A stretch of 64,000 nt of DNA from Mitsuaria sp. 7 (GTDB lineage Bacteria; Pseudomonadota; Gammaproteobacteria; Burkholderiales; Burkholderiaceae_C). The DNA lies in assembly GCF_001653795.1 (NCBI RefSeq), contig NZ_CP011514.1:4482279-4546278 (forward strand). The letters are read 5' to 3'. Positions within the stretch are counted from its first letter, which is position 1. Every line of letters begins with the position of its first letter. The translations under genes were made by a program, and so were the position numbers. The notes beneath the pieces were generated by a model, which saw nothing but the letters and a program-made list of their open reading frames with translations, ran no database searches and had not been told where the DNA came from. Below are positions 1-64,000 of the stretch, one piece after another.

Positions 1-614
1 AACTCGGTGCCCATCTCGGCCGTGTAGCGCGTGGGATCCGGCGATCCCAGCACCAGCAGCCCGAACGGCTGCGCCGGCGCGCCCGTCGTCAAGGGCACCA
101 GCGCCAGCGAGGCCACGTCGTCCTCGAGCCAGCGCGCCGCCTCGAAGCCCGAATTGATGCCGCAGTACGGCTGGTTCAGGCTGCCCACGAAGGTCTTCAC
201 GTCCGGGTTGACCTCGGCCGCGAACGGCGCCAGCGCATGGCCTGCGTCGACGTTCCACAGCCGCAGGCCTGCCTGCGGGATCAGGAACTGGTGGCGAAGC
301 TCGCGCAGCAGCACTTCCGGCAGGTGCCGGTCGTCGCGCGTCAGCATCAGCGCCAGCGTCCAGCGGTGCAGGCGGTCGGCGATCGCGACGTTCTCCTGCC
401 CGTTGCGGATCATCTCCAGGATCTTGTGCTCCAGGCCGCGGATCTTGTCGCGCAGCAGCTCCGCCTGGCGCTCCTGCAGCGAGACCGCGCGCTGGCCGTG
501 CGGATGCGAGATCCGGACGTTGGCCAGCAGTTCGGCGTGACGTTCGAAGAACGCCGGGTCATTCGCCAGGTAGTCGGCGATGTCTTGTTCGGTGATGCCT
601 TCGATGCCGCTCAC
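1..614 (-). CDS. DUF484 family protein (3' part beyond window)
   Basis: The start is a GTG at 614, and the reading frame is open to base 1, so the C-terminus lies outside the window. The visible 204 residues begin [16 protein letters not shown], continue with [13 protein letters not shown] and contain a coiled-coil-like stretch around [13 protein letters not shown]. They match the DUF484 family, a GAF-like domain of unknown role. DUF484 commonly sits between dapF and xerC in proteobacteria. The GTG overlaps the dapF TGA by four bases, so translation is probably coupled to dapF. The family assignment is firm and the function is unknown. Confidence 0.88.
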
Positions 615-1486
615 AGTTCGATTTCTCCTTCAAAGACCGTCTGTGCCGGCCCTGTCATGTAGACCGGAGCGGAAAGCCCCGGGCCGCCCGGCGTCATGCC
701 GGCCCATTCGATGCGCAGGTCGCCGCCGCGCGTGTGCACCTCGACCGCGGCGTCCAGCCAGCCCAGCCGGATGCCCGCCACCACCGCCGCGCACGCGCCG
801 GTGCCGCAGGCCAGCGTCTCGCCGGCGCCGCGCTCGAAGACGCGCAGCTTCACTTCGCCGCGGCTGACGATCTGCAGGAACCCGGCGTTGACACGGCGCG
901 GGAACGATTCATGGTGCTCGACCAGCGGTCCGACGACGCCCACCGGCGCGTGGTCGACGTCGTCGACGCGCTGCACCGCATGCGGGTTGCCCATCGACAG
1001 CACGGCGACATCCGCCGTGATGCCGTCGCCCAGGTCCAGCGGCCAGCGCTCGAAACCGTTCTCGTGGCGCGGCGCGGATTCCTTGGGGTCGAACGGGATG
1101 CGGGGCAGGTCGAAGACCGGCGCGCCCATGTCGACCGTGACGCGGCCGTCGTCCTGCAGCCGCAGTTCGAGCAGCGCGTTGAGGGTCTGCACACGGATGG
1201 TCCGCTTGTCGGTCAGGCCCTTGTCGACGACGTAGCGCACGAAGCAGCGCGCGCCGTTGCCGCACTGCTCCACCTCGGATCCGTCCGAGTTGAAGATGCG
1301 GTAGCCGAAGTCGACGTCCGGGGTCTTCGACGACTCGATCACCAGGATCTGGTCGCAGCCCACGCCGAAGCGGCGATCGCCGACGCGACGCAGCTGTTCG
1401 CCCGTCAGCGGCATCGGGTGGCGCGTGGCGTCCAGCACGACGAAGTCGTTGCCGGCGCCCTGCATCTTGGTGAAGCGCAGTTTCAT
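611..1486 (-). CDS. dapF: diaminopimelate epimerase
   Basis: This enzyme interconverts LL- and meso-diaminopimelate in the lysine and peptidoglycan precursor pathway in the cytoplasm. The 291-residue protein opens with [19 protein letters not shown], the family's N-terminal signature. It carries both catalytic cysteine blocks: EQCGNGARC near residue 75 and LACGTGACA near residue 230. Its length is normal for the family. It lies 9 bp downstream of the lpxL-type gene and overlaps the DUF484 start by four bases, so the three genes form one leftward operon. Confidence 0.97.
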
Positions 1487-1495
1487 GGGAGCGGA

Positions 1496-2386
1496 TTATC
1501 GGGAATACAGCGACGCCTCGCCGGGCGGTCTCGTCTTGAATCGCTTGTGGACCCACAAATACTGGGCCGGGTGTTCGCGGATGCGGTCCTCGAGCCAGCG
1601 GTGGAAGTGGTTCGCGTCGGCCTCCAGGTCGCCGCTCGGATAGTGTTGCAGCGGCTCGTGCGCGTGGATCACGATGCCCTGGCCCTTGGGCAGCATCGTG
1701 ACGACCACCGGCTGCACCACCATCTTCGCCGCCTGGGCGATCTTCGCCGGCGCCAGCAAGGTGTTGGCCGGCACGCCGAAGAACGGGATGAAGGCCGAAT
1801 CCTTGGGCCCGAAATCCATGTCCGGCAGATTCAGGAACGAGTAGCCGTCGCGGATCGCCCGCAGCACGCTGCGCACCCCTTCATGGCGATCGACCAGCTT
1901 GGTCGTGCCGAAGCGCGACCGCGCCTTGCGCAACGCCTCGTCGAGCAGCGCGTTGCTCTGGCGCTGGTAGATGCTGGCGCCAGGTCTTGCCTGGTTGAGC
2001 ATCAGCGCCGGGCCGCTCCAGTCCAGGCCCACGAAGTGCGGCATCAGCCACATCACCGGGCGGTCGACCTGTTCGGCGAGCTTGATGTTGCCCTCGATGC
2101 GCATCAGGCGCAGCAGCCGGCGGTCCGACGCGTACCAGAGCAGCCCGCGCTCCAGCAGGCTGCGGCCCAGCCAGCCGAAATGCTCCCGCACCAGCGCTTC
2201 GCGCTCGGCCAGGGGTTTCTCCGGAAAACACAGCTCGACGTTGCGCAGGGCGACGCGCCGGCGCGAGCCGGCCACGCGATGCAGCACGCCGCCCAGCCCC
2301 CATCCGAGGGCCGCCAGCCAGCGCAGCGGCAGCCAGTGCAGCAGCCACAGGAGCGCGATCAGCGCATATGTACCCAGTTTTCCCAT
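1496..2386 (-). CDS. LpxL/HtrB-type lipid A acyltransferase
   Basis: The product is a 296-residue inner-membrane acyltransferase expected to add a secondary acyl chain to lipid A. The start at 2386 (MGKLGTYALIALLWLL) is chosen because it places a hydrophobic membrane anchor at the N-terminus. A longer in-frame extension would run into metK on the other strand. The family's HX4D motif is visible as HFVGLD near residue 130, within MPHFVGLDWSG. The C-terminus WVHKRFKTRPPGE is typical of HtrB-like enzymes. It is first in the leftward operon with dapF and diverges from metK. Whether it is an LpxL or an LpxM type cannot be decided from sequence alone. Confidence 0.9.
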   Translation of the reverse strand: MGKLGTYALIALLWLLHWLPLRWLAALGWGLGGVLHRVAGSRRRVALRNVELCFPEKPLAEREALVREHFGWLGRSLLERGLLWYASDRRLLRLMRIEGNIKLAEQVDRPVMWLMPHFVGLDWSGPALMLNQARPGASIYQRQSNALLDEALRKARSRFGTTKLVDRHEGVRSVLRAIRDGYSFLNLPDMDFGPKDSAFIPFFGVPANTLLAPAKIAQAAKMVVQPVVVTMLPKGQGIVIHAHEPLQHYPSGDLEADANHFHRWLEDRIREHPAQYLWVHKRFKTRPPGEASLYSR

Positions 2387-2424
2387 CGACCCGTCCGTGG
2401 ACCCTCTCGGGCCTTGGTCTTTCC

Positions 2425-2430
2425 TATAAT
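2425..2430 (+). promoter_or_regulatory. metK -10 box
   Basis: TATAAT is a perfect sigma-70 -10 hexamer between the divergent lpxL-type gene and metK. A start site about seven bases downstream would put the riboswitch-like fold at the very 5' end of the transcript. No good -35 hexamer is seen at the usual distance. Confidence 0.7.
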
Positions 2431-2437
2431 GCCGCCC

Positions 2438-2494
2438 CAGTCGCCGAGTTAATCTGGACAACTTGCGGGGCGACTCATAAATCCCGCTAAAGCG
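2438..2494 (+). promoter_or_regulatory. SAM-II-like riboswitch upstream of metK
   Basis: The leader can form an H-type pseudoknot of the SAM-II (SAM_alpha) kind. P1 is a perfect 7-bp stem of 2439-2445 with 2469-2475. The P1 loop ends in TTGCGG, and its GCGG (2465-2468) pairs with CCGC at 2484-2487, giving P2. The linker has ATAAAT at 2477-2482, and GCTAAA follows at 2486-2491. The TTGC, the AT-rich linker and GCTAAA occur in the order and spacing I recall for SAM-II. The gene behind it makes SAM. The Shine-Dalgarno site is about 60 bases further on, further than in compact SAM-II leaders, so the expression platform is unclear. The match is by eye, not by covariance model. Confidence 0.75.
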
Positions 2495-2564
2495 TTCGCC
2501 GCCTGACTCCCGTCTCGGCAACGCCAGAAGGCAATGCCCGAAGACTGAATCACAGGAGTTTAAA

Positions 2565-3743
<1,179 letters not shown>

Positions 3744-3802
3744 TCCCCCTCACTCCAAACCGGTCATTTGCCGCACGCGCGCAAACTTGATCCCCCGACT
3801 CA

Positions 3803-3830
3803 GGGCCGCCTCGCGCGGCCCTTGTCGTTT
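3803..3830 (+). terminator. rho-independent terminator of metK
   Basis: A perfect 7-bp GC stem (GGGCCGC/GCGGCCC) with a CTCGC loop spans 3803-3821. It is followed by the T-rich TTGTCGTTT. The same 19-base hairpin recurs exactly at 13441-13459. Confidence 0.85.
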
Positions 3831-3854
3831 CAGGAACGCGGGCATCGCGGCAGA

Positions 3855-4940
3855 ATGACAGGCATGCCTGCGCCCATGCCGACCTCGCCGTCCCCGCTGA
3901 CCATCCTGATCGTCGACGACCAGAACGCGACCCGCGTGGCGCTGACGGCAGAACTCGATCGCGCCGGTCACCGCGTGCTGGAAGCCGACAGCGCCGAATG
4001 GGCGCTGGAGCTGTTCCGCCGCTACCGGCCCGACCTGGTGCTGCTGGACATCGAGATGCCGGGCCACGACGGCTACTGGACCTGCCGCGAGATGCGCGCG
4101 GCCGAACCCGGCGGCTGGACGCCGATCATCTTCCTCTCCCAGTTCAACCAGGACGAGGACGTCTGGAAGGGCATCGAGGCCGGCGGTGACGACTACCTCG
4201 TCAAACCGGCCTCCGCGATGATCCTGCACGCCAAGCTGCGCGCGATGCACCGTCTGGCGCAGATGCGCGCCCGGCTGGTGACGATGTCCGAGGAGCTGCG
4301 GGCCGCCAACGCGCAGCTGGAGGAACTCTCCAGCGTCGACGCCATGACCGGCCTGATGAACCGGCGCGCGCTGGACGCGCGGCTGCAGCAGGAACTGGAC
4401 CTCGCCCGCCGCGACGGCAAGCCGCTGACGCTGATGCTGTGCGACGTCGACCACTTCAAGCGCTACAACGACGCGGCCGGCCACGTCGCCGGCGACGAGT
4501 GCCTGCGCCGCATCGGCCGGCTGCTCAAGGAAACCTGCCGCCGCCCGAGCGACTGCGCCGGGCGCTACGGCGGCGAGGAATTCGCGCTGGTCCTGCCCAA
4601 CACGCCCCGCTCCGGCGCGATGACCTACGCCCGCGCGCTGATGCGCACGGTGGAGCTGGCGGCGATCCCGCACCCGGATTCGCCGACCGGCGCGACGATC
4701 ACGCTCTCGGGCGGGATCACCACCTGCCTGCCCGACGAGAGCACCAGCGCCGAAGGCCTGATCATCCGGGCCGACGACGCGCTCTACAACGCCAAGTCCA
4801 CCGGCCGGAACCGCTTCTTCAGCTACGAGATGCAGATGGACACGGCGGAACAGCGCCGCGCGGTGGCGCCGGCGCCGGCGTCCCCTGCATCGGCGGCGTC
4901 CGCCACCCCGCCTGCCGCGCCGCCCTCGTCCCCGACTTGA
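3855..4940 (+). CDS. response regulator with diguanylate cyclase output
   Basis: A receiver domain is fused to a GGDEF domain. On phosphorylation it is expected to make c-di-GMP in the cytoplasm. In the 361-residue product the acidic pair is VDDQ (21-22), the phospho-acceptor is D65 in LVLLDIEMP, and the conserved lysine lies in LVKP near 117. A helical linker leads to a GGDEF domain with an intact GGEEF (239-243). An RPSD inhibitory site lies five residues before it. The ATG at 3855 is preferred because it puts D65 at the same position as in the paralogue at 5027. An A/P-rich tail follows residue 335. No histidine kinase is adjacent. Confidence 0.92.
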   Translation: MTGMPAPMPTSPSPLTILIVDDQNATRVALTAELDRAGHRVLEADSAEWALELFRRYRPDLVLLDIEMPGHDGYWTCREMRAAEPGGWTPIIFLSQFNQDEDVWKGIEAGGDDYLVKPASAMILHAKLRAMHRLAQMRARLVTMSEELRAANAQLEELSSVDAMTGLMNRRALDARLQQELDLARRDGKPLTLMLCDVDHFKRYNDAAGHVAGDECLRRIGRLLKETCRRPSDCAGRYGGEEFALVLPNTPRSGAMTYARALMRTVELAAIPHPDSPTGATITLSGGITTCLPDESTSAEGLIIRADDALYNAKSTGRNRFFSYEMQMDTAEQRRAVAPAPASPASAASATPPAAPPSSPT

Positions 4941-5026
4941 GGCATACCCGAACTGCTTTCGAGGGGACCGGCCCCGCATAATCGGCTCCGGCACATCTTG
5001 TTGCCGCCTGTCGACGATGCCCGGCC

Positions 5027-6049
5027 ATGGACGCTTCCGCCTCGCTGCCGCCTGCCTCGCTCCCTCCGCTGCGAATACTCGTCGTGGATGATCAGGCGAG
5101 CACGCGCGGGTTCCTCTGCAGCCAGCTGCAGGCGATCGGACACCACACGCTGGAGGCGGACGGCGGCGACAGCGCGCTGGCCCGCTTCGACGGCGACCAT
5201 CCCGACCTGGTACTCCTCGACGTCGAGATGCCCGACCACGACGGCTACTGGGTCGCCAGCCAGATGCGGGCGCACGAGAACGGCGGCTGGACGCCGATCA
5301 TCTTCCTCTCCAGCCGCGACCGCGACCAGGACCTCTGGCAGGGCATCGAGTCCGGCGGCGACGACTACCTGGTCAAACCCGTCTCCAACACCGTGCTGCA
5401 GGCCAAGCTGCGCGCGATGCAGCGCCTGCGGCGCATGCAGACGCGACTGCAGGAGGTCTCGGACGATCTTCGCCACAGCAACGCGCGGCTGGAGAAGCTG
5501 TCCGGCGAGGATCCGCTGACGCGGCTGCTGAACCGGCGCGCCTTCGACGCCCGGCTGGCGCAGGAGATCGCCTGCGCGCGGCGCGACCAGACGCCGCTGA
5601 CGCTGGTGCTGTGCGACATCGACCACTTCAAGCGCTACAACGACAGCTACGGTCATCTGGCCGGGGACGCCTGCCTGCAGCGGGTCGCGCTGCTGCTGCA
5701 GGAGACCTGCCGCCGGCCGCGCGACTGTGCGGCCCGCTACGGCGGCGAGGAGTTCGCGTTGATCCTGCCCGGCACGCCGCGCTCCGGCGCGATGACCTTC
5801 GCGCGGGCGGTGATGCGCACGCTGCGCACCTGCAACATGCGGCATCCGGATTCGGTCGAGCCGCACGTCACGCTGTCCGGCGGCATCACCACCTGCGTGC
5901 CGGATGCGGACACGACCGTCGAGGGCTTGCTGCGGCGCTCCGACGACGCGCTCTACACGGCGAAGTCGCGCGGCCGCAACCGCTTCTTCAGCTTCGAGAT
6001 GCAGATGGACACCGTCGAGCAGGCGCCGAGCGGCTTCGCGCCGCTGTGA
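5027..6049 (+). CDS. response regulator with diguanylate cyclase output (tandem paralogue)
   Basis: This 340-residue receiver-GGDEF protein is a tandem copy of the preceding gene. The acidic pair, phospho-acceptor (D65 in LVLLDVEMP), RPRD inhibitory site and GGEEF motif (239-243) all sit at the same residue numbers. Both active site and product-inhibition site look intact, so it should be a functional diguanylate cyclase under feedback by c-di-GMP. It lacks the low-complexity tail of its neighbour. The 86-bp gap contains a possible CATAAT -10 element, so separate expression is possible. No partner kinase is seen in the window. Confidence 0.92.
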   Translation: MDASASLPPASLPPLRILVVDDQASTRGFLCSQLQAIGHHTLEADGGDSALARFDGDHPDLVLLDVEMPDHDGYWVASQMRAHENGGWTPIIFLSSRDRDQDLWQGIESGGDDYLVKPVSNTVLQAKLRAMQRLRRMQTRLQEVSDDLRHSNARLEKLSGEDPLTRLLNRRAFDARLAQEIACARRDQTPLTLVLCDIDHFKRYNDSYGHLAGDACLQRVALLLQETCRRPRDCAARYGGEEFALILPGTPRSGAMTFARAVMRTLRTCNMRHPDSVEPHVTLSGGITTCVPDADTTVEGLLRRSDDALYTAKSRGRNRFFSFEMQMDTVEQAPSGFAPL

Positions 6050-6119
6050 TCCACCCCTGCTGACACATCCGGTGCCGCGCCGGGGTACCGTCAAGGCTTT
6101 CGACGACCCCTGCTTCCGA

Positions 6120-7217
6120 ATGCCCGTGATCGACCATGACGCGCTGCGGCGTCACGCCATCGCCCGCACCTTCTTCAAGCCGACGACGCTGCTGCGCGCG
6201 ATCCAGCGCCTGGGCTTCGTGCAGGCCGACCCGATCCGCGCGCCGGCGCGGGCGCAGGACCTGATCCTGATGCACCGGGTGAAGGACTACCGCGCCGGAC
6301 AGCTGGAAGCGCGCTACGCCAAGCTGGCCGTGGAGGAGGACGCCCTCGTCAACTACGGCTTCCTGCCGCGCGAGATGCTGGCGCTGCTCCATCCGCGCAC
6401 CGCGAAACGTCCCTGGGACGAGGCGATGAACGCACGCGCCGCCGAGGTCCTCGCGTTCATCCGCGCACGCGGTCGCACGCATCCGCAGCATGTGCAGCAG
6501 GCCTTCAGTCATGGGCGCGTCGAAGGCTACTGGGGCGGCGAGCTCAACGCGAGCACGCAGCTGCTCGACGGCATGCATTACCGCGGCCTGCTGCGCGTGG
6601 CGCGGCGCGACTCCGGGACACGGGTCTACGAAGCGATCGAGCATCTGCTGCAGGACGACAGCCCCGAGGCCCGCCACGCGCGGGCGGGCCAGTTGCTCGA
6701 CATGATCGTGGCGCTCTATGCGCCGCTGCCCTCGCCCAGCCTCGGCTACCTGACCTCGCTGCTCGGCTACGGCGCGCCGCACCTGAGGGTCGAGGCGCGC
6801 AATGTGCTGAAGGAAGCGAAGACGCGCTGGGGCCACGCGAAGGTGGACGGCGAGGTCTGGTACTGGCCGGCCGATGAGAACCCCGCGTCGCGCGCCCACA
6901 AGGTCGAGCCGGAGCGGCTGCGTTTCCTCGCCCCGTTCGATCCGCTGGTGTGGGACCGCCGCCGCTTCGAGCGGCTGTGGGGCTGGGCCTACCGCTTCGA
7001 GGCCTACACGCCGCCGGCCAGGCGCACGATGGGCCACTACGCGCTGCCGATGCTGTGGGGCGATCGCATGATCGGCTGGGCCAACCTGAAGGTCGAGGGC
7101 GGGACGCTGGTCCCGGACCTCGGCTTCATCGACAGGCGTCCGCGCGACGCGGCCTTCCGCGCCGCGCTGGACGAGGCGTATTACGGGATGGCCGTGTTCC
7201 TCGGACTCGAGGACTGA
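6120..7217 (+). CDS. YcaQ-type winged-helix DNA glycosylase
   Basis: The 365-residue protein belongs to the HTH_42/YcaQ family, which includes glycosylases that unhook DNA crosslinks. The family's catalytic QxD element is visible as VQADPIRAPARAQDL near residue 38. The middle region (EALLRVARRDSGTRVYE) and the C-terminal LRFLAPFDPLVWDRRR block are typical. The start at 6120 (MPVIDHDALRRHAIAR) gives the normal length; a longer frame upstream overlaps the preceding gene. It may be co-transcribed with the diguanylate cyclases, which end 70 bp upstream. The exact lesion specificity cannot be told from sequence. Confidence 0.85.
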   Translation: MPVIDHDALRRHAIARTFFKPTTLLRAIQRLGFVQADPIRAPARAQDLILMHRVKDYRAGQLEARYAKLAVEEDALVNYGFLPREMLALLHPRTAKRPWDEAMNARAAEVLAFIRARGRTHPQHVQQAFSHGRVEGYWGGELNASTQLLDGMHYRGLLRVARRDSGTRVYEAIEHLLQDDSPEARHARAGQLLDMIVALYAPLPSPSLGYLTSLLGYGAPHLRVEARNVLKEAKTRWGHAKVDGEVWYWPADENPASRAHKVEPERLRFLAPFDPLVWDRRRFERLWGWAYRFEAYTPPARRTMGHYALPMLWGDRMIGWANLKVEGGTLVPDLGFIDRRPRDAAFRAALDEAYYGMAVFLGLED

Positions 7218-7223
7218 CAGCGA

Positions 7224-8252
7224 TCAGGCGTTGACCAGCGCCATCGACACTTCGGGGTAACGCGCCCCGGCGACCGGGTACTCGTCGAGCAGATCGCGCA
7301 GGTCCTCGCGCAGCACGTCGTTGAGCCGCAGGCGCGCGGCCATCGCGTTCTCTTCGAGCCGCGCGATCGAGCGGGTGCCCGGAATCGGCACCACGTCCGG
7401 ACCGCGGTCCATCAGCCAGGCGAGCGCCAGTTGCGCCGGCGCCAGACCATGGTCGCGGGCCAGCGCGACGATCGCATCGGCCAGCGCGAGGTTCTGCGCG
7501 AAGTGGCCGTCCTGGAAGCGCGGATTGACGCGCCGCCAGTCGTTGGCGGCCAGCTGATCGGCGCTGCGGATCGCGCCGGTCAGGAAGCCGCGCCCCAGCG
7601 GGCTGTACGGCACCAGCGCGATGCCGAGCTCACGGCACGTCGGCAGCACCTCGGCCTCGACGTCGCGGGTCCACAGCGAGTACTCCGACTGCACCGCCGC
7701 GATCGGATGCACCTTGTGGGCGCGGCGGATCGTTTCGGCCGACGCCTCCGACAGCCCGATGTGGCGCACCTTGCCGGAACGCACCAGCGCGGCCATGGCG
7801 CCGACGGTCTCCTCGATCGGCACGGACTTGTCGACGCGGTGCAGGTAGTACAGGTCGATGTGGTTGACGCCGAGCCGACGCAGGCTCGCGTCGCACGCCG
7901 CGTGCACGTGCAGCGGCCGGCCGTCGACGCCGGCCGAGAGCCCGTCGGCGTTGCGCACGATGCCGAACTTCGTGGCGAGCACCACCTCGCGGCGGCGGTT
8001 GGCGAGCAGTCCGGACAGCAGGCGCTCGTTGGCGCCGTTGCCGTACATGTCAGCCGTGTCGAGGAAGTTCATCCCCAGGTCCAGCGCGCGGTGCAGGACG
8101 GCCATCGAGGCGCCCTCGTCGGCCGGGCCGTAGAAATCGGACATCCCCATGCAGCCGAGCCCGAGCGCGGAGACCTCCGGCCCGTGCGCGCCGAGCCGGC
8201 GGCGCGGCAGCTGGGGCAGGTTGTTGAGCGGTTCCCTGGACATGATGGTCAT
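7224..8252 (-). CDS. aldo/keto reductase
   Basis: The 342-residue protein is an NADP-dependent aldo/keto reductase of the AKR11/13-like bacterial group. The catalytic tetrad can be read as D and Y in [12 protein letters not shown] in LATKFGIVR and H in LYYLHRVD. The nucleotide-binding end [13 protein letters not shown] is present. The start at 8252 is supported by an AGGAG eight bases upstream; a second ATG follows three codons later. It diverges from two AraC-type regulators, the usual arrangement for an inducible detoxifying reductase. The substrate is unknown. Confidence 0.9.
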
Positions 8253-8441
8253 GGCGGCACTCCTTCAAAAGCGGTGAAAGCGCGACGACCGGACGGCCGC
8301 CGCGATGACCGAGAGCTTAGGAATCCGCCCCCCTCCCCCACCAGCGCAATGCTCGCCCGTCCTTGCCCGATCCTCCGGAACCCGGTCCGCCGCGCTCGCG
8401 GGCGCTGGCGCCGCGCGCGAGGGACTTGCACAATCCGATGC

Positions 8442-9383
8442 ATGGTCGCACCCACTCCGATTCCCCTCGCCGACGGCTTCCCCGACGCGCTGCAGGCCCT
8501 GCGCGCGCAGATGGTGGATCTGACGCTCCGGCACATCGACGGCGAAGGCTCCCGCCCCACCGCCATCCCCTGCCTGCACCTGATCAAGGCCAGCTGCAGC
8601 ATGCCCAAGACCGCGCCGGCGTTCTACGAGCCCGGCCTGGCCATCGTGCTGCAGGGGCGCAAGAAGGTGGAGCTCGGCACCGAGACCCTGTACTACGACC
8701 CGCTGCACTTCCTGCTGGTGTCCATGCCCATGCTGCCCAAGGGCGGCGTCATCGAGGCGACGCCGGACAAGCCCTACCTGTGCGTGCGCATCGACTGCTC
8801 GACCGCGACGCTGACGGAGCTGATGCTCGAGGTCGGCCCGGCGAGCACCGACGCGTCGCCGTCGGCGCAGTCGGGGCTGAACGTCGCGCCGGTGTCGGAG
8901 TCGCTGCTGAGCGCCGCGCTGCGGCTGATGCAGCTGCTCGACAACCCGTCGGACCAGCGCGTCATGGCGCCGCTGCTGCAGCGGGAGATCTTCTATCGCG
9001 TGCTGACGGGTCCGCTCGGTCCGCGGCTGCGCGCGCTGGCGCAGCAGGACAGCGCGACGCGCCGCCTGTCTCGCGCGATCGACGAGCTGAACCGCCGCTT
9101 CAGCGAGGCCATCAGCATCGACGAGCTGGCCGAGGTCGCGCACATGAGCGCCTCCACGCTGCATCAGCGCTTCAAGCAGCTGACGAGCATGTCGCCGATG
9201 CAGTACCAGAAGCAGCTCCGCTTGCAGCACGCGCGCCGGCTGATGCTCGGCGAAGGGCTGGACGCGGCGGCGGCGGCGCATCAGGTCGGCTACGAGAGCG
9301 CCTCGCAGTTCAGCCGCGAGTACCGGCGCCTCTTCGGCACGCCGCCGCGCGCGGACATCGAGCAGCTGCTGCGCGCCGGATGA
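8442..9383 (+). CDS. AraC family transcriptional regulator (first of a tandem pair)
   Basis: This 313-residue regulator has an AraC_N (AraC_binding-like) N-terminal domain around residues 30-180 (FYEPGLAIVLQGRKKVELG). The C-terminal part has two helix-turn-helix motifs (SIDELAEVAHMSASTLHQRF and YESASQFSREYRRLFG). The start at 8442 is taken because the domain begins soon after it. It diverges from the aldo/keto reductase at 8252, which is its likely target. The intergenic region is about 190 bp. The second AraC gene overlaps its stop codon. Confidence 0.88.
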   Translation: MVAPTPIPLADGFPDALQALRAQMVDLTLRHIDGEGSRPTAIPCLHLIKASCSMPKTAPAFYEPGLAIVLQGRKKVELGTETLYYDPLHFLLVSMPMLPKGGVIEATPDKPYLCVRIDCSTATLTELMLEVGPASTDASPSAQSGLNVAPVSESLLSAALRLMQLLDNPSDQRVMAPLLQREIFYRVLTGPLGPRLRALAQQDSATRRLSRAIDELNRRFSEAISIDELAEVAHMSASTLHQRFKQLTSMSPMQYQKQLRLQHARRLMLGEGLDAAAAAHQVGYESASQFSREYRRLFGTPPRADIEQLLRAG

Positions 9384-10333
9384 TGCCGGCGATGACGACC
9401 TCGATGCCGGACACCGACACCTTGAGCGCGATGCTGTCGCGCCATGCGCCGCGCGAAGGCGTCTGGCCGACGGCCCTGCCCAGGCTGTGGATCATCCGGC
9501 TCGACGCGCCGGGCGGCGAACTCGCGCATGCGGTGCAACCGGCCTCGCTGTGCGTGATCGCGCAGGGCGCGAAGGAGGTCCTGCTCGGCGACGAGCGCTA
9601 TGTCTACGACGCGACGCGCTTCATGGTGTTCACGACCGATCTGCCGGTGAGCGCCCGCGTGACTGAAGCGACGCCGGCGCAGCCCTATCTCTGCCTTCGC
9701 CTGGACTTCGATGCGGAGGAGGTGGCGGAGCTGGTGGCGCGCAGCGGACCGCCCAAGGCGCCGGTCGCACCGAGGGAAGGCGGTGAGGGCGACGATCCGG
9801 GCCGCGGCCTGTTCGTCAGCGCCGTGACGTCCGAGATGCTCGATGCGTCCGCGCGTCTGATGCGGCTGCTCGACCATCCGGAGGACCAGGCCGCGCTCGC
9901 GGCCATGGCGATGCGGGAGCTGGTCTACCGCGTGCTGCGCAGCGACCAGGGCGAGCGCCTCGCGCAGGTCGCGCGCGCCGACAGCCAGACGCAGCGCGTG
10001 CACCGCGCGATCCGCTGGTTGAAGGCGCACTACGCGCAGCCGCTTCGCATCGAGTCGCTGGCCAAGGAGGCGCACATGAGCGCGTCCTCGCTGCACCACC
10101 ACTTCCGCGCGCTGACATCGATGAGCCCGCTGCAGTATCAGAAGCAGTTGCGGCTCCAGGAAGCCCGCCGGCTGCTGATCGCCGAGGGCCTGGAAGTCGC
10201 GCGCGCCGGCCACGCGGTCGGATACGAAAGTCCGTCGCAGTTCAGCCGCGAGTACAGCCGCCTCTACGGCGCGCCGCCGTCGCGCGACGCGGCGAAGCGG
10301 CGCGACACGCCGGCTGCGCGGTTCACGGCCTGA
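9380..10333 (+). CDS. AraC family transcriptional regulator (second of a tandem pair)
   Basis: This 317-residue protein is a paralogue of the preceding regulator, with the same AraC_N plus HTH_18 architecture. Shared blocks include YQKQLRLQ and SQFSREY near the C-terminus. Its ATG at 9380 overlaps the upstream TGA as ATGA, so the two are translationally coupled. A second ATG follows immediately at 9383. Two adjacent, coupled AraC_N regulators could form mixed dimers or respond to related aldehydes or alcohols; that is inference. A hairpin follows at 10334. Confidence 0.87.
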   Translation: MMPAMTTSMPDTDTLSAMLSRHAPREGVWPTALPRLWIIRLDAPGGELAHAVQPASLCVIAQGAKEVLLGDERYVYDATRFMVFTTDLPVSARVTEATPAQPYLCLRLDFDAEEVAELVARSGPPKAPVAPREGGEGDDPGRGLFVSAVTSEMLDASARLMRLLDHPEDQAALAAMAMRELVYRVLRSDQGERLAQVARADSQTQRVHRAIRWLKAHYAQPLRIESLAKEAHMSASSLHHHFRALTSMSPLQYQKQLRLQEARRLLIAEGLEVARAGHAVGYESPSQFSREYSRLYGAPPSRDAAKRRDTPAARFTA

Positions 10334-10351
10334 GCCCCGGAGCATCGGGGC
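10334..10351. terminator. hairpin between convergent genes
   Basis: GCCCCG and CGGGGC form a 6-bp GC stem with a six-base loop directly after the AraC stop codon. It lies between convergent genes. There is no clear T-tract on either side, so its role as a terminator is tentative. Confidence 0.4.
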
Positions 10352-10390
10352 GGTCCGGTCGGCGTCGTCAACGGCGCCGAGCGGCCCCCT

Positions 10391-11068
10391 TCACTTGTTG
10401 AAGCAGTTGCCCATCATCGCGGGCGCGTCCTTCAAGCGGTCGTCGGTCGGGTTCATCGCGGCGACGCGGTTTTCATAAACCCGCGTGCATTTGCTGCCCT
10501 GACGGATCACCTTGGAGCCCGAGCCGCTGGTCGACACGCTCGACACGATGGGCAGCGTACCGGCGGCGTCGGCGATCGCCGACTCGACGGTGCGCGACGC
10601 GCTGTGCGAGCGCTCGTCGTTGCGGATCTGCTCGGCCATGCGCACCCAGGGATCGGAAGCAGGACCGGCCTTCGGCAGCGCGAGGTTGAGCGTCGTGCGG
10701 CCGTTGCCGAGCGGCGCTGAAGCGCCCGAGGCGGGCTGGGCCGCCGCCGTCACGGTCTGAATCGAGGTTGACGGCGAGGGCGCGGTGATGGCCACCTCAG
10801 GCGGCGCCACCAGGATGGCCGTCGGCACTCGCGGCATGTCGGGCCGGCGTCGTTCGAGCTCGGGTCGGGGCACAGGCAGCGCCTCGCGACTCATCGGCAA
10901 CGGCAGTAGCCGCACCTCGGTCAATCGAGGCCCCTCGGCGGTCGTGCGACGCCGCCAGCCATGATCCATCCACAGCATCGACAGGAACACGGCCTGCACC
11001 AGCAACGCCGCCCCCAACCCGATCCATCGTCGCCTGCGCGCGGACCCCTCCCAATGCGCCACCGTCAT
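10391..11068 (-). CDS. membrane-anchored proline-rich protein of unknown function
   Basis: I do not recognise a named family. The 225-residue product has an N-terminal cytoplasmic arginine cluster (ARRRR) and one membrane helix at about residues 15-34 (IGLGAALLVQAVFLSMLW). A proline-rich periplasmic segment with a TEVRLLPLP element follows. The C-terminal part carries a cysteine pair (KCTRVYE and MMGNCFNK). The layout recalls TonB-like or secretion-linked anchor proteins, but the TonB C-terminal fold is absent. It is convergent with the AraC genes and lies downstream of the SDR on the same strand. Confidence 0.7.
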   Translation of the reverse strand: MTVAHWEGSARRRRWIGLGAALLVQAVFLSMLWMDHGWRRRTTAEGPRLTEVRLLPLPMSREALPVPRPELERRRPDMPRVPTAILVAPPEVAITAPSPSTSIQTVTAAAQPASGASAPLGNGRTTLNLALPKAGPASDPWVRMAEQIRNDERSHSASRTVESAIADAAGTLPIVSSVSTSGSGSKVIRQGSKCTRVYENRVAAMNPTDDRLKDAPAMMGNCFNK

Positions 11069-11165
11069 GACGGCGTGCCGCGTTCCTCCATCGCGCCCTC
11101 CCCGGCGGACATGTCCCGGGGCGGGATGGTATCCGCCCCCCGTGACCGCTGCCGGAGGTCAGTTC

Positions 11166-11215
11166 AACTCAACTCAACTCAACTCAACTCGACTCGACTC
11201 GACTCGACTCGACGC
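11166..11215. repeat. pentanucleotide tandem repeat (AACTC)5(GACTC)4
   Basis: Five copies of AACTC run directly into four copies of GACTC plus a partial unit. The tract starts four bases downstream of the SDR stop codon at 11219-11221. It is a microsatellite that could change length by slippage. It lies outside coding sequence on the chosen annotation. Confidence 0.95.
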
Positions 11216-11218
11216 CCC

Positions 11219-12058
11219 TCAGACGTCGTCGCGATCGAGCGAGGCCGACAAGCCCGCGTGCGCTTCCACTTCCGCCATCCGCTGACCGAAGGTCTCGCGC
11301 GCCATGCCCAGCGCGTCCGACCCCGCCACGAAATGCAGCGGCGGCGACGGCATCGCGGCCAGCTCGATGAAGGCCCGGCCCAGCTTCGCCGGATCGCCGG
11401 GCTGCTGGTGGTTGTAGGCCTCGTAGGTGGAGAGCGGCGGCGTGGGCAGCGTCGCGTAATCCGCGATCGACTGCGACCCGTACCGGACCGAACTGGCGTC
11501 CAGGAAGTCGGTGCGGAAGAAGCCCGGCTCGACCACCGTCACGCGGATGTTGAAGCCGGCGAGCTCGGGGGCCAGCGACGCGGTGAAGCCGTCGACGGCG
11601 AACTTCGTCGCGCAATACACCGTCGCGCCGTCGAAGCCGCGGAAGCCGCCGACCGACGCGATGTTCAGGATGTGCCCGTCGCGCTGGCGGCGCATGACCG
11701 GCAGCACCGCGCGGGTGACATGCATCAGGCCGAAGACGTTGGTGGCGAACTGACGTTCGATGTCCGCCGCGCTGATCTCCTCGAAGAGGCCGAGCTGTCC
11801 GTAGCCCGCGTTGTTGACCAGCACGTCGATGCGGCCGAAGCGCGCGACGGCCTGTTCGACCGCATGGGCGGCGTCCGCCTCGCGGCTGACGTCCAGCGGG
11901 AGGCAGAGGACCGCCTCGCCATGGTCCGCGTAGGCCGTCTTCAGCGCGTCGACGTTGCGGCCGGTGGCGACGACGCGGTCGCCGGCGGCCAGCGCCGCCC
12001 GGGCGATCTCGAGACCGAAACCGCGGTTGGCGCCAGTGATGAACCAGATCTTGCTCAT
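11219..12058 (-). CDS. SDR family NAD(P)-dependent oxidoreductase
   Basis: This classical short-chain dehydrogenase has 279 residues. The cofactor-binding glycine motif is TGANRGFG at 8-15, followed by NNAGYG near 87. The catalytic serine lies in IASVGG and the YxxxK pair in YCATK near residue 155. It resembles bacterial oxidoreductases annotated as ketoacyl- or retinol-type SDRs; the substrate is unknown. It is unusual in being bracketed by short tandem repeats: a decamer array just upstream of the start (12071-12104) and a pentamer array four bases after the stop. Confidence 0.9.
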   Translation of the reverse strand: MSKIWFITGANRGFGLEIARAALAAGDRVVATGRNVDALKTAYADHGEAVLCLPLDVSREADAAHAVEQAVARFGRIDVLVNNAGYGQLGLFEEISAADIERQFATNVFGLMHVTRAVLPVMRRQRDGHILNIASVGGFRGFDGATVYCATKFAVDGFTASLAPELAGFNIRVTVVEPGFFRTDFLDASSVRYGSQSIADYATLPTPPLSTYEAYNHQQPGDPAKLGRAFIELAAMPSPPLHFVAGSDALGMARETFGQRMAEVEAHAGLSASLDRDDV

Positions 12059-12070
12059 GGGATTCCGTCC

Positions 12071-12104
12071 TTCAGGGGGGTTCAGGGGGTTCAGGGGATC
12101 AGGG
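12071..12104. repeat. short tandem repeat upstream of the SDR start
   Basis: TTCAGGGGGG, TTCAGGGGG and TTCAGGGGA are consecutive, followed by a degenerate TCAGGG. On the minus strand the array lies just upstream of the SDR ribosome-binding region (GAAGGA). Length changes could therefore alter expression. Confidence 0.8.
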
Positions 12105-12569
12105 CCGGACGGCAGCGGGTGCCGGGGCCGGTGGGGGGACGGATGAATCCTAGGAACGGGGCGGCGATCGCACGTGCCCGTTCCGGCGTGGCGCTTGCAC
12201 GATCCGACAAAGGCGGCACTTGCGCTCCTCCCAACACCCGGGGTCGCGGGAGATGCAGGAATCCGGCGCTTGGGCTACAATCGCCGCTTGACTCGCACAA
12301 GACCACCCTCTTCAGGTCTTCTTCTGCAGCCCCTCCGGTCCCTCCCAGGGACACTTCTGCGAGCGGCTCGCACCAGCATCACCCCCCGGTTCGTGCGCTT
12401 GAGCGTTTCTGGTTTCGGCCTGCCTGTTCGCCATTCGGCTGATCGGCATCAGAAGCCACTTTCCGTGCCCCTTCTGTTCGTATCATCGAATTGGAGTGGT
12501 ACACCTTCCCACACCGCGCCAAGACGGTTGCTTATTGCGATTGCCTGTCAAGGCGCACACCTCAAAATA
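12105..12569 (+). other. non-coding stretch: probable promoter and long leader
   Basis: I find no convincing gene in these 465 bases. TACAAT at 12276-12281, within the GGGCTACAATCGCCGC context often seen in Burkholderiales promoters, is a likely -10 box for the rightward genes. That would leave a leader of about 280 bases before the small gene at 12570 and nearly 600 before infA. The leader contains several pyrimidine-rich and GC-rich segments but no structure I can name. Confidence 0.5.
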
Positions 12570-12788
12570 ATGATGCATAACAAACGCATTGAGGTGGGGC
12601 GATTCCTTGTCTCACCGATGACCAAACCCCATGCCGACGGCGGATTCGCCGCGGCCGTCTCGATCCAGTCGGGACGCGGCATGGCCAGCATTGATCGTGT
12701 CATGCGATTCGTGCCGACCTTCGAGACCCGCCGCGCCGCGTTGCGCTATGCGGAGACCGAAGGCACCGCCTGGGCGCGCAGCCACTGA
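12570..12788 (+). CDS. small conserved-looking protein upstream of infA
   Basis: The frame encodes 72 residues from ATG at 12570, or 71 from the adjacent ATG at 12573. I do not recognise a named family. The product ([16 protein letters not shown], then [19 protein letters not shown]) has protein-like composition with a two-sheet-plus-helix look. Its end resembles small Burkholderiales proteins found next to cold-shock or infA genes; that is from memory. The ribosome-binding site is weak. It lies 85 bp upstream of infA on the same strand. Confidence 0.55.
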
Positions 12789-12873
12789 GCCGCGCGCCGC
12801 TGATATCCAAGGCGAAGGCCTGCGGCAGACCGCGGCTGGCGCCGTTTTCATCTTCAAGAATGGAGCAAGCCGT

Positions 12874-13131
12874 ATGGCCAAGGAAGAACTGATCGAAATG
12901 CAGGGTGTCGTGAACGAAATCCTGCCGGACTCGCGCTTCCGCGTGACGCTGGAAAACGGCCATCAGGTCATCGCCTACACGGGCGGCAAGATGCGCAAGC
13001 ATCACATCCGCATCCTGGCCGGCGACGCCGTCTCCCTGGAAATGTCGCCGTACGACCTGACCAAGGGCCGGATCACCTTCCGTCACCTGCAGCGTTCGAA
13101 CCACTCGGGCCCGCCGCCGGTCCGTCGCTGA
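12874..13131 (+). CDS. infA: translation initiation factor IF-1 (probably the second copy)
   Basis: IF-1 binds the 30S A site during initiation. The 85-residue protein is a single S1/OB-fold domain with the family blocks [34 protein letters not shown] and [10 protein letters not shown]. The ATG at 12874 follows a GGAGCAAG ribosome-binding region. Ribosomal protein genes, which normally surround the main infA, are absent. The tail after [13 protein letters not shown] is longer than in the canonical copy. Burkholderiales often carry such a second infA. A long leader upstream might regulate it. Confidence 0.92.
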
Positions 13132-13192
13132 CGCGCCTTGCCGCGGGAGGCTCCGGCCGCCCGCGGGAGCATCGCCAGCCCTGACCGACGCC

Positions 13193-13402
13193 ATGACCGA
13201 CGTTCAGTCCGATACCGCCGCCGCGCCGGCCTCTCCGGAGGCTGGCGACGATCCGATGCCCGTGCCGCCGCCGCAGCCGGACATCGATGCGTGCTGCGGC
13301 AACGGCTGCGACCCGTGCATCTTCGACTTGCACGATCTCGCGATGGACGCGTACCGACAGGCCCTGCGGGCCTGGAAGGTCCGGCATCCCGGGACGCCTT
13401 GA
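13193..13402 (+). CDS. oxidoreductase-like domain protein (small, cysteine-rich)
   Basis: The 69-residue protein has a disordered acidic/alanine-rich N-terminus. It then shows a CCGNGCDPCIFD block at about residues 39-50 with four cysteines, typical of the oxidoreductase-like protein family PF09791. The helix LAMDAYRQALRAWK follows. The function of this family is not established; metal binding by the cysteines is plausible. It lies 61 bp downstream of infA and is followed by a strong terminator, so it probably ends that transcript. Confidence 0.75.
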   Translation: MTDVQSDTAAAPASPEAGDDPMPVPPPQPDIDACCGNGCDPCIFDLHDLAMDAYRQALRAWKVRHPGTP

Positions 13403-13440
13403 GCGTCGACGGCCTGACGATTCTCCGAACCCCACCTGAA

Positions 13441-13466
13441 GGGCCGCCTCGCGCGGCCCTTTCCTT
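13441..13466 (+). terminator. rho-independent terminator
   Basis: The 19-base hairpin at 13441-13459 (GGGCCGC/GCGGCCC, loop CTCGC) is followed by TTTCCTTTT. It closes the infA transcript and is identical to the metK hairpin at 3803-3821. Confidence 0.85.
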
Positions 13467-13638
13467 TTGGCGAAAGCACCACCCCGTCCGCACCCCCGTC
13501 CGCCTCCGGAGAGTGTTTTCCTTTCGTGACGTTTTCGGGGACATCCCCCGATTCAGAACCCTCGACCGCTGGCCGACATCAAGGACAGGCGCCGTACTTG
13601 CCACAGCGGCGCGGTGATCCCGCCCTCCGGAGGTCTCG

Positions 13639-14121
13639 ATGTTCATGACCGGCCAGAACCATTTCCATGTCGCGCATTCCGACGCGCAGGCCAACTTGCG
13701 CTTCGCGCTGGCGCGGTTGAGCACCGATTGGCGGGGCCTCGATCCGTTCGGGCTGGAGATCCTGCTGCGTCATCTGCTGATGGCGGAGCACCGCTGCATG
13801 CCCCATCCCAGCGTGATGCGCGAGCGTCCCACCAACCGCTGGCTGCTGCCGCGCCTGCGTCGCCGGCGGATCGAGGTGGCGGAGCGCCTGGTCGCCGTCG
13901 GGGGCCGGGTCAGCCATGCGGCGCTGGCCCGCGTGCTGCCGCGCGGGCATGACTGGCCGGGCGTCTCGGCGCTGGTCGGCCGTCATGCGTGGGATCCGGT
14001 CGAGGGACGCCAGCCGCGCCCCCACCGCCCGGTCGTCGACGAGCCGAGCTACCCCCGCGCCAGCAGCAGCGCCCGGGCCACTTCCGCGAAGCCGTCGCCG
14101 CGCTCGGTCGCGGTGACGTAG
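13639..14121 (+). CDS. hypothetical protein, basic C-terminal half
   Basis: I do not recognise the family. The 160-residue frame starts at an ATG eight bases after a good GGAGG. The first 110 residues look like a real helical protein (NLRFALARLSTDWRGLDPFG, LLRHLLMAEHR), with an arginine-rich segment (RLRRRRIEVAERL). The last 24 residues overlap the HAD phosphatase on the opposite strand by 73 bases and are low complexity, so the true stop context may be recent. No signal peptide is seen. Confidence 0.55.
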   Translation: MFMTGQNHFHVAHSDAQANLRFALARLSTDWRGLDPFGLEILLRHLLMAEHRCMPHPSVMRERPTNRWLLPRLRRRRIEVAERLVAVGGRVSHAALARVLPRGHDWPGVSALVGRHAWDPVEGRQPRPHRPVVDEPSYPRASSSARATSAKPSPRSVAVT

Positions 14122-14840
14122 GCGGGCGGGTGATCCAGCATCGGCAGGAAACGCGCGATGTTGGCCACCCCCACCGAGAGCGGCATGCGCTCGAACATCA
14201 GCTGATCGTTCGTCGAGTCGCCGACATACACCCACTCGACCGGATCGAAGTCCAGGCCCGTCAGCCGCTTCACCGCCCACTGCGCGGCGGTCCACTTGCT
14301 GTGATCGCCGATCCAGCCGTTCACGTGGATCGAGCTGACCGTCGCCACCAGCCCGTGCGCGCGCATGCGGTCGCAGACCGCGGCGATCGCGTCGTCGTCC
14401 AGCGTCGTGAACTCGCTGTGGTCGACGGCGATGTCGGTCAACCGGCCGGCGCTGTCGCGCGCGAGCATGGCGCCGGGCACGGTCGCGACGATGTCGCGCG
14501 CGCAGGCCTGGAGTCGCGCGAAATTCGCCAGACGCGTGTCGTCGTCCTGGGCGAACTCGGTGGCGAGCCCGCCTCCCTCGCGGTGCAGCAATACCCCGCC
14601 GTTTTCCGCCACGATCCCCCGGACCGGCCACGCCATGGCGAAGGGCTCGCTCCAACCGGCGGGCCGTCCCGTGATCGCGATGACCGGTACGCCGGCCGCC
14701 TGCAGCCGCTGCAGCGCCTCCAGCGCGGCGGGCGCGATGGCGCCCTCCGCCGTCAGCGTGTCGTCGATGTCCGTCAGCACCCCGCGCAGGGGGAGCCAGG
14801 CCGCGCGGGGGCAGTCGCTGAGCGGGGGGATCGTTCGCAT
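14049..14840 (-). CDS. HAD superfamily hydrolase, subfamily IIB
   Basis: The product is a 263-residue phosphatase of the Cof/sucrose-phosphatase-like HAD branch. Motif I is TDIDDTLT near residue 23 and motif II is ITGRPAGW near 56. Motif III/IV is VYVGDSTND near 205, with two acidic residues available for magnesium. The start at 14840 (MRTIPPLSDCPRAAWL) is chosen because motif I follows directly. A longer frame would cross the ahcY promoter and riboswitch. The substrate is probably a sugar phosphate, but this is not resolved. It diverges from ahcY. Confidence 0.85.
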   Translation of the reverse strand: MRTIPPLSDCPRAAWLPLRGVLTDIDDTLTAEGAIAPAALEALQRLQAAGVPVIAITGRPAGWSEPFAMAWPVRGIVAENGGVLLHREGGGLATEFAQDDDTRLANFARLQACARDIVATVPGAMLARDSAGRLTDIAVDHSEFTTLDDDAIAAVCDRMRAHGLVATVSSIHVNGWIGDHSKWTAAQWAVKRLTGLDFDPVEWVYVGDSTNDQLMFERMPLSVGVANIARFLPMLDHPPAYVTATERGDGFAEVARALLLARG

Positions 14841-14897
14841 GGGGGGCGATTGTGGCCCCGGCCACAACGCTGTCATCGAGCGCCGGCTGAACTTGAC

Positions 14898-14903
14898 TAC
14901 AAT
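14898..14903 (+). promoter_or_regulatory. ahcY -10 box
   Basis: TACAAT lies about ten bases upstream of the first base of the SAH riboswitch, the spacing expected if transcription begins at the riboswitch. No strong -35 hexamer is visible. Confidence 0.6.
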
Positions 14904-14912
14904 CGCGCCCTG

Positions 14913-15006
14913 TTCCGAGGAGCGTTGCGACCTCCCATCCCATCGAGGCCAGGCTCGGAACCGCCGCGCGGCGACACGTCCGCGGCAATGGCAACCGCGC
15001 TCACCC
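14913..15006 (+). promoter_or_regulatory. S-adenosylhomocysteine (SAH) riboswitch
   Basis: The conserved SAH riboswitch elements are readable in order: CCGAGGAGCGTTGCGACC, then GCCAGGCTCGG, then CGCTCACCC at the 3' end. P1 pairs CCGAG (14915-14919) with CTCGG (14954-14958). The segment between 14960 and 14985 forms the variable arm. The element lies upstream of SAH hydrolase, the expected target. Known members turn expression on when SAH accumulates. Confidence 0.93.
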
Positions 15007-15111
15007 GTCGACCCTTCGCAGGCCGGGTGAGGACCGAGCGGCAAACGCCCTCTCCGCATCTCCCCGCCCCCTGATCGTTGGTGTCGACGGCCCTTCTTCG
15101 CAGGAGTCCGC

Positions 15112-16545
<1,434 letters not shown>

Positions 16546-16567
16546 TTGACTGACCCGAGACCCGACC

Positions 16568-17299
16568 ATGCGTGCTGACCAGCTGCTTCTCTCCCTCGGC
16601 CTGGCGCCCACGCGCTCGGCTGCCCAGCGGCTGATCGACGCGCGTGCGGTCGAGTGGGAAGGCCCCAAGGGCTGGACCGTCGTGCGCAAGTGCGGCGAGG
16701 ACCTGACCGAGACAACGCCCCTGCGCGTGACGGACGACGCCGAGCTGCGTTACGTCTCGCGCGGCGGGCTCAAGCTCGAAGGTGCGCTGGCCAAGGTCGG
16801 CTTGTCGGTGGCGGGCCTCACGGCGCTGGACATGGGCCAGAGCGCGGGCGGGTTCACCGACGTGCTGCTCAAGGCGGGTGCGACGCACGTGACCGGCATC
16901 GATGTCGGCCACAGCCAGCTGCATGAGACCTTGAAGGCGGATCCGCGCGTGACCGCCCATGAAGGCATGCACGTGAAGGACTACGTCCCCGCGGAACCCT
17001 TCGATCTGGTCGTGGGCGACCTGAGCTTCATCTCGATGATCGGCACGCTCAAGCACGTGGTCGGCTGGCTCAAGCCGCAAGGCCAGGCGCTGCTGCTGAT
17101 CAAGCCGCAGTACGAGCTGGGGCCGAAGGCCTTGAACAAGAACGGCATCGTCAAGGACAAGTCGCAATACGTCGTGCTCAAGGAGCAGGCCCTGGCGGCC
17201 GCCGAGAAGCGCGACCTCGTCGTCAAGGGCTGGTTCGAAAGCCCCGTGACCGGCGGCGACGGCAACACCGAATTCTTCATCTGGGTTCAGAAACCATGA
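16568..17299 (+). CDS. TlyA family rRNA methyltransferase
   Basis: The 243-residue protein has an N-terminal S4 RNA-binding domain (MRADQLLLSLGLAPTRSAAQ) and an FtsJ-like SAM-dependent methyltransferase domain. The SAM-binding motif is LDMGQSAGGFTDVLL, near residue 94, and VVGDLSFIS follows near 146. TlyA proteins 2'-O-methylate rRNA cytidines; many are annotated as hemolysin A. It sits between ahcY and metF and overlaps metF by four bases, so it shares the SAH-responsive transcript. That fits a SAM consumer, though whether the link is functional is an inference. Confidence 0.92.
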   Translation: MRADQLLLSLGLAPTRSAAQRLIDARAVEWEGPKGWTVVRKCGEDLTETTPLRVTDDAELRYVSRGGLKLEGALAKVGLSVAGLTALDMGQSAGGFTDVLLKAGATHVTGIDVGHSQLHETLKADPRVTAHEGMHVKDYVPAEPFDLVVGDLSFISMIGTLKHVVGWLKPQGQALLLIKPQYELGPKALNKNGIVKDKSQYVVLKEQALAAAEKRDLVVKGWFESPVTGGDGNTEFFIWVQKP

Positions 17300-18135
17300 C
17301 GACGCCCGTCAGCATCGAATTCTTTCCGCCCAACACACCCGTCGGCACCGAGAAGCTGAAGACCGTCGTGCAGGAGCTGCGCGCGGTGAATCCGCAGTAC
17401 TTCAGCGTCACCTACGGCGCGGGCGGCTCGACGCGCGAGAAGACGCTGTCGACCGTCGCCGACATCGCCTCATCGGGCTTCGATGCGGCGCCTCACCTGT
17501 CCTGCGTGGGCTCGACGCGCGAGAACATCGCCGAGATCCTGGCGACCTACCGCGACCAGAACATCCGGCGCGTCGTCGCGCTGCGCGGCGACCTGCCCAG
17601 CGGCACGGCGACGGCGGGCGAGTTCCGCTACGCGGCCGAGCTGGTGCGCTTCATCCGCGAGACGCAAGGCGCGGACTGGGACATCGAGGTCGCCGCCTAT
17701 CCCGAGTACCACCCGCAGCAGCGCTACGCGGCGCGCGACCTGCAGTTCTTCGCCGACAAGGTGCGCGCCGGCGCCAGCGGCGCGATCACGCAGTTCTTCT
17801 ACAACCCCGATGCCTACTTCCATTTCGTCGACGCGACGCGGGCGATGGGCGTGGAGGTGCCGATCGTGCCGGGCATCATGCCGATCAACAACTTCGCGCG
17901 CATCGCGCAGTTCGCGCAGCGCGACGGCATCGAGATCCCGCGCTGGGTCGCGCTGAAGATGGAAGGCTACATGGACGACGCCGCGTCGGTGCGCGCTTTC
18001 GGCCTGGACGTCGTCACGCGGCTGTGCGAGCGGCTGATCGCCGGCGGCGTGCCGGGGCTGCACTTCTACTCGCTCAACCAGAGCGCGCTCACGCTGGCGT
18101 TGTGCGAACGCCTCGGCCTCGCGGCCAAAGTTTGA
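17296..18135 (+). CDS. metF: methylenetetrahydrofolate reductase
   Basis: It reduces 5,10-methylene-THF to 5-methyl-THF for homocysteine remethylation. The 279-residue TIM-barrel protein has the family start SIEFFPPNTPVG and the catalytic/FAD region SVTYGAGGSTREKT. RRVVALRGDLP lies near residue 95. The ATG at 17296 overlaps the tlyA stop codon as ATGA. Its position behind ahcY couples homocysteine production to its remethylation. Confidence 0.97.
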   Translation: MTTPVSIEFFPPNTPVGTEKLKTVVQELRAVNPQYFSVTYGAGGSTREKTLSTVADIASSGFDAAPHLSCVGSTRENIAEILATYRDQNIRRVVALRGDLPSGTATAGEFRYAAELVRFIRETQGADWDIEVAAYPEYHPQQRYAARDLQFFADKVRAGASGAITQFFYNPDAYFHFVDATRAMGVEVPIVPGIMPINNFARIAQFAQRDGIEIPRWVALKMEGYMDDAASVRAFGLDVVTRLCERLIAGGVPGLHFYSLNQSALTLALCERLGLAAKV

Positions 18136-18264
18136 CAAGGCGCAAGCGCTCCGCGCCATCACCAGGAACCGCCCGAGTTCACCGCCGTTCCTTGTGAACG
18201 GTCAAGGTTCCCGGAGCGCGGCACGCGTTCAATCCCGGTCATCCCATCGACCAGGAGTGACCGC

Positions 18265-18906
18265 ATGTCCCGCACCCGCAACCCCGCCTTCTTCCGACCC
18301 TCGATCGCCGTCGGTGTCGCGCTCGCCGCGCTGGCCACCGCGATGGCGCCATCGGCCCACGCGCAGAACAGCCCCTGGGTGGTCCGCGCCCGCGCGGTGA
18401 ACATCGACCCGGCGGACAAGGACAGGACCGGCCTGGGTCTGTCGCTGAGCCGCAAGACGATCCCCGAGTTCGACTTCAGCTACTTCCTCGCGCCGAACTG
18501 GGCCGCCGAACTGATCCTGACGGTGCCGCAGCGCCACACGCTCTACAGCAACGGCACGCGCATCGGCTCGGTGAAGCACCTGCCGCCGACGCTGACGCTG
18601 CAGTACCACTTCAATCCGGAAGGCAGCTTCCGCCCGTACGTCGGCGCGGGGCTGAACTACACGAGCTTCTCGGGCGTGCACTTCGATCCAGCGGTACAGG
18701 CGGCGCTGGAACCGACCATCAAGAAGCACAGCCTCGGCTTGGCCGCACAGGCCGGCTTCGATGTGATGCTCAACCGGCAGTGGTCGATCAACGTCGACGT
18801 AAAGAAGATCCAGATGGACACCGAGGTCCGCTCCAAGGGAACGAGCGTCGGGAAGTTCAAGATCGATCCGCTGCTGGTGGGCGTGGGGGTGGGCTACCGG
18901 TTCTGA
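18265..18906 (+). CDS. OmpW family outer membrane protein
   Basis: The product is an eight-stranded outer-membrane beta-barrel of 213 residues. A Sec signal peptide ends at about residue 34 (MAPSAHAQ). The mature part has the OmpW pattern, with LTVPQRHTLYSNG, LQYHFNPEGSFRPYVGAG and a C-terminal GVGVGYRF ending in phenylalanine. OmpW proteins form narrow hydrophobic channels. A second OmpW gene lies at 35208. No operon partner is obvious, and the gene converges on pepQ. Confidence 0.92.
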   Translation: MSRTRNPAFFRPSIAVGVALAALATAMAPSAHAQNSPWVVRARAVNIDPADKDRTGLGLSLSRKTIPEFDFSYFLAPNWAAELILTVPQRHTLYSNGTRIGSVKHLPPTLTLQYHFNPEGSFRPYVGAGLNYTSFSGVHFDPAVQAALEPTIKKHSLGLAAQAGFDVMLNRQWSINVDVKKIQMDTEVRSKGTSVGKFKIDPLLVGVGVGYRF

Positions 18907-18926
18907 TCAGCCCGGCTCAGATCAAC

Positions 18927-20285
18927 TCAGATCAACGCCGCGAACGCATCCCGCGTCAGGTTCTCCGGCGCGCCCGTCTCGCGGCAGGCGACGTCGTCCT
19001 CGATGCGGACACCGCCGAAGGCGCTCAGGTGCTTCACCAGCGCCCAGTCCACGTTGGCCGCCGCGGGCGTCGCGCGCAGCTTGTCCAGCAGCATCGGGAT
19101 GAAGTACAGCCCCGGCTCGATCGTCACGACCATGCCGGGTTGCAGCACGCGCGTCAGGCGCAGGTACGGATGACCGTCCGGTTTGGCGATCGTGCCGCCG
19201 TCCTCACCGGCCATGAAGCCGCCGATGTCGTGGACCTGCAGGCCCAGCAGATGGCCGATGCCGTGCGGCAGGAAGGTCGAGGTCACGCCTTGCGCGAGCA
19301 TCGCCTCCTCGTCCATCTTCACGATGCCCAGCTGGCGCAACACGCCGGCGGTCTCGCGGTGCGAGGCCAGGTGGATGTCGCGGTAGTCGACACCGGCGCG
19401 CACGCGATCGACCAGCCGCAACTGGGCCGCTTCCATCGCATCGATCAGCGCCTGGAACGACGCGTCGCCGTTGCCGGTCGTGCGCGTGATGTCCGACGCG
19501 TAGCCGCAGCTGTGCGCGCCCGCGTCCACCAGCAGCGACAGCGATTGCGCCGGCGCCTGCTGATCCTGGTACTGGTAATGCAGCACCGCAGCGTGCTCGT
19601 TGAGCGCGACGATGTTGCCGTAGGGCAGGTCGCGCTCGGCGAAGCCGCATGCGTCCAGATACGCGTTGTGGATGGCCGACTCGGACCGCCCCTCTCCGAA
19701 CGCGCGCTGCGACGCCAGATGCGCGGTCGCGCCCAGCGCCGATGCCTCGCGCAAACGCAGCAATTCGTAGCCCGTCTTCGCGGCGCGCGCGTAGTGCAGC
19801 GGGTTCAGCACCTCAGGCGGGTTGTTCGGGACGATGTCGCCCAGCGCCGCATCCGCTTCGCCGACGATCGCCAGCGTGCCCGGCACCTGCAGGTAGGGCA
19901 GCGCCTCCTCCGGCTTGCGGACGACGATCAGCTCGAAGTGGTCGACCCAGAAGCCGCTCGGCGCTTCAGGCGGCACGTGCCAGTAGTCCTCCGGCTGCAC
20001 GTAGACGAGACGCGGCTTGTGCCCCGGCCGGATCACCAGCCAGCTGTCCGGATGACGGATCAGCGGCACCCACAGCTTGAAGTGCGGGTTGGGCTGAAAC
20101 ACGTAGGGCCGGTCGTCGAGGAAGGCAAACTTCTCGATCCCCGAGGCGATCAGCAGCGCGTCGAAACCGCCGCGCTGCAGCGCGTGTTCGGTGCGGCGCT
20201 GCTGCTCCGCGAGGTGAGCTTTGTAGAGCTCGTTCAGGGCGTTGGAATCAACAGGACTCATGGCAGGGCTCGAGGCGGCATTCAT
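18927..20285 (-). CDS. pepQ: Xaa-Pro dipeptidase (M24B)
   Basis: It hydrolyses dipeptides with C-terminal proline in the cytoplasm. The 452-residue protein has a creatinase-like N-terminal domain and a pita-bread catalytic domain. The metal ligands can be seen: two aspartates in LLVDAGAHSCGYASDITRT, a histidine in LPHGIGH, and two glutamates in VTIEPGLYF and GVRIEDD. The ATG at 20285 overlaps the stop of the upstream cyclo-ligase gene as ATGA, so the two are coupled. An alternative start lies eight codons later. Confidence 0.93.
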   Translation of the reverse strand: MNAASSPAMSPVDSNALNELYKAHLAEQQRRTEHALQRGGFDALLIASGIEKFAFLDDRPYVFQPNPHFKLWVPLIRHPDSWLVIRPGHKPRLVYVQPEDYWHVPPEAPSGFWVDHFELIVVRKPEEALPYLQVPGTLAIVGEADAALGDIVPNNPPEVLNPLHYARAAKTGYELLRLREASALGATAHLASQRAFGEGRSESAIHNAYLDACGFAERDLPYGNIVALNEHAAVLHYQYQDQQAPAQSLSLLVDAGAHSCGYASDITRTTGNGDASFQALIDAMEAAQLRLVDRVRAGVDYRDIHLASHRETAGVLRQLGIVKMDEEAMLAQGVTSTFLPHGIGHLLGLQVHDIGGFMAGEDGGTIAKPDGHPYLRLTRVLQPGMVVTIEPGLYFIPMLLDKLRATPAAANVDWALVKHLSAFGGVRIEDDVACRETGAPENLTRDAFAALI

Positions 20286-20884
20286 GCGCGGGAATTCTCC
20301 CAGACGACCCCCATCTCGGTCAGCATCGCGTCGAGTCGCACGTCGTTCGGCTGGGCGGTCAGCGTCGGTTGGAAGCCATGGCTGAAGCCGACGCCGACGA
20401 CCACCGGCCGAGGCTGGATCTGCGCGATGGTGCGCAGCATGAAGCCGCCGCCGTAACCCATGCGGATGCCGCCCGGCCCGTAGCCGAGGCAAGGCAGCAG
20501 CAGCAGTTGCGGATCGAATGCCTCGGTGTCCTTGGGTTTGGTGATGCCGGTGGCGTCCTCTTCCATCGGACAGCCCGGATACCAGACGTGGAAGCGCAGC
20601 CGGCCCTCCTCGCGATCGACGACGGGCAGGCCGATGCGGCGGTCGCCGTCGACCTCGCTCCAGCGGTACAACGCCGGCAGCGGATCGAATTCCCCCTTGA
20701 TCGGCCAGTAGGCGGCGATGCGCTTCTCCTTGCGGCCGACCAGCCACACGCGCAGCACGCTCTGCACGACGTCGGCGAGTTCAAGGCGGCCGGGCAGGTC
20801 CAGGCGTTCGCGGATCAGGCGCTCGCGCAGCGCCTGGCGGTCTTCGGAGATCGGCAGCTTGTCGTTCGGATCCATCCAGCCCAT
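20282..20884 (-). CDS. 5-formyltetrahydrofolate cyclo-ligase family protein (first paralogue)
   Basis: This ATP-dependent enzyme family converts 5-formyl-THF to methenyl-THF. The 200-residue protein has YWPIKGEFDPLPAL near residue 60 and GYGGGFMLRTI near 143, the phosphate/folate-binding signature. The start at 20884 (MGWMDPNDKLPISEDR) is favoured because upstream sequence in the frame is arginine-rich and promoter-like. It is coupled to pepQ and diverges from the TfoX-like gene. A second family member lies at 23022, so one may have another role. Confidence 0.88.
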   Translation of the reverse strand: MGWMDPNDKLPISEDRQALRERLIRERLDLPGRLELADVVQSVLRVWLVGRKEKRIAAYWPIKGEFDPLPALYRWSEVDGDRRIGLPVVDREEGRLRFHVWYPGCPMEEDATGITKPKDTEAFDPQLLLLPCLGYGPGGIRMGYGGGFMLRTIAQIQPRPVVVGVGFSHGFQPTLTAQPNDVRLDAMLTEMGVVWENSRA

Positions 20885-20975
20885 TCGCCTTCCCTTGCGG
20901 ACCCGGCGGGCCCTGGAGCGGACCATTGTGGCCGCCTCGCGGACAGGGCGCCAGCGCTGAACTAGAGTCGGCGTC

Positions 20976-21533
20976 ATGGCACGCACCACGACCACGGGAA
21001 CCGTCCGCCGCACCACCGGTGCCGGCGCGGACTTCGCGAATCACTGCATGGAGTTGCTGGCGCCGCTCGGGCCGGTGCTGGCGCGGCGGATGTTCGGCGG
21101 CTTCGGGCTGTATGTGGACGGCCTGTTCGTGGCCATCATCAGCCGCGACGAGCTCTACCTGAAGGCGGACGCCGCCAGTCAGTCCCGCTACGTGGACGCG
21201 GGCTGCGAGCCGTTCCGGTACTCGAAGACCGGCAAGGACGGGCGACAGGACGTCGCCAGCCTGAATTACTTCCGGCCGCCGGAGGAGACGCTCGAATCGC
21301 CCGCGCTCATGCTGCCCTGGGGGCGGCTGGCGATGGAGTCGGCCTTGCGCTCCGCCAATGCGAAGCCGAAGGCCAGGACGCCGAAGAAGAGCGCCGGCAC
21401 CAGCGCCGAGCCGAGCACCGTCACGAAGGAGAAACCGGCCAGGGCGCTGAAGGGGGTCACGACGACGGCTCCAGCGGTCAGGCGTTCGCCAGGCGCTGGC
21501 CGAACAGCTGCCCGAAAGAAGGCAGGCGGCTGA
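20976..21533 (+). CDS. TfoX N-terminal domain protein with basic tail
   Basis: Residues 15-115 form a TfoX_N domain (ARRMFGGFGLYVDGLFVAII, then ELYLKADAA). From about residue 128 to the end the protein turns into a K/A/P/T-rich tail (KAKARTPKKSAG-like composition), a possible nucleic-acid-binding extension. Related proteins modulate competence in some gammaproteobacteria; the role here is unknown. The last 56 bases overlap the end of the convergent DUF2917 gene. It diverges from the cyclo-ligase gene. Confidence 0.85.
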   Translation: MARTTTTGTVRRTTGAGADFANHCMELLAPLGPVLARRMFGGFGLYVDGLFVAIISRDELYLKADAASQSRYVDAGCEPFRYSKTGKDGRQDVASLNYFRPPEETLESPALMLPWGRLAMESALRSANAKPKARTPKKSAGTSAEPSTVTKEKPARALKGVTTTAPAVRRSPGAGRTAARKKAGG

Positions 21534-21837
21534 CCTGACGCGCCAGGCGCGTCGGGCAGGCCTGCGGCGGCACCAGCAGCTGGAAGCGGGCGGTCGGCCA
21601 GGCTTCCACCACCAGTTCGGTGCCGTTGGCGACTTCCAGCGTCTCGCCGGCCGACAGCCAGAAGTCCTGCGCCGGCAGGTTCAGGTCGCCGCGCTGGGTC
21701 ACCCAGACGCGACCGTCGAGCACATGCAGTTCACGGCGGCCCGGGCCGATGGGCAGGCTCATGGCCTCGCCCTGCGACAACGACCACGCGGCGTCGTCGC
21801 GGCTGACCTGGATTGATGACTTTTGCATGACATTCAT
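21478..21837 (-). CDS. DUF2917 domain protein
   Basis: The 119-residue protein is a small cupin-like beta protein. It carries the DUF2917 pattern of LPIGPGRRELHVLDGRVWVT followed by DFWLSAGETLEV. DUF2917 genes commonly sit divergently next to a LysR regulator in Burkholderiales, as here (21964). The start at 21837 is chosen because an alternative upstream frame has no family similarity and crosses the promoter region. Function unknown. Its 3' end overlaps the TfoX-like gene by 56 bases tail to tail. Confidence 0.82.
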   Translation of the reverse strand: MNVMQKSSIQVSRDDAAWSLSQGEAMSLPIGPGRRELHVLDGRVWVTQRGDLNLPAQDFWLSAGETLEVANGTELVVEAWPTARFQLLVPPQACPTRLARQVSRLPSFGQLFGQRLANA

Positions 21838-21963
21838 GATCGACTCCTCATCCCCCGGGCGGTCCGCGCACCGGCGGCCTTCCTCGTGGACATGGTGCAA
21901 TATTAGGGTTGACCCGCAGCCGGGTCCAATGAGTCTTGTCGCGTCGATTGATACCATTCACGC

Positions 21964-22947
21964 ATGAATCCGCCCCGCCATCGCCCGCTCGCCGTCGGTA
22001 CGCTGCGCGCTTTCGAGGCGGTCGCGCGACGGTTGAGCTTCAGCGCCGCCGCCGAGGAGCTCTACCTGACCCAGTCCGCCATCAGCCGCCAGATCCGGTC
22101 GCTGGAGGAGGAACTGGGCGCGACGCTCTTCAAGCGCGGTACGCGCCACGTCGAGCTGGCGCCGGATGGCAAGCTGCTGCTGTCGGCGGTGGAACCGATG
22201 CTGGAGCGGCTGGACAGCACGGTGCGGCAGATCCGCTCCACGCGCGGGCGGCGCGTGGTCAACGTGACGACCTTCGCGTCGTTCGCGTCGCTGTGGCTGA
22301 TCCCCCGGCTGGAGGCCTTCCAGCGCGAGCATCCGGACATGGACATCCGCGTGTCGGCGCTGGACCAGCTCGTCGAGATCGATGACAGCGAGTTCGACGT
22401 CGCGCTGCGCTACGCCGCGCCCAACCGCGTGGCGCCGTCGGCGCAGCGGATGTTCGGGGAGATGCTGACGCCGGTGGTGAATCCATGGGTCGCCAAGCAG
22501 GCGCAGGAGGGCCAGGGACCGCCGCTGAGCCAGGCGGCCGACCTGCGCCAGTACACGCTGGCCGAGGAGGATGACCAGCGCCCCAGCGGCCTGTTCCTGA
22601 GCTGGCGGCGCTGGCTGGCGCTGCATGGCGCGCCGGACCTGCAGCCGCGGCGCTGGATGTACCTGAACTTCACCTACCAGCAGATCCAGGCGGCGGTGTC
22701 AGGACAGGCGGTGGCGCTGGCGCGGCTGCCGATGATCTACGAGGCGCTGGAACGCGGCGAGCTGGTCGAGCCTTTCGGCGACGCCGGCCGTACCGATTGC
22801 CCGACGGTGTATTGGCTCATGATGTCGGAGCACGGGCGGGCGCGGCCCGAGGTCGTCGAATTCGCGCAGTGGATCAGCGGGCAGGCGGCGATCACGCGTC
22901 GTGCGATCGGCGAGCCCGATCCGCCGGTGGATGAGAACTCGGGCTGA
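21964..22947 (+). CDS. LysR family transcriptional regulator (GcvA-like)
   Basis: The 327-residue protein has an N-terminal winged helix (LRAFEAVARRLSFSAAAEEL, LTQSAISRQIRSLEEEL) and a type 2 periplasmic-binding-like effector domain from about residue 95. It is closest in pattern to the GcvA-like group. It diverges from the DUF2917 gene with 126 bp between the start codons, so DUF2917 and its own gene are probable targets. The effector is unknown. Confidence 0.9.
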   Translation: MNPPRHRPLAVGTLRAFEAVARRLSFSAAAEELYLTQSAISRQIRSLEEELGATLFKRGTRHVELAPDGKLLLSAVEPMLERLDSTVRQIRSTRGRRVVNVTTFASFASLWLIPRLEAFQREHPDMDIRVSALDQLVEIDDSEFDVALRYAAPNRVAPSAQRMFGEMLTPVVNPWVAKQAQEGQGPPLSQAADLRQYTLAEEDDQRPSGLFLSWRRWLALHGAPDLQPRRWMYLNFTYQQIQAAVSGQAVALARLPMIYEALERGELVEPFGDAGRTDCPTVYWLMMSEHGRARPEVVEFAQWISGQAAITRRAIGEPDPPVDENSG

Positions 22948-22991
22948 GAAGGCCTCTGTACTTCCACCGCCGCTGGCCCTCACCCCCGCCC

Positions 22992-23009
22992 TCTCCCGCA
23001 AGCGGGAGA
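22992..23009. terminator. hairpin between convergent LysR and cyclo-ligase genes
   Basis: TCTCCCG and CGGGAGA form a 7-bp stem with loop CAAG. It lies between the LysR stop and the cyclo-ligase stop and could serve both strands. T-tracts are absent. Confidence 0.5.
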
Positions 23010-23021
23010 AGGAGTAAAAGC

Positions 23022-23639
23022 TCAGGGCGCGATGAGCTCGCGCTCGGTCAGCACGACGGTCAGTGCCTGGTCGTGCGGCTGGACTTCGAAGGCCGCCTCG
23101 CAGCAGCTCCACCCCAGCCCGATCGTCGTGACGCCGGGATGCGCCTCGATCCAGCGGTCGAAGTAGCCGCCGCCGTAACCCAGTCTGAAGCCTTCCCGCG
23201 TGTAGCCCAGGCATGGGACGAGCAGCACCTCCGGCACCAGCACCGGCCCGGACGAGCTGGGGATGCCGCACTCGTCCTTCACCGTCGGCTCCTGGCCGTC
23301 CCAGCGCCGGAACGTCATCGCCGCCGGCCCGTGGTCGCCGGCTTTACGCGCGAAGGGCAGCGCCAATTGCATTTCCCCCCCGAGCTTGTGGGTCGAGGCC
23401 CAGGCCGCTGCGTTAAATTCACCCTCCAGGGGCCAATAGAGGCCGAGGGTCAGCGGCTCGAGCTCGCGCAGCAGCGGAAGCAGCTGCTCGCCCAGCTTGT
23501 CGGCCGCGAGACGCGCCTCGGCACCGGCCCACCATTCGCGGCGGCGCGCCAGCAAGGCGCGACGCAATTCGCTTCGCTCATGGGGCCAGGTCTTGCCGGT
23601 TGTGCCGGCGGCTTCGGGGGCCGTGGGGGAGTCACTCAT
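23022..23639 (-). CDS. 5-formyltetrahydrofolate cyclo-ligase (second paralogue)
   Basis: The 205-residue protein has the standard family layout. A basic N-terminal helix (ERSELRRALLARRREW) is followed by LGLYWPLEGEFNAAAWA near residue 64, LLVPCLGY near 140 and GYGGGYFDRWIEAHP near 154. This is the closer match to the canonical YgfA/Fau enzyme, which also overlaps the ssrS locus in some species; no 6S RNA was recognised here. Its start codon is only 11 bp from that of the divergent transglycosylase gene. Confidence 0.92.
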   Translation of the reverse strand: MSDSPTAPEAAGTTGKTWPHERSELRRALLARRREWWAGAEARLAADKLGEQLLPLLRELEPLTLGLYWPLEGEFNAAAWASTHKLGGEMQLALPFARKAGDHGPAAMTFRRWDGQEPTVKDECGIPSSSGPVLVPEVLLVPCLGYTREGFRLGYGGGYFDRWIEAHPGVTTIGLGWSCCEAAFEVQPHDQALTVVLTERELIAP

Positions 23640-23650
23640 CGCAGGTCGGC

Positions 23651-25741
23651 ATGAAGTTCGCTCGGATCACTGTAACCGCCCTCGCCTCCGCCACCGTGAC
23701 CGTCTCGGCCACCGTCGGCGCCCTCGGTCTCCTGTGCCTGACCACGGCGGTCACGGCGCCCTCCGCCCTCGCGCAGTCGAGCACGACCTTCAACGTCGTG
23801 CCCAACGCCCTGCCGCCGCTGCCGGACCTGGTCACCGACGCCCGCGAGGCCTGGCGCGTGCGGGACCGCTCCCGCCTGGCCGCGATGCGGCAGGCGGCCT
23901 TCGACCAGCAGCATCCGCTCGCCCCCTGGTTCGACTACTGGGAGCTGAACGCCCGGCTGTCGGAAGCCCAGCAGCCCGAGCTCAACGCGTTCTACGCGCG
24001 CTGGCCCGGCGCCTACGTCGAAGACCGGCTGCGCAATGACTGGCTGCTGGAGCTGGGCCATCGCCGCGACTGGATCAACTTCCGCCGTGACCACGCCGCC
24101 TACAAGATGCAGGACGACCGCGAGGTCGCCTGCTACGCGCTGCTCGCCGACCCGCCGGGACGCGACCTGCGCGACGCCGCGCGCGCCGCCTGGTTCGCGC
24201 AGCGCGACGCGGATGAAGGCTGCAACATGCTGGCGGCCACGCTGCATGAGAACGGCCAGTTCAAGGATTCCGACGTCTGGCGCAAGCTGCGCTTCGTCGT
24301 CGAGACCAACAAGCCGCGCGCGGTGAAGCAGACCGGGGCGCTGCTGTCCAAGCCCGACCAGGAGGCGCTGGCCGAGCTGATGGACAAGCCGGACCGCTAC
24401 CTGAAGCGCAAGGCCGCGGCCTCGCCGCGCGCCAAGGCCGAGCTGACGATGCTGGCGCTGATGCGCCTGCTGGCCACCGACTACGACAAGGCGGACGACG
24501 ACGTGCGCCGCTGGGCGGCCAAGCTGCCCAACGACCTGTCCGCGTGGCTCTGGGCGCAGTACGGCAGACAGGCGGCGCTGCGGCTGAAGGACGAGGCCAA
24601 CGAGCACTTCGATCGCGCGATGAAGCTGCAGGCCAGGCTCGGCCCGGTGGAATGGAGCGACGACACGGTCAGTTGGATGGCACGCGCCGCGCTGCGCGGC
24701 GACGCGGGCGCGAGCCGGCCGGAGCAGCTCATGTCGGCGATCTCGCTGATGAAGCCGTCGGACCAGAAGGACATCACCTGGCAGTATTGGCGCGCGAAGG
24801 CGCAGCAGCAGCTGGCGCCGAGCGGCCCGTCCGGCGACGCGCAGCGCCGCGAGACCCAGGAGACGCTGCGTGCGATCGCCTCACCGCTGAGCTTCTACGG
24901 CAAGCTGGCCGCCGATGAACTGAAGCTGCGCCTGCCGCTGCCGCCGACACCCGCCGATCTGACGGCGCCGGAGCGCACGCAGGCGCTCGCGAATCCGGGC
25001 ATCCAGCGCGCGCTCCAGCTGCTGGCCGTGGGCCTGCGCAGCGAAGGCCAGCGCGAATGGAACTTCAGCCTGCGGGGTCTGTCGGATCGCGAGCTGCTGT
25101 CGATCGCGCAGGCGGCGTGCGAGCGCGAACTCTGGGAGCGCTGCATCCAGACCAGCGAGCGCACGAGGACCGAGATCGACCTCGCGCAGCGCTTCCCGAT
25201 GCCCTACCGCGCGGACGTGTTGAAGCAATCGACGGCGGTGGGCCTGGACCCGGCCTATGTCTACGGCCTGATCCGTCAGGAGTCGCGCTTCATGATGGAC
25301 GCGCGCTCGCATGTCGGCGCCGGCGGCCTGATGCAGGTGATGCCGGCGACCGCGAAGTGGACGGCCAAGAAGCTGGGCGTCGATTTCAAGCCCGACATGC
25401 TGCATGACCGCGACACCAACCTGCGCCTGGGCACGGGCTACCTGAAGCTGGTGATGGACAGCTTCGAGGGCTCGCAGGCGATGGCCGCGGCGGCCTACAA
25501 CGCGGGACCGAACCGGCCGCGCCGCTGGCGTGACGGTCCGCAGCTCGACGCCGCGATCTGGACCGAGAACATCCCCATCTGGGAGACCCGCGACTACGTG
25601 CGCAAGGTGCTGTCCAACGCGACCATCTACGCGCAGTTGATGGGCCGCGAGACCGGCACCGTGCTGCGCGACCGGCTGGGCCGCGTCATCGGCCCGGCGG
25701 CGGCGTCGGCGCCGGACATCCCGGCCAACGGCACGAACTGA
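23651..25741 (+). CDS. soluble lytic murein transglycosylase
   Basis: This periplasmic enzyme cleaves peptidoglycan glycan strands with formation of anhydromuramic ends. The 696-residue protein begins with a Sec signal peptide (MKFARITVTALASATVTVSA, cleavage near ALAQS at about 42). A long alpha-helical superhelix follows. The SLT catalytic domain starts near residue 535, with the catalytic glutamate in IRQESRF, GLMQVMPATAKW and AAYNAGPNR. Length and order match the Slt70 type. The ATG at 23651 is the only start that gives a signal peptide. Confidence 0.94.
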   Translation: MKFARITVTALASATVTVSATVGALGLLCLTTAVTAPSALAQSSTTFNVVPNALPPLPDLVTDAREAWRVRDRSRLAAMRQAAFDQQHPLAPWFDYWELNARLSEAQQPELNAFYARWPGAYVEDRLRNDWLLELGHRRDWINFRRDHAAYKMQDDREVACYALLADPPGRDLRDAARAAWFAQRDADEGCNMLAATLHENGQFKDSDVWRKLRFVVETNKPRAVKQTGALLSKPDQEALAELMDKPDRYLKRKAAASPRAKAELTMLALMRLLATDYDKADDDVRRWAAKLPNDLSAWLWAQYGRQAALRLKDEANEHFDRAMKLQARLGPVEWSDDTVSWMARAALRGDAGASRPEQLMSAISLMKPSDQKDITWQYWRAKAQQQLAPSGPSGDAQRRETQETLRAIASPLSFYGKLAADELKLRLPLPPTPADLTAPERTQALANPGIQRALQLLAVGLRSEGQREWNFSLRGLSDRELLSIAQAACERELWERCIQTSERTRTEIDLAQRFPMPYRADVLKQSTAVGLDPAYVYGLIRQESRFMMDARSHVGAGGLMQVMPATAKWTAKKLGVDFKPDMLHDRDTNLRLGTGYLKLVMDSFEGSQAMAAAAYNAGPNRPRRWRDGPQLDAAIWTENIPIWETRDYVRKVLSNATIYAQLMGRETGTVLRDRLGRVIGPAAASAPDIPANGTN

Positions 25742-25793
25742 CCCCCGGGGCGCCGGCGACGGCGCCCTCCCCCCTTTTCAGAAAGCGTTCCGC

Positions 25794-26495
25794 ATGCAGC
25801 TGATCATCGGCAACAAGAACTACTCGTCCTGGTCGATGCGCCCGTGGGTGCTGATGAAGGCGCTGGGCATCGCCTTCCAGGAGCGGATCGTCCGCTTCGA
25901 CTTCACGCCCGATTCGGCCTTCTATCGCGAGATCGGCGCGGTCACGCCGGCCGGCAAGGTGCCGGTGCTGGTGGACGACGGCCTGGCGGTCTGGGACTCG
26001 CTGGCGATCGTGGAGTACCTGGCCGACCGTTTCCCCGACAAGGCGGTCTGGCCACGCGACATGCGCCAGCGCGCGCGGGCTCGCTCCCTCTGCGCGGAGA
26101 TGCACAGCGGCTTCGGCCAGCTGCGCAGCCACTGCATGATGAACATCGATGCGGACCTTGCGACCGTCGGCGCGCGCCTGCTGCAGACCGAGGCCGGCCT
26201 GCGCAAGGACCTCGCCCGCGTGGTGGAACTGTGGTCCGACGCGCTCACGCAGAGCGGCGGCCCCTTCCTGTTCGGCGGGTTCGGCGCGGCGGATGCCTTC
26301 TTCGCACCGGTGGTGATGCGGGTGACGCGCTACGGACTGCCGCTGCCGGCACCGCTGAAGGCCTACACAACCGCCGTGGAGGCCGCGCCGGGGGTGCGCG
26401 AGTGGATCGCCGACGCGCTGGCGGAGAAGGACTTCCTCGACTTCGAGGAACCCTACCGGGACGTCAGCGGACCGGTGCCGGTGCTGAAGCCCTGA
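25794..26495 (+). CDS. glutathione S-transferase family protein
   Basis: The 233-residue cytosolic protein has a thioredoxin-like N-terminal domain (MQLIIGNKNYSSWSMRPWVL) in which the serine in SSWS is the probable glutathione-activating residue. TPAGKVPVLVDD and DSLAIVEYLADRFP complete the glutathione-binding site. The helical C-terminal domain follows. It resembles maleylacetoacetate-isomerase-like GSTs, but the substrate is not clear. It stands alone, 52 bp after the transglycosylase gene. Confidence 0.88.
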   Translation: MQLIIGNKNYSSWSMRPWVLMKALGIAFQERIVRFDFTPDSAFYREIGAVTPAGKVPVLVDDGLAVWDSLAIVEYLADRFPDKAVWPRDMRQRARARSLCAEMHSGFGQLRSHCMMNIDADLATVGARLLQTEAGLRKDLARVVELWSDALTQSGGPFLFGGFGAADAFFAPVVMRVTRYGLPLPAPLKAYTTAVEAAPGVREWIADALAEKDFLDFEEPYRDVSGPVPVLKP

Positions 26496-26496
26496 A

Positions 26497-26517
26497 ATGA
26501 AAAACCGCCTTCGGTTT
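26497..26517 (-). terminator. terminator of the small PEP-CTERM-like gene
   Basis: AAACCG and CGGTTT form a 6-bp stem around CCTT at 26502-26517. Read on the minus strand it is followed by a run of five T. It fits transcription of the leftward gene at 26565, and it also lies just after the GST stop. Confidence 0.65.
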
Positions 26518-26564
26518 CCTGTGCGGGCAGGTGACCGAAAGCGGCGAGGTGGGCCGAAACGAAA

Positions 26565-26840
26565 TCAGTTGTCGCGGCGGCGGCGCACCATGAACCCTGC
26601 GGCGAGAAGGCCGCCGAGCATCATGGCTTGGTTCGTGGGCTCGGAAACGAACGAGGGCACGACGGTGTCCGCACCTTCTTGTTCGTTGACATCGGCCAGC
26701 TGCGCGGGGGCGGGCTGGCTCTGATGGGTAAAACTGGTTTCAGCGGCGACGTGCACGGAGTTCGTGTCCGGCGCTTGCTGCTCCTGGGCCTGGGCGGCGA
26801 GACCAATTCCGCCCAGCAGGAGGAGAAGAACAGACTTCAT
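26565..26840 (-). CDS. small exported protein with PEP-CTERM-like end
   Basis: The 91-residue product has a cleavable Sec signal ([19 protein letters not shown]) and a short acidic, glutamine-rich middle. Its C-terminus has the three-part layout of a PEP-CTERM sorting signal: SEPT, a hydrophobic stretch ([12 protein letters not shown]) and RRRR. The first part reads SEP rather than PEP. PEP-CTERM proteins are processed by exosortase and linked to exopolysaccharide. No exosortase is in the window. It diverges from the CCA-adding enzyme. Confidence 0.72.
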
Positions 26841-27000
26841 TCAAGATACTCCCTACTGCTATGCCGGCCTGCCTGACTACAACGTCTCTCTCGGTAGCTG
26901 GCCTGCTTGGGCAGGCACTGGTGTGCAGGTGGCATTGGTGAATATACGGATAGATAGCCTAATGGAGGTATCCCCTTTATCAGGGATGCTGCGCCGCAAC

Positions 27001-28242
27001 ATGAGTGATCAGATGTATCTCGTTGGCGGGGCCGTCCGGGACGAGCTCCTGGGACTGCCCGTGCAGGATCGCGATTGGGTGGTGGTGGGTGCCACGCCCA
27101 AGTCCTTGATCGACAAGGGATTTCTGCCTGTCGGCAAGGATTTTCCCGTCTTCCTGGATCCCATGACCCATGAAGAGGTGGCATTGGCCCGGACGGAACG
27201 GAAAACAGCGGCCGGGTACCACGGCTTCCAGTTCCACACGGCCCCCGATGTCACCCTTGAAGAGGACCTCGCCCGCCGGGATCTGACGATCAACGCGATG
27301 GCCCAGGCCGCGGACGGGACCATCGTCGACCCGTACGGGGGTCGGCGCGACCTGGAGGGTCGGGTGTTGCGCCACGTCTCGGAGGCCTTCGCCGAGGATC
27401 CGGTGCGCATCCTGCGCCTCGCGCGCTTCGCGGCGCGCTTCGGCGACTTCACGGTGGCACCGGAGACGATGGCCCTGATGCGCGCCATGGTCGCCGCCGG
27501 CGAGGCCGACGCGCTGGTGGCCGAGCGCGTCTGGCAGGAGGTCGCCCGCGGCCTGATGGAGGCTCACCCGGCGCGGATGATCGAGATCCTGCGGGACAGC
27601 GGCGCGCTGGCGCGCATCGCGCCGGAGCTGGAGCGGCTCTTCGGCGTGCCGCAGCCCGAGGCACACCATCCGGAGATCGATACGGGCGTCCACGTGCTGC
27701 TGGTGCTGCAGGAATGCGCGCGCGTCGAGGCACCGCTGCCGGTGCGTTACGCCTCACTGTGCCACGACCTCGGCAAGGGGACGACGCCCGAGGAGGAATG
27801 GCCGCGGCACCTGAAGCACGAATCCCGCGGCGTCGAGCTGGCGGCGGCGCTGTCGCAACGCTGGCGCGTGCCGTCGGACTGCAAGGAGCTGGCGGAACTG
27901 GTCGCGCGTGAGCATACGCATGTGCACCAGAGCCTGGACTTCACCGCCGAGGCGCGGCTGCGCCTGATCGAGCGCTGCGATGCGCCGCGCCGGCCAGAGC
28001 GCTTCGCGCAACTGCTGCTGGCCTGCGAGTGCGACGCCCGCGGCCGCACGGGTTTGCACGATCGCCCTTACCCGCAGCGTCAGGCGCTGCTGCACGACCT
28101 GCGCGCGGTGCAGTCGGTCGATCAGGCGGCGATCTCTTCAGCCGCACTGGCGGCCGGCAAGAAAGGCCCGGCCATCGGCCAAGCGATCCACGAGGCCCGC
28201 AAGGCCGCGCTCAGAGCGTGTGAGACCGATCGCCCACGCTGA
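27001..28242 (+). CDS. cca: CCA-adding tRNA nucleotidyltransferase (multifunctional)
   Basis: It adds and repairs the 3' CCA end of tRNAs. The 413-residue protein has the class II nucleotidyltransferase head with [13 protein letters not shown], the catalytic DRDWVVVG, and [13 protein letters not shown]-terminal HD domain ([11 protein letters not shown] near residue 255) is typical of the multifunctional proteobacterial type. The ATG at 27001 is preferred; a slightly longer start (MLRRN) is possible. The last 13 codons lie in a 46-bp repeat that is copied at 29602. Confidence 0.95.
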
Positions 28243-28249
28243 ACCCCAG
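28204..28249. repeat. 46-bp direct repeat, left copy
   Basis: It matches 29602-29647 at 39 of 46 positions. It encodes the end of cca on the plus strand. On the minus strand it still encodes the last ten residues of the midA product with its stop ([10 protein letters not shown], compared with FSAGDRSHTL in the right copy). The copies flank the nuclease gene, like attachment sites or a donor/recipient duplication. Confidence 0.88.
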
Positions 28250-28256
28250 GCAAGTC

Positions 28257-29438
28257 TTACTCCGGGGATACCGCAGCTTCAGTTTGAAGGGCGGCCGTCG
28301 AAGCGTCAGCCTGCGACGGCATATCGACGGGATCGATCACCCCTTCCAAATAACTCGAGTAACGCTCATGCAGATGCTTGAGCGCGGCACCCTTGTTGGC
28401 CTGGTAGGCCAGCCGTTCCTGAAAGAACTGCATGCGAGCCCGGTTGTCGTCGAGCACCTGACCCCACGTTTTGATGTGGATGGACACGTTGTCGTTCTGA
28501 TGAACGAGACCGGTCGATGTATTTCGGCCGATCTTGAATTTCCCCACGGGACCGATGTCATCGCTGATCACCCAGAACACCCAGTTCACATCGACGTTGC
28601 GAAAGCGTTCGTCAGCGGTCACTGAGGCGGCATAGCACTCGATCTGGGAAATCTCGTCGCGGTCGATCTTGACGGAGGGCGCCTTGAGTTCCACAACGAG
28701 ATGCGTCAAGTCGTTGGCGCGATAGCGCCGCGTCTGCCTCGACAGCATCAGGTCGACGATGCCGCGCGTCTGGACGACATGCTTGACTGGTGCGTCGATG
28801 ACGACGTTCTCTCCCAACAGCGCCTTGTGCTTGCGAAGCACTTCGGTCAGCGACATGTCGTCGACGGAAAGATGGAACTCCTCACCGAAGATCCAGGGGT
28901 TCTCAGCGAGGATGCGATGCAGTTGGGCACGCTCCTTCAGTCGCTGCTTCGGTCCCTTGTCGAAGAGGATTGCTTCAAGGCCGTTCAGAAACTTGAGCCG
29001 TTCGGAGACGACCTTCGCGCCGTTGATGATTGAAGACAGCGAGCCCTCACGCAACAGTTCGGCAAGTTCCTCCTGCTGGCGCACAGGGAGGTTCAAGACC
29101 TCGGTCAAGATCAGTTGAAGATCCTCGGGGCCCTTCTCGATCGCCTGTCGGAGCATCCGAAGGTGAAGGGCCTTGCTCCTCGGCGCAGCACCTTCGAAGC
29201 CTGGAAGATAGCGGGCGACATTGAGGGCGACGATGTCGAAGACCTGGCGCTCTATGAACTCGAGCTGGGTTGTGGGTTCATCGTCGGGGAACGGATAAAT
29301 CTTCTCCGCCTTCCAATCGGCGACGAAGCTGCGGGCTTCCTGCGCCGCGATCGCACGCAAGTGGCTCTTGTTCAGATCGAACGCACGACGTCCAGCGATC
29401 CTCGACTGAACCTCGATCCGAAATTCTTCTAGCTGCAT
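28257..29438 (-). CDS. PD-(D/E)XK nuclease, Shedu/DUF4263-like
   Basis: The 393-residue product has an unassigned N-terminal helical half and a C-terminal nuclease-like domain. NPWIF (180-184) precedes D229 in IVDLML, then E250-L-K252 in VVELKAP, then Q265 and Y269 in QIECY. That is the D...ExK...QxxxY layout of PD-(D/E)XK nucleases and resembles the Shedu anti-phage effector family. The start at 29438 follows GAGGTG at a good distance; a frame 31 codons longer exists. Base composition is visibly lower in GC than its neighbours. It is the only gene between two 46-bp repeats, so it is probably acquired. The exact family needs a profile search. Confidence 0.72.
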   Translation of the reverse strand: MQLEEFRIEVQSRIAGRRAFDLNKSHLRAIAAQEARSFVADWKAEKIYPFPDDEPTTQLEFIERQVFDIVALNVARYLPGFEGAAPRSKALHLRMLRQAIEKGPEDLQLILTEVLNLPVRQQEELAELLREGSLSSIINGAKVVSERLKFLNGLEAILFDKGPKQRLKERAQLHRILAENPWIFGEEFHLSVDDMSLTEVLRKHKALLGENVVIDAPVKHVVQTRGIVDLMLSRQTRRYRANDLTHLVVELKAPSVKIDRDEISQIECYAASVTADERFRNVDVNWVFWVISDDIGPVGKFKIGRNTSTGLVHQNDNVSIHIKTWGQVLDDNRARMQFFQERLAYQANKGAALKHLHERYSSYLEGVIDPVDMPSQADASTAALQTEAAVSPE

Positions 29439-29601
29439 GACACCTCGCTTCATTCGCTGCTTCGCGCCGGTGTGGCGCATGCGAATGGAGAGGTGATTGA
29501 ACAATAGCCGCGAGGACTCGAACGCGTTCAAGACCCGCGGTTAACTAATGCCAGTCAGTGCTGCTTGAATTCCCACCAAGATGGGTCACTCCCGTTGTCG
29601 C

Positions 29602-29647
29602 GCCGCGCTCACAACGTATGCGACCGATCCCCCGCGCTGAACCCCAG
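29602..29647. repeat. 46-bp direct repeat, right copy
   Basis: This is the partner of 28204-28249 (39/46 identical). On the minus strand it encodes the genuine C-terminus of the midA product. On the plus strand it still encodes AALTTYATDPPR plus stop, a relic of the cca C-terminus ([12 protein letters not shown]). Confidence 0.88.
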
Positions 29648-30802
29648 CGCATCGAAGCCCTCCTCCGGCGCGAAGCCGATGACCTTGAAGAGCTCGCCCA
29701 TCTCGTGCTCCGCGATGAGCCGGTGGGCCATGCCGCGTTGCGCGAGGTCGGCGCCGCTCATCAGGTCGACCAGGCCGCAGTTGATCAGGAAGTTGGCCTG
29801 GCTCGTGTAGCCCAGCACCATCAGCCCCGCGTCCTGTCCCGCCAGCGCGATGCCGGTGAAGTTCACGTGCGCGGTGATGTCCTTCTGCCCCGGCAGCGCC
29901 AGCGGATCGGGGTCGGACCGGTGCAGGTGATGGCACATCACCGTGCCGCCGGTGCGCTGCGGGTGGTAGTACTCCGACTCCGGGAAGCCGTAATCGATGA
30001 AGAACGCCGCGCCGCGCTTCAGGCGCTCCGCGAGCGTGCGCACGAAGGCCTCGGACTGCGGATGGATCTCCGTCACCGTGCCGGGGACGAAGCCCACGTC
30101 GTGCTCGGGCGGCGTCGGCGGACGCGCGTCGCCGGGCCGGTCGTCGAAGGACAGCACGCCCTGCCCGTCCATCGTCACGCCGCGCTGCAGCCAGTGCTCG
30201 CCGTCCCAGCGCAGCAGCTCGACCGGGATCGCGTCCAGCAGCTCGTTGGCGACCAGCACGCCGTGGATCTCGTCCGGCCAGCGATCCAGCCATTCGACCC
30301 GCGGCGCGAAACGCGCGAGCCGCTCCGCCTGGCGCTCGCGCAGCGTGCCCGACAGATCCACGATGAAGTACTTCGACACCGGCGTCCCGGCCGCATCCAG
30401 CGTCTCCAGCAGCTGTGCCGCCAGCGCACCGCTGCCCGCGCCGAACTCGATCACCGTGTCCGTGCCGCTGACCGCCAGCGCCTGCGCGACCTGCTTCGCC
30501 AGCGCTCGACCAAACAGGGGTGACAGCTCCGGCGCCGTCACGAAGTCCGAGCCCTGCTGGGGCATCGTGCCGAACTTGCGGCGCGCGTTGGCGTAGTAGC
30601 CCACGCCCGGCGCATACAGCGCCAGGCTCATGTAGCGGTCGAAAGGCAACCAGCCGCCGGCGGCGTCGATCTCGTCGCGCAGCAGCGCGGTCATGGCGGG
30701 ATCGGTCGCATGGACCGGCGTACTCGGCGATGAACGGGCAGCGCCATGCGGCGCGGACGCCGCGCCATTCAGGCGGGCGGCATCGGGTGTCTTTGAAGTC
30801 AT
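29609..30802 (-). CDS. MidA/NDUFAF7-like SAM-dependent methyltransferase
   Basis: The 397-residue protein is a class I methyltransferase of the DUF185 family. Its mitochondrial relative NDUFAF7 dimethylates an arginine of complex I. Visible blocks are LPFDRYMSLALYAPGVGYY, FVTAPELSPLFGRALA, the SAM-binding VIEFGAGSGALA near residue 115, and FFIDYGFPESEYYHP near 262. The ATG at 30802 overlaps the stop of the PAS/GGDEF/EAL gene as ATGA, making it the last gene of that operon. Its C-terminus lies in the 46-bp repeat. Confidence 0.88.
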   Translation of the reverse strand: MTSKTPDAARLNGAASAPHGAARSSPSTPVHATDPAMTALLRDEIDAAGGWLPFDRYMSLALYAPGVGYYANARRKFGTMPQQGSDFVTAPELSPLFGRALAKQVAQALAVSGTDTVIEFGAGSGALAAQLLETLDAAGTPVSKYFIVDLSGTLRERQAERLARFAPRVEWLDRWPDEIHGVLVANELLDAIPVELLRWDGEHWLQRGVTMDGQGVLSFDDRPGDARPPTPPEHDVGFVPGTVTEIHPQSEAFVRTLAERLKRGAAFFIDYGFPESEYYHPQRTGGTVMCHHLHRSDPDPLALPGQKDITAHVNFTGIALAGQDAGLMVLGYTSQANFLINCGLVDLMSGADLAQRGMAHRLIAEHEMGELFKVIGFAPEEGFDALGFSAGDRSHTL

Positions 30803-32904
30803 GTGTCGATTCCGGGAAGCGTCGGCTTGCCGCGCGCGGCCAGCCAGGCTTCGAATTCCTCGGCGGGCATCGCCGGGGCGATCACCTCGCCCTGCAGTTC
30901 GTCGCAGCCCCACTCGGCCAGCAGGTGCCATTGCCGCGCGTTGCGCACGCCTTCGGCGCCCACGCGCATGCCCAGGCCCTTCGCCATCTGCACCATCGCG
31001 CGCGTGATCGCGGCGGCACCGCGATCCTCCGGCAGCACGGCGACGAAACTCTGGTCGATCTTGAGTTTGTCCAGCGGCAGCCGGATCAACTGGTTCAGCG
31101 CCGTGTAGCCGGTGCCGAAGTCGTCGATCGAAATCGCCAACCCCTGCGAGCGCAGCGTCTGCAGCAACTCGGGCAGGCGGTCGATCTCCTCGGTGAGCAT
31201 GCGTTCGGTCAGCTCCAGCTCCAGCCACTCGCCGGGCACGCCGGCCGTCTTCAGCACGTGGGCCACCGACTTCGAGAAACTCGCCAGCCGGAACTGCATG
31301 CTCGACAGGTTCACCGCGATCGGGATCGCGGCGACGCCGCGCTCATGCCACGCGCGCGTCTGCCGCGCGGCCTCGTACATCACCCACTCGCCCAGCGGCA
31401 GCATCAGGCGATGGCGCTCGGCCACGACGATGAAGGCGTCCGGCGTCAGCAGGCCGCGCTCCGGATGCCGCCAGCGCAGCAACGCCTCGGCGCCCACCAG
31501 TTCGCCGGTGCGCGCGTCGACCTGCGGCTGATAGAAGAGCACGAACTGGTCCGCCGTCAGCGCCTGCGCCAGCTCGGTCTCCAGCACCAGGTCCGCGTAG
31601 GCGTTCTCCGCCATCGCGTGCTCGAAGAAACGGTAGGTCGCGCGGCCCGCGGTCTTCGCGAGATACATCGCGGTGTCGGCGTGCTGCAGCAGTTCCTCGG
31701 GCGATTCGCCGTGCTCCGGGTACATCGCCACGCCGATCGACGGCGTCACCGACAGGTCGCGGCCGTCCGCCTGCACCGGCACCTCGACGACGCTCAGCAG
31801 CGCGTTGAGCACCGTCTGCACGTCCTTGCGCTGGTGCACGTCCTCGAGCAGCACGACGAACTCGTCGCCGCCGAAACGCGCCACCAGATCGCTGCCGCGC
31901 AGCCCGCCGCGCAGACGCTCGGACACGGTCCGCAGCACGCGGTCGCCTTCGAGGTGGCCCAGCGAATCGTTGACCCGCTTGAAGTTGTCGAGGTCGATGA
32001 ACAGCAGCGCGGCGCGGCGCGCGGCGCCCTGCGTCAGCCGCTCGCGCAGCCGTTCCATGAAGGTCGCGCGGTTCAGCAGCCCGGTGAGCGGATCATGCTG
32101 CGCGAGGTGCTGGATGCGCGCCAGCGCCTCCAGGTGCGGACGCAGGTCGCGGACGATGGTCATGCGCAGGCGCTCGCCGTTGCGCCACAGGGTCCGCACG
32201 ATGAATTCGACGGCGATGCGCTCGCCGCTGCGATGCAGGATGGCCGTCGGGTAGCGCGTCTCCGTGCCGGTGGTCATCACGTCGCGCACCGTGTCGACCT
32301 GGTCCGGCGCGATCATCGACAGGGCCGACCGCCCCACCAGTTCCTCGAGCGTGTAGCCCACCAGCTCGCACAGCGGCGGGTTGACGTCGGTCATCACGCC
32401 GTCGCGGTGGAAGACGATGCCCTCCATCGACGCCTGCATGAACTTTCCCATCCGCTCCTCGGACTCGCGCACGGCCAGTTCGGCCTCGCGGAAGCGGGTG
32501 ATGTCGGAGATCAGCACGAAGCTCGACTGCACCTCGTCCGCGCCCGGCGGCACGTAGGGGATCAGGTTGACCTCGATCCAGCGCGGGCTGCCGTCGCGGC
32601 GCTCCAGGCGGCGTTCATAGCTGACGCTGACGCGCTCGCGGAGCACGCGCTGCACGTGGGGCTCGATCTCCTGCGAGGCCTCCTCGCCGATGATCTGCGC
32701 GAAGGTGCGGCCCAGCACGCTGACCTCGTCCAGGCCGAAGCTGCGCGCGTACTGGCGGTTGGCGAAGCGGCAGGTGCGCGTGGCCGCGTCGAAGACCGCG
32801 ATCAGCACCGGCACGTTGTCCGCGAGCAGCCGGAACTGCGCGGCCTGGTCTTCCGCGGACGGCGCCGGGCCGGCCGGCGGCAGAGGCGGCACCGGCGCGT
32901 TCAT
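30799..32904 (-). CDS. PAS-PAS-GGDEF-EAL c-di-GMP signalling protein
   Basis: The 701-residue protein has two PAS domains (about 20-145 and 150-270). A GGDEF domain follows with RFGGDEF near 355 and an RGSD inhibitory site five residues before it. The EAL domain has GAEALLRWRHPERG near 465, DDFGTGY near 595 and downstream metal ligands. Both catalytic motifs look intact, so it could make or degrade c-di-GMP. No membrane helix is seen, so sensing is cytoplasmic. It starts directly after the udg stop and overlaps midA by four bases. Confidence 0.93.
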   Translation of the reverse strand: MNAPVPPLPPAGPAPSAEDQAAQFRLLADNVPVLIAVFDAATRTCRFANRQYARSFGLDEVSVLGRTFAQIIGEEASQEIEPHVQRVLRERVSVSYERRLERRDGSPRWIEVNLIPYVPPGADEVQSSFVLISDITRFREAELAVRESEERMGKFMQASMEGIVFHRDGVMTDVNPPLCELVGYTLEELVGRSALSMIAPDQVDTVRDVMTTGTETRYPTAILHRSGERIAVEFIVRTLWRNGERLRMTIVRDLRPHLEALARIQHLAQHDPLTGLLNRATFMERLRERLTQGAARRAALLFIDLDNFKRVNDSLGHLEGDRVLRTVSERLRGGLRGSDLVARFGGDEFVVLLEDVHQRKDVQTVLNALLSVVEVPVQADGRDLSVTPSIGVAMYPEHGESPEELLQHADTAMYLAKTAGRATYRFFEHAMAENAYADLVLETELAQALTADQFVLFYQPQVDARTGELVGAEALLRWRHPERGLLTPDAFIVVAERHRLMLPLGEWVMYEAARQTRAWHERGVAAIPIAVNLSSMQFRLASFSKSVAHVLKTAGVPGEWLELELTERMLTEEIDRLPELLQTLRSQGLAISIDDFGTGYTALNQLIRLPLDKLKIDQSFVAVLPEDRGAAAITRAMVQMAKGLGMRVGAEGVRNARQWHLLAEWGCDELQGEVIAPAMPAEEFEAWLAARGKPTLPGIDT

Positions 32905-33906
32905 TCAGTCCGTCCCGGCCGTCGACGGCGTGGCGGGCGCCGCGCTTGCGGCATCGCCGTCGCCGCGCGGGGGCTGCTCGTCCAGCGTCTTGAGCGCGAG
33001 GCAGAGGTCCTCCCACGCCCGCGCCTTGTCGGGCAGGTTGCGCAGCAGGTAGGCTGGGTGATAGGTGACGACCAGCGGCACGCCCTGGTAGCGGTGGACA
33101 CGCCCGCGCAGCTTGCCGATCGGCTCCTGGCTGCGCAGCAGCTGCTGCACCGCGAAGCGGCCCATCGCCAGGATGATGCGCGGCTGGATCAGCTCGATCT
33201 GGCGCTGCAGGAAGGGCTCGCACTGCGCGAGCTCCGACGGATCCGGGTTGCGGTTGCGCGGCGGCCGGCACTTCAGCGTGTTGGCGATGTAGACCTGACG
33301 CTCGGGCGTGCCCTCGCCGCGGCTCAGGCCGACCGCGCGCAGCATGCTGTCCAGCAGCTTGCCGGCGGCACCGACGAAGGGTTCGCCCTGCAGGTCCTCC
33401 TGCTCGCCCGGCGCCTCGCCCACCACCATCCAGTGCGCACGCTCGTTGCCGACGCCGAACACCGTGTTCTTGCGCGACTCGCAGAGTCCGCAGGCGCGGC
33501 AGGACGCGACCTCGTCGCGCAGGCCGGGCCAGTCCAGGCGGGCGATGGCCTCGCGCGCCACGCCGCGGGCCTGGGCGAGCGCGGCATCGGCGGCAGCGGC
33601 CGCGGTCACGGGAGCCGCGATGGAGGCCACGGTCGGCGCGGTGGCGGGCGTCCTTGCCGGCGCCTCCGCAACGCGGCGCGGCGCGGGCGGTTCGGCAATG
33701 GCGACGTCGGATCCAAGCTCCGGAGCGCGCAGTGCCGGCGCGGCGACCGGGTCGGCGGATCGTGCGGGCGCAGCGGCCCGTTGCGCGACCGGCGAGGCAG
33801 ACGCGACGGCCGCCGGGGCCTCGGTCGACGACGTCCCCACGGCGGGCGCCCACAGCTTGAGGCCCATCGCCTCCAGCATCGCGCGTTGACGATCGTTCCA
33901 GCTCAT
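32905..33906 (-). CDS. uracil-DNA glycosylase, family 4 (Fe-S)
   Basis: It removes uracil from DNA. The 333-residue protein has an N-terminal A/P-rich linker of about 120 residues that is longer than usual. The catalytic core follows, with an iron-sulfur ligand set beginning CRACGLC near residue 135, GEAPGEQED near 165, FVGAAGKLLD and CRPPRNRNP. The HPAYLLR block is near residue 280. Its ATG overlaps the rimI stop by four bases. The long linker may hold a protein-interaction motif, as the first 18 residues (MSWNDRQRAMLEAMGLKL) look helical and conserved-like. Confidence 0.9.
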   Translation of the reverse strand: MSWNDRQRAMLEAMGLKLWAPAVGTSSTEAPAAVASASPVAQRAAAPARSADPVAAPALRAPELGSDVAIAEPPAPRRVAEAPARTPATAPTVASIAAPVTAAAAADAALAQARGVAREAIARLDWPGLRDEVASCRACGLCESRKNTVFGVGNERAHWMVVGEAPGEQEDLQGEPFVGAAGKLLDSMLRAVGLSRGEGTPERQVYIANTLKCRPPRNRNPDPSELAQCEPFLQRQIELIQPRIILAMGRFAVQQLLRSQEPIGKLRGRVHRYQGVPLVVTYHPAYLLRNLPDKARAWEDLCLALKTLDEQPPRGDGDAASAAPATPSTAGTD

Positions 33907-34400
33907 GGGGCGGGCTCCATCAGGCGCAGGGTCATCAGGATGGCGTCCTCGCGGCCGTCGGCGCCGGGGTAGTAGCCGCGGCGCAGGCCGCTCTGCACGA
34001 AGCCGTAGCGCTCATACAGCCGGCGCGCGCGCACGTTGCTCTCGCGGACCTCCAGCCACACCTGGTGGCAGCCTCGCGCCCGCGCCAGCAGGCCCAGCGC
34101 ATCGAGCATGCGACGCGCCAGGCCTTGTCCCTGCCGCTCCTCGATGACGGTGATGTTGAGCAGGTGCATCTCATCGATCACCTGCATCGCAAGAAAGTAA
34201 GCGCAGAGCCGCGCCTGCTCGTCACGCATGACGAAGCCGGCGTAACCCGCGGCCATCGAATCGATGAAGTTGCCGCGCGTCCACGGATGGCTGTAGGAAA
34301 CGGCCTCGATGGCCATCACCTCGTCGAGGTCCAGCGCGCGCAGCGGCTGCAAGGATTGCAGCGACGGCGGCCAGGCGAAGTCGCGGGGTTGGGCGCTCAT
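33903..34400 (-). CDS. rimI: ribosomal protein S18-alanine N-acetyltransferase
   Basis: This GNAT acetyltransferase modifies the N-terminal alanine of ribosomal protein S18. The 165-residue protein has EAVSYSHPWTRGNF near residue 32, the acetyl-CoA-binding RQGQGLARRMLD near 93, and ARRLYERYGFVQSGLRRGYY near 127. The start at 34400 overlaps the tsaB stop by four bases. The tsaB-rimI order is common in bacteria and supports the assignment. Confidence 0.93.
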   Translation of the reverse strand: MSAQPRDFAWPPSLQSLQPLRALDLDEVMAIEAVSYSHPWTRGNFIDSMAAGYAGFVMRDEQARLCAYFLAMQVIDEMHLLNITVIEERQGQGLARRMLDALGLLARARGCHQVWLEVRESNVRARRLYERYGFVQSGLRRGYYPGADGREDAILMTLRLMEPAP

Positions 34401-35119
34401 CTGGGGACTGCTCCCTTGGCGGCCTCGCGCTCGGCCGTCGTCAGCGCGACCTTGTCGCGCACGTACAGCGGCAGCGCGTTCGCGGCATCTTCCGCGAGAC
34501 CGGCGTTGAAAGCCTGCTGCGCGAGCGCCCCCAGCGCGCGGGCACGCGAGACGGTGGTCGGGAAGCGGCGCGCGGCGCCGGTCTCCAGGTCGAACGCGCC
34601 CAGCGCCGAGCCGGCGACGATCACTGGCGGCTCGTCGCGCCACAGCGCGCGCAGCGGGTCGACATCGGTCAGCAGCGGCCCGACGACCGTCGACCAGCGC
34701 GCGTCGTTCCAGCGATACCGGCCAAGATAGATCTGGTTCATGCGGGCGTCCATCGCCACCCACACATCGAGCGACGACACCGCGTCACCGGCGGCGATGA
34801 GCTGCTGCCGCGCGTCCTCCGCGACCAGCATCAGGCTGTCCAGCGCCAGCACCGGTCTGCCGGCGCCGAACGCCAGGCCCTGCGCCACGGAGCACGCGGT
34901 GCGCAGCCCCGTGAACGCACCCGGCCCGCGGCCGAATCCGACGGCGTCGACGGCGGCCAGCGGCAGTCCGGCCTGCTTCAACAGCGCCATCACATCGGGG
35001 ACCAGCCGCTGGGAGGCCAGGGCCCCGCCATCGGCGTCCACAAAAGCATCATGGCCCTGGCCCACGAGGGCCAGAGCCATGTGTTCGGTCGAGCTATCCA
35101 GGGCCAGCAACACGCTCAT
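34397..35119 (-). CDS. tsaB: tRNA threonylcarbamoyladenosine biosynthesis protein TsaB
   Basis: TsaB is the scaffold partner of TsaD in making t6A at tRNA position 37. The 240-residue ASKHA-fold protein has LLALDSSTEHMALAL at the start, GFGRGPGAFTGLRTACSVAQGLA near residue 62, and VAMDARMNQIYL near 116. Its length is normal. It is the first gene of a leftward operon in which each junction overlaps or abuts: tsaB, rimI, udg, PAS/GGDEF/EAL, midA. The other t6A enzyme, TsaC, is encoded at 38551. Confidence 0.94.
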   Translation of the reverse strand: MSVLLALDSSTEHMALALVGQGHDAFVDADGGALASQRLVPDVMALLKQAGLPLAAVDAVGFGRGPGAFTGLRTACSVAQGLAFGAGRPVLALDSLMLVAEDARQQLIAAGDAVSSLDVWVAMDARMNQIYLGRYRWNDARWSTVVGPLLTDVDPLRALWRDEPPVIVAGSALGAFDLETGAARRFPTTVSRARALGALAQQAFNAGLAEDAANALPLYVRDKVALTTAEREAAKGAVPR

Positions 35120-35207
35120 GTCTGAAGTGTAGTGGCCCGGAACCGCACGGAGCGGGGAGATCCCCCGACCCCGTGGGGCTCGATCCGTCGTTCGACCGGC
35201 AGTCCGA

Positions 35208-35906
35208 TCAGAACGAGTAACCCAGCGACAGCGTGTACACCACCGGACGGAAGTTGATGTCCGTGTGCAGCTCTTCCACGCCGTCCTTGGTCGTCGTGTA
35301 CGAACGCATCTTGCTGCGCACGTCCGCGTAGGCGACCGTCGCGTTCAGCGACCACTGCTTCGTGTACGCCACGGTGAAGCCCGCGTGGGCCGCGAGGCCC
35401 CACGAGTTCTCCAGCGTGATGCGGGTCGGGCCGCCGCTGATCGCGTCGCCGGTGGGCGTGCTGCGCTTCTTCTCGAAGTAGGTGTAGTTCACGCCCGCGC
35501 CGACGAAGGGATGGACCTTGGGGAGCCATTCGCCGAGGTGGTAGTTGACGAAGGCCGTCGGCGGCATCTGGCGCACGACCGCGATCTGGCCGGCGTTGGC
35601 GAGCACGCCGTTGCCGTAGATCTTGTGCGACGGCGGCAGGCCCAGCGCCAGTTCCGCGCTCCAGCGCGGCAGGAAGCGGTAGGTGTAGCCGAAGCCCGTG
35701 GTCGTCGCGTCACCGACGCGGATCTGCGCGCCCGGCGCCGGGAACTGGCGGCTGCCGCCTTCCAGCGGACCGGCCTTGCTGTTGACGTCGATGTGCGCCA
35801 GGCCCAGGTAGACCGAGTGCGTACCGACCGCCGGCTCTTCGGCGCGGGCCGCGCCCGCGAGTGCCATCAGCGAAGCGGCCAGGATGAGGGTGATGTTCTT
35901 CTTCAT
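35208..35906 (-). CDS. OmpW family outer membrane protein (second)
   Basis: This 232-residue outer-membrane barrel has a signal peptide ending near residue 22 (LAGAARAEE). Mature-part blocks such as LGLAHIDVNSKAGP and HPFVGAGVNYTYFE are typical, and the last residues are LSLGYSF. It is a distant paralogue of the OmpW at 18265, sharing layout but not close sequence. It stands between tsaB and the lipase gene, apparently monocistronic. Confidence 0.9.
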   Translation of the reverse strand: MKKNITLILAASLMALAGAARAEEPAVGTHSVYLGLAHIDVNSKAGPLEGGSRQFPAPGAQIRVGDATTTGFGYTYRFLPRWSAELALGLPPSHKIYGNGVLANAGQIAVVRQMPPTAFVNYHLGEWLPKVHPFVGAGVNYTYFEKKRSTPTGDAISGGPTRITLENSWGLAAHAGFTVAYTKQWSLNATVAYADVRSKMRSYTTTKDGVEELHTDINFRPVVYTLSLGYSF

Positions 35907-35936
35907 GAATGATGTCTCCGTTCTGGTCGTCGGCGA

Positions 35937-37334
35937 TTAAGGCTGAGCAGCCAGGACCGATTGGAAGAAGCCGCGTGCCAGCGCATTGCAGAACGGCGGG
36001 ACCAGGGTGCCGTGATAGGCGCCTTGCACCGCGGCCGCACCGGCCGCACCGCCGCCCGCCGCGGCGGACGTGGCCGTCTTGGCTTGCGCGAATCCACCCG
36101 CGATGGTGGCTGCCGTCACCTGGCCGGCCCAGGCCATCGAGGCCGAGTTTTCCAGGTTGGAGGCCGGGTAGGACTTGCCGCGCGAGAAGAAGTCGGCCTG
36201 CGCCTGCAGGGTGTTGGTGAAGTACACCGTCGGGTCGTTCGATCCACCGCACAGCGCGACCGGCGCCTTCGGCGTCCAGCCCAGCAGCGTGTTGGTCTGC
36301 AGCGCCTTGCGGAAGTTGGAGGTCGGGTACGCGGTCTTGAAGGCCGGGTTCAGCAGGCCACCCGTGCCGAACAGGTTGGTGAAGGTCGGATCGGCCGGCA
36401 GCTTGCCTTCCTGGATCAGCGTGGTGATCGACTTCTTCGACGGGAACAGCGTTTCCGAGGTCGCCGCGAACTGCGCCGCGTACACGTCGCTCGGCGAGGT
36501 GTAGATGTTGCCGTAGGCCTTCTGGTAGCTGGTCAGCATCAGCGGCAGGAACAGCGTCGCGCCGGCGTTGACCGGGCCGGTGCTCACGATCGTGTCGCTG
36601 AAGCCCACCAGGTTGTACGGGCCGGACATCGGCGCGGCGGCGGTGACCGGGAACTCGGTCGCGTAGTCGCGCTCCATCACCTTCTGCGTCGCCATCGCCA
36701 CGTGGCCGCCTTGCGAGTAGCCGGCCAGCAGCAGCTTGGCCGACGGCTTCACGGCGCTTTCAGCGGCCAGGTGGGTACGCGCGGCGCGCATCGCGTCGAT
36801 CATCTCGATCGCGGACTGCTCGGCGTTCAGGTAGGTCGTGTACTGCAGGCCCGAACGGTCGTAGCCGAGGTAGTTCGGCGCCACGACGATGAAGCCCTGC
36901 GCGGCGTAGAACGCCGCGACCAGCGAGCCTTCGGCGTTGTTCTGGATGTCGGCGATGTTGTAGGCCTGGTCCGTCGTCGTGCCGTGGGCGTAGAGCACCA
37001 CCGGGCGGTTGCCCGTGCAGGCGGCGGCGGTACCGGAAGGCACCAGCACGGCGGCCGAGGCGGTCGCCGGCAGGCCCTGGGGGTCCCGCGTCCAGTAGTA
37101 GACGTAGCGCACGTCCACGTCGCAGGCGGCCTTGCCGGTCAGCGCCTGCACGCCCTTGGCCGCGGTGCCCAGGTCGATCTGCGCGGCGGTGGCCGCGCCG
37201 GCCTTCAGGCCCAGTTCCAGCGTGCCGCGTGCCGGCGGCGAATCGTCGGTCGACGGGTTGCTGCCGCCACCGCAGGCGCTCAGCAATGCGGCAGCGGCCA
37301 CAGTCAGGCTGGCCAGTTTGAATTGGCTGTTCAT
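35937..37334 (-). CDS. secreted lipase-like alpha/beta hydrolase lipoprotein
   Basis: The 465-residue product has a lipoprotein signal (SLTVAAAALLSACGGG, lipobox LSAC near residue 20). An alpha/beta hydrolase domain of the secretory-lipase type follows. The nucleophile elbow is LLAGYSQGGHVAM near residue 235; YAHGTTTDQ and VAPNYLGYDRSG precede it. The start at 37334 is set by the signal peptide. A 14-bp palindrome at 37400-37413 upstream looks like a TetR-type operator, suggesting control by a lipid- or ester-responsive repressor. Confidence 0.87.
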   Translation of the reverse strand: MNSQFKLASLTVAAAALLSACGGGSNPSTDDSPPARGTLELGLKAGAATAAQIDLGTAAKGVQALTGKAACDVDVRYVYYWTRDPQGLPATASAAVLVPSGTAAACTGNRPVVLYAHGTTTDQAYNIADIQNNAEGSLVAAFYAAQGFIVVAPNYLGYDRSGLQYTTYLNAEQSAIEMIDAMRAARTHLAAESAVKPSAKLLLAGYSQGGHVAMATQKVMERDYATEFPVTAAAPMSGPYNLVGFSDTIVSTGPVNAGATLFLPLMLTSYQKAYGNIYTSPSDVYAAQFAATSETLFPSKKSITTLIQEGKLPADPTFTNLFGTGGLLNPAFKTAYPTSNFRKALQTNTLLGWTPKAPVALCGGSNDPTVYFTNTLQAQADFFSRGKSYPASNLENSASMAWAGQVTAATIAGGFAQAKTATSAAAGGGAAGAAAVQGAYHGTLVPPFCNALARGFFQSVLAAQP

Positions 37335-37399
37335 TCGGACTTCTCCAGGGGTTGTCTCCGTCGTCTGCACCGTCCCGGCGATCGCGGTCGGCACTAAAT

Positions 37400-37413
37400 C
37401 GAACGGTCGTTCG
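37400..37413. promoter_or_regulatory. palindromic TetR-type operator candidate
   Basis: CGAACGGTCGTTCG is a perfect inverted repeat (CGAACG and CGTTCG around GT). It lies 66 bp upstream of the lipase start codon. Such ACGNNCGT cores are typical of TetR/FadR-type operators. No TetR gene is in the window. Confidence 0.65.
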
Positions 37414-37589
37414 TTTTTCTCAGGGTTCACTTTAAGCGCACGTCGCGCGACGCTTACAAAAGGAAAACCCTGACAAGCCACAGCATGCCAGGGTCGTCGG
37501 GATGACGGACGCACAACCTGACCCCATCGAGGCGTGGTTGCAACACTCCGGTCATCAAGGCGCGCGCGATGCGCGCGACAGGATCGGCT

Positions 37590-38528
37590 TTAGAACGGGT
37601 TGTTCGTCGCCCGGTTGATGGCCTGCGAAGCCATGTTGTTGTGCATCACCGGACCGACCAGCCGGTCGCTGGCCCACATGTGCGTGGCCGAGGTGGCGTT
37701 GGCCACCAGCGTCTTGTCGGTGCAGACCGGCGGCAGCGAACTCGCCAGGCAGGCGGCGTCCGCCGAGTTCGACGCGGAGTACAGCGTCGGATAGCGGCTC
37801 ATCGTGCCCATCAGCTCATCGGTGAGGATGAGGCCGATGTAGTGGCCGTCGTTGCGGATCTTCAGGCGCATGCCGGCGTTGAAGCGGCGTGAAAGTTCCG
37901 TCAGCAGCGCGGCGCGGTCGGTGTCGGCGTGGACCGCCTTCTCGCGGATCGCGAACGGCGACAGGCCCATGTCCTGCACGGTCGAGAGGATGATGCGGCC
38001 GTTGGCGTCGACGATGCGGTTCACCTGCGCGGCCAGGGCCTCGCCGCGCGCCTGCGCCGCGTTGCCCAGCGTGCCGGCGTCCTGCGCCGGATACTGCGCG
38101 TACAGTTCGAGCACGTCGTTGGCGCCGGCCAGGATGGTGACCAGGTCCTTCGGATTGAAGCCGTCGAGCGCGAACTGGCGGTCGATCTGCCCGGTGATGT
38201 CGGCGACCTTGGCGCCGGCGGCGGCATACATGCGCGCGGTCGGCGTGGCCAGCTTGTCCGGATTGCATTCGGCGAACACGAGCCCGAAACGGGCGGCGAC
38301 CTGCTGCGTCCACACCTGGTTCAAGGTGCAGGTCACGGCGGCGGTCGTCGCGTCGGTGCCGTTGATCGAGTACTTGGTGCCGTCGCTGCGGATGGCGCTC
38401 GTCTCATCGCCGAAGGCGATGACGCGGGTCGCACGGAACGGGTCGATCTGCTCGCCGCCGCCGCCGCAGGCGGCCAGCATCGCGGTCGCACCCAGCAGCA
38501 CGGCCAGGTGGCGCTTCACACTCTTCAT
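37590..38528 (-). CDS. SGNH/GDSL-like lipoprotein with altered nucleophile motif
   Basis: The 312-residue protein has a lipoprotein signal (LGATAMLAACGGGG, lipobox LAAC near residue 20) and an SGNH hydrolase fold. Block III is readable as TILAGANDV near residue 133 and a block V-like WASDRLVGPVMH lies near 285. Block I reads AFGDETSAI, so glutamate replaces the usual GDS serine, with a serine two residues on. It may be inactive, or the serine may be shifted. It lies downstream of tsaC on the same strand. Confidence 0.78.
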   Translation of the reverse strand: MKSVKRHLAVLLGATAMLAACGGGGEQIDPFRATRVIAFGDETSAIRSDGTKYSINGTDATTAAVTCTLNQVWTQQVAARFGLVFAECNPDKLATPTARMYAAAGAKVADITGQIDRQFALDGFNPKDLVTILAGANDVLELYAQYPAQDAGTLGNAAQARGEALAAQVNRIVDANGRIILSTVQDMGLSPFAIREKAVHADTDRAALLTELSRRFNAGMRLKIRNDGHYIGLILTDELMGTMSRYPTLYSASNSADAACLASSLPPVCTDKTLVANATSATHMWASDRLVGPVMHNNMASQAINRATNNPF

Positions 38529-38550
38529 GAACTCTCCAAATCTCGAAAAC

Positions 38551-39573
38551 TCAGCGGGGCGGGAAAGCCGCCGCCGCGCGGGACAAGCGGTCCCGCACCC
38601 CATCCCAGGCGGCCTCTTGCGGAGGCGCCTCGATCCAGATCTCCGTCGCGCCGGCCGCGTCCAGCTCGCGCAGGACGGCAAACAGCTGACGCGCCGCCGC
38701 GCGCGCCTGGGCCGGCATGGCCCGATGCAGCGCCGGGGCGCCCGTCCCGTCAAAGGACGTGCGGGAATATACCGCCAGCCCCGCCGGACGGTCGCCCGCC
38801 AGCGCGGCCTGTAACGCTTCCGATCCCATCAACCGGACCGTCGCGCGCGGCGCGTAGTGCGCAGCGAGTGTGCCCGAGGCGCGCGGCGCCTGGGCGTCGG
38901 GGGCATGTAAAGCGAGGCCCGCGGCGGCTTCCAGCTGCGCCGGCGTCAGCACGCCGGGCCGCAGCAGCACCAGGCCGCCGCGGCTGACGTCGACGATGGT
39001 CGATTCGATGCCGACGTCGCAGGGACCGCCGTCCAGCACGGTCAGGCCGGGGTCGAACTCGTCGGCGACATGGGCGGCGGTGGTCGGGCTGACCCGCCCG
39101 AAGCGGTTGGCGCTCGGCGCGGCCAGGCCTTCGACGCCGAGGGCGCGGCACTCCGCCATCAGCGCGCGGAAGACCGGGTGCGACGGGCAGCGCAGGCCCA
39201 CGGTGTCCTGCCCGCCGGCGGCCGCGGCGGCGATGCCGGGCACGCGCTTGACGATCAGCGTCAGCGGACCGGGCCAGAAGGCCTCGATCAGCCGGTGGGC
39301 GACCGGCGACAGGTCTTGCCCGAAGACCCGGGCGCCCTGCTCGTCGAGCACGTGCACGATCAGCGGGTGGTCGCTGGGGCGGCCCTTGGCGGCGAAGATC
39401 TTCGCGACGGCCTCGTCCTGGTCGGCACGCGCGGCGAGACCGTAAACGGTCTCGGTCGGCACGCCCGCCAGTTCACCCGCGGCGAGCACGCGCGCGGTGG
39501 CGCGCACCGCGTCGGGTGCGTGGCCATCGAGGACCCTGGCCGACGCCGTCGTCATGTCGTCGCCCCGCGCCAT
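38551..39573 (-). CDS. L-threonylcarbamoyladenylate synthase (Sua5/TsaC)
   Basis: It makes threonylcarbamoyl-AMP for tRNA t6A synthesis. The 340-residue length is that of the Sua5 type: a YrdC domain (VPTETVYGLAARAD, AAKGRPSDHPLIVH, WPGPLTLIVKR, PSANRFGRVSPTTA) plus a C-terminal Sua5 domain from about residue 215. The ATG at 39573 shares one base with the purK stop (TGATG), so it is coupled to purE-purK. A second ATG lies six codons on. Confidence 0.92.
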   Translation of the reverse strand: MARGDDMTTASARVLDGHAPDAVRATARVLAAGELAGVPTETVYGLAARADQDEAVAKIFAAKGRPSDHPLIVHVLDEQGARVFGQDLSPVAHRLIEAFWPGPLTLIVKRVPGIAAAAAGGQDTVGLRCPSHPVFRALMAECRALGVEGLAAPSANRFGRVSPTTAAHVADEFDPGLTVLDGGPCDVGIESTIVDVSRGGLVLLRPGVLTPAQLEAAAGLALHAPDAQAPRASGTLAAHYAPRATVRLMGSEALQAALAGDRPAGLAVYSRTSFDGTGAPALHRAMPAQARAAARQLFAVLRELDAAGATEIWIEAPPQEAAWDGVRDRLSRAAAAFPPR

Positions 39574-40745
39574 CACCACGCGTCGGGCAGGCCGAGGAGC
39601 GCGCAGGCGCGGCGGGCGCTCGCGCGGGCGTCCTCGGCGGTCGCGCCGATCACGTTCAGGTGACCCATCTTGCGGCCGTGGCGCGCCTGCGCCTTGCCGT
39701 ACAGATGCAGCTCGGCGCCGGGCAGCGCCAGCACGCCGGCCCAGTCGGGCGTCCGTTCCCGGCCGTCCGCGTCGAACCACAGATCGCCCAGCAGATTGAG
39801 CATCACCACCGGCGAATGCAGGCGCGGCTCGCGCAGCGGCAGGCCGGTCATCGCACGGACCTGCATCTCGAACTGCGAGACGTCGCAGGCGTCCATCGTG
39901 TAGTGGCCCGAGTTGTGCGGACGCGGCGCCATCTCGTTGACGACCAGGCGGCCGTCCTTCAGCACGAAGAACTCGACGCACAGCACGCCGACGTAGCCCA
40001 TGCCGGTCGCGATCGCGGCCGCCGAGCGGCGCGCCTGCGCCTGCAGCGCGTCGTCGACGTCGGGCGCGGGCACTTCGGTGACCGCGAGGATGCCGTCGCG
40101 GTGCAGGTTCTGCTGGACGGGGAAGGTCACGACCTCGCCGTCGGCGCCGCGCACGACCAGCACGCTCAGCTCCAGGGCGAGCGGCAGCATCTGCTCGAGC
40201 ACGCAGTCGACGCGGCCGAGTTCATCGAAGGCGGCGACGAGTTGCGCACGGTCGGCGACGCGCCGCTGCCCCTTGCCGTCGTAGCCCAGGCGCGCGGTCT
40301 TGAGGATGCCCGGCAGCAGCGTGTCGGGCACGGCGGCCAGATCGGCGGCCGAATCAGCGCCGTGCCGCAGCACCGCGTACGGCGCGCAAGGCACGCCGCT
40401 CGCATCGAAATGGGCCTTCTCGCGGGCGCGGTCCTGGCAGACGGCCACGGCCGACGCGCCGGGCGCGACCACGCGTACCCGGGCCAGGTGTTCCAGCGCG
40501 CGGGCCGGCACGTTCTCGAATTCGGTGGTGATCGCGTCGCAGCGGCGCGCGAGGTCGTCGAGCGCCGCCGGATCCAGGTAATCGGCCTTCAGGTGCTCCT
40601 GGGCCACCGCGCCGGCGGGGCTGGACGCGTCCGGGTCCAGCACCACGCAGCGGTAGCCCAGCGCCTGGGCGGCGTGGACGAACATGCGGCCGAGCTGGCC
40701 GCCTCCCAGCACGCCCAGCGTCGCGTCCCCCGGCAGCAGCGGCAT
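39573..40745 (-). CDS. purK: N5-carboxyaminoimidazole ribonucleotide synthase
   Basis: It carboxylates aminoimidazole ribonucleotide with ATP and bicarbonate in purine synthesis. The 390-residue ATP-grasp protein starts with [13 protein letters not shown] and shows [14 protein letters not shown] near residue 148 and [16 protein letters not shown] near 265. It shares one base with the upstream purE stop (TGATG), consistent with an obligate PurK-PurE partnership. Confidence 0.96.
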
Positions 40746-41257
40746 CAGCGCAGCTCCTCGGTCATCGCGGTGGCGGCGGCGGTCTGGCGCTTGCGGAAGG
40801 CGTCGAGCTTCGCGCGCAGGTCCGGGTTGTCGCGGGCCAGCACGGCCACGGCGAACAGCGCCGCGTTGCCCGCGCCGGCGTTGCCGATGGCGAAGGTCGC
40901 GACGGGGATGCCCTTGGGCATCTGCACGATCGAGTGCAGCGAATCCACGCCCTGCAGATGGCGGCTGGCGACCGGCACGCCGAGCACCGGCACCAGCGTC
41001 TTGGCGGCCAGCATGCCCGGCAGGTGGGCGGCGCCGCCGGCGCCGGCGATGATGGCCCGCAGCCCGCGGCCTTCGGCCTGCTCCGCATAGGCGAACATCT
41101 CATCGGGCATGCGGTGGGCCGAAACCACCCGCGCCTCGAACGGCACGCCGAACTCGGTGAGAATGTCGGCGGCGTGTTTCATGGTCTCCCAGTCACTGCT
41201 GGAGCCCATGACCACGCCGATGACGGGGGCGATGTCGGGAGTGGTGGCGCTGCTCAC
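40745..41257 (-). CDS. purE: N5-carboxyaminoimidazole ribonucleotide mutase
   Basis: It moves the carboxyl group from N5 to C4 of the imidazole in purine synthesis. The 170-residue protein carries [14 protein letters not shown] near residue 13, [12 protein letters not shown] near 43 and [12 protein letters not shown] near 73. These are the substrate-binding segments of the octameric class I enzyme. It is first in the purE-purK-tsaC unit. Confidence 0.96.
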
Positions 41258-41404
41258 GGGTCGGTCCTCGATCTGTCAAATCGTGAAACCTTGAATTGTA
41301 GGCGGGCAGCCTCAGGTGCCGTGATTGCCGTTCGACTTCCGTCCGGCCCGTGCTGCCAGTCATTGCCCGTCATTGCCCGTCTGCCTCCGCCCAGCCCCCC
41401 CACC

Positions 41405-42370
41405 ATGACCGACATCACCCTCCAAAACTTCGAAGCCGACCTCCTGCAGGCCTCCATGCAGCAGCCCGTGCTGCTCGACATCTGGGCGCCGTGGTGCGGC
41501 CCCTGCCGCACGCTGGGACCGATGCTGGAGAAGCTGGAAGTGGCCTACGCGGGCCGCTGGAAGCTGACCAAGCTCAACAGCGACGACCAGCCGGAGATCG
41601 CCACGCAGCTGAGCCAGGCCTTCGGGGTGCGGTCGATCCCGTTCTGCGTGATGTTCGTCGGCGGCCAGCCGGTGGATGGATTTGTCGGCGCGATCCCGGA
41701 GGCGCAGATCCGCGAGTTCCTGGACCGCCACGTGCCGACCGGCGAGGCGCTGGAGGCCGAGGAGGACCTGGCCGAGGCGCAGGCGCTGCTGGAGGAAGGC
41801 GACGCCGACGGCGCGCTGGAGAAACTGCAGGCGGCGGTGATGGCTGACCCGAACAACGAGGCGGCGCGTTTCGACCTGATCCGCGCGCTGCTGGAAGACG
41901 ACCAGTTGGAACATGCCAAGGCGGCGTTCGCGCCGGTGGCGCATCAGGCGGCGGACACCATCACGCCGCACGCGAGATTCCAGGCGCTGGCGGCGTGGAT
42001 TGCCGCTGCGGAACGGGCTGAGCAAGGCCTGGATCCGGCCGCGCTGCAATCGGCGATCGCGAACAACAAGCGGGATTTCGATGCGCGCTTCGCGCTGGCG
42101 CAGGGCCTCTTCGCGGGTCGTGACTTCACCGGCGCGATGGAGGAGTTGCTCGAGATCATCATGCGTGACAAGACCTGGAACGAGCAGCTCGCGCGCAAGA
42201 CCTATGTGTCGATCCTCGAGATCATGACCAAGCCTGCGCTGGCGGCGCACGGCGCCGGCGCTGGTGCGCCGCAGGCCGGCGGCCTGCAGCTGTCCGGTCA
42301 CAACACGGTGACGCCGACCGATCCGCTGGTCGACCAGTACCGCCGCAAGCTCAGCATGGCGCTGTTCTGA
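41405..42370 (+). CDS. thioredoxin-like co-chaperone (CnoX/YbbN type)
   Basis: The 321-residue cytosolic protein has an N-terminal thioredoxin domain with WAPWCGPC near residue 27. A C-terminal TPR-like helical region follows, in which DFDARFALAQGLFAGRDF is typical of CnoX/YbbN. CnoX proteins protect substrates from oxidation and pass them to chaperones. The active-site cysteines are kept, as in redox-active betaproteobacterial members. The start at 41405 gives the standard N-terminus MTDITLQNFEAD. It diverges from purE. Confidence 0.88.
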   Translation: MTDITLQNFEADLLQASMQQPVLLDIWAPWCGPCRTLGPMLEKLEVAYAGRWKLTKLNSDDQPEIATQLSQAFGVRSIPFCVMFVGGQPVDGFVGAIPEAQIREFLDRHVPTGEALEAEEDLAEAQALLEEGDADGALEKLQAAVMADPNNEAARFDLIRALLEDDQLEHAKAAFAPVAHQAADTITPHARFQALAAWIAAAERAEQGLDPAALQSAIANNKRDFDARFALAQGLFAGRDFTGAMEELLEIIMRDKTWNEQLARKTYVSILEIMTKPALAAHGAGAGAPQAGGLQLSGHNTVTPTDPLVDQYRRKLSMALF

Positions 42371-42441
42371 CCTGACCCCGAGCCCTGTCCCGCAGCCCTC
42401 GGTAGCAAAACCTCGGGAGTGAGACAGTGGTTGGGGACGGT

Positions 42442-42484
42442 GAGGCGTGAGGTTTCGGAGCTTGACTCCGGGGCCTCATGCCTC
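42442..42484. terminator. large hairpin between convergent genes
   Basis: GAGGCGTGAGG pairs with CCTCATGCCTC (11 bp, one GT wobble), with an inner CGGAG/CTCCG stem. It lies between the stops of the thioredoxin-like gene and the deoR-type gene. No T-tract is visible, so it may block transcription both ways or protect 3' ends. Confidence 0.5.
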
Positions 42485-42519
42485 GGCGGCCAACGCCCGG
42501 CCTCATCAGGTGGGCGGTT

Positions 42520-43278
42520 TCAGAACATCACCTGCGCCACGCCGGCGCGGGTGAGCCGATCCAGCTCCTGAGGGTCGGCTTCGTTATCGGTGACCAGCAC
42601 ATCGATATTGGCGCAATCGCACACCTGCATCCGGCTGCCCTGCCCGAGCTTGCTGGAATCCGCGAGCAGCACACGCTGCCGCGCCCGGGCGAGCATCGCC
42701 TGCGCCACGGCCACCTCCGCCCACAGGTAGCTTGAAGCCCCCTGCCGCGCGTCGAGCGCCGTCGGCGAGATCAACGCGATGTCCACGCGATGCCGCGCGA
42801 TCTCCGCGACGGTGAACTCCCCGAAGGTCCCTGAGGTTTCCGGCACATACGCCCCGCCGAGCATCAGCAGCTCGTGCCCCTGGCGCCCGGCCATCGCGTC
42901 GCACACCGCGACCGAATTCGTGATCACCCGCAGCTCCTGCGCCTGCGCGAGCGCCTGCGCCAACGCATGCGTCGTCGATCCCGCATCGATGAACAGGCTC
43001 ATCCCCGGCTTCACCAGCGACATCGCCTGCCGCGCGATCGCCTGCTTCTGCCGCCGGCGCGACTGCGCGCGCTCCGCATAACTGGCCTCGGCCGGCACCT
43101 CCGACTGCACCGCGCCGCCGTGCACGCGGGCGAGCTTGCCGCCCTGCTCCAGCTCGATCAGATCGCGCCGCACCGTCTCGCGCGACACGCCGAGCTCACG
43201 CGCCGCCTCGTCCGTCGTGAGGCGATGCCGCTCCCGCAGCAGCAAGAGGATTTTGTCGTGTCGTTCCTGGGACCACAT
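42520..43278 (-). CDS. DeoR/GlpR family transcriptional regulator
   Basis: The 252-residue protein has the N-terminal DeoR helix-turn-helix (HDKILLLLRERHRLTTDEAA, LGVSRETVRRDLIELE) and a C-terminal sugar-phosphate-sensing domain (MSLFIDAGSTTHALAQAL, DIALISPTALD, LLADSSKLG). DeoR proteins are usually repressors released by phosphorylated metabolites. It diverges from the TonB receptor/ABC operon with about 270 bp between start codons, so it most likely controls that operon. Confidence 0.9.
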   Translation of the reverse strand: MWSQERHDKILLLLRERHRLTTDEAARELGVSRETVRRDLIELEQGGKLARVHGGAVQSEVPAEASYAERAQSRRRQKQAIARQAMSLVKPGMSLFIDAGSTTHALAQALAQAQELRVITNSVAVCDAMAGRQGHELLMLGGAYVPETSGTFGEFTVAEIARHRVDIALISPTALDARQGASSYLWAEVAVAQAMLARARQRVLLADSSKLGQGSRMQVCDCANIDVLVTDNEADPQELDRLTRAGVAQVMF

Positions 43279-43456
43279 GGATCGCTCGTTCTCCCTGCCG
43301 GTGCGTCGCCCGTCGCATCCCTGTCGATGGGTTCAGCCGTCACCGGACTTCGCATTCACCCAAATCCACGCAGCGCCTTCATGACAGTTTGAGGATTTAT
43401 TTGTGATGTTGTGGATATCCAGCACCCCAGGCGAAACCGGCTGTGGTTTTTCGTGT

Positions 43457-43487
43457 TTGTCGTTGTCTTGTCGTGGACGGTTGTGAC
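43457..43487. promoter_or_regulatory. direct-repeat operator candidate before the uptake operon
   Basis: TTGTCGT occurs at 43457-43463 and again at 43468-43474, eleven bases apart (about one helical turn). TTGTGAC follows at 43481. The array lies 65-95 bp upstream of the TonB receptor start. It is a plausible DeoR-binding region, but the consensus for this regulator is unknown. Confidence 0.4.
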
Positions 43488-43551
43488 AGTGCGGTCCGTT
43501 CGTTAGTCAAACCGACGCTCTTCCGACACCTCAACGCACCGAGTCCCCACC

Positions 43552-45825
43552 ATGAAGCACCCGATGCCCACCGCCCTGGTCCTGGCCCTCAGCCTGGCCT
43601 ACGTCGTCCCCGCCGCCGCCCAATCGACCGACGCCGCGACGTCCGCCGACACGACGGCCGCCTCGACCTCCTCTTCTTCCGAGCGCTCCGAGCTCGAGCG
43701 CGTCACCGTCTCCGTCGGCCGCGGCCAGCTGCGTTCCGTGCAGAGCCTGAGCCAGACCGAATTCGACAACGCCCTGGCCGGCAGCAGCCCGCTGGCGACC
43801 GTCGCCCGCCTGCCCGGCGTGAACTTCCAGTCCGCCGACGGCCTGGGCAACTACGAGTGGTCGACCCGCTTCACCGTGCGCGGCTTCTCGCAGAACCAGC
43901 TGGGCTTCACGCTCGACGACGTGCCGCTGGGCGACATGTCCTACGGCAACTTCAACGGCCTGCACATCAGCCGCGCGATCTCGAGCGAGAACGTCGGCCG
44001 CGCCTCGCTGTCGCAAGGCGCCGGCGCGCTGGAAGCGGCCTCGTCCAGCAACCTGGGCGGCACGCTGCAGTTCTATTCGAGCGACCCGCTGGACAAGTTC
44101 GGCTTCCGCGCTTCGCAGACCGTCGGCAGCGACTCCGCCGCCCGCACCTTCCTGCGCGTCGACAGCGGCCGCACCGTGGTGGGCGACTTCTACGTCAGCT
44201 ACACCAACCAGGACGCCGACAAGTGGAAGGGCGACGGCAAGCAGAAGCAGGAGCAGTGGAACCTGAAGTGGACCAAGGCGATCGGTGACAGCCGCCTGTC
44301 GGCCTTCATCAACACCTCGCGCCGCAAGGAAGTGGACTACCAGGATCTGTCGCTGGACCTGATCAAGCGCAAGGGCGACAAGCTCGACAACTTCTACCCG
44401 GACTGGAATGCCGCGGTGAACGCCGCCAACACGCTGTGCGGCAACAAGGGCACCACCTACGTGGCCGCCTGCGACGACCAGTATTACGCCGGCGCCGGCC
44501 TGCGCAACGACGAGCTCTACGGCGTCTCCGCCGACCTGCGCCTGGCGCAGAACATCACCTGGAAGACGACCGCCTACTACCACCACAACAAGGGCATGGG
44601 CCTGTGGTTCACGCCGTACCAGGCCTCGCCGGACGGCACGCCGATCTCGGTGCGCACGACCGAGTACGGCATCAAGCGCGGCGGCGTGGTCTCCAACGCG
44701 GAGTTCGACCTCGGCGACCACCTGATCAAGGCCGGCGTCTGGTTCGAGGACAACGACTTCGACCAGGCCCGCCGCTTCTACGCCGCCTCGGCCGGCACCA
44801 GCGTCTACCAGTTCCCGAGCAATCCGTTCCTGACGCAGTGGCAGTACGCGTTCAACACCAAGACCTCGCAGTTCTCGCTGTCCGACACCTGGTCGGTCGC
44901 GAAGGACCTGACCGTCGGCGCCGGCTTCAAGGCGCTGAAGGTCAAGATCGACGGCCAGCGGGAAGTCGGCACCGACATGCCGTCGGGCTCGATCAGCGCC
45001 AAGAAGGGCTTCCTGCCGCAGCTGGGCATCAACTACCGCCTGTCGGCCAACAACGAGCTGTACGGCACGCTGGCCCGCAACATGCGCGCCTACCAGGGGG
45101 CGGCCACCGGCACCTCGCCGTTCGCGACGAGCGCCGCCGGCTTCGATGCGATCAAGGGCAGCCTGAAGCCTGAGACCTCCGACACCGTCGAAGCCGGCTG
45201 GCGTACCAGCGGCCGCGGCTACGAAGGATCGGTCAGCGCCTACCTGGTCAACTTCAAGAACCGTCTGCTGAGCGTCCAGCAAGGCGCCGGCATCCAGGGC
45301 AACCCGGTCGCGCTGTCCAACGTCGGCGACGTGCGCGCCACCGGCGTGGAAGGGGCGCTCTCGTTCCGCCTGGCGCCGACGCTCACCTGGTACAACAGCG
45401 TGAGCCTGTCGAAGTCGACCTACCGCGACGACGTCGTCAGCGGCACCACGACGATCGCCATCCGCGGCAAGCGCGTGGCCGACGCGCCGGACACGATGAT
45501 CAAGTCGCAGCTGGGCTACGACGACGGCGCGCTGTTCGGCAACATCGGCGTGGACTACATGTCCAAGCGCTACTACTCGTACACCAACGACGCCTCGGTC
45601 CCGGACCGCACGCTGGTGAACCTGAGCGCCGGCTACAAGCTGAAGAACGTGTCGATGCTGCGCGAGCTGAGCCTGCAGGGCAGCGTGACCAACGTGTTCG
45701 ACAAGCACTACATCTCGACGATCGGCTCGAACGGCTTCACGAACAGCGATCCGACGGGCAGCTACGCCACGCTGCTGCCGGGCGCGCCGCGTCAGTTCTT
45801 CGTGACGCTGACCGGGAAGTTCTGA
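43552..45825 (+). CDS. TonB-dependent receptor
   Basis: This outer-membrane gated channel has 757 residues. A signal peptide ends near residue 23 (LAYVVPAAAQS). A serine-rich linker and a TonB-box-like ERVTVS come next, then the plug domain (LARLPGVNFQSADGL, FTVRGFSQNQLGF) and a 22-strand barrel ending in FFVTLTGKF. It has no FecA-type signalling extension. It is the first gene of a rightward cluster with a PhoD-like phosphatase five bases after its stop and an ABC importer. The ligand is therefore probably an organophosphorus compound, which is an inference. Confidence 0.92.
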   Translation: MKHPMPTALVLALSLAYVVPAAAQSTDAATSADTTAASTSSSSERSELERVTVSVGRGQLRSVQSLSQTEFDNALAGSSPLATVARLPGVNFQSADGLGNYEWSTRFTVRGFSQNQLGFTLDDVPLGDMSYGNFNGLHISRAISSENVGRASLSQGAGALEAASSSNLGGTLQFYSSDPLDKFGFRASQTVGSDSAARTFLRVDSGRTVVGDFYVSYTNQDADKWKGDGKQKQEQWNLKWTKAIGDSRLSAFINTSRRKEVDYQDLSLDLIKRKGDKLDNFYPDWNAAVNAANTLCGNKGTTYVAACDDQYYAGAGLRNDELYGVSADLRLAQNITWKTTAYYHHNKGMGLWFTPYQASPDGTPISVRTTEYGIKRGGVVSNAEFDLGDHLIKAGVWFEDNDFDQARRFYAASAGTSVYQFPSNPFLTQWQYAFNTKTSQFSLSDTWSVAKDLTVGAGFKALKVKIDGQREVGTDMPSGSISAKKGFLPQLGINYRLSANNELYGTLARNMRAYQGAATGTSPFATSAAGFDAIKGSLKPETSDTVEAGWRTSGRGYEGSVSAYLVNFKNRLLSVQQGAGIQGNPVALSNVGDVRATGVEGALSFRLAPTLTWYNSVSLSKSTYRDDVVSGTTTIAIRGKRVADAPDTMIKSQLGYDDGALFGNIGVDYMSKRYYSYTNDASVPDRTLVNLSAGYKLKNVSMLRELSLQGSVTNVFDKHYISTIGSNGFTNSDPTGSYATLLPGAPRQFFVTLTGKF

Positions 45826-45830
45826 GCCTC

Positions 45831-47006
45831 ATGACGCGCGCCTCCCGCCTGACGCGCCGCCAGCTGCTGCTGGCGGGATCGCTGGCCACGCCGCTGGCGG
45901 TCCCGCTCGCGGGCTGCGCGACGCCGACGCCCGCGGACACGCCGGTGTCTTCGGCGAAGGACGCGGAGGCGACGCGGCGTTTCCGCGTCGCCTTCGGCTC
46001 CTGCGCGAAGCAGTCCAAACCGCAGCCGATCTGGCGCGCGATCGGGGCGGCGAAGCCGGACCTGTTCGTCTTCCTCGGCGACAACCTGTACGCCGACGCG
46101 CGCGACGAGGCGACGCTGCGCCAGCGGTATGCCGAGTTCATGGCGGTCGAGCCGCTGCAGGCGTTCCGGCGCTCCACGCGCCACGTCGCGATCTGGGACG
46201 ACCACGACTTCGGCGACGACGACGAAGGCGCGGACTACCCGCTCAAGCAGCTCTCGCAGCAGCTGTTCTGCGATGCGTGGAACGAGCCGGCGGACTCGCC
46301 GCGCCGGCGCGCGGACGGCATCTACCAGAGCTATGTCTTCGAGGCGCTCGGCAAGCGCATCCAGGTCATCCTGCCCGACCTGCGCTTCAACCGCACGATG
46401 CTGACGGCGGACCCGTCGCTGAAGTCGAGCTACGCGGCGATGGTGCTGCGCGCCAAGCTCAGCGGACAGCCGATGACGGGCTGGTACGTGCCCGATGCGC
46501 GGCCCGAGGCCACGCTGCTGGGCGAGGCGCAATGGACCTGGCTCGAAGCGCAGCTGCGCGTGCCGGCGGACGTGCGGCTGATCGGCTCCAGCGTCCAGTT
46601 CGCGGCGGACGGCAGCGGCTGGGAAGGCTGGGCCAACTTCCCGCGGGAACGCGCGCGGCTGGTCGAGCTGATCCGCACGACGCGCGCGGAAGGCGTCGTC
46701 TTCCTCAGCGGCGACATGCACTACGCGGAGATGTCCAGCGTGGCGGTCGACGGCGGCTATCCGCTGTGGGACGCGACCTCCAGCGGCCTGACCGAGGTGT
46801 GGGACATCCCCACGCCCAACCGCAACCGGCGCTCGGCGGTGATGGCGGAATTGAACTTCGGGGTGCTCGATGTCGAGCCTGTCACCGAAGGGGAGGATGA
46901 TCTTCGCCTGCGCTTCGCGCTGTGCGACGTGAATGGAAAGGCCAAGGTGACGAAGGAACTGACGCTGTCGGGCCTGCGTTTCCCGGCCAAGGAGAAGACC
47001 GCATGA
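45831..47006 (+). CDS. PhoD-like phosphatase, Tat-exported lipoprotein
   Basis: The 391-residue protein belongs to the PhoD-like alkaline phosphatase/phosphodiesterase group. The N-terminus RLTRRQLLLAGS is a twin-arginine signal, and LAGC near residue 26 is a lipobox, so it should be anchored in the periplasm. Metal-site blocks are FGSCAKQSKPQP, FLGDNLYADARDE, WDDHDFGDDDEG near residue 120 and LSGDMHYAEMS near 295. It overlaps the binding-protein gene as ATGA. It would hydrolyse phosphate esters after they cross the outer membrane. Confidence 0.9.
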   Translation: MTRASRLTRRQLLLAGSLATPLAVPLAGCATPTPADTPVSSAKDAEATRRFRVAFGSCAKQSKPQPIWRAIGAAKPDLFVFLGDNLYADARDEATLRQRYAEFMAVEPLQAFRRSTRHVAIWDDHDFGDDDEGADYPLKQLSQQLFCDAWNEPADSPRRRADGIYQSYVFEALGKRIQVILPDLRFNRTMLTADPSLKSSYAAMVLRAKLSGQPMTGWYVPDARPEATLLGEAQWTWLEAQLRVPADVRLIGSSVQFAADGSGWEGWANFPRERARLVELIRTTRAEGVVFLSGDMHYAEMSSVAVDGGYPLWDATSSGLTEVWDIPTPNRNRRSAVMAELNFGVLDVEPVTEGEDDLRLRFALCDVNGKAKVTKELTLSGLRFPAKEKTA

Positions 47007-48133
47007 CCTTGTCCCGACGCAGCTTGCTGCGGACCCTGCCCGCTTCGCTGCCGGCCCTCGTGCCCGGCGCCCTGCCCACCCTCCTGCCCGCCTCGCTCGG
47101 GCTTTTTGCGTTTGATGCCTCGGCGCAAGGCGGCCAGCCGGCGTCGATCGCGCTGGACGCGTTGATGACCGCCGCCCGCAAGGAAGGCCGCGTGAACAGC
47201 CTGGGCATGCCCGACGACTGGGCCAACTGGCGCGCGACCTGGGCCGACCTGCAGCGGCTCTACGGCCTGGCGCATGTCGACACCGACATGAGCAGCGCCG
47301 AGGAGATCGCCAAGATCGAGGCCGAGAAGACCAACGCGAGCGCGGACATCGGCGACGTGGGGTTCGAGTTCGGCGCGATCGCGAAGGCGCGCGGCATCAC
47401 GCAACCGTACAAGCCGACGACCTGGGCGCAGGTGCCCGACTGGGCCAAGGATGCCGAAGGGCACTGGGCGCTCGCCTACACCGGCACGATCGCGTTCGCG
47501 GTGAACCGCAAGCGGGTCAAGGACGTGCCGCGGAGCTGGCAGGCGCTGTTCGCCTCCAAGGCGCGCGTGATGATCGGCGAAGTCGGCCGCGCGGCGCAGT
47601 CCAATGCGGCGGTGCTCGCGGCGGCGGTGGCGCTGGGCGGCGACGAGACGAAGCTGCAGCCCGCGCTGACGGCCTTCGCGCAGATCGCGAAGGACAAGCG
47701 TCTGATCGGCACCAACGCGACGCCCGCGCTGATGGAGCGCGCCGAAGCCGACGTCTTCCTGCTGTGGGACTTCAACGCCCTCTCCTACCGCGCGAAGCTG
47801 CCCAACGCGGCGGACTACGAAGTGCTGATCCCCTCGGACGGCTCGATCACCAGCGGCTACACGACGATCCTCAACCGCTGGTCGCAGCGGCCGAACGCGG
47901 CGATGCTGACGAGGGAGTACATCTTCAGCGACGCCGGCCAGATGAACCTCGCACGCGGCCACGCGCGGCCGATCCGCATCGCGCAGCTGCCGCTGCCCGC
48001 GGAACTGAAGGCGCTGCTGGTGCCCGAGGCGCAGTACGCGAAGGCGCGCGCGCTGAAGCCGGCCGTATGGACCGAAGAGGTCAAGAAGCTGCCGCGCGCG
48101 TGGCAGCGCGAGGTGCTGGGAGCGGCGCGATGA
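47003..48133 (+). CDS. ABC transporter substrate-binding protein
   Basis: The 376-residue protein has a Tat-like signal (SRRSLLRTLP, cleavage near DASAQG at about 42). The mature part belongs to the type 2 periplasmic binding proteins of the iron/polyamine/phosphonate cluster. Blocks include ALMTAARKEGRVNSLGMPDDW, ADIGDVGFEFG and NAAMLTREYIFSDAGQ. It belongs with the two permeases and ATPase downstream. The similarity to 2-aminoethylphosphonate binding proteins is by pattern only. Confidence 0.88.
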   Translation: MTLSRRSLLRTLPASLPALVPGALPTLLPASLGLFAFDASAQGGQPASIALDALMTAARKEGRVNSLGMPDDWANWRATWADLQRLYGLAHVDTDMSSAEEIAKIEAEKTNASADIGDVGFEFGAIAKARGITQPYKPTTWAQVPDWAKDAEGHWALAYTGTIAFAVNRKRVKDVPRSWQALFASKARVMIGEVGRAAQSNAAVLAAAVALGGDETKLQPALTAFAQIAKDKRLIGTNATPALMERAEADVFLLWDFNALSYRAKLPNAADYEVLIPSDGSITSGYTTILNRWSQRPNAAMLTREYIFSDAGQMNLARGHARPIRIAQLPLPAELKALLVPEAQYAKARALKPAVWTEEVKKLPRAWQREVLGAAR

Positions 48134-49086
48134 ACCCGGGCGTCAACCCCACCTCCGGCATCGCAGCGACGGCCGACGCGATCTCGGGCGCAGCGCAGGC
48201 CGGGACGTCGTCCACGTCCGGATCGTCGATCGATGCCGTGGCCGAAGCGGCCGCGGCCATCGCGCAGGCGGCCGATCCGGCGCGCAAGCTCGTCGTGCTG
48301 CTGGCCGACGGTCTGCGCGCCGACACCGCGCGCGACTACATGGGCTACCTGCAGGCGCTCAACGAGGCGGGCCGCGCGCAATGGCGCTCGCTGCGCTGCG
48401 AGCTGCCGAGCCTCTCGCGCCCGCTCTACGCGACGGTGATCAACGGCGAGCCGCCGCTGACGCACGGCATCCTCGGCAACGGGCAGGCAGGGCAGCAGCT
48501 CGCGCGTCACCTGTTCCAGCGCCTGGACGCGCAGGGCGTGCCGGCGGCGGTCGCCGCCTACCACTGGTTCTACGAGCTGCTGGCGGGCGAGGTCTTCGAT
48601 CCGCTGCAGCATCGCGACGCGGTGCCGGCCGGCTGCGGCATCCAGGCGGCGCGCTGGTACTGGGAAGACGACTACCCCGACAGCCACCTGCTCGCCGACG
48701 CCGAAGCGCTGCGCCGCGCGCACCTGCCGGTGCAAGGCCCGTCGCTGCTGTTCATCCATCCGATGGGGCCGGACCTCGCGGGTCATGTGCACGGCGGCGA
48801 ATCGACGCAGTACGCGATGAGCGCGCGCAAGCTCGACATGCTGCTCGCGCAGCTGCTGCCGCGCTGGCACGCGGACGGCTTCGACCTGCTGCTGACCAGC
48901 GACCACGGCATGAACGCCGACCGCATGCACGGCGGGCCGCTGCCGGTCGAACGCGAGGTCCCGCTGGTCTGGGTGCCGCATGACGGCGCGGTGGGCCTGG
49001 ACTTGCCCGAGCGCCAGACCGGCATCGCGGATTGGATCCTGGCTCGGCTGGGCCTCAAGGACGCCACGGGAGGCGCGCCCGCATGA
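48130..49086 (+). CDS. alkaline phosphatase superfamily hydrolase (probably cytosolic)
   Basis: The 318-residue enzyme is of the nucleotide pyrophosphatase/phosphonoacetate hydrolase-like branch. LVVLLADGLRADTARDY gives the first metal-binding aspartate near residue 60. LPSLSRPLYATVINGEPP supplies the likely serine/threonine nucleophile region near 97. LLTSDHGMNADRMHGGP near 258 supplies D and H metal ligands. No signal peptide or membrane helix is seen; the first 45 residues are low-complexity A/S/G. It overlaps both neighbours as ATGA, so it is part of the importer operon. Confidence 0.85.
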   Translation: MNPGVNPTSGIAATADAISGAAQAGTSSTSGSSIDAVAEAAAAIAQAADPARKLVVLLADGLRADTARDYMGYLQALNEAGRAQWRSLRCELPSLSRPLYATVINGEPPLTHGILGNGQAGQQLARHLFQRLDAQGVPAAVAAYHWFYELLAGEVFDPLQHRDAVPAGCGIQAARWYWEDDYPDSHLLADAEALRRAHLPVQGPSLLFIHPMGPDLAGHVHGGESTQYAMSARKLDMLLAQLLPRWHADGFDLLLTSDHGMNADRMHGGPLPVEREVPLVWVPHDGAVGLDLPERQTGIADWILARLGLKDATGGAPA

Positions 49087-49916
49087 GCCTGAACGCGCGG
49101 ACCGCCACGCGCCTCGCCGGGCCCCTGCTGCTGCTGACGGCGGCCGCGTTGCTGCTGCCCTTCGGCTGGCGCGCCGTGGCCCTCCTCGGCGACTGCATCG
49201 GCCAAGGCAGCGGCTGCGCCATCGGCGAGCTGACGGCCGACGGCTACTACGTCGAAGCCGCCTGGAACACGCTGTGGCTGAGCACGCTTTCCGCGCTGAT
49301 CGGCCTCACCCTCGGGCTCGGCGCGGCGATCGCGCTGCTGCGAGTCCCCAAGCTCGAGTCTTCGGTGACGCTGCTCGCCAGCCTCGGCGCGAACTTCTCC
49401 GGCGTGCCGCTCGCGGTCGCACTGCTGCTGCTCTTCGGCGCGCAAGGCGTGGTGACGGCGACGATGCAAGCCGCCGGGCTCGCGCCGTGGATCGCCCTGC
49501 AAGACCTGGACGGTCTGCTGCTCGCGTACGTCTGCTTCCAGGCGCCGCTGGCCACGCTGCTGCTCATCGCGCCGGTGAAGATGCTGGACGGCTCGCTGCA
49601 GGACGCGGCGGCCACGCTGGGCGCGGGGCCGGTGCTGTACTGGCGGCGCGTCGGGCTGCCGCTGATGCTGCCGAGCCTGGTGGAAGTCTTGGGCCTGCTC
49701 TTCGCCAATGCGGCGGCCGCGTTCGCCACGCCGTTCGCCTTGAGCGGCACGGCCGCCCACGTGCTCGCGGTGCGCATCGCCTCGCTCGTGAGCGGCGACA
49801 TCTTTGCGCAGCCCGAGCTGTCGGCGCTGCTGGCGCTGGTGCTGTTCGTGATGCTCGCGGCGGTGATCGGGATGACGCGCTGGCTCTCGGCACGCCTTCG
49901 GACGGGCCGCGCATGA
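49083..49916 (+). CDS. ABC transporter permease (first)
   Basis: The 277-residue inner-membrane protein has six predicted helices in the binding-protein-dependent permease fold. The coupling segment that contacts the ATPase is readable as DAAATLGAGPVLYWRRVGLP near residue 175, the EAA-like loop. The start at 49083 overlaps the upstream stop as ATGA. It pairs with the permease at 49913. Confidence 0.9.
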   Translation: MSLNARTATRLAGPLLLLTAAALLLPFGWRAVALLGDCIGQGSGCAIGELTADGYYVEAAWNTLWLSTLSALIGLTLGLGAAIALLRVPKLESSVTLLASLGANFSGVPLAVALLLLFGAQGVVTATMQAAGLAPWIALQDLDGLLLAYVCFQAPLATLLLIAPVKMLDGSLQDAAATLGAGPVLYWRRVGLPLMLPSLVEVLGLLFANAAAAFATPFALSGTAAHVLAVRIASLVSGDIFAQPELSALLALVLFVMLAAVIGMTRWLSARLRTGRA

Positions 49917-50758
49917 GCGCCGCATCGACCTCCACCACGAACCGCCCGGTGATCTCTGCCTTCGCGCTGGCGGCGCTGCTGATCGTGGTGCTCGTGCCGA
50001 TGACGGCCTTGCTGATCTACGGCCTCACCGGACGATGGGATCGCCACTGGTGGCCGGAAGATCCGACGCTGCGCTGGATGGTCGATGCCGTCGTCGATCC
50101 GCGCGTGCAGGGCGCGGTGCTGCGCACGACGCTGCTCGCCCTGGCGAGTGCGACCCTGGCGCTGGTCTGCGGCGCGCTGGCGACGATCCCCGCGGCGCTC
50201 GCGGTGCAGCTCGACGACGGCCCGGCCGCACGACGACTGCAGCGCACGCTGGACCTCGTCGCGCTGCTGCCCTTCGCGATCGCCCCGGTGGTGATCGCGA
50301 TCTGCGCACTGGAGCTGTTCGTCGGACGCTGGGGCGGCTGGTTGCCGCTGCCGCTGGTCTACGTCGCGGTGGTCGCGCCGACGCTGTTCCCGCTGATCCA
50401 CAAGACGCTGCAATCGGCGCTCGCGCAACTGAACGCCGCTTCGCTGATCGAGGCGGGCCGCACGCTCGGCGCGAGCGACGGCCACACGGTGCGTCGCGTG
50501 CTGCTGCCGATGCTGGCGCCGGCGCTGCTCGCCGCGTTCCTGCTCGCGTGGGTCACGGCGGCGATGGAATTCGCGATCGCCAACCTGCTGCTCGGCGGAC
50601 AGCTGGAGCTCCTGCAGCCGCTGATGAACAGCCTGCGCAACGCCAACGGCCACCAGGCGGCGGCGCTGATGGTGCTGGCTTTCGCCGGCGTCGGCGCGGT
50701 GGTCGCGGCGGTCGCCGCGCTCACCCGCCGCTGGACTTCGGGCGCGCAGGACCGATGA
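49913..50758 (+). CDS. ABC transporter permease (second)
   Basis: The 281-residue protein is the second permease subunit, with six helices and the EAA-like loop EAGRTLGASDGHTVRRVLLP near residue 180. The start at 49913 overlaps the first permease stop as ATGA. Two different permeases plus one ATPase and one binding protein make a complete type I importer. Confidence 0.9.
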   Translation: MSAASTSTTNRPVISAFALAALLIVVLVPMTALLIYGLTGRWDRHWWPEDPTLRWMVDAVVDPRVQGAVLRTTLLALASATLALVCGALATIPAALAVQLDDGPAARRLQRTLDLVALLPFAIAPVVIAICALELFVGRWGGWLPLPLVYVAVVAPTLFPLIHKTLQSALAQLNAASLIEAGRTLGASDGHTVRRVLLPMLAPALLAAFLLAWVTAAMEFAIANLLLGGQLELLQPLMNSLRNANGHQAAALMVLAFAGVGAVVAAVAALTRRWTSGAQDR

Positions 50759-50813
50759 GCGTTCGCCTCGCCACTGCTTCGCTTTCCCGTCTCACTTCAA
50801 CGACCTCCGTGCG

Positions 50814-51884
50814 ATGAATTCGACCGATGCTCCGACCGCTGCTTCGCCTTCCCTGGCTACCGACCTGCCGGCGCAACTCGCGGTCCGCGGCGCGGAACTC
50901 GCGTTGGGCGGGCGACCGGTCCTGCGCGGCGTCGACCTGACGCTCGCGCGTGGCGAGGTCGTCGCATTGCTGGGCGCCTCGGGCTGCGGCAAGACGACCT
51001 TGCTGCGATCGATTGCCGGGCTGCAGCGACTGGATCGCGGGTCCATCGCGATGGCGGGCCAGGAAGTGGAGTCGCTGCGGCCGCAGCAGCGCGACATCGG
51101 CATGGTGTTCCAGCACTACGCGCTGTTCCCGAATCTGTCGGTGAGGGAGAACATCCGCTTCGGCCCGCTGGCGCGCGGCGAGGAAGCGGCGCTCGCCGAC
51201 AAGCGGGCGGACGAGCTGCTCGATCTCATCGACCTGCGCGCGCTGGCGGACCGGCTGCCGCAGGCGCTCTCGGGCGGCCAGCGGCAGCGCGTGGCGCTCG
51301 CGCGGGCGCTGGCGACGCGGCCGATGCTGCTGCTGATGGACGAGCCGTTCTCCGCGCTCGACGAGCACTTCCGGCTGCCGCTGCGGCGGCAGTTCCGGCA
51401 GCTGCAGCGCGAGCTCGGCCAGAGCTGCGTGATCGTCACGCACGACCGCGAGGAGGCGTTCGAGATCGCCGACCGCGTGGCGGTCATGTTCGACGGCGTC
51501 ATCGCGCAATGCGCGTCGCCGCGCGAGCTGCGGCGCGCGCCGGCGAACCGGCGGGTGGCGGACTTCCTCGGGATCTTCAACCGGCTGGACGCGAGGACCT
51601 TGGACGGCGCTTGGCGCCGCGATGGCGGGCACTGGATCGCACCGGTGGAGGCGCTGGTGCTTGATGCCGGTCACGCAGACAGCGACGCTTCATGCGAGGC
51701 GCTGCGCTTCACCGCGACGCTGCGAGCGAGTTATCCCGGGCAGCAACGCGTGGCGTGCGAGCTCGAAGGGCCGGGAGGCCAGACCTTGACGCTGTGGCGC
51801 AGGCATGAGGATGCCGAGATCGCGCCGGGCAGCGTCGTGCAGGTGGCGATCGCGGAGCCGGCATTGCGGTGGATCGAGGAATGA
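50814..51884 (+). CDS. ABC transporter ATP-binding protein
   Basis: The 356-residue ATPase has Walker A GASGCGKTT near residue 58. The signature LSGGQRQRVALARA is near 150, Walker B LLLMDEPFSALDE near 175, and the switch histidine lies in VTHDREEA. A C-terminal TOBE-like domain after residue 270 places it in the spermidine/iron/phosphonate (PotA-like) group. It lies 55 bp after the second permease gene and ends the operon. Confidence 0.92.
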   Translation: MNSTDAPTAASPSLATDLPAQLAVRGAELALGGRPVLRGVDLTLARGEVVALLGASGCGKTTLLRSIAGLQRLDRGSIAMAGQEVESLRPQQRDIGMVFQHYALFPNLSVRENIRFGPLARGEEAALADKRADELLDLIDLRALADRLPQALSGGQRQRVALARALATRPMLLLMDEPFSALDEHFRLPLRRQFRQLQRELGQSCVIVTHDREEAFEIADRVAVMFDGVIAQCASPRELRRAPANRRVADFLGIFNRLDARTLDGAWRRDGGHWIAPVEALVLDAGHADSDASCEALRFTATLRASYPGQQRVACELEGPGGQTLTLWRRHEDAEIAPGSVVQVAIAEPALRWIEE

Positions 51885-52134
51885 ATCGTCCCTCCCACCT
51901 GAGAACAGGCAAGTCCTGGCACAGATGACGTCCGGGTGACGATCGCGCGCCGGAGCGCCCCCCCAAAGGTTGGTAGCAGCCAGGCGGCAAGTCCTGCAGA
52001 ATCGCGGCGCTGATCAGGGAGAGAGGTGATCCGGCTCATGGCGCAAAGACGCTGGCCGGTTATCCGCGCGTGCGCCGTTGTGGCTTGCATGAGAGTCCCT
52101 GTCGTCGTTTCGATGCCATCGGGAGTCCTCCATC

Positions 52135-54624
52135 ATGTCCATTCAACGGAACGCCCTCTTCGCGTTCATGGCGCTGACCGGCGCCACACCGGTCTTCGCG
52201 ACCGATTGCCACAAGCTCTGGAACACCTTCGACTTCGTCTCGCGATCGCTGCGCGTGGCGGGCGGCTTGCCCGGGTGCTATCCGACACCCGAAGCCTTGA
52301 AGGAGGCGCTGTGGGCAGCGGTGAAACCCATCATCGAGAAGCCTCTAGAGAATTCCGACTACGTGGAAACAAGCACTGTTTCCCCAGGACCTTGCCAGCC
52401 AGCGGGGTTTCACGACGTGCTGCCCTATCCCCTCCACCAATGCAGCTACTCGATCCTGACAAAGGTGTTCTACAAGGTCAGCGGCAACACCACGTCGTCC
52501 GTCACCAACAAGTATTTCGACATGACGATGGACTGCGGTGCCTACTTGAACAGCAATTGGCGCGCAGACCTGAACCGCTGCATGAGGTGGCTCGACGAGC
52601 GGCCGGCTAATACGTGCACGCCGCAACGCGGCAATCCGATCGGCATCCTGACCGGTCTCAAGTCACAACGTGAACGCATCGTGGGCTGGGGCCGCGGGCA
52701 TGAGTTGGTCCTCAGCTATGCCCCGCGCGACGCCGCCCTGCTCATTGACAGGTATCCAGGCGGGCCCGCCACCTTCGGCAGGTTATGGCAAGCCAATCTG
52801 CTCAAGCGCGTGATGATGAATGGCAGCCTCTACACGCCGATCTTCATGCGCGGCGATGGCACGTCGAAGTCCTTCCAATCCTTCGGAGATCAGGCCTCAA
52901 CACCGCTGGAGCTGGACAAGGCCACTTTCGTCCGCAACGAAACAAGCTGGAACTACTACGACACGAGCGCCTCAGCCGTCGAACGGTATGTCGGCGATTC
53001 GAGGCCGGAGTTGACGCGCGTGCACTATGCCGACGGACGGTATCTGGACTATCTCTACGGTGGCGTGCTGGCCAAGGAGGGCGGAACGATGAGCGTGCGC
53101 GTCATCACCGCAGTGCGCGATGAAACGGGGAGGATGCTGAGCTTTGAGTACGAGCCGGATCCCTACTACTTTTCGACGGTCCGCGTGAAATCGGTGATCG
53201 ACGCGGGCGGTCGACGGCATTCATTCCAATACGGCGTGTTCGGCGGCCTGGCCTCCATCGGACATCCTGACAACACGTCGCGCAGCTATCGCTATGAGGA
53301 TGCGGCCCACACCTGGGCCATCACCTCGCTGGTCGATGAGGCGGGCGATGTTCATGGCAGCTACACCTACGACTCGGAGGGTCGTGCCGTCTCGACGGCC
53401 ACCGGCAGCAACGGGGAGCGGTGGCAGGTCTCGTGGCCGACACCGCCGCAGTGGACGTTGACGCTCACGGACGATATCCCGAACAGTCGAACCACTCGCC
53501 GGCTGGACGTGCTGCAGGCGGTGAGCGCGAATGTCACAGGACCGGATGGTCGAACGACGGGCGTCGCCAGCCAGCAGATTGCGGGCTCCACGGTGACGAA
53601 GGGGCTGTCGCAGCCGGCCGGCTCGGGTTGCGAGGCGGCGAGTTCGACTTTGGACTACGACACGGAAGGCAATGTCAGTCGTCGGGCCGATTTCAACGGT
53701 GGACAGACCTGCCACGCCAACATCCCGGTGCGACACCTGGAGTCGTCACGGGTCGAGGGCCTTGCCTCGGGCGCAGCGTGCGCACCGGTGTTGAGCACGG
53801 GGGCGACCTTACCCGCCGGAGCGCGAAAGGTTAGTTCGCAATGGCATCCCGACTGGCGCATGGCGACGAAGACGGCGGAGCCGCGTCGCATCACCACGCT
53901 GGTCTACAACGGTCAGCCGGATCCGTTCAACGGCAACGCCGTGGCCAGCTGTGCGCCGGCGGACGCGAAGCTGCCGGACGGCAAGCCCATCGTCGTGCTG
54001 TGCAAGCGCGTGGAGCACGCGACGACCGATGAGACGGGGGCTCTCGGTTTCAACGCCGTGCTCCAGTCCGGTGTGCCAGCCCGTGCGACCGCTTGGACTT
54101 ACAACGCGACGGGTCAGGTCTTGACCGAGAGTGATCCGCGCGGGAATGTCGTCGTCGTCAATGAGTACTACACCGACACGACGGCGGACCACACCAAGGG
54201 CGATCTGAAGTCGTCGCAGAACGCTGTCGGCCAGATCACGAGCTTCCTGCGCTACGACGCCTACGGCAAGCCGCTGGAGGTCGTCGACGCCAACACGAGC
54301 ACGACGACTTACGTCTACGACCTGCGTCAGCGACTGACATCGGTGACGACGGCGGATTCGACCAGCACCTACGAGTACTGGCCAACAGGCCTACTCAAGA
54401 AGTCGTCTCAGCTAGACGGCAGCGCGGTGAACTACGAGTACGACGATGCGCACAGACTGGTCGCGGCCTCCGACACGCGGGGCAATCGCGTCGAGTACAC
54501 GCTCGACCAGAGCGGCAACAAGACCAATGAAATCGCCAAGGACCCGCAGGGCGCGCTCAAGCGGTCAATGAGCCGCGCGTTCGATGCGCTGGGTCGGGCA
54601 CAACAGACGACGGGGAGGGAGTAA
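52135..54624 (+). CDS. Rhs-repeat protein, N-terminal half of a split Rhs toxin
   Basis: The 829-residue protein has a Sec signal (ALTGATPVFATD, cleavage near 22). A cysteine-containing N-terminal region of about 170 residues follows, and then many YD repeats (YTYDSEGRAVSTATG, YDTEGNVSRRADFNG, TYVYDLRQRLTSVTTA). It lacks the Rhs core end and any C-terminal toxin and stops with a repeat (FDALGRAQQTTGRE). The second Rhs gene starts 3 bp later. Base composition is less GC-rich than the flanks. No PAAR, VgrG or type VI genes are near. Confidence 0.85.
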   Translation: MSIQRNALFAFMALTGATPVFATDCHKLWNTFDFVSRSLRVAGGLPGCYPTPEALKEALWAAVKPIIEKPLENSDYVETSTVSPGPCQPAGFHDVLPYPLHQCSYSILTKVFYKVSGNTTSSVTNKYFDMTMDCGAYLNSNWRADLNRCMRWLDERPANTCTPQRGNPIGILTGLKSQRERIVGWGRGHELVLSYAPRDAALLIDRYPGGPATFGRLWQANLLKRVMMNGSLYTPIFMRGDGTSKSFQSFGDQASTPLELDKATFVRNETSWNYYDTSASAVERYVGDSRPELTRVHYADGRYLDYLYGGVLAKEGGTMSVRVITAVRDETGRMLSFEYEPDPYYFSTVRVKSVIDAGGRRHSFQYGVFGGLASIGHPDNTSRSYRYEDAAHTWAITSLVDEAGDVHGSYTYDSEGRAVSTATGSNGERWQVSWPTPPQWTLTLTDDIPNSRTTRRLDVLQAVSANVTGPDGRTTGVASQQIAGSTVTKGLSQPAGSGCEAASSTLDYDTEGNVSRRADFNGGQTCHANIPVRHLESSRVEGLASGAACAPVLSTGATLPAGARKVSSQWHPDWRMATKTAEPRRITTLVYNGQPDPFNGNAVASCAPADAKLPDGKPIVVLCKRVEHATTDETGALGFNAVLQSGVPARATAWTYNATGQVLTESDPRGNVVVVNEYYTDTTADHTKGDLKSSQNAVGQITSFLRYDAYGKPLEVVDANTSTTTYVYDLRQRLTSVTTADSTSTYEYWPTGLLKKSSQLDGSAVNYEYDDAHRLVAASDTRGNRVEYTLDQSGNKTNEIAKDPQGALKRSMSRAFDALGRAQQTTGRE

Positions 54625-54627
54625 GTC

Positions 54628-56904
54628 ATGCATGGAATCAAGAGGCACCTGCAGTGCCGGAGCAAGCTCGCGGCCGCAATGACCGCGTTTATCGCCGTGA
54701 TCGGCTCAGCCGGATCGATCGCCCATGCAGCGACGCTGCCGCCTCCGCCGGTATCACCCCCACCGGTCACCGATTACGAGTACGACGCCAAGGGCAATCC
54801 GACCAAGGTGATCAAGGCCAAGGGCGTGAGCGGCTTCGGCTTCGCGACGACCAATGCCTACGACCCGCTGGACCGGGTCAAGACCAGCACGGACGCCCGT
54901 AACGGCGTGACGCAGCTGGGCTACGACGGCATTGATCAGCTGAAGCAGGTCACCGATCCGCGCAGCCTCGTGACCTCATATCAGCGCAACGGGCTCGGTG
55001 ATCTCACGCAGCTGGCGAGTCCTGACACGGGCACCGCCAACAGCACGTACGACCCCAATGGAAACCTGCTCACCCGGACCGACAGCCGCGGCGTTCAGGC
55101 GACCTATGTCTACGACCCGCTCGACCGAATGACATCGGCGATCTACACGAAGAGCGGGCAGGCGGCGCAGAACTACTCGTGGACTTATGACCAGACGGGC
55201 GGTGACTTCGGCATAGGCACCAAACGTCTGACCACGGCAGTCAGCCCCTCGACAACGACGAAATACGGCTACGACATCAAGGGTCGGCTCATCACCGTGA
55301 TTCAAAGCGTTGGCGGCGTGGTGCTCACCACGCGCTACGGCTACGACCGCGCGGACCACGTCACCTCCATCACGTATCCGTCGGGCCGACTGCTGACGAT
55401 TCAGTATCAAGACGGTTTCATGACCGGCATGACGCTGGCCAAGGATGCGGTCAGCACCGCCAAGCCGCTGATCACCAATGTCCAGTGGGATCCATTCGGG
55501 CCGATGAGCAGCTGGCAGATCCAGCTGACGGCAGGACCGAAGACGATCGAGCGGGTCTTCGACACGTATGGGCGCCTTGTCCGCTACCCGCTGAACGGCG
55601 TGGTGCGCGACATCACCTACGACGCCGCCGATCGCATCGTCAGCTACACGCACCTGGACGCGGCAACTGGAGCGGTGACGGCTGAAGCGCAGGCGATGAA
55701 CCAGAGCTTCGGGTACGACGAGCTCGGTCGCCTGACCAGCATCATCACGCCGGCCAACTCCTGGACCATCGGCTACGACGCCAACGGCAACCGGACTGGG
55801 ATGACGCTCAACGGCGCGGCGCGGAACTACACCACCGCGACGACGAGCAACCGGCTCACCGGTATCGATAACCCGGTACGCAGCTTCACCCACGACGCCG
55901 CAGGCAACACGCTCACAGACACCGGGCTCGGCTACACGACCACGTACGGGCTCGATAACCGTCTGGCCACGCTCACGAGCGCTGGCGTCACCACGACCTA
56001 CAACTACGACGCTGGCGGCCAACGCGTGCGCAAGGTGACAGGCACGTCCCGACCCCACTTCGCGTATGACCCGAACGGACAGCTCCTCGGCGAGTACAAC
56101 AGCTCAGGCGGCGCGCTGCAGGAATTCGTCTGGCTGGGCAACACGCTGATCGCGGTGCTGACCAACTCGTCGACAACGGAGCCGCGGATCTACTACGCGT
56201 ACTCGGATCACCTCAACACACCGCGCGTGATCGTGAACGCCGCGGGAGACGTCCGCTGGCGCTGGATCGCCGAGCCATTCGGGACAACGGCGGCAGAGAC
56301 GATCCCCAACTCGCTTGAGAACCTCGTCGTCAACCTGCGCTTCCCCGGTCAGTACTTCGACAAGGAATCGGGGCTGAGCTACAACTACTTCCGGGACTAT
56401 GACTCCACACTGGGGCGATACACACAATCAGACCCTATAGGGCTTGCAGGAGGTCTCAACACGTTCAGCTACGTGAGTGGACGACCAACTCAACTGAGCG
56501 ATCAGCTCGGACTCTGTCCCATCTGCCTGATCCCAGCGCTCCCCTTCCTTCCCGAGGCAACGATCATCGGGGGGCTGTGGTGGTCATCCCAGCACGATTC
56601 GTCGTCGAGGTCGAAAACAGGCGGAGCAAGCGAGGAATGGAAAGCTTGCCCGCCCAACGCTGGCAATCAAGACCCTTGCAAGGGTCTTCGAGATCAGCTT
56701 GCAGATCACCGACGGAAGTACGATGAGTACGTTAAGAATCCCAGCGCCGGCGATAACAAAGGGGTACTGGCCGCAGCGTTCGAGAGCAACGACATGGAGC
56801 TATACAACAAGATCATCAACGGACGTCTTAAGAGTCTGCAGGGGCAGATCGAGAATTTCCAACGTCAGCTTGAGGTATGTGAGAGGCAGCATGGAAAAAA
56901 GTAA
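54628..56904 (+). CDS. Rhs-repeat protein with core domain and C-terminal toxin region
   Basis: The 758-residue protein has its own Sec-like signal (TAFIAVIGSAGSIAHAAT, cleavage near 35) and a short proline linker. YD repeats continue the pattern of the preceding gene. The Rhs core follows near residues 570-630 (GQYFDKESGLSYNYFRDY, GRYTQSDPIGLAGGLN). After SDQLGL comes a variable region of about 130 residues with four cysteines (CPICL; CPPN and DPCKG) and a helical end (LRDQLADHRRKYDEYVKNP). This is the probable toxin. A GGGAGGGA ribosome site precedes the ATG. Confidence 0.88.
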   Translation: MHGIKRHLQCRSKLAAAMTAFIAVIGSAGSIAHAATLPPPPVSPPPVTDYEYDAKGNPTKVIKAKGVSGFGFATTNAYDPLDRVKTSTDARNGVTQLGYDGIDQLKQVTDPRSLVTSYQRNGLGDLTQLASPDTGTANSTYDPNGNLLTRTDSRGVQATYVYDPLDRMTSAIYTKSGQAAQNYSWTYDQTGGDFGIGTKRLTTAVSPSTTTKYGYDIKGRLITVIQSVGGVVLTTRYGYDRADHVTSITYPSGRLLTIQYQDGFMTGMTLAKDAVSTAKPLITNVQWDPFGPMSSWQIQLTAGPKTIERVFDTYGRLVRYPLNGVVRDITYDAADRIVSYTHLDAATGAVTAEAQAMNQSFGYDELGRLTSIITPANSWTIGYDANGNRTGMTLNGAARNYTTATTSNRLTGIDNPVRSFTHDAAGNTLTDTGLGYTTTYGLDNRLATLTSAGVTTTYNYDAGGQRVRKVTGTSRPHFAYDPNGQLLGEYNSSGGALQEFVWLGNTLIAVLTNSSTTEPRIYYAYSDHLNTPRVIVNAAGDVRWRWIAEPFGTTAAETIPNSLENLVVNLRFPGQYFDKESGLSYNYFRDYDSTLGRYTQSDPIGLAGGLNTFSYVSGRPTQLSDQLGLCPICLIPALPFLPEATIIGGLWWSSQHDSSSRSKTGGASEEWKACPPNAGNQDPCKGLRDQLADHRRKYDEYVKNPSAGDNKGVLAAAFESNDMELYNKIINGRLKSLQGQIENFQRQLEVCERQHGKK

Positions 56905-57193
56905 GTCCATCGATATTCATCAACTAAGGGTGGCCGTTGACGCCGCTTTGCGCCACATCGCGGAGAATCTTGGCAAAGACCATATTGAGCTTGACGAAGA
57001 TCTTTACTGGGAGGTTCCGTTCCCCGATCTTTTCAATCTTCGCAAGTCTCCTGTTGAGCTAGAGGTTGGAAATCTCAGTGATGATCTGGAGTTCCTAGAC
57101 GCGATTCAGTCAGAGCCTAAGAACGCCACGGCACTTTCTCTCGTTCATATTTTTCCGTTGCTGAGGTACCTGGCGCACAAGGTGGACGGTTAA
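56891..57193 (+). CDS. candidate immunity protein of the Rhs toxin
   Basis: The 100-residue acidic protein (MEKSKSIDIHQLRVAVDAAL, then DEDLYWEVPFPDLFNL) overlaps the toxin gene end by 14 bases. No family is recognised. Small size, acidic charge, low GC and position directly after a polymorphic toxin tip are the usual marks of an immunity gene. A longer in-frame extension upstream is judged spurious because it only reads the toxin region in another frame. It ends tail to tail with the GST gene. Confidence 0.7.
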   Translation: MEKSKSIDIHQLRVAVDAALRHIAENLGKDHIELDEDLYWEVPFPDLFNLRKSPVELEVGNLSDDLEFLDAIQSEPKNATALSLVHIFPLLRYLAHKVDG

Positions 57194-57873
57194 GGAGAGT
57201 ACGCCTCAGGTAACCCTTCCCGATACGGATAGAACTTGAAGTACGGCCTCGCCTCGTCGAGCGTGCGCACGACCGACGGGCGCTGCATCAACCGCCCGAA
57301 GTACGCCCCCAGCCGCCGCTGCGATTCCCCGAACGGCACCAGCGTCGCCGCATAGAACAGCGACGGTGCCGCCGCGCAATCCGCCATGCTGAAGTGCTCG
57401 CCCGCGGCCCACTCGCGGTCGGCGAGCCGCTCCTCCAACATCCCATACGCCATCGCCAGCGTGCCGCGCGCCTTGTTCACCGCGATCGGATCGCGGTCTG
57501 CTTCCGCGCGCAGCCGGTCCCCGACGATCGCCTGCATCGGCAGCATCACGTAGAGATCGAGCAGCCGGTCCATCAACCTCACCTCCTGCGCCGCGTCCTC
57601 ATCGGTCGGCACCAGTTGCTGATCCGGCCGTCCATATCGCTTCGCGAGGTACTCGATGATCACGCTGGTCTCCGGCACCACGCGGTCGCCGTCGACCAGC
57701 AGCGGCATCTTCCCCGTCGGCCAGCGCGCGAGGAACTCCGCCCGCTGCGTCGCATCGCCGAGATCGAGGAAGCGCCGCTCGACCTCGATGTCCAGCTCGT
57801 TCAACGCGATCAGCGCCTTGTGGCAGAACGAAGAGAGCGGATGGAAGTGCAGGCTCAGCGCCATGTCATTCAC
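57190..57873 (-). CDS. glutathione S-transferase family protein (second)
   Basis: This 227-residue cytosolic GST has an N-terminal FHPLSSFCHKALIALNELD block in which the serine is the likely glutathione-activating residue. ARWPTGKMPLLVDGD and VPETSVIIEYLAKRY complete the domain, and an all-helical C-terminal domain follows. The substrate is unknown. Its stop overlaps that of the immunity gene on the opposite strand, so the Rhs locus ends exactly at this gene. Confidence 0.87.
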   Translation of the reverse strand: MNDMALSLHFHPLSSFCHKALIALNELDIEVERRFLDLGDATQRAEFLARWPTGKMPLLVDGDRVVPETSVIIEYLAKRYGRPDQQLVPTDEDAAQEVRLMDRLLDLYVMLPMQAIVGDRLRAEADRDPIAVNKARGTLAMAYGMLEERLADREWAAGEHFSMADCAAAPSLFYAATLVPFGESQRRLGAYFGRLMQRPSVVRTLDEARPYFKFYPYREGLPEAYSP

Positions 57874-57997
57874 CTTGATGAGGTTGCCGTGAAAGACAGG
57901 TTAACTCCTGCCCGCGCTGCGAAGTCAGGGGCAGGGCTTCCGATCGCCATCGCCTAAGTTTCCTGGCCTCATCCCGAGCCGGCTTTGAGGAGACGCG

Positions 57998-58027
57998 ATG
58001 AAGAAGACCTTCGTGCGATGCGGCTAG
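57998..58027 (+). other. nine-residue open frame with strong ribosome site
   Basis: GAGGAGA lies four bases before an ATG opening a nine-codon frame (MKKTFVRCG) that stops at TAG. The MKKTF start looks like the beginning of a signal peptide. It may be the relic of a disrupted gene, a leader peptide, or chance. Confidence 0.25.
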
Positions 58028-58299
58028 ATCAAACGCTCCTGGAAGGCCCACGCGATCGCCTCAGCAAGCGACTTGAACGCTTTCCCGAGCACGGCCGCGC
58101 CCCGCTCCTGCCATCGGAGATTCCAGCCCTCGCCGTCCTCGAGGAGATACCACCCGTCTGCCGCACCGTCCTCCCACGAAAAGCCGACCGGCAACTCCCG
58201 GATGCGCACGAGGAGCGCGGCGTCAGCACCGAGTACGTCCGCCAGGGCGAGGTCCGGGTGGATTCGCACCAGAGCGTCGATGTACTCGCGGGCCCGCAT
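58024..58299 (-). CDS. small conserved-looking cytosolic protein, unknown
   Basis: The 91-residue acidic protein starts MRAREYIDALVRIHPDL and has LLVRIRELPVGFSWEDG and FKSLAEAIAWAFQERL. It reads as a compact alpha/beta domain. I do not recognise the family. No signal peptide is seen. It lies 9 bp downstream of the lipoprotein gene on the same strand and is probably co-transcribed with it. Confidence 0.65.
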   Translation of the reverse strand: MRAREYIDALVRIHPDLALADVLGADAALLVRIRELPVGFSWEDGAADGWYLLEDGEGWNLRWQERGAAVLGKAFKSLAEAIAWAFQERLI

Positions 58300-58308
58300 G
58301 ACGGCTCC

Positions 58309-59028
58309 TCAACGCGTCGGCGCCGCCGGCACGAGGTCCAGCTCATCCAAGCTATGCGCCAGCGTGAGGTCCATGCGCCGCCAGAGCCGCTCCTTGAGCT
58401 GCTGCTGTTCCTGCGGGCTGTAGTCCTCGCGCCGGTCCTTCAGCGCGAGGTCGGTGTCGTCGTCCTTGCGATCGCACATCCGTGGCCAGCCCGACTTCCA
58501 GGCCACCACCTTGCGGGACTGCACATCCAGGAATTGCACGGCATAGCCGAGGTACACGCACTTCTCCAGGTCGCCGAGGATGGACAGCTCGTTCAGGCCG
58601 TAACCCGGGCGGATCGGCCGGTGGTTGTCGTTGACGCTTTCGCGGAACAGCAGCACATGGTCGACGCCCTTGGCCTGCGCCTCCGTCCACACGTCCGGCG
58701 GGATCTCGCGGCTCAACGGCGAGTCCTTCAAGGACGTCCGGTCCAGCACCACCGCCGTGAAGTCCTTGCGTACGGACAGCATCGCGACTGTCCGCTCGGC
58801 CAACCGGCGGTCGACCTGCCAGTCGGCCACATCCCAAGCGGTATATCGCGTGTTGCTGAAGGTCGCGGCCGCGCGACCCCGGAATTCGTTCCCGAGCAGC
58901 GACATCACCCCGATGCGCTGCACCTTGGCCTGGTCTTCCTGACGCACCGCCGTGGGCAAGGTCCCCGCGCAGCCCGCCAGCAATGCCGCCAGCCCCAGAC
59001 CCACCACCGTCCTTGCGATCCCCATCAT
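58309..59028 (-). CDS. lipoprotein of unknown function
   Basis: The 239-residue protein has a lipoprotein signal (VVGLGLAALLAGCAG, lipobox LAGC near residue 20). The mature part is an alpha/beta domain with IGVMSLLGNEF, VVLDRTSLKD and HVLLFRESVND. The family is not recognised; the fold recalls periplasmic stress or flagellar-assembly-like lipoproteins, without firm support. The start at 59028 has a second ATG directly after. It diverges from the GH15 gene. Confidence 0.72.
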   Translation of the reverse strand: MMGIARTVVGLGLAALLAGCAGTLPTAVRQEDQAKVQRIGVMSLLGNEFRGRAAATFSNTRYTAWDVADWQVDRRLAERTVAMLSVRKDFTAVVLDRTSLKDSPLSREIPPDVWTEAQAKGVDHVLLFRESVNDNHRPIRPGYGLNELSILGDLEKCVYLGYAVQFLDVQSRKVVAWKSGWPRMCDRKDDDTDLALKDRREDYSPQEQQQLKERLWRRMDLTLAHSLDELDLVPAAPTR

Positions 59029-59197
59029 CCCGCTCTCCCCATGTCGTTGTCTCGGAAAAACGGAATCGTATCGAGCCGTGAGCGGCGGCGCGGAGGGCGC
59101 ACTTCGGTTTCTCCGATGTCCTGCTTCGGGAACGGTCTTTGCCCGCTGTCCGATTCCCGTCCGTGCAACATCGCAAGAAGACGAACAAGGAGGATCG

Positions 59198-60991
59198 ATG
59201 GAAGCCGCCTCTCTGAAACTGGGCCTCGTCGGCAACTGCGCAGTCAGCGCGCTGATCGACGACCGCGCCCGCGTCGTCTGGTGCTGCGCCCCGCGCTTCG
59301 ACGGCGACCCCGTCTTCCACGCGCTCATCGACTCCCCCGACGGCATCGGGCCTGACGGCACCTTCCAGGTCGAGCTGGAAGATTTTGCGCGCAGCGAGCA
59401 GTCCTACGACCACGGCACCGCCGTGCTGCGCACCCGGCTCTACGACACCCACGGCAACGCGATCGAAGTCACCGACTTCATGCCGCGCTTCTTCCTCAAC
59501 GACCGCCCCTACCGCCCCATGATGCTGGTGCGCCGCATGCGCCCCATCCAGGGCCATCCGCGCATCCGGGTGATCCTGCGGCCCGTCATCCAATGGGGCT
59601 CCGCCCATCCGACCCGCACCCGCGGCAGCAACCACCTGCGCTTCGTCGGACCGGAAGGCACCATCCGGCTGACCACCAACGCGCCGCTGACCTACGTGCA
59701 GGAAGAGACGCCCTTCGCGCTCGACATGCCGATGAGCTTCATCTTCGGTCCCGATGAGACGCTGGACCGCGCCGTCGAGGACACCGCGCGGCTGCTCGAG
59801 GAGAAGACCATCAGCTACTGGCGCGACTGGACGCGCCGGCTCGCCATCCCGCTCGAGTGGCAGGAGGCGGTGATCCGCGCCGCCATCACGCTGAAGATGT
59901 GCCTGTTCGAGGAGACCGGCGCCATCGTCGCCGCGATGACCACCAGCGTGCCCGAGGCGCCGCACACGCAGCGCAACTGGGACTACCGCTACTGCTGGCT
60001 GCGCGACGCCTTCTTCGTGGTGCGCGCGCTCAACAGCCTGTCCGAGACCGGCACCATGGAGGACTACCTGCGCTGGATGCGCAACATCATCGGCCAGTCC
60101 AAGGACGGCCACGTGCAGCCGCTCTACGGCATCGGGCTGGAGGCCAAGCTGACCGAGTACATGGTCCCGCACCTGCGCGGCTACCGCGGCATGGGCCCGG
60201 TGCGCGCGGGCAACCAGGCCTACGAGCATTTCCAGCACGACGTCTACGGCAACATCGTGCTGGGCTCGGCGCAGTCCTTCTTCGACCACCGGCTGCACCA
60301 GCGCGCCGGCATCGATGAATTCGCGCTGCTGGAGCGCGCCGGCGAACAGGCCTTCGCCATCCATGACAAGCCCGACGCCGGCATGTGGGAGCTGCGCACG
60401 CGGGCGCGGGTCCACACCTCGTCGGTGCTGATGAACTGGGCCGCCTGCGACCGCCTGGGCAGGATCGCGAACGTGCTCGCGCTCCCGGAGCGCGCGGCCC
60501 TGTGGGCGGAACGCGCCGACCTCATCAAGCGGAAGATTCTCGACAACGCGTGGAGCGAGCAGCGCCAGGCCTTCGTGGAGAGCTTCGGCGGGAAGGACCT
60601 CGACGCCAGCGTGCTGCTGATGACCGAGGTCGGCTTCATCGATCCGATGGATCCCCGCTTCGTGAAGACCGTCGACGCGCTGGAGGCGTCGCTCTGCGAC
60701 GGCCCCTACATGCGCCGCTACGAGGCGCCCGACGACTTCGGCAAGCCCGAGACCTCGTTCAACATCTGCGCGTTCTGGCGCATCGACGCGCTCGCGCGCA
60801 TCGGCCGCGTCGAGCAGGCGCGGGAGCTGTTCGAATCGCTGCTCGCCTCGCGCAACCACGTGGGCCTGCTGTCCGAGGACACCCACCCGGTCACCGGCGA
60901 GCTCTGGGGCAACTTCCCGCAGACCTACTCGATGGTGGGCATCATCAATTGCGCGATGCGGCTGTCGAAGCCGTGGGACTCGGAGATCTGA
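59198..60991 (+). CDS. glycoside hydrolase family 15 protein (glucoamylase/trehalase-like)
   Basis: The 597-residue cytosolic enzyme has a beta-sandwich N-terminal domain (LGLVGNCAVSALIDDRARVVWC) and an (alpha/alpha)6 barrel. Catalytic-site blocks include RNWDYRYCWLRDAFF near residue 263 and LLSEDTHPVTGELWGNFPQTYS near 560, the latter with the catalytic glutamate pair region. Bacterial relatives hydrolyse trehalose or alpha-glucans. The ATG at 59198 follows AAGGAGG. It stands alone, without otsA/otsB or glg genes. Confidence 0.88.
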   Translation: MEAASLKLGLVGNCAVSALIDDRARVVWCCAPRFDGDPVFHALIDSPDGIGPDGTFQVELEDFARSEQSYDHGTAVLRTRLYDTHGNAIEVTDFMPRFFLNDRPYRPMMLVRRMRPIQGHPRIRVILRPVIQWGSAHPTRTRGSNHLRFVGPEGTIRLTTNAPLTYVQEETPFALDMPMSFIFGPDETLDRAVEDTARLLEEKTISYWRDWTRRLAIPLEWQEAVIRAAITLKMCLFEETGAIVAAMTTSVPEAPHTQRNWDYRYCWLRDAFFVVRALNSLSETGTMEDYLRWMRNIIGQSKDGHVQPLYGIGLEAKLTEYMVPHLRGYRGMGPVRAGNQAYEHFQHDVYGNIVLGSAQSFFDHRLHQRAGIDEFALLERAGEQAFAIHDKPDAGMWELRTRARVHTSSVLMNWAACDRLGRIANVLALPERAALWAERADLIKRKILDNAWSEQRQAFVESFGGKDLDASVLLMTEVGFIDPMDPRFVKTVDALEASLCDGPYMRRYEAPDDFGKPETSFNICAFWRIDALARIGRVEQARELFESLLASRNHVGLLSEDTHPVTGELWGNFPQTYSMVGIINCAMRLSKPWDSEI

Positions 60992-60993
60992 GC

Positions 60994-61015
60994 GGGGGCC
61001 GCGCCTGCGGCCCCC
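60994..61015. terminator. GC hairpin between convergent GH15 and SDR genes
   Basis: GGGGGCCGC and GCGGCCCCC form a perfect 9-bp stem with loop GCCT, two bases after the GH15 stop. The lower stem may extend by GCG/CGC across a small bulge. There is no T-tract. Confidence 0.6.
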
Positions 61016-61021
61016 GTTCGC

Positions 61022-61786
61022 TCAGGCCTGCACCATGCCGCCGTCGACGAACAGCTCGATGCCGGTGACGAAGGACGAGGCGTCCGAGGCCAGGTAGACC
61101 GCCGCCTTCGCGATGTCCTCCGGCTGGCCGATGCGGCCGATCGGCAGCTGCGAGGTCAGGTAGTCCAGCAGGCCTTGCTGGTTGGCCGGGTCGGGGCCGG
61201 CCAGTTCCACCAGGCCCGGCGTGTGGATCGGGCCGGGGGACAGCGTGTTGATGCGGATCGCGCGGCCCTTCAGGTCCAGGATCCAGCTGCGCGCCAGGTT
61301 GCGCACCGCCGCCTTCGTCGCGCTGTAGATGCTGAAGTTGGCCGTGCCCATCGAGCTCGTCGTCGAGCCGGCCAGGATCACCGAGGCGCCGCTGATCGCC
61401 TTGTCCAGCAGCGGCAGCGCCTTCTGCACGGTGAAGATCACGCCCTTGACGTTGCGCTCGAAGGTCTCGTCGACGTGCTGCTCGGTCAGCTCGCCCAGCG
61501 CGGCCATCGTGCCGCCGCCGGCATTGGCATAGAGCACGTCCAGATGGCCGTGGCGCTCGCCGACCTCGGCGTACAGGCGGTCGAGATCGGCCAGCTTCGT
61601 CGAGTCCGCCTGCACGCCGATCGCGTTCGGGCCGATCGCCGCCACGGCGGCGTCGAGTTCCGGCTTGCGACGGCCGGTGATGTACACGACCGCGCCTTCC
61701 GACGCGAAGGCCTTCGCCGCGGCGAGGCCGATGCCCGTGGTGCCGCCGGTGACGACGGCGACCTTGCCTTCAAGTTGCTTGCTCAT
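61022..61786 (-). CDS. SDR family oxidoreductase
   Basis: The 254-residue short-chain dehydrogenase has the cofactor motif TGGTTGIG near residue 12 and NAGGG near 85. A serine lies in ILAGSTTSS, the YxxxK pair in YSATK near 150, and the C-terminus reads FVTGIELFVDGG. The start at 61786 (MSKQLEGKVAVVTGG) is preferred over one four codons upstream. It diverges from a LysR regulator, the usual arrangement for an SDR controlled by that regulator. The substrate is unknown. Confidence 0.9.
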   Translation of the reverse strand: MSKQLEGKVAVVTGGTTGIGLAAAKAFASEGAVVYITGRRKPELDAAVAAIGPNAIGVQADSTKLADLDRLYAEVGERHGHLDVLYANAGGGTMAALGELTEQHVDETFERNVKGVIFTVQKALPLLDKAISGASVILAGSTTSSMGTANFSIYSATKAAVRNLARSWILDLKGRAIRINTLSPGPIHTPGLVELAGPDPANQQGLLDYLTSQLPIGRIGQPEDIAKAAVYLASDASSFVTGIELFVDGGMVQA

Positions 61787-61946
61787 GATTCGCTCCATTC
61801 AGGAAGTGGTGAAGAGGTGAGCGAAGCTTAAGAATTCGTCGAATCCGAATAAAGCCGTCGAACTCGACTTCTTTTTTCCCAATCCTGAATAATCAGGACC
61901 TCGACGCCGAGGAGCGTTGCCGACTCAAGGCGCGGGAGATCGATCA

Positions 61947-62897
61947 ATGGACCAGCTGCTAGCCCTTCGCGTCTTCGTGCGCATCGCCGAATCAGGCGCG
62001 TTCTCGAAAGCCGCCGACGCGATGAACATCCCGCGCCCGACCGTGACCAAGCTGGTGCAAGACCTGGAGCGCCACCTCGGCACGCGGCTGCTGCAGCGCA
62101 CGACGCGACGCGTGAGCGTCACGCCCGAAGGCGCCGCGTACTACGAGCGCGCGCGGCGTCTCATCGAGGATCTCGCGGAGATGGATGAACTCGCGGCGCA
62201 GACGCGTGCGCAGGCGCGCGGCCGGCTGCGCGTGGACGTCGGCTCGATCCTCGCGAACATGATCCTCATCCCCGCCCTGCCCGACTTCCGCGCGAGGCAT
62301 CCCGAGTTGCACGTGGACCTGGGCGTCAGCGACCGCCACATCGATCTCATCAGCGAAGGCGTCGACTGCGTGATCCGCGGCGGCGAGCTGGCGGACAACA
62401 CGCTGGTCGCGCGACGCATCGCGGACCTCGACTGGGTCACCTGCGCCAGCCCGGTCTATCTGAAGGCGCGCGGCGTCCCGAAGCATCCGTCCGAGTTGAC
62501 CGCACGTGCGCATGGACCTGCTGACCGAGCACGCGTCCCGGGCCATGCAATCGCGGGCTACTTCTCGTCGCTGACGGGCCGGGCGTTTCCACTCGAGTTC
62601 CACCGCGGCGACGAGCGCCTCCAGATCGCCGGCGAAGCGGTGATGGCCGTCAACGAGAGCACCGCGCATCTCAGCACGCTGCTGTCCGGCGCGGGGCTGG
62701 GCCAGACCTTCCGCTTCGCGGCGACGCCGCATCTGCAGACCGGCGCGCTGCGCACCGTCCTCGACGACTGGACCCGGCCGCGTCATCCGCTGCACGTCGT
62801 CTACCCGGCGTCGCGGCACCTCAGCGCGAAGCTGCGGCTGTTCGTCGACTGGGTGGCGGAGGTGTTCGCGCCGTTCGACGACCGCCCGCCACGCTGA
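61947..62897 (+). CDS. LysR family transcriptional regulator (CrgA-like)
   Basis: The 316-residue protein has the LysR winged helix (LLALRVFVRIAESGAFSKAA, NIPRPTVTKLVQDLE) and an effector domain from about residue 90. Around residue 195 it reads SELTARAHGPADRARVPGHA where relatives usually have a shorter link before GYFSS. That suggests a small insertion. It diverges from the SDR at 61786 with about 160 bp between the starts and probably regulates it. Confidence 0.88.
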   Translation: MDQLLALRVFVRIAESGAFSKAADAMNIPRPTVTKLVQDLERHLGTRLLQRTTRRVSVTPEGAAYYERARRLIEDLAEMDELAAQTRAQARGRLRVDVGSILANMILIPALPDFRARHPELHVDLGVSDRHIDLISEGVDCVIRGGELADNTLVARRIADLDWVTCASPVYLKARGVPKHPSELTARAHGPADRARVPGHAIAGYFSSLTGRAFPLEFHRGDERLQIAGEAVMAVNESTAHLSTLLSGAGLGQTFRFAATPHLQTGALRTVLDDWTRPRHPLHVVYPASRHLSAKLRLFVDWVAEVFAPFDDRPPR

Positions 62898-62950
62898 GGT
62901 CGCTCAACGCTGGGGCATCCCACAAATGTTTGCGTACCTACTTTTGTGAG

Positions 62951-62987
62951 CGCAAAAAGAAAGAGGCCCCGCACTGCGGGGCCTCTT
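62951..62987 (-). terminator. strong minus-strand terminator without an obvious gene
   Basis: AAGAGGCCCCGC and GCGGGGCCTCTT form a perfect 12-bp stem with a three-base loop at 62961-62987. Read leftward it is followed by TCTTTTTGCG, a good T-tract. No minus-strand coding sequence lies just upstream (62988-63101), so a small RNA may end here. Confidence 0.75.
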
Positions 62988-63101
62988 GGAACTGGGGGCG
63001 TGAGCCAGTTGGATTGAGCAGTCAGACTGCGGCTTCCGCTTGGGTCGTGCCCCGCTAGAGGGTGGGTCAAACGTGTTGCCCGAAGAAGAATAATAAGTTG
63101 C

Positions 63102-63959
63102 ATGCTTACCTCCGTCAATCCGCTGGAACGGGTCGCAGTGGGCCGCCTGTTGGAGTTCCTTTCTGACCGCATGCCCTGGCATCGATCACTGTGGGGCATC
63201 GGCATCGTGCTGGCGATGGATGAACTGTTCGAAGCATGCGAGGCCTTGCGACAGGGCCATCTCAGCGAAGCGTCCATCAAGCGCATTGCATCGTCGCTGC
63301 AGCGACGGGTAGGCGTTCACCCGGCGTTCTCCGAGTCGGAAAAAGTCTTTCTCCGCGAACAGGTCCGGCAAGTGCCTCGCGCAGATGGCGCCGCTCACTT
63401 TGGCATCCGCGAGCTTTCGTCCCGCGCTTCCAAGGACTATCTGCTGCGCTGGAGTCGAACGATCGCCAGCGGGAGCGGAAGGTTTACCGTTGAGCATTTC
63501 GCCCGAAGCGTGGCAGCCCATCTTCTCGATGCGGGATTTGCGGAGCAGTATCTGAACGACTTCATCCGCGCACGACTCGGCGCGGAGTCGCCAATCACAC
63601 TGGCGCAGTTGTGTGAAGAACTCGCCGGAGAGATGGCCGCGAGCCCGCGACGTCCGTTCCAGGTGTTGCTCGCGTTCACCAGCATTCCAGAGCTGCGCAA
63701 TGGCGTGCCAGCGAACTGGCTGCGCGGACCGGAGGTTCCTGCGTGGCTACAAGCCCATGACTTCGACACTGCGGACGTGCGAGCGCCCGTTGCGATGGTG
63801 CTGGATGTGATGGCCAGGGATGTCGTGGGGGCGGCGAAAGCCGCGCGTGATACTGTCGACCGATATGCCGCGCGGGCATTGATCGCGACCGGCAAGACAC
63901 TGAACCGCTTTCCCCTGCTTTGGGTGGCCGGAAGCCCAACGCCGGCGCCCATGAGGTAG
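63102..63959 (+). CDS. hypothetical protein at window end
   Basis: I do not recognise the family. The 285-residue protein is largely helical (HRSLWGIGIVLAMDELFEAC, VEHFARSVAAHLLDAG, ITLAQLCEELAGEMA). It is less GC-rich than the core genes and has no signal peptide. After its TAG at 63957-63959 the same frame stays open to the window edge (ASRGVGVKELFRE). Either the gene is interrupted by one nonsense codon or another gene starts at GTG 63978. It follows the orphan terminator region, suggesting an accessory segment that continues to the right. Confidence 0.6.
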   Translation: MLTSVNPLERVAVGRLLEFLSDRMPWHRSLWGIGIVLAMDELFEACEALRQGHLSEASIKRIASSLQRRVGVHPAFSESEKVFLREQVRQVPRADGAAHFGIRELSSRASKDYLLRWSRTIASGSGRFTVEHFARSVAAHLLDAGFAEQYLNDFIRARLGAESPITLAQLCEELAGEMAASPRRPFQVLLAFTSIPELRNGVPANWLRGPEVPAWLQAHDFDTADVRAPVAMVLDVMARDVVGAAKAARDTVDRYAARALIATGKTLNRFPLLWVAGSPTPAPMR

Positions 63960-64000
63960 GCGTCGCGTGGGGTCGGCGTGAAAGAGCTGTTCCGCGAGGA

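Follow-up and report, generated by a model that had tools for sequence, protein, structure and literature searches.

The window, by which we mean the whole 64 kb stretch of DNA that was analysed, carries two intact convergent genes, cca for the tRNA nucleotidyltransferase and midA for a protein of the Methyltransf_28 family, with a single gene for a nuclease of the PD-(D/E)XK type between them (Table 1). The product of cca shows the Pfam domains PolyA_pol (E 6.3e-18), PolyA_pol_RNAbd and HD, and the gene was matched in 80 of the 80 genomes searched, the window's own among them. midA was matched in 16 of 16 genomes of the genus, its own included; these are the window's genome (G000) and a comparison set of 15 others (G001-G015), of which G005 was taken as Roseateles noduli HZ7, the window's species being placed in Roseateles on the strength of G005. 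The stops of the two genes are 1366 bp apart, and the G+C content between them is 58.3% versus 68.7 and 70.3% in the flanks used. The inserted segment is made up of the nuclease gene flanked by 163 bp on the side of its start and 7 bp beyond its stop.

Table 1. Features of the cca-midA junction, with positions in the window.
Feature	Position	Strand	Basis
cca, tRNA nucleotidyltransferase, intact, ends inside L	27001..28242	+	open frame of 413 aa
Copy L of the duplicated overlap, with 7 nt on either side of the 32 nt	28204..28249		40/46 identical to R
Inserted segment, 1352 bp	28250..29601		low G+C between the stops; missing in the 4 alleles that overlap
Short-form PD-(D/E)XK-type nuclease, 393 aa, 1182 bp	28257..29438	-	motif ...GIVDLML...VVELKAP; Pfam HSDR_N_2 below cut-off
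Nuclease leader, 163 bp	29439..29601	-	DNA matches among the 16 genomes of the genus
Copy R of the duplicated overlap	29602..29647		40/46 identical to L
midA, Methyltransf_28 family, intact, ends inside R	29609..30802	-	397 aa; Pfam Methyltransf_28, E 1.9e-56

The insert is enclosed by a 46-nt direct repeat, copies L and R, which a repeat search of the 64 kb recovered at 87% identity. A repeat of this length around the nuclease had been noted from the sequence; it is real, and the identity given there, 39/46, is corrected to 40/46. At spacings of 100-5000 bp the 64 kb hold eight pairs matching at 40/46 or more, which are L/R and seven others, located in two tandem pairs of paralogous genes (about 4.0-6.0 kb and about 9.3-10.3 kb). 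When the window was simulated five times with a Markov-1 model, the best matches were 33, 32, 32, 32 and 32 of 46 and none reached 40, and at 40/46 versus a simulated best of 32-33/46 a chance origin of the L/R repeat is ruled out. The first paralogous pair (3768-6049, plus strand), which we take to encode a response-regulator receiver and a GGDEF-like domain, is a tandem duplication of two genes, which share repeated pieces matching at up to 44/46; in the second (about 8500-10333, plus strand), presumably AraC-like regulators, two adjacent genes share repeated segments, the best at 41/46.

L is the 3' end of cca on the plus strand and R the 3' end of midA on the minus strand, the MidA protein ending in GDRSHTL. 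Each copy encodes in addition most of the tail of the other gene on the opposite strand, as had been claimed from the sequence: L reads as midA, and R translated as cca gives LTTYATDPPR followed by a stop. The evidence on the insertion event consists of these 46 bp only, and their exact ends are blurred by drift.

The nuclease has one Pfam match, HSDR_N_2 (E 1.4e-4; 22.4 bits, under the cut-off of 25), and no match in NCBIfam; PADLOC returned only Csm2 at E 0.03. Most of its relatives are longer, 102 of the 120 listed having 640-705 aa, and those long relatives that were examined carry an N-terminal GHKL ATPase domain (HATPase_c_3), which is missing from the window's short form. In PADLOC the long relatives gave weak matches to REase_II (E down to 5.8e-7) and MzaB, located in the ATPase part, and one of them matched PDC-M02A (E 0.005). 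Matches in a profile search of the PDB were also confined to the ATPase part of the long relatives (21 sequences, mostly MORC and MutL). Foldseek with the nuclease found nothing at E <= 0.001. With respect to Shedu SduA, the nuclease has neither a DUF4263 match in Pfam nor a Shedu match in PADLOC, and its structure model is only moderate (pLDDT 64.5). The window's genome has two more relatives of the nuclease, both too short for the ATPase domain (L097:5776-7149, 62%; L099:5180-6244, 51%), and G005, G006, G009, G010 and G013 have one each, with 49-51% identity to the query. The short forms nearest to it are P0004, at 91%, and P0005, P0006 and P0008.

The leader, searched as DNA in the 16 genus genomes, is matched in G009 (89%) and G005 (71%) at their own cca-midA junctions and in G011 over 32 bp (88%); beyond this 32-bp match the 16 genomes hold no further copy, and no donor for nuclease plus leader was found. 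Plasmid relatives of the nuclease are distant, all 46 records having less than 60% protein identity, and the seven plasmid records matching as DNA do so partially, at 63-80%. The two phage records, one of them Pasteurella phage Pmp3, are distant as well (35%). The possibility that the nuclease is a mobile gene bringing such repeats elsewhere was rejected: at four other copies (G008 contig 1, G000 at 4.35 and 5.69 Mb, and G429) none of the flanking repeat families listed is comparable. The G008 copy sits between two convergent genes which, by eye, are separate in G003, G011 and G012.

In line with the prediction that no integrase lies inside, neither an integrase nor a transposase was found in the 1352-bp insert, where the four opposite-strand ORFs of 105-119 aa have no Pfam family at E <= 0.1. 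The insert lacks the features of an insertion sequence or transposon, having no transposase and no inverted repeat of at least 12 nt pairing its two ends, and those of an integrase-driven genomic island, since it has no integrase and the repeat was not found at junctions with other cargo. The known kind of event which it resembles is insertion with long target duplication, a concept reportedly credited to Nobusato et al. 2000 (Gene 259:99-108). Shared with that class are relatives which have a single target copy and no insert (G006, G010, G014 and G015), direct target copies of tens of bp (here 46 bp, 40/46) and a nuclease-type gene with no transposase found. The known cargo of the class is restriction-modification genes, whereas the only gene here is the nuclease gene and no methyltransferase was found in the insert, so that it is not a restriction-modification example; a further difference is the target, which is a coding overlap of two convergent genes whose copies later specialised. 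Passages of four papers report such insertions for restriction-modification genes (PMC1643837, PMC3031569, PMC4978471, PMC3154945). Literature searches on the cca-midA site or on overlapping convergent targets gave nothing on point. It is well supported that the junction is a case of this known kind of event with an uncommon target.

Comparison of the 15 relatives showed four states of the junction. In four genomes (G006, G010, G014, G015) cca and midA overlap once, tail to tail, by 32 nt with no insert, both genes ending at the same places; in three (G001, G003, G008) they overlap by 13 nt; in two (G011, G012) they are separated by 29 and 40 nt without an inserted gene; and in six (G002, G004, G005, G007, G009, G013) an insert of 1.3-2.6 kb lies between them. 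In a tree of 14 flanking ORFs, chosen mechanically and some of them missing in G007, G009 or G010, G006 and G010 branch just outside a group formed by G013 and the three nuclease carriers (G000, G005, G009), followed by G004, G002 and then G014 with G015. As the 32-nt overlap is present at both levels of this tree (G006/G010 and G014/G015), it is ancestral by parsimony, and the ancestral tail-to-tail overlap that had been proposed from the window is borne out by these four alleles, as is the expectation that relatives without the insert would show the overlap singly. That the insertion duplicated the overlap and damaged neither gene also agrees with the junction, in which the overlap is present twice and cca and midA are both whole.

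The same anatomy would result if the overlap had first been duplicated in tandem, for instance by replication slippage, and the nuclease had later entered harmlessly between the copies. This is a simple route, and G011 and G012, with neither overlap nor inserted gene, are in its favour, but a search of 200 nt around the junction found no second overlap copy in any of the nine insert-free relatives (best 15-19 of 34, shuffles reaching 19-22), and we regard the route as very improbable. To the eye a stretch in the gap of G011 resembles the overlap, yet it did not exceed shuffled sequence, 54 and 147 of 200 shuffles being as good. The outcomes that would have spoken against the original prediction, two copies in relatives anyway or no overlapping relative at all, are thus not those observed.

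Other cargo at the same site, which the original note had suggested looking for, is present among the relatives. G005 has the same nuclease intact at 80% identity; its match was listed with three stops, yet no stop interrupts the 379 aa that follow its start. G009 has nuclease remnants together with an S9-family peptidase, G002, G004 and G013 have the peptidase only, and the ORFs in G007 are unrelated. For G007 the midA end was placed by hand from the tblastn match, an in-frame stop having misled the script; this midA match (L072) contains one in-frame TAG, and the gene may be broken or misassembled.

From 140 genomes in which cca and midA were looked for, twenty junctions outside the genus were chosen by hand. 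A 13-nt overlap is found in one and a 32-nt overlap in none, 11 have gaps of 3-211 nt and eight have inserts of 0.7-8.2 kb. In these other genera of the family (L139-L146) the space between cca and midA is a recurrent insertion site, 8 of the 20 hand-picked junctions carrying 0.7-8.2 kb there. Similarity of the left and right ends was scored at the 18 junctions with a gap over 190 nt, seven from the genus and 11 of the 20 from outside. Over the 34-nt core L and R match at 29 positions in G000, 26 in G005 and 24 in G009, and at the remaining 15 separated junctions, four from the genus and 11 from outside it, the score is 17-21 of 34, which is shuffle level. Because of this the duplicated overlap is demonstrated only at the nuclease junctions, and the peptidase-only alleles give no sign of it; no L copy is visible in G002, G004 or G013.

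Within a genome L and R differ at 6, 9 and 10 of 34 positions, against a flank divergence of 6.5-8.7% between the three carriers, and the duplication therefore seems to predate their divergence. In pairwise comparisons of the carriers 6, 5 and 2 of 34 positions differ for L and 1, 1 and 2 for R.

The changes in the two copies were read against the empty overlap allele of G010 over the 34-nt core. R differs from it by 5 nt in G000, 4 nt in G005 and 6 nt in G009, and in each case no midA residue is changed (null P for this few midA changes 0.0013, 0.0046 and 0.0004) while every change alters a cca residue (5, 4 and 6, respectively). R of the non-carrier G013 behaves in the same way (4 nt, 0 midA and 4 cca residues, P 0.0048), and R of G002 and of G004 differ by 4 nt each, with one midA and three cca residues changed (P 0.08). 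L of G000 differs by 1 nt, which leaves cca intact and changes one midA residue; for G000, G005 and G009 the cca residues changed in L are 0, 1 and 1 and the midA residues 1, 4 and 3, a weak test for cca (P 0.28, 0.03 and 0.08), and the tests on L and R are not independent as the copies share descent. These alignments show that each copy retained a single code, L that of cca and R that of midA. The 15% divergence between the copies had been taken to suggest that one of them was foreign, and in that form this is not supported: all five changes in R are silent in midA and alter cca, L kept cca, and with the changes split by frame and a duplication that looks older than the split of the carriers, divergence by itself is no evidence for a foreign copy. 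It fits an old duplication released frame by frame; it is conceivable all the same that R was borne in by donor DNA.

We consider it probable that the nuclease gene with its leader entered the 32-nt overlap in an event that duplicated it, after which L evolved as cca and R as midA. In the ancestor the two genes would have ended tail to tail; one nuclease gene with its leader would then have left a full copy of the overlap (32 nt and about 7 nt on each side) at both ends, and each separated copy, freed of one code, would have gone on serving a single gene. This would have been a single event, older than the divergence of G000, G005 and G009 and perhaps than that of G013 as well. How the duplication arose is an inference. 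The likeliest route would be homologous recombination inside midA by incoming linear DNA that carried the nuclease beside a midA 3' end, the other end being joined illegitimately just past the cca stop; the incoming DNA would not need a recombinase of its own. A passage on naturally competent species describes such homology-facilitated illegitimate recombination (PMC2884548). Such an event would have homology at one end and an illegitimate joint at the other, and would bring in a new gene and duplicate the homologous edge; at the cca-midA junction no donor and no certain microhomology were found. As an insertion without duplication would truncate cca, midA or both, only a duplicating event leaves both whole, and the junction may in this respect reflect a survivor bias, the other events having broken a gene.

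The right end of the sister species G013 counts against this explanation. R of G000 is 33/34 identical to R of G013, an allele with other cargo and no visible L, and both use the Leu codon TTG, which makes up 4% of Leu codons. The R ends of G002 and G004 have drifted too, with no visible L copy. Either the event is older than the split, in which case the cca end and the cargo of G013 were exchanged afterwards, or the source of R was an allele of the G013 type. The latter leads to a different reading, according to which the junction is a hybrid: L would derive from an overlapping allele, L of G000 differing from that of G010 at 1 of 34 positions, and R from one with cargo and without overlap, such as those of G013, G002 and G004. 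Recombination would have joined the two around the nuclease, and the repeat would then be allelic homology rather than a duplication made on insertion. The near-identity of R to the right end of G013 keeps this a live rival, and the absence of a visible L from peptidase-only alleles is in its favour. On the other hand, the GCCGCGC upstream of the midA stop in R of G000, present also in G005 and G004 and not in G013 or G009, matches the cca codons of the overlap allele, and 150-nt windows along cca and midA reveal no clear donor tract. We judge this origin rather unlikely.

Exchange of cargo at the site would favour such a hybrid. The G013 peptidase is 69% identical to that of G002 and 60% to that of G009, contrary to the tree, and G013 and the more distant G002 have in common a 15-nt gap in the cca tail; both point to exchange at the cca-midA site. 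Since the similarity of the peptidases contradicts the species tree, a single ancestral peptidase insertion inherited by all is disfavoured. In G009 the nuclease remnant ends in GCCGCGCTCACAACG with the peptidase directly after it, TCACAACG recurs at midA, and the peptidase lies 8 nt inside midA. A second entry into the midA 3' end, which again left midA whole, seems to have taken place. Gain of the peptidase in G009 and its loss in G000 and G005 both fit; loss would be two events on the flanking-ORF tree, and gain is the more economical if that tree is correct (G005 groups with G009 at a support of 0.999 in the flanking-ORF tree, of 0.932 with midA and of 0.474 with cca).

Two features of the junction, direct repeats at the 3' ends of genes and a variety of cargoes, are usual for attachment sites, and the overlap could accordingly be read as such a site, used by a recombinase acting in trans or since lost. 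The 1.35-kb insert has no integrase, the junctions with peptidase only and those with cargo in other genera do not show the repeat, and the G009 peptidase sits at a different point, 8 nt into midA; we hold site-specific integration to be very improbable.

A break in overlapping genes damages two products, and such genes should for this reason resist insertion; the cca-midA junction, on the preferred reading of a duplicating entry, is an example of how this barrier can be passed. A bolder and, in our view, unlikely extension is that overlapping ends of convergent housekeeping genes serve as a recombinase-free docking site, where cargo would enter by homology to the overlap, rebuilding both genes, and would be released by recombination between the copies, the locus cycling between overlapping and cargo-bearing states. 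A general question also becomes testable, namely how often defence-type genes enter convergent junctions by duplicating the gene ends.

The case is most useful as a record of frame-specific release. In this natural experiment a sequence that carried two codes gave rise to two copies with one code each, so that the cost of the overlap can be read. In the overlap alleles of G006, G010 and G014, three of the four, midA uses the Ser codon TCT (1% of Ser codons) and the Leu codon CTC (16%), and R of the carriers uses Ser TCG (42%) and Leu TTG. The change from TCT to TCG is towards a common codon; that from CTC to TTG is not towards a preferred one, and G015 has TCG in midA while still overlapping, two observations which count against the preferred explanation. 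Among overlap alleles, those of G010 and G014 differ at 2 of 34 positions against 19.8% in the flanks (P 0.024) and those of G006 and G014 at 3 of 34 (P 0.09), the G015 allele being without such conservation (9-10 of 34 differences); the low divergence among the overlapping G006, G010 and G014 may be a hint of double constraint.
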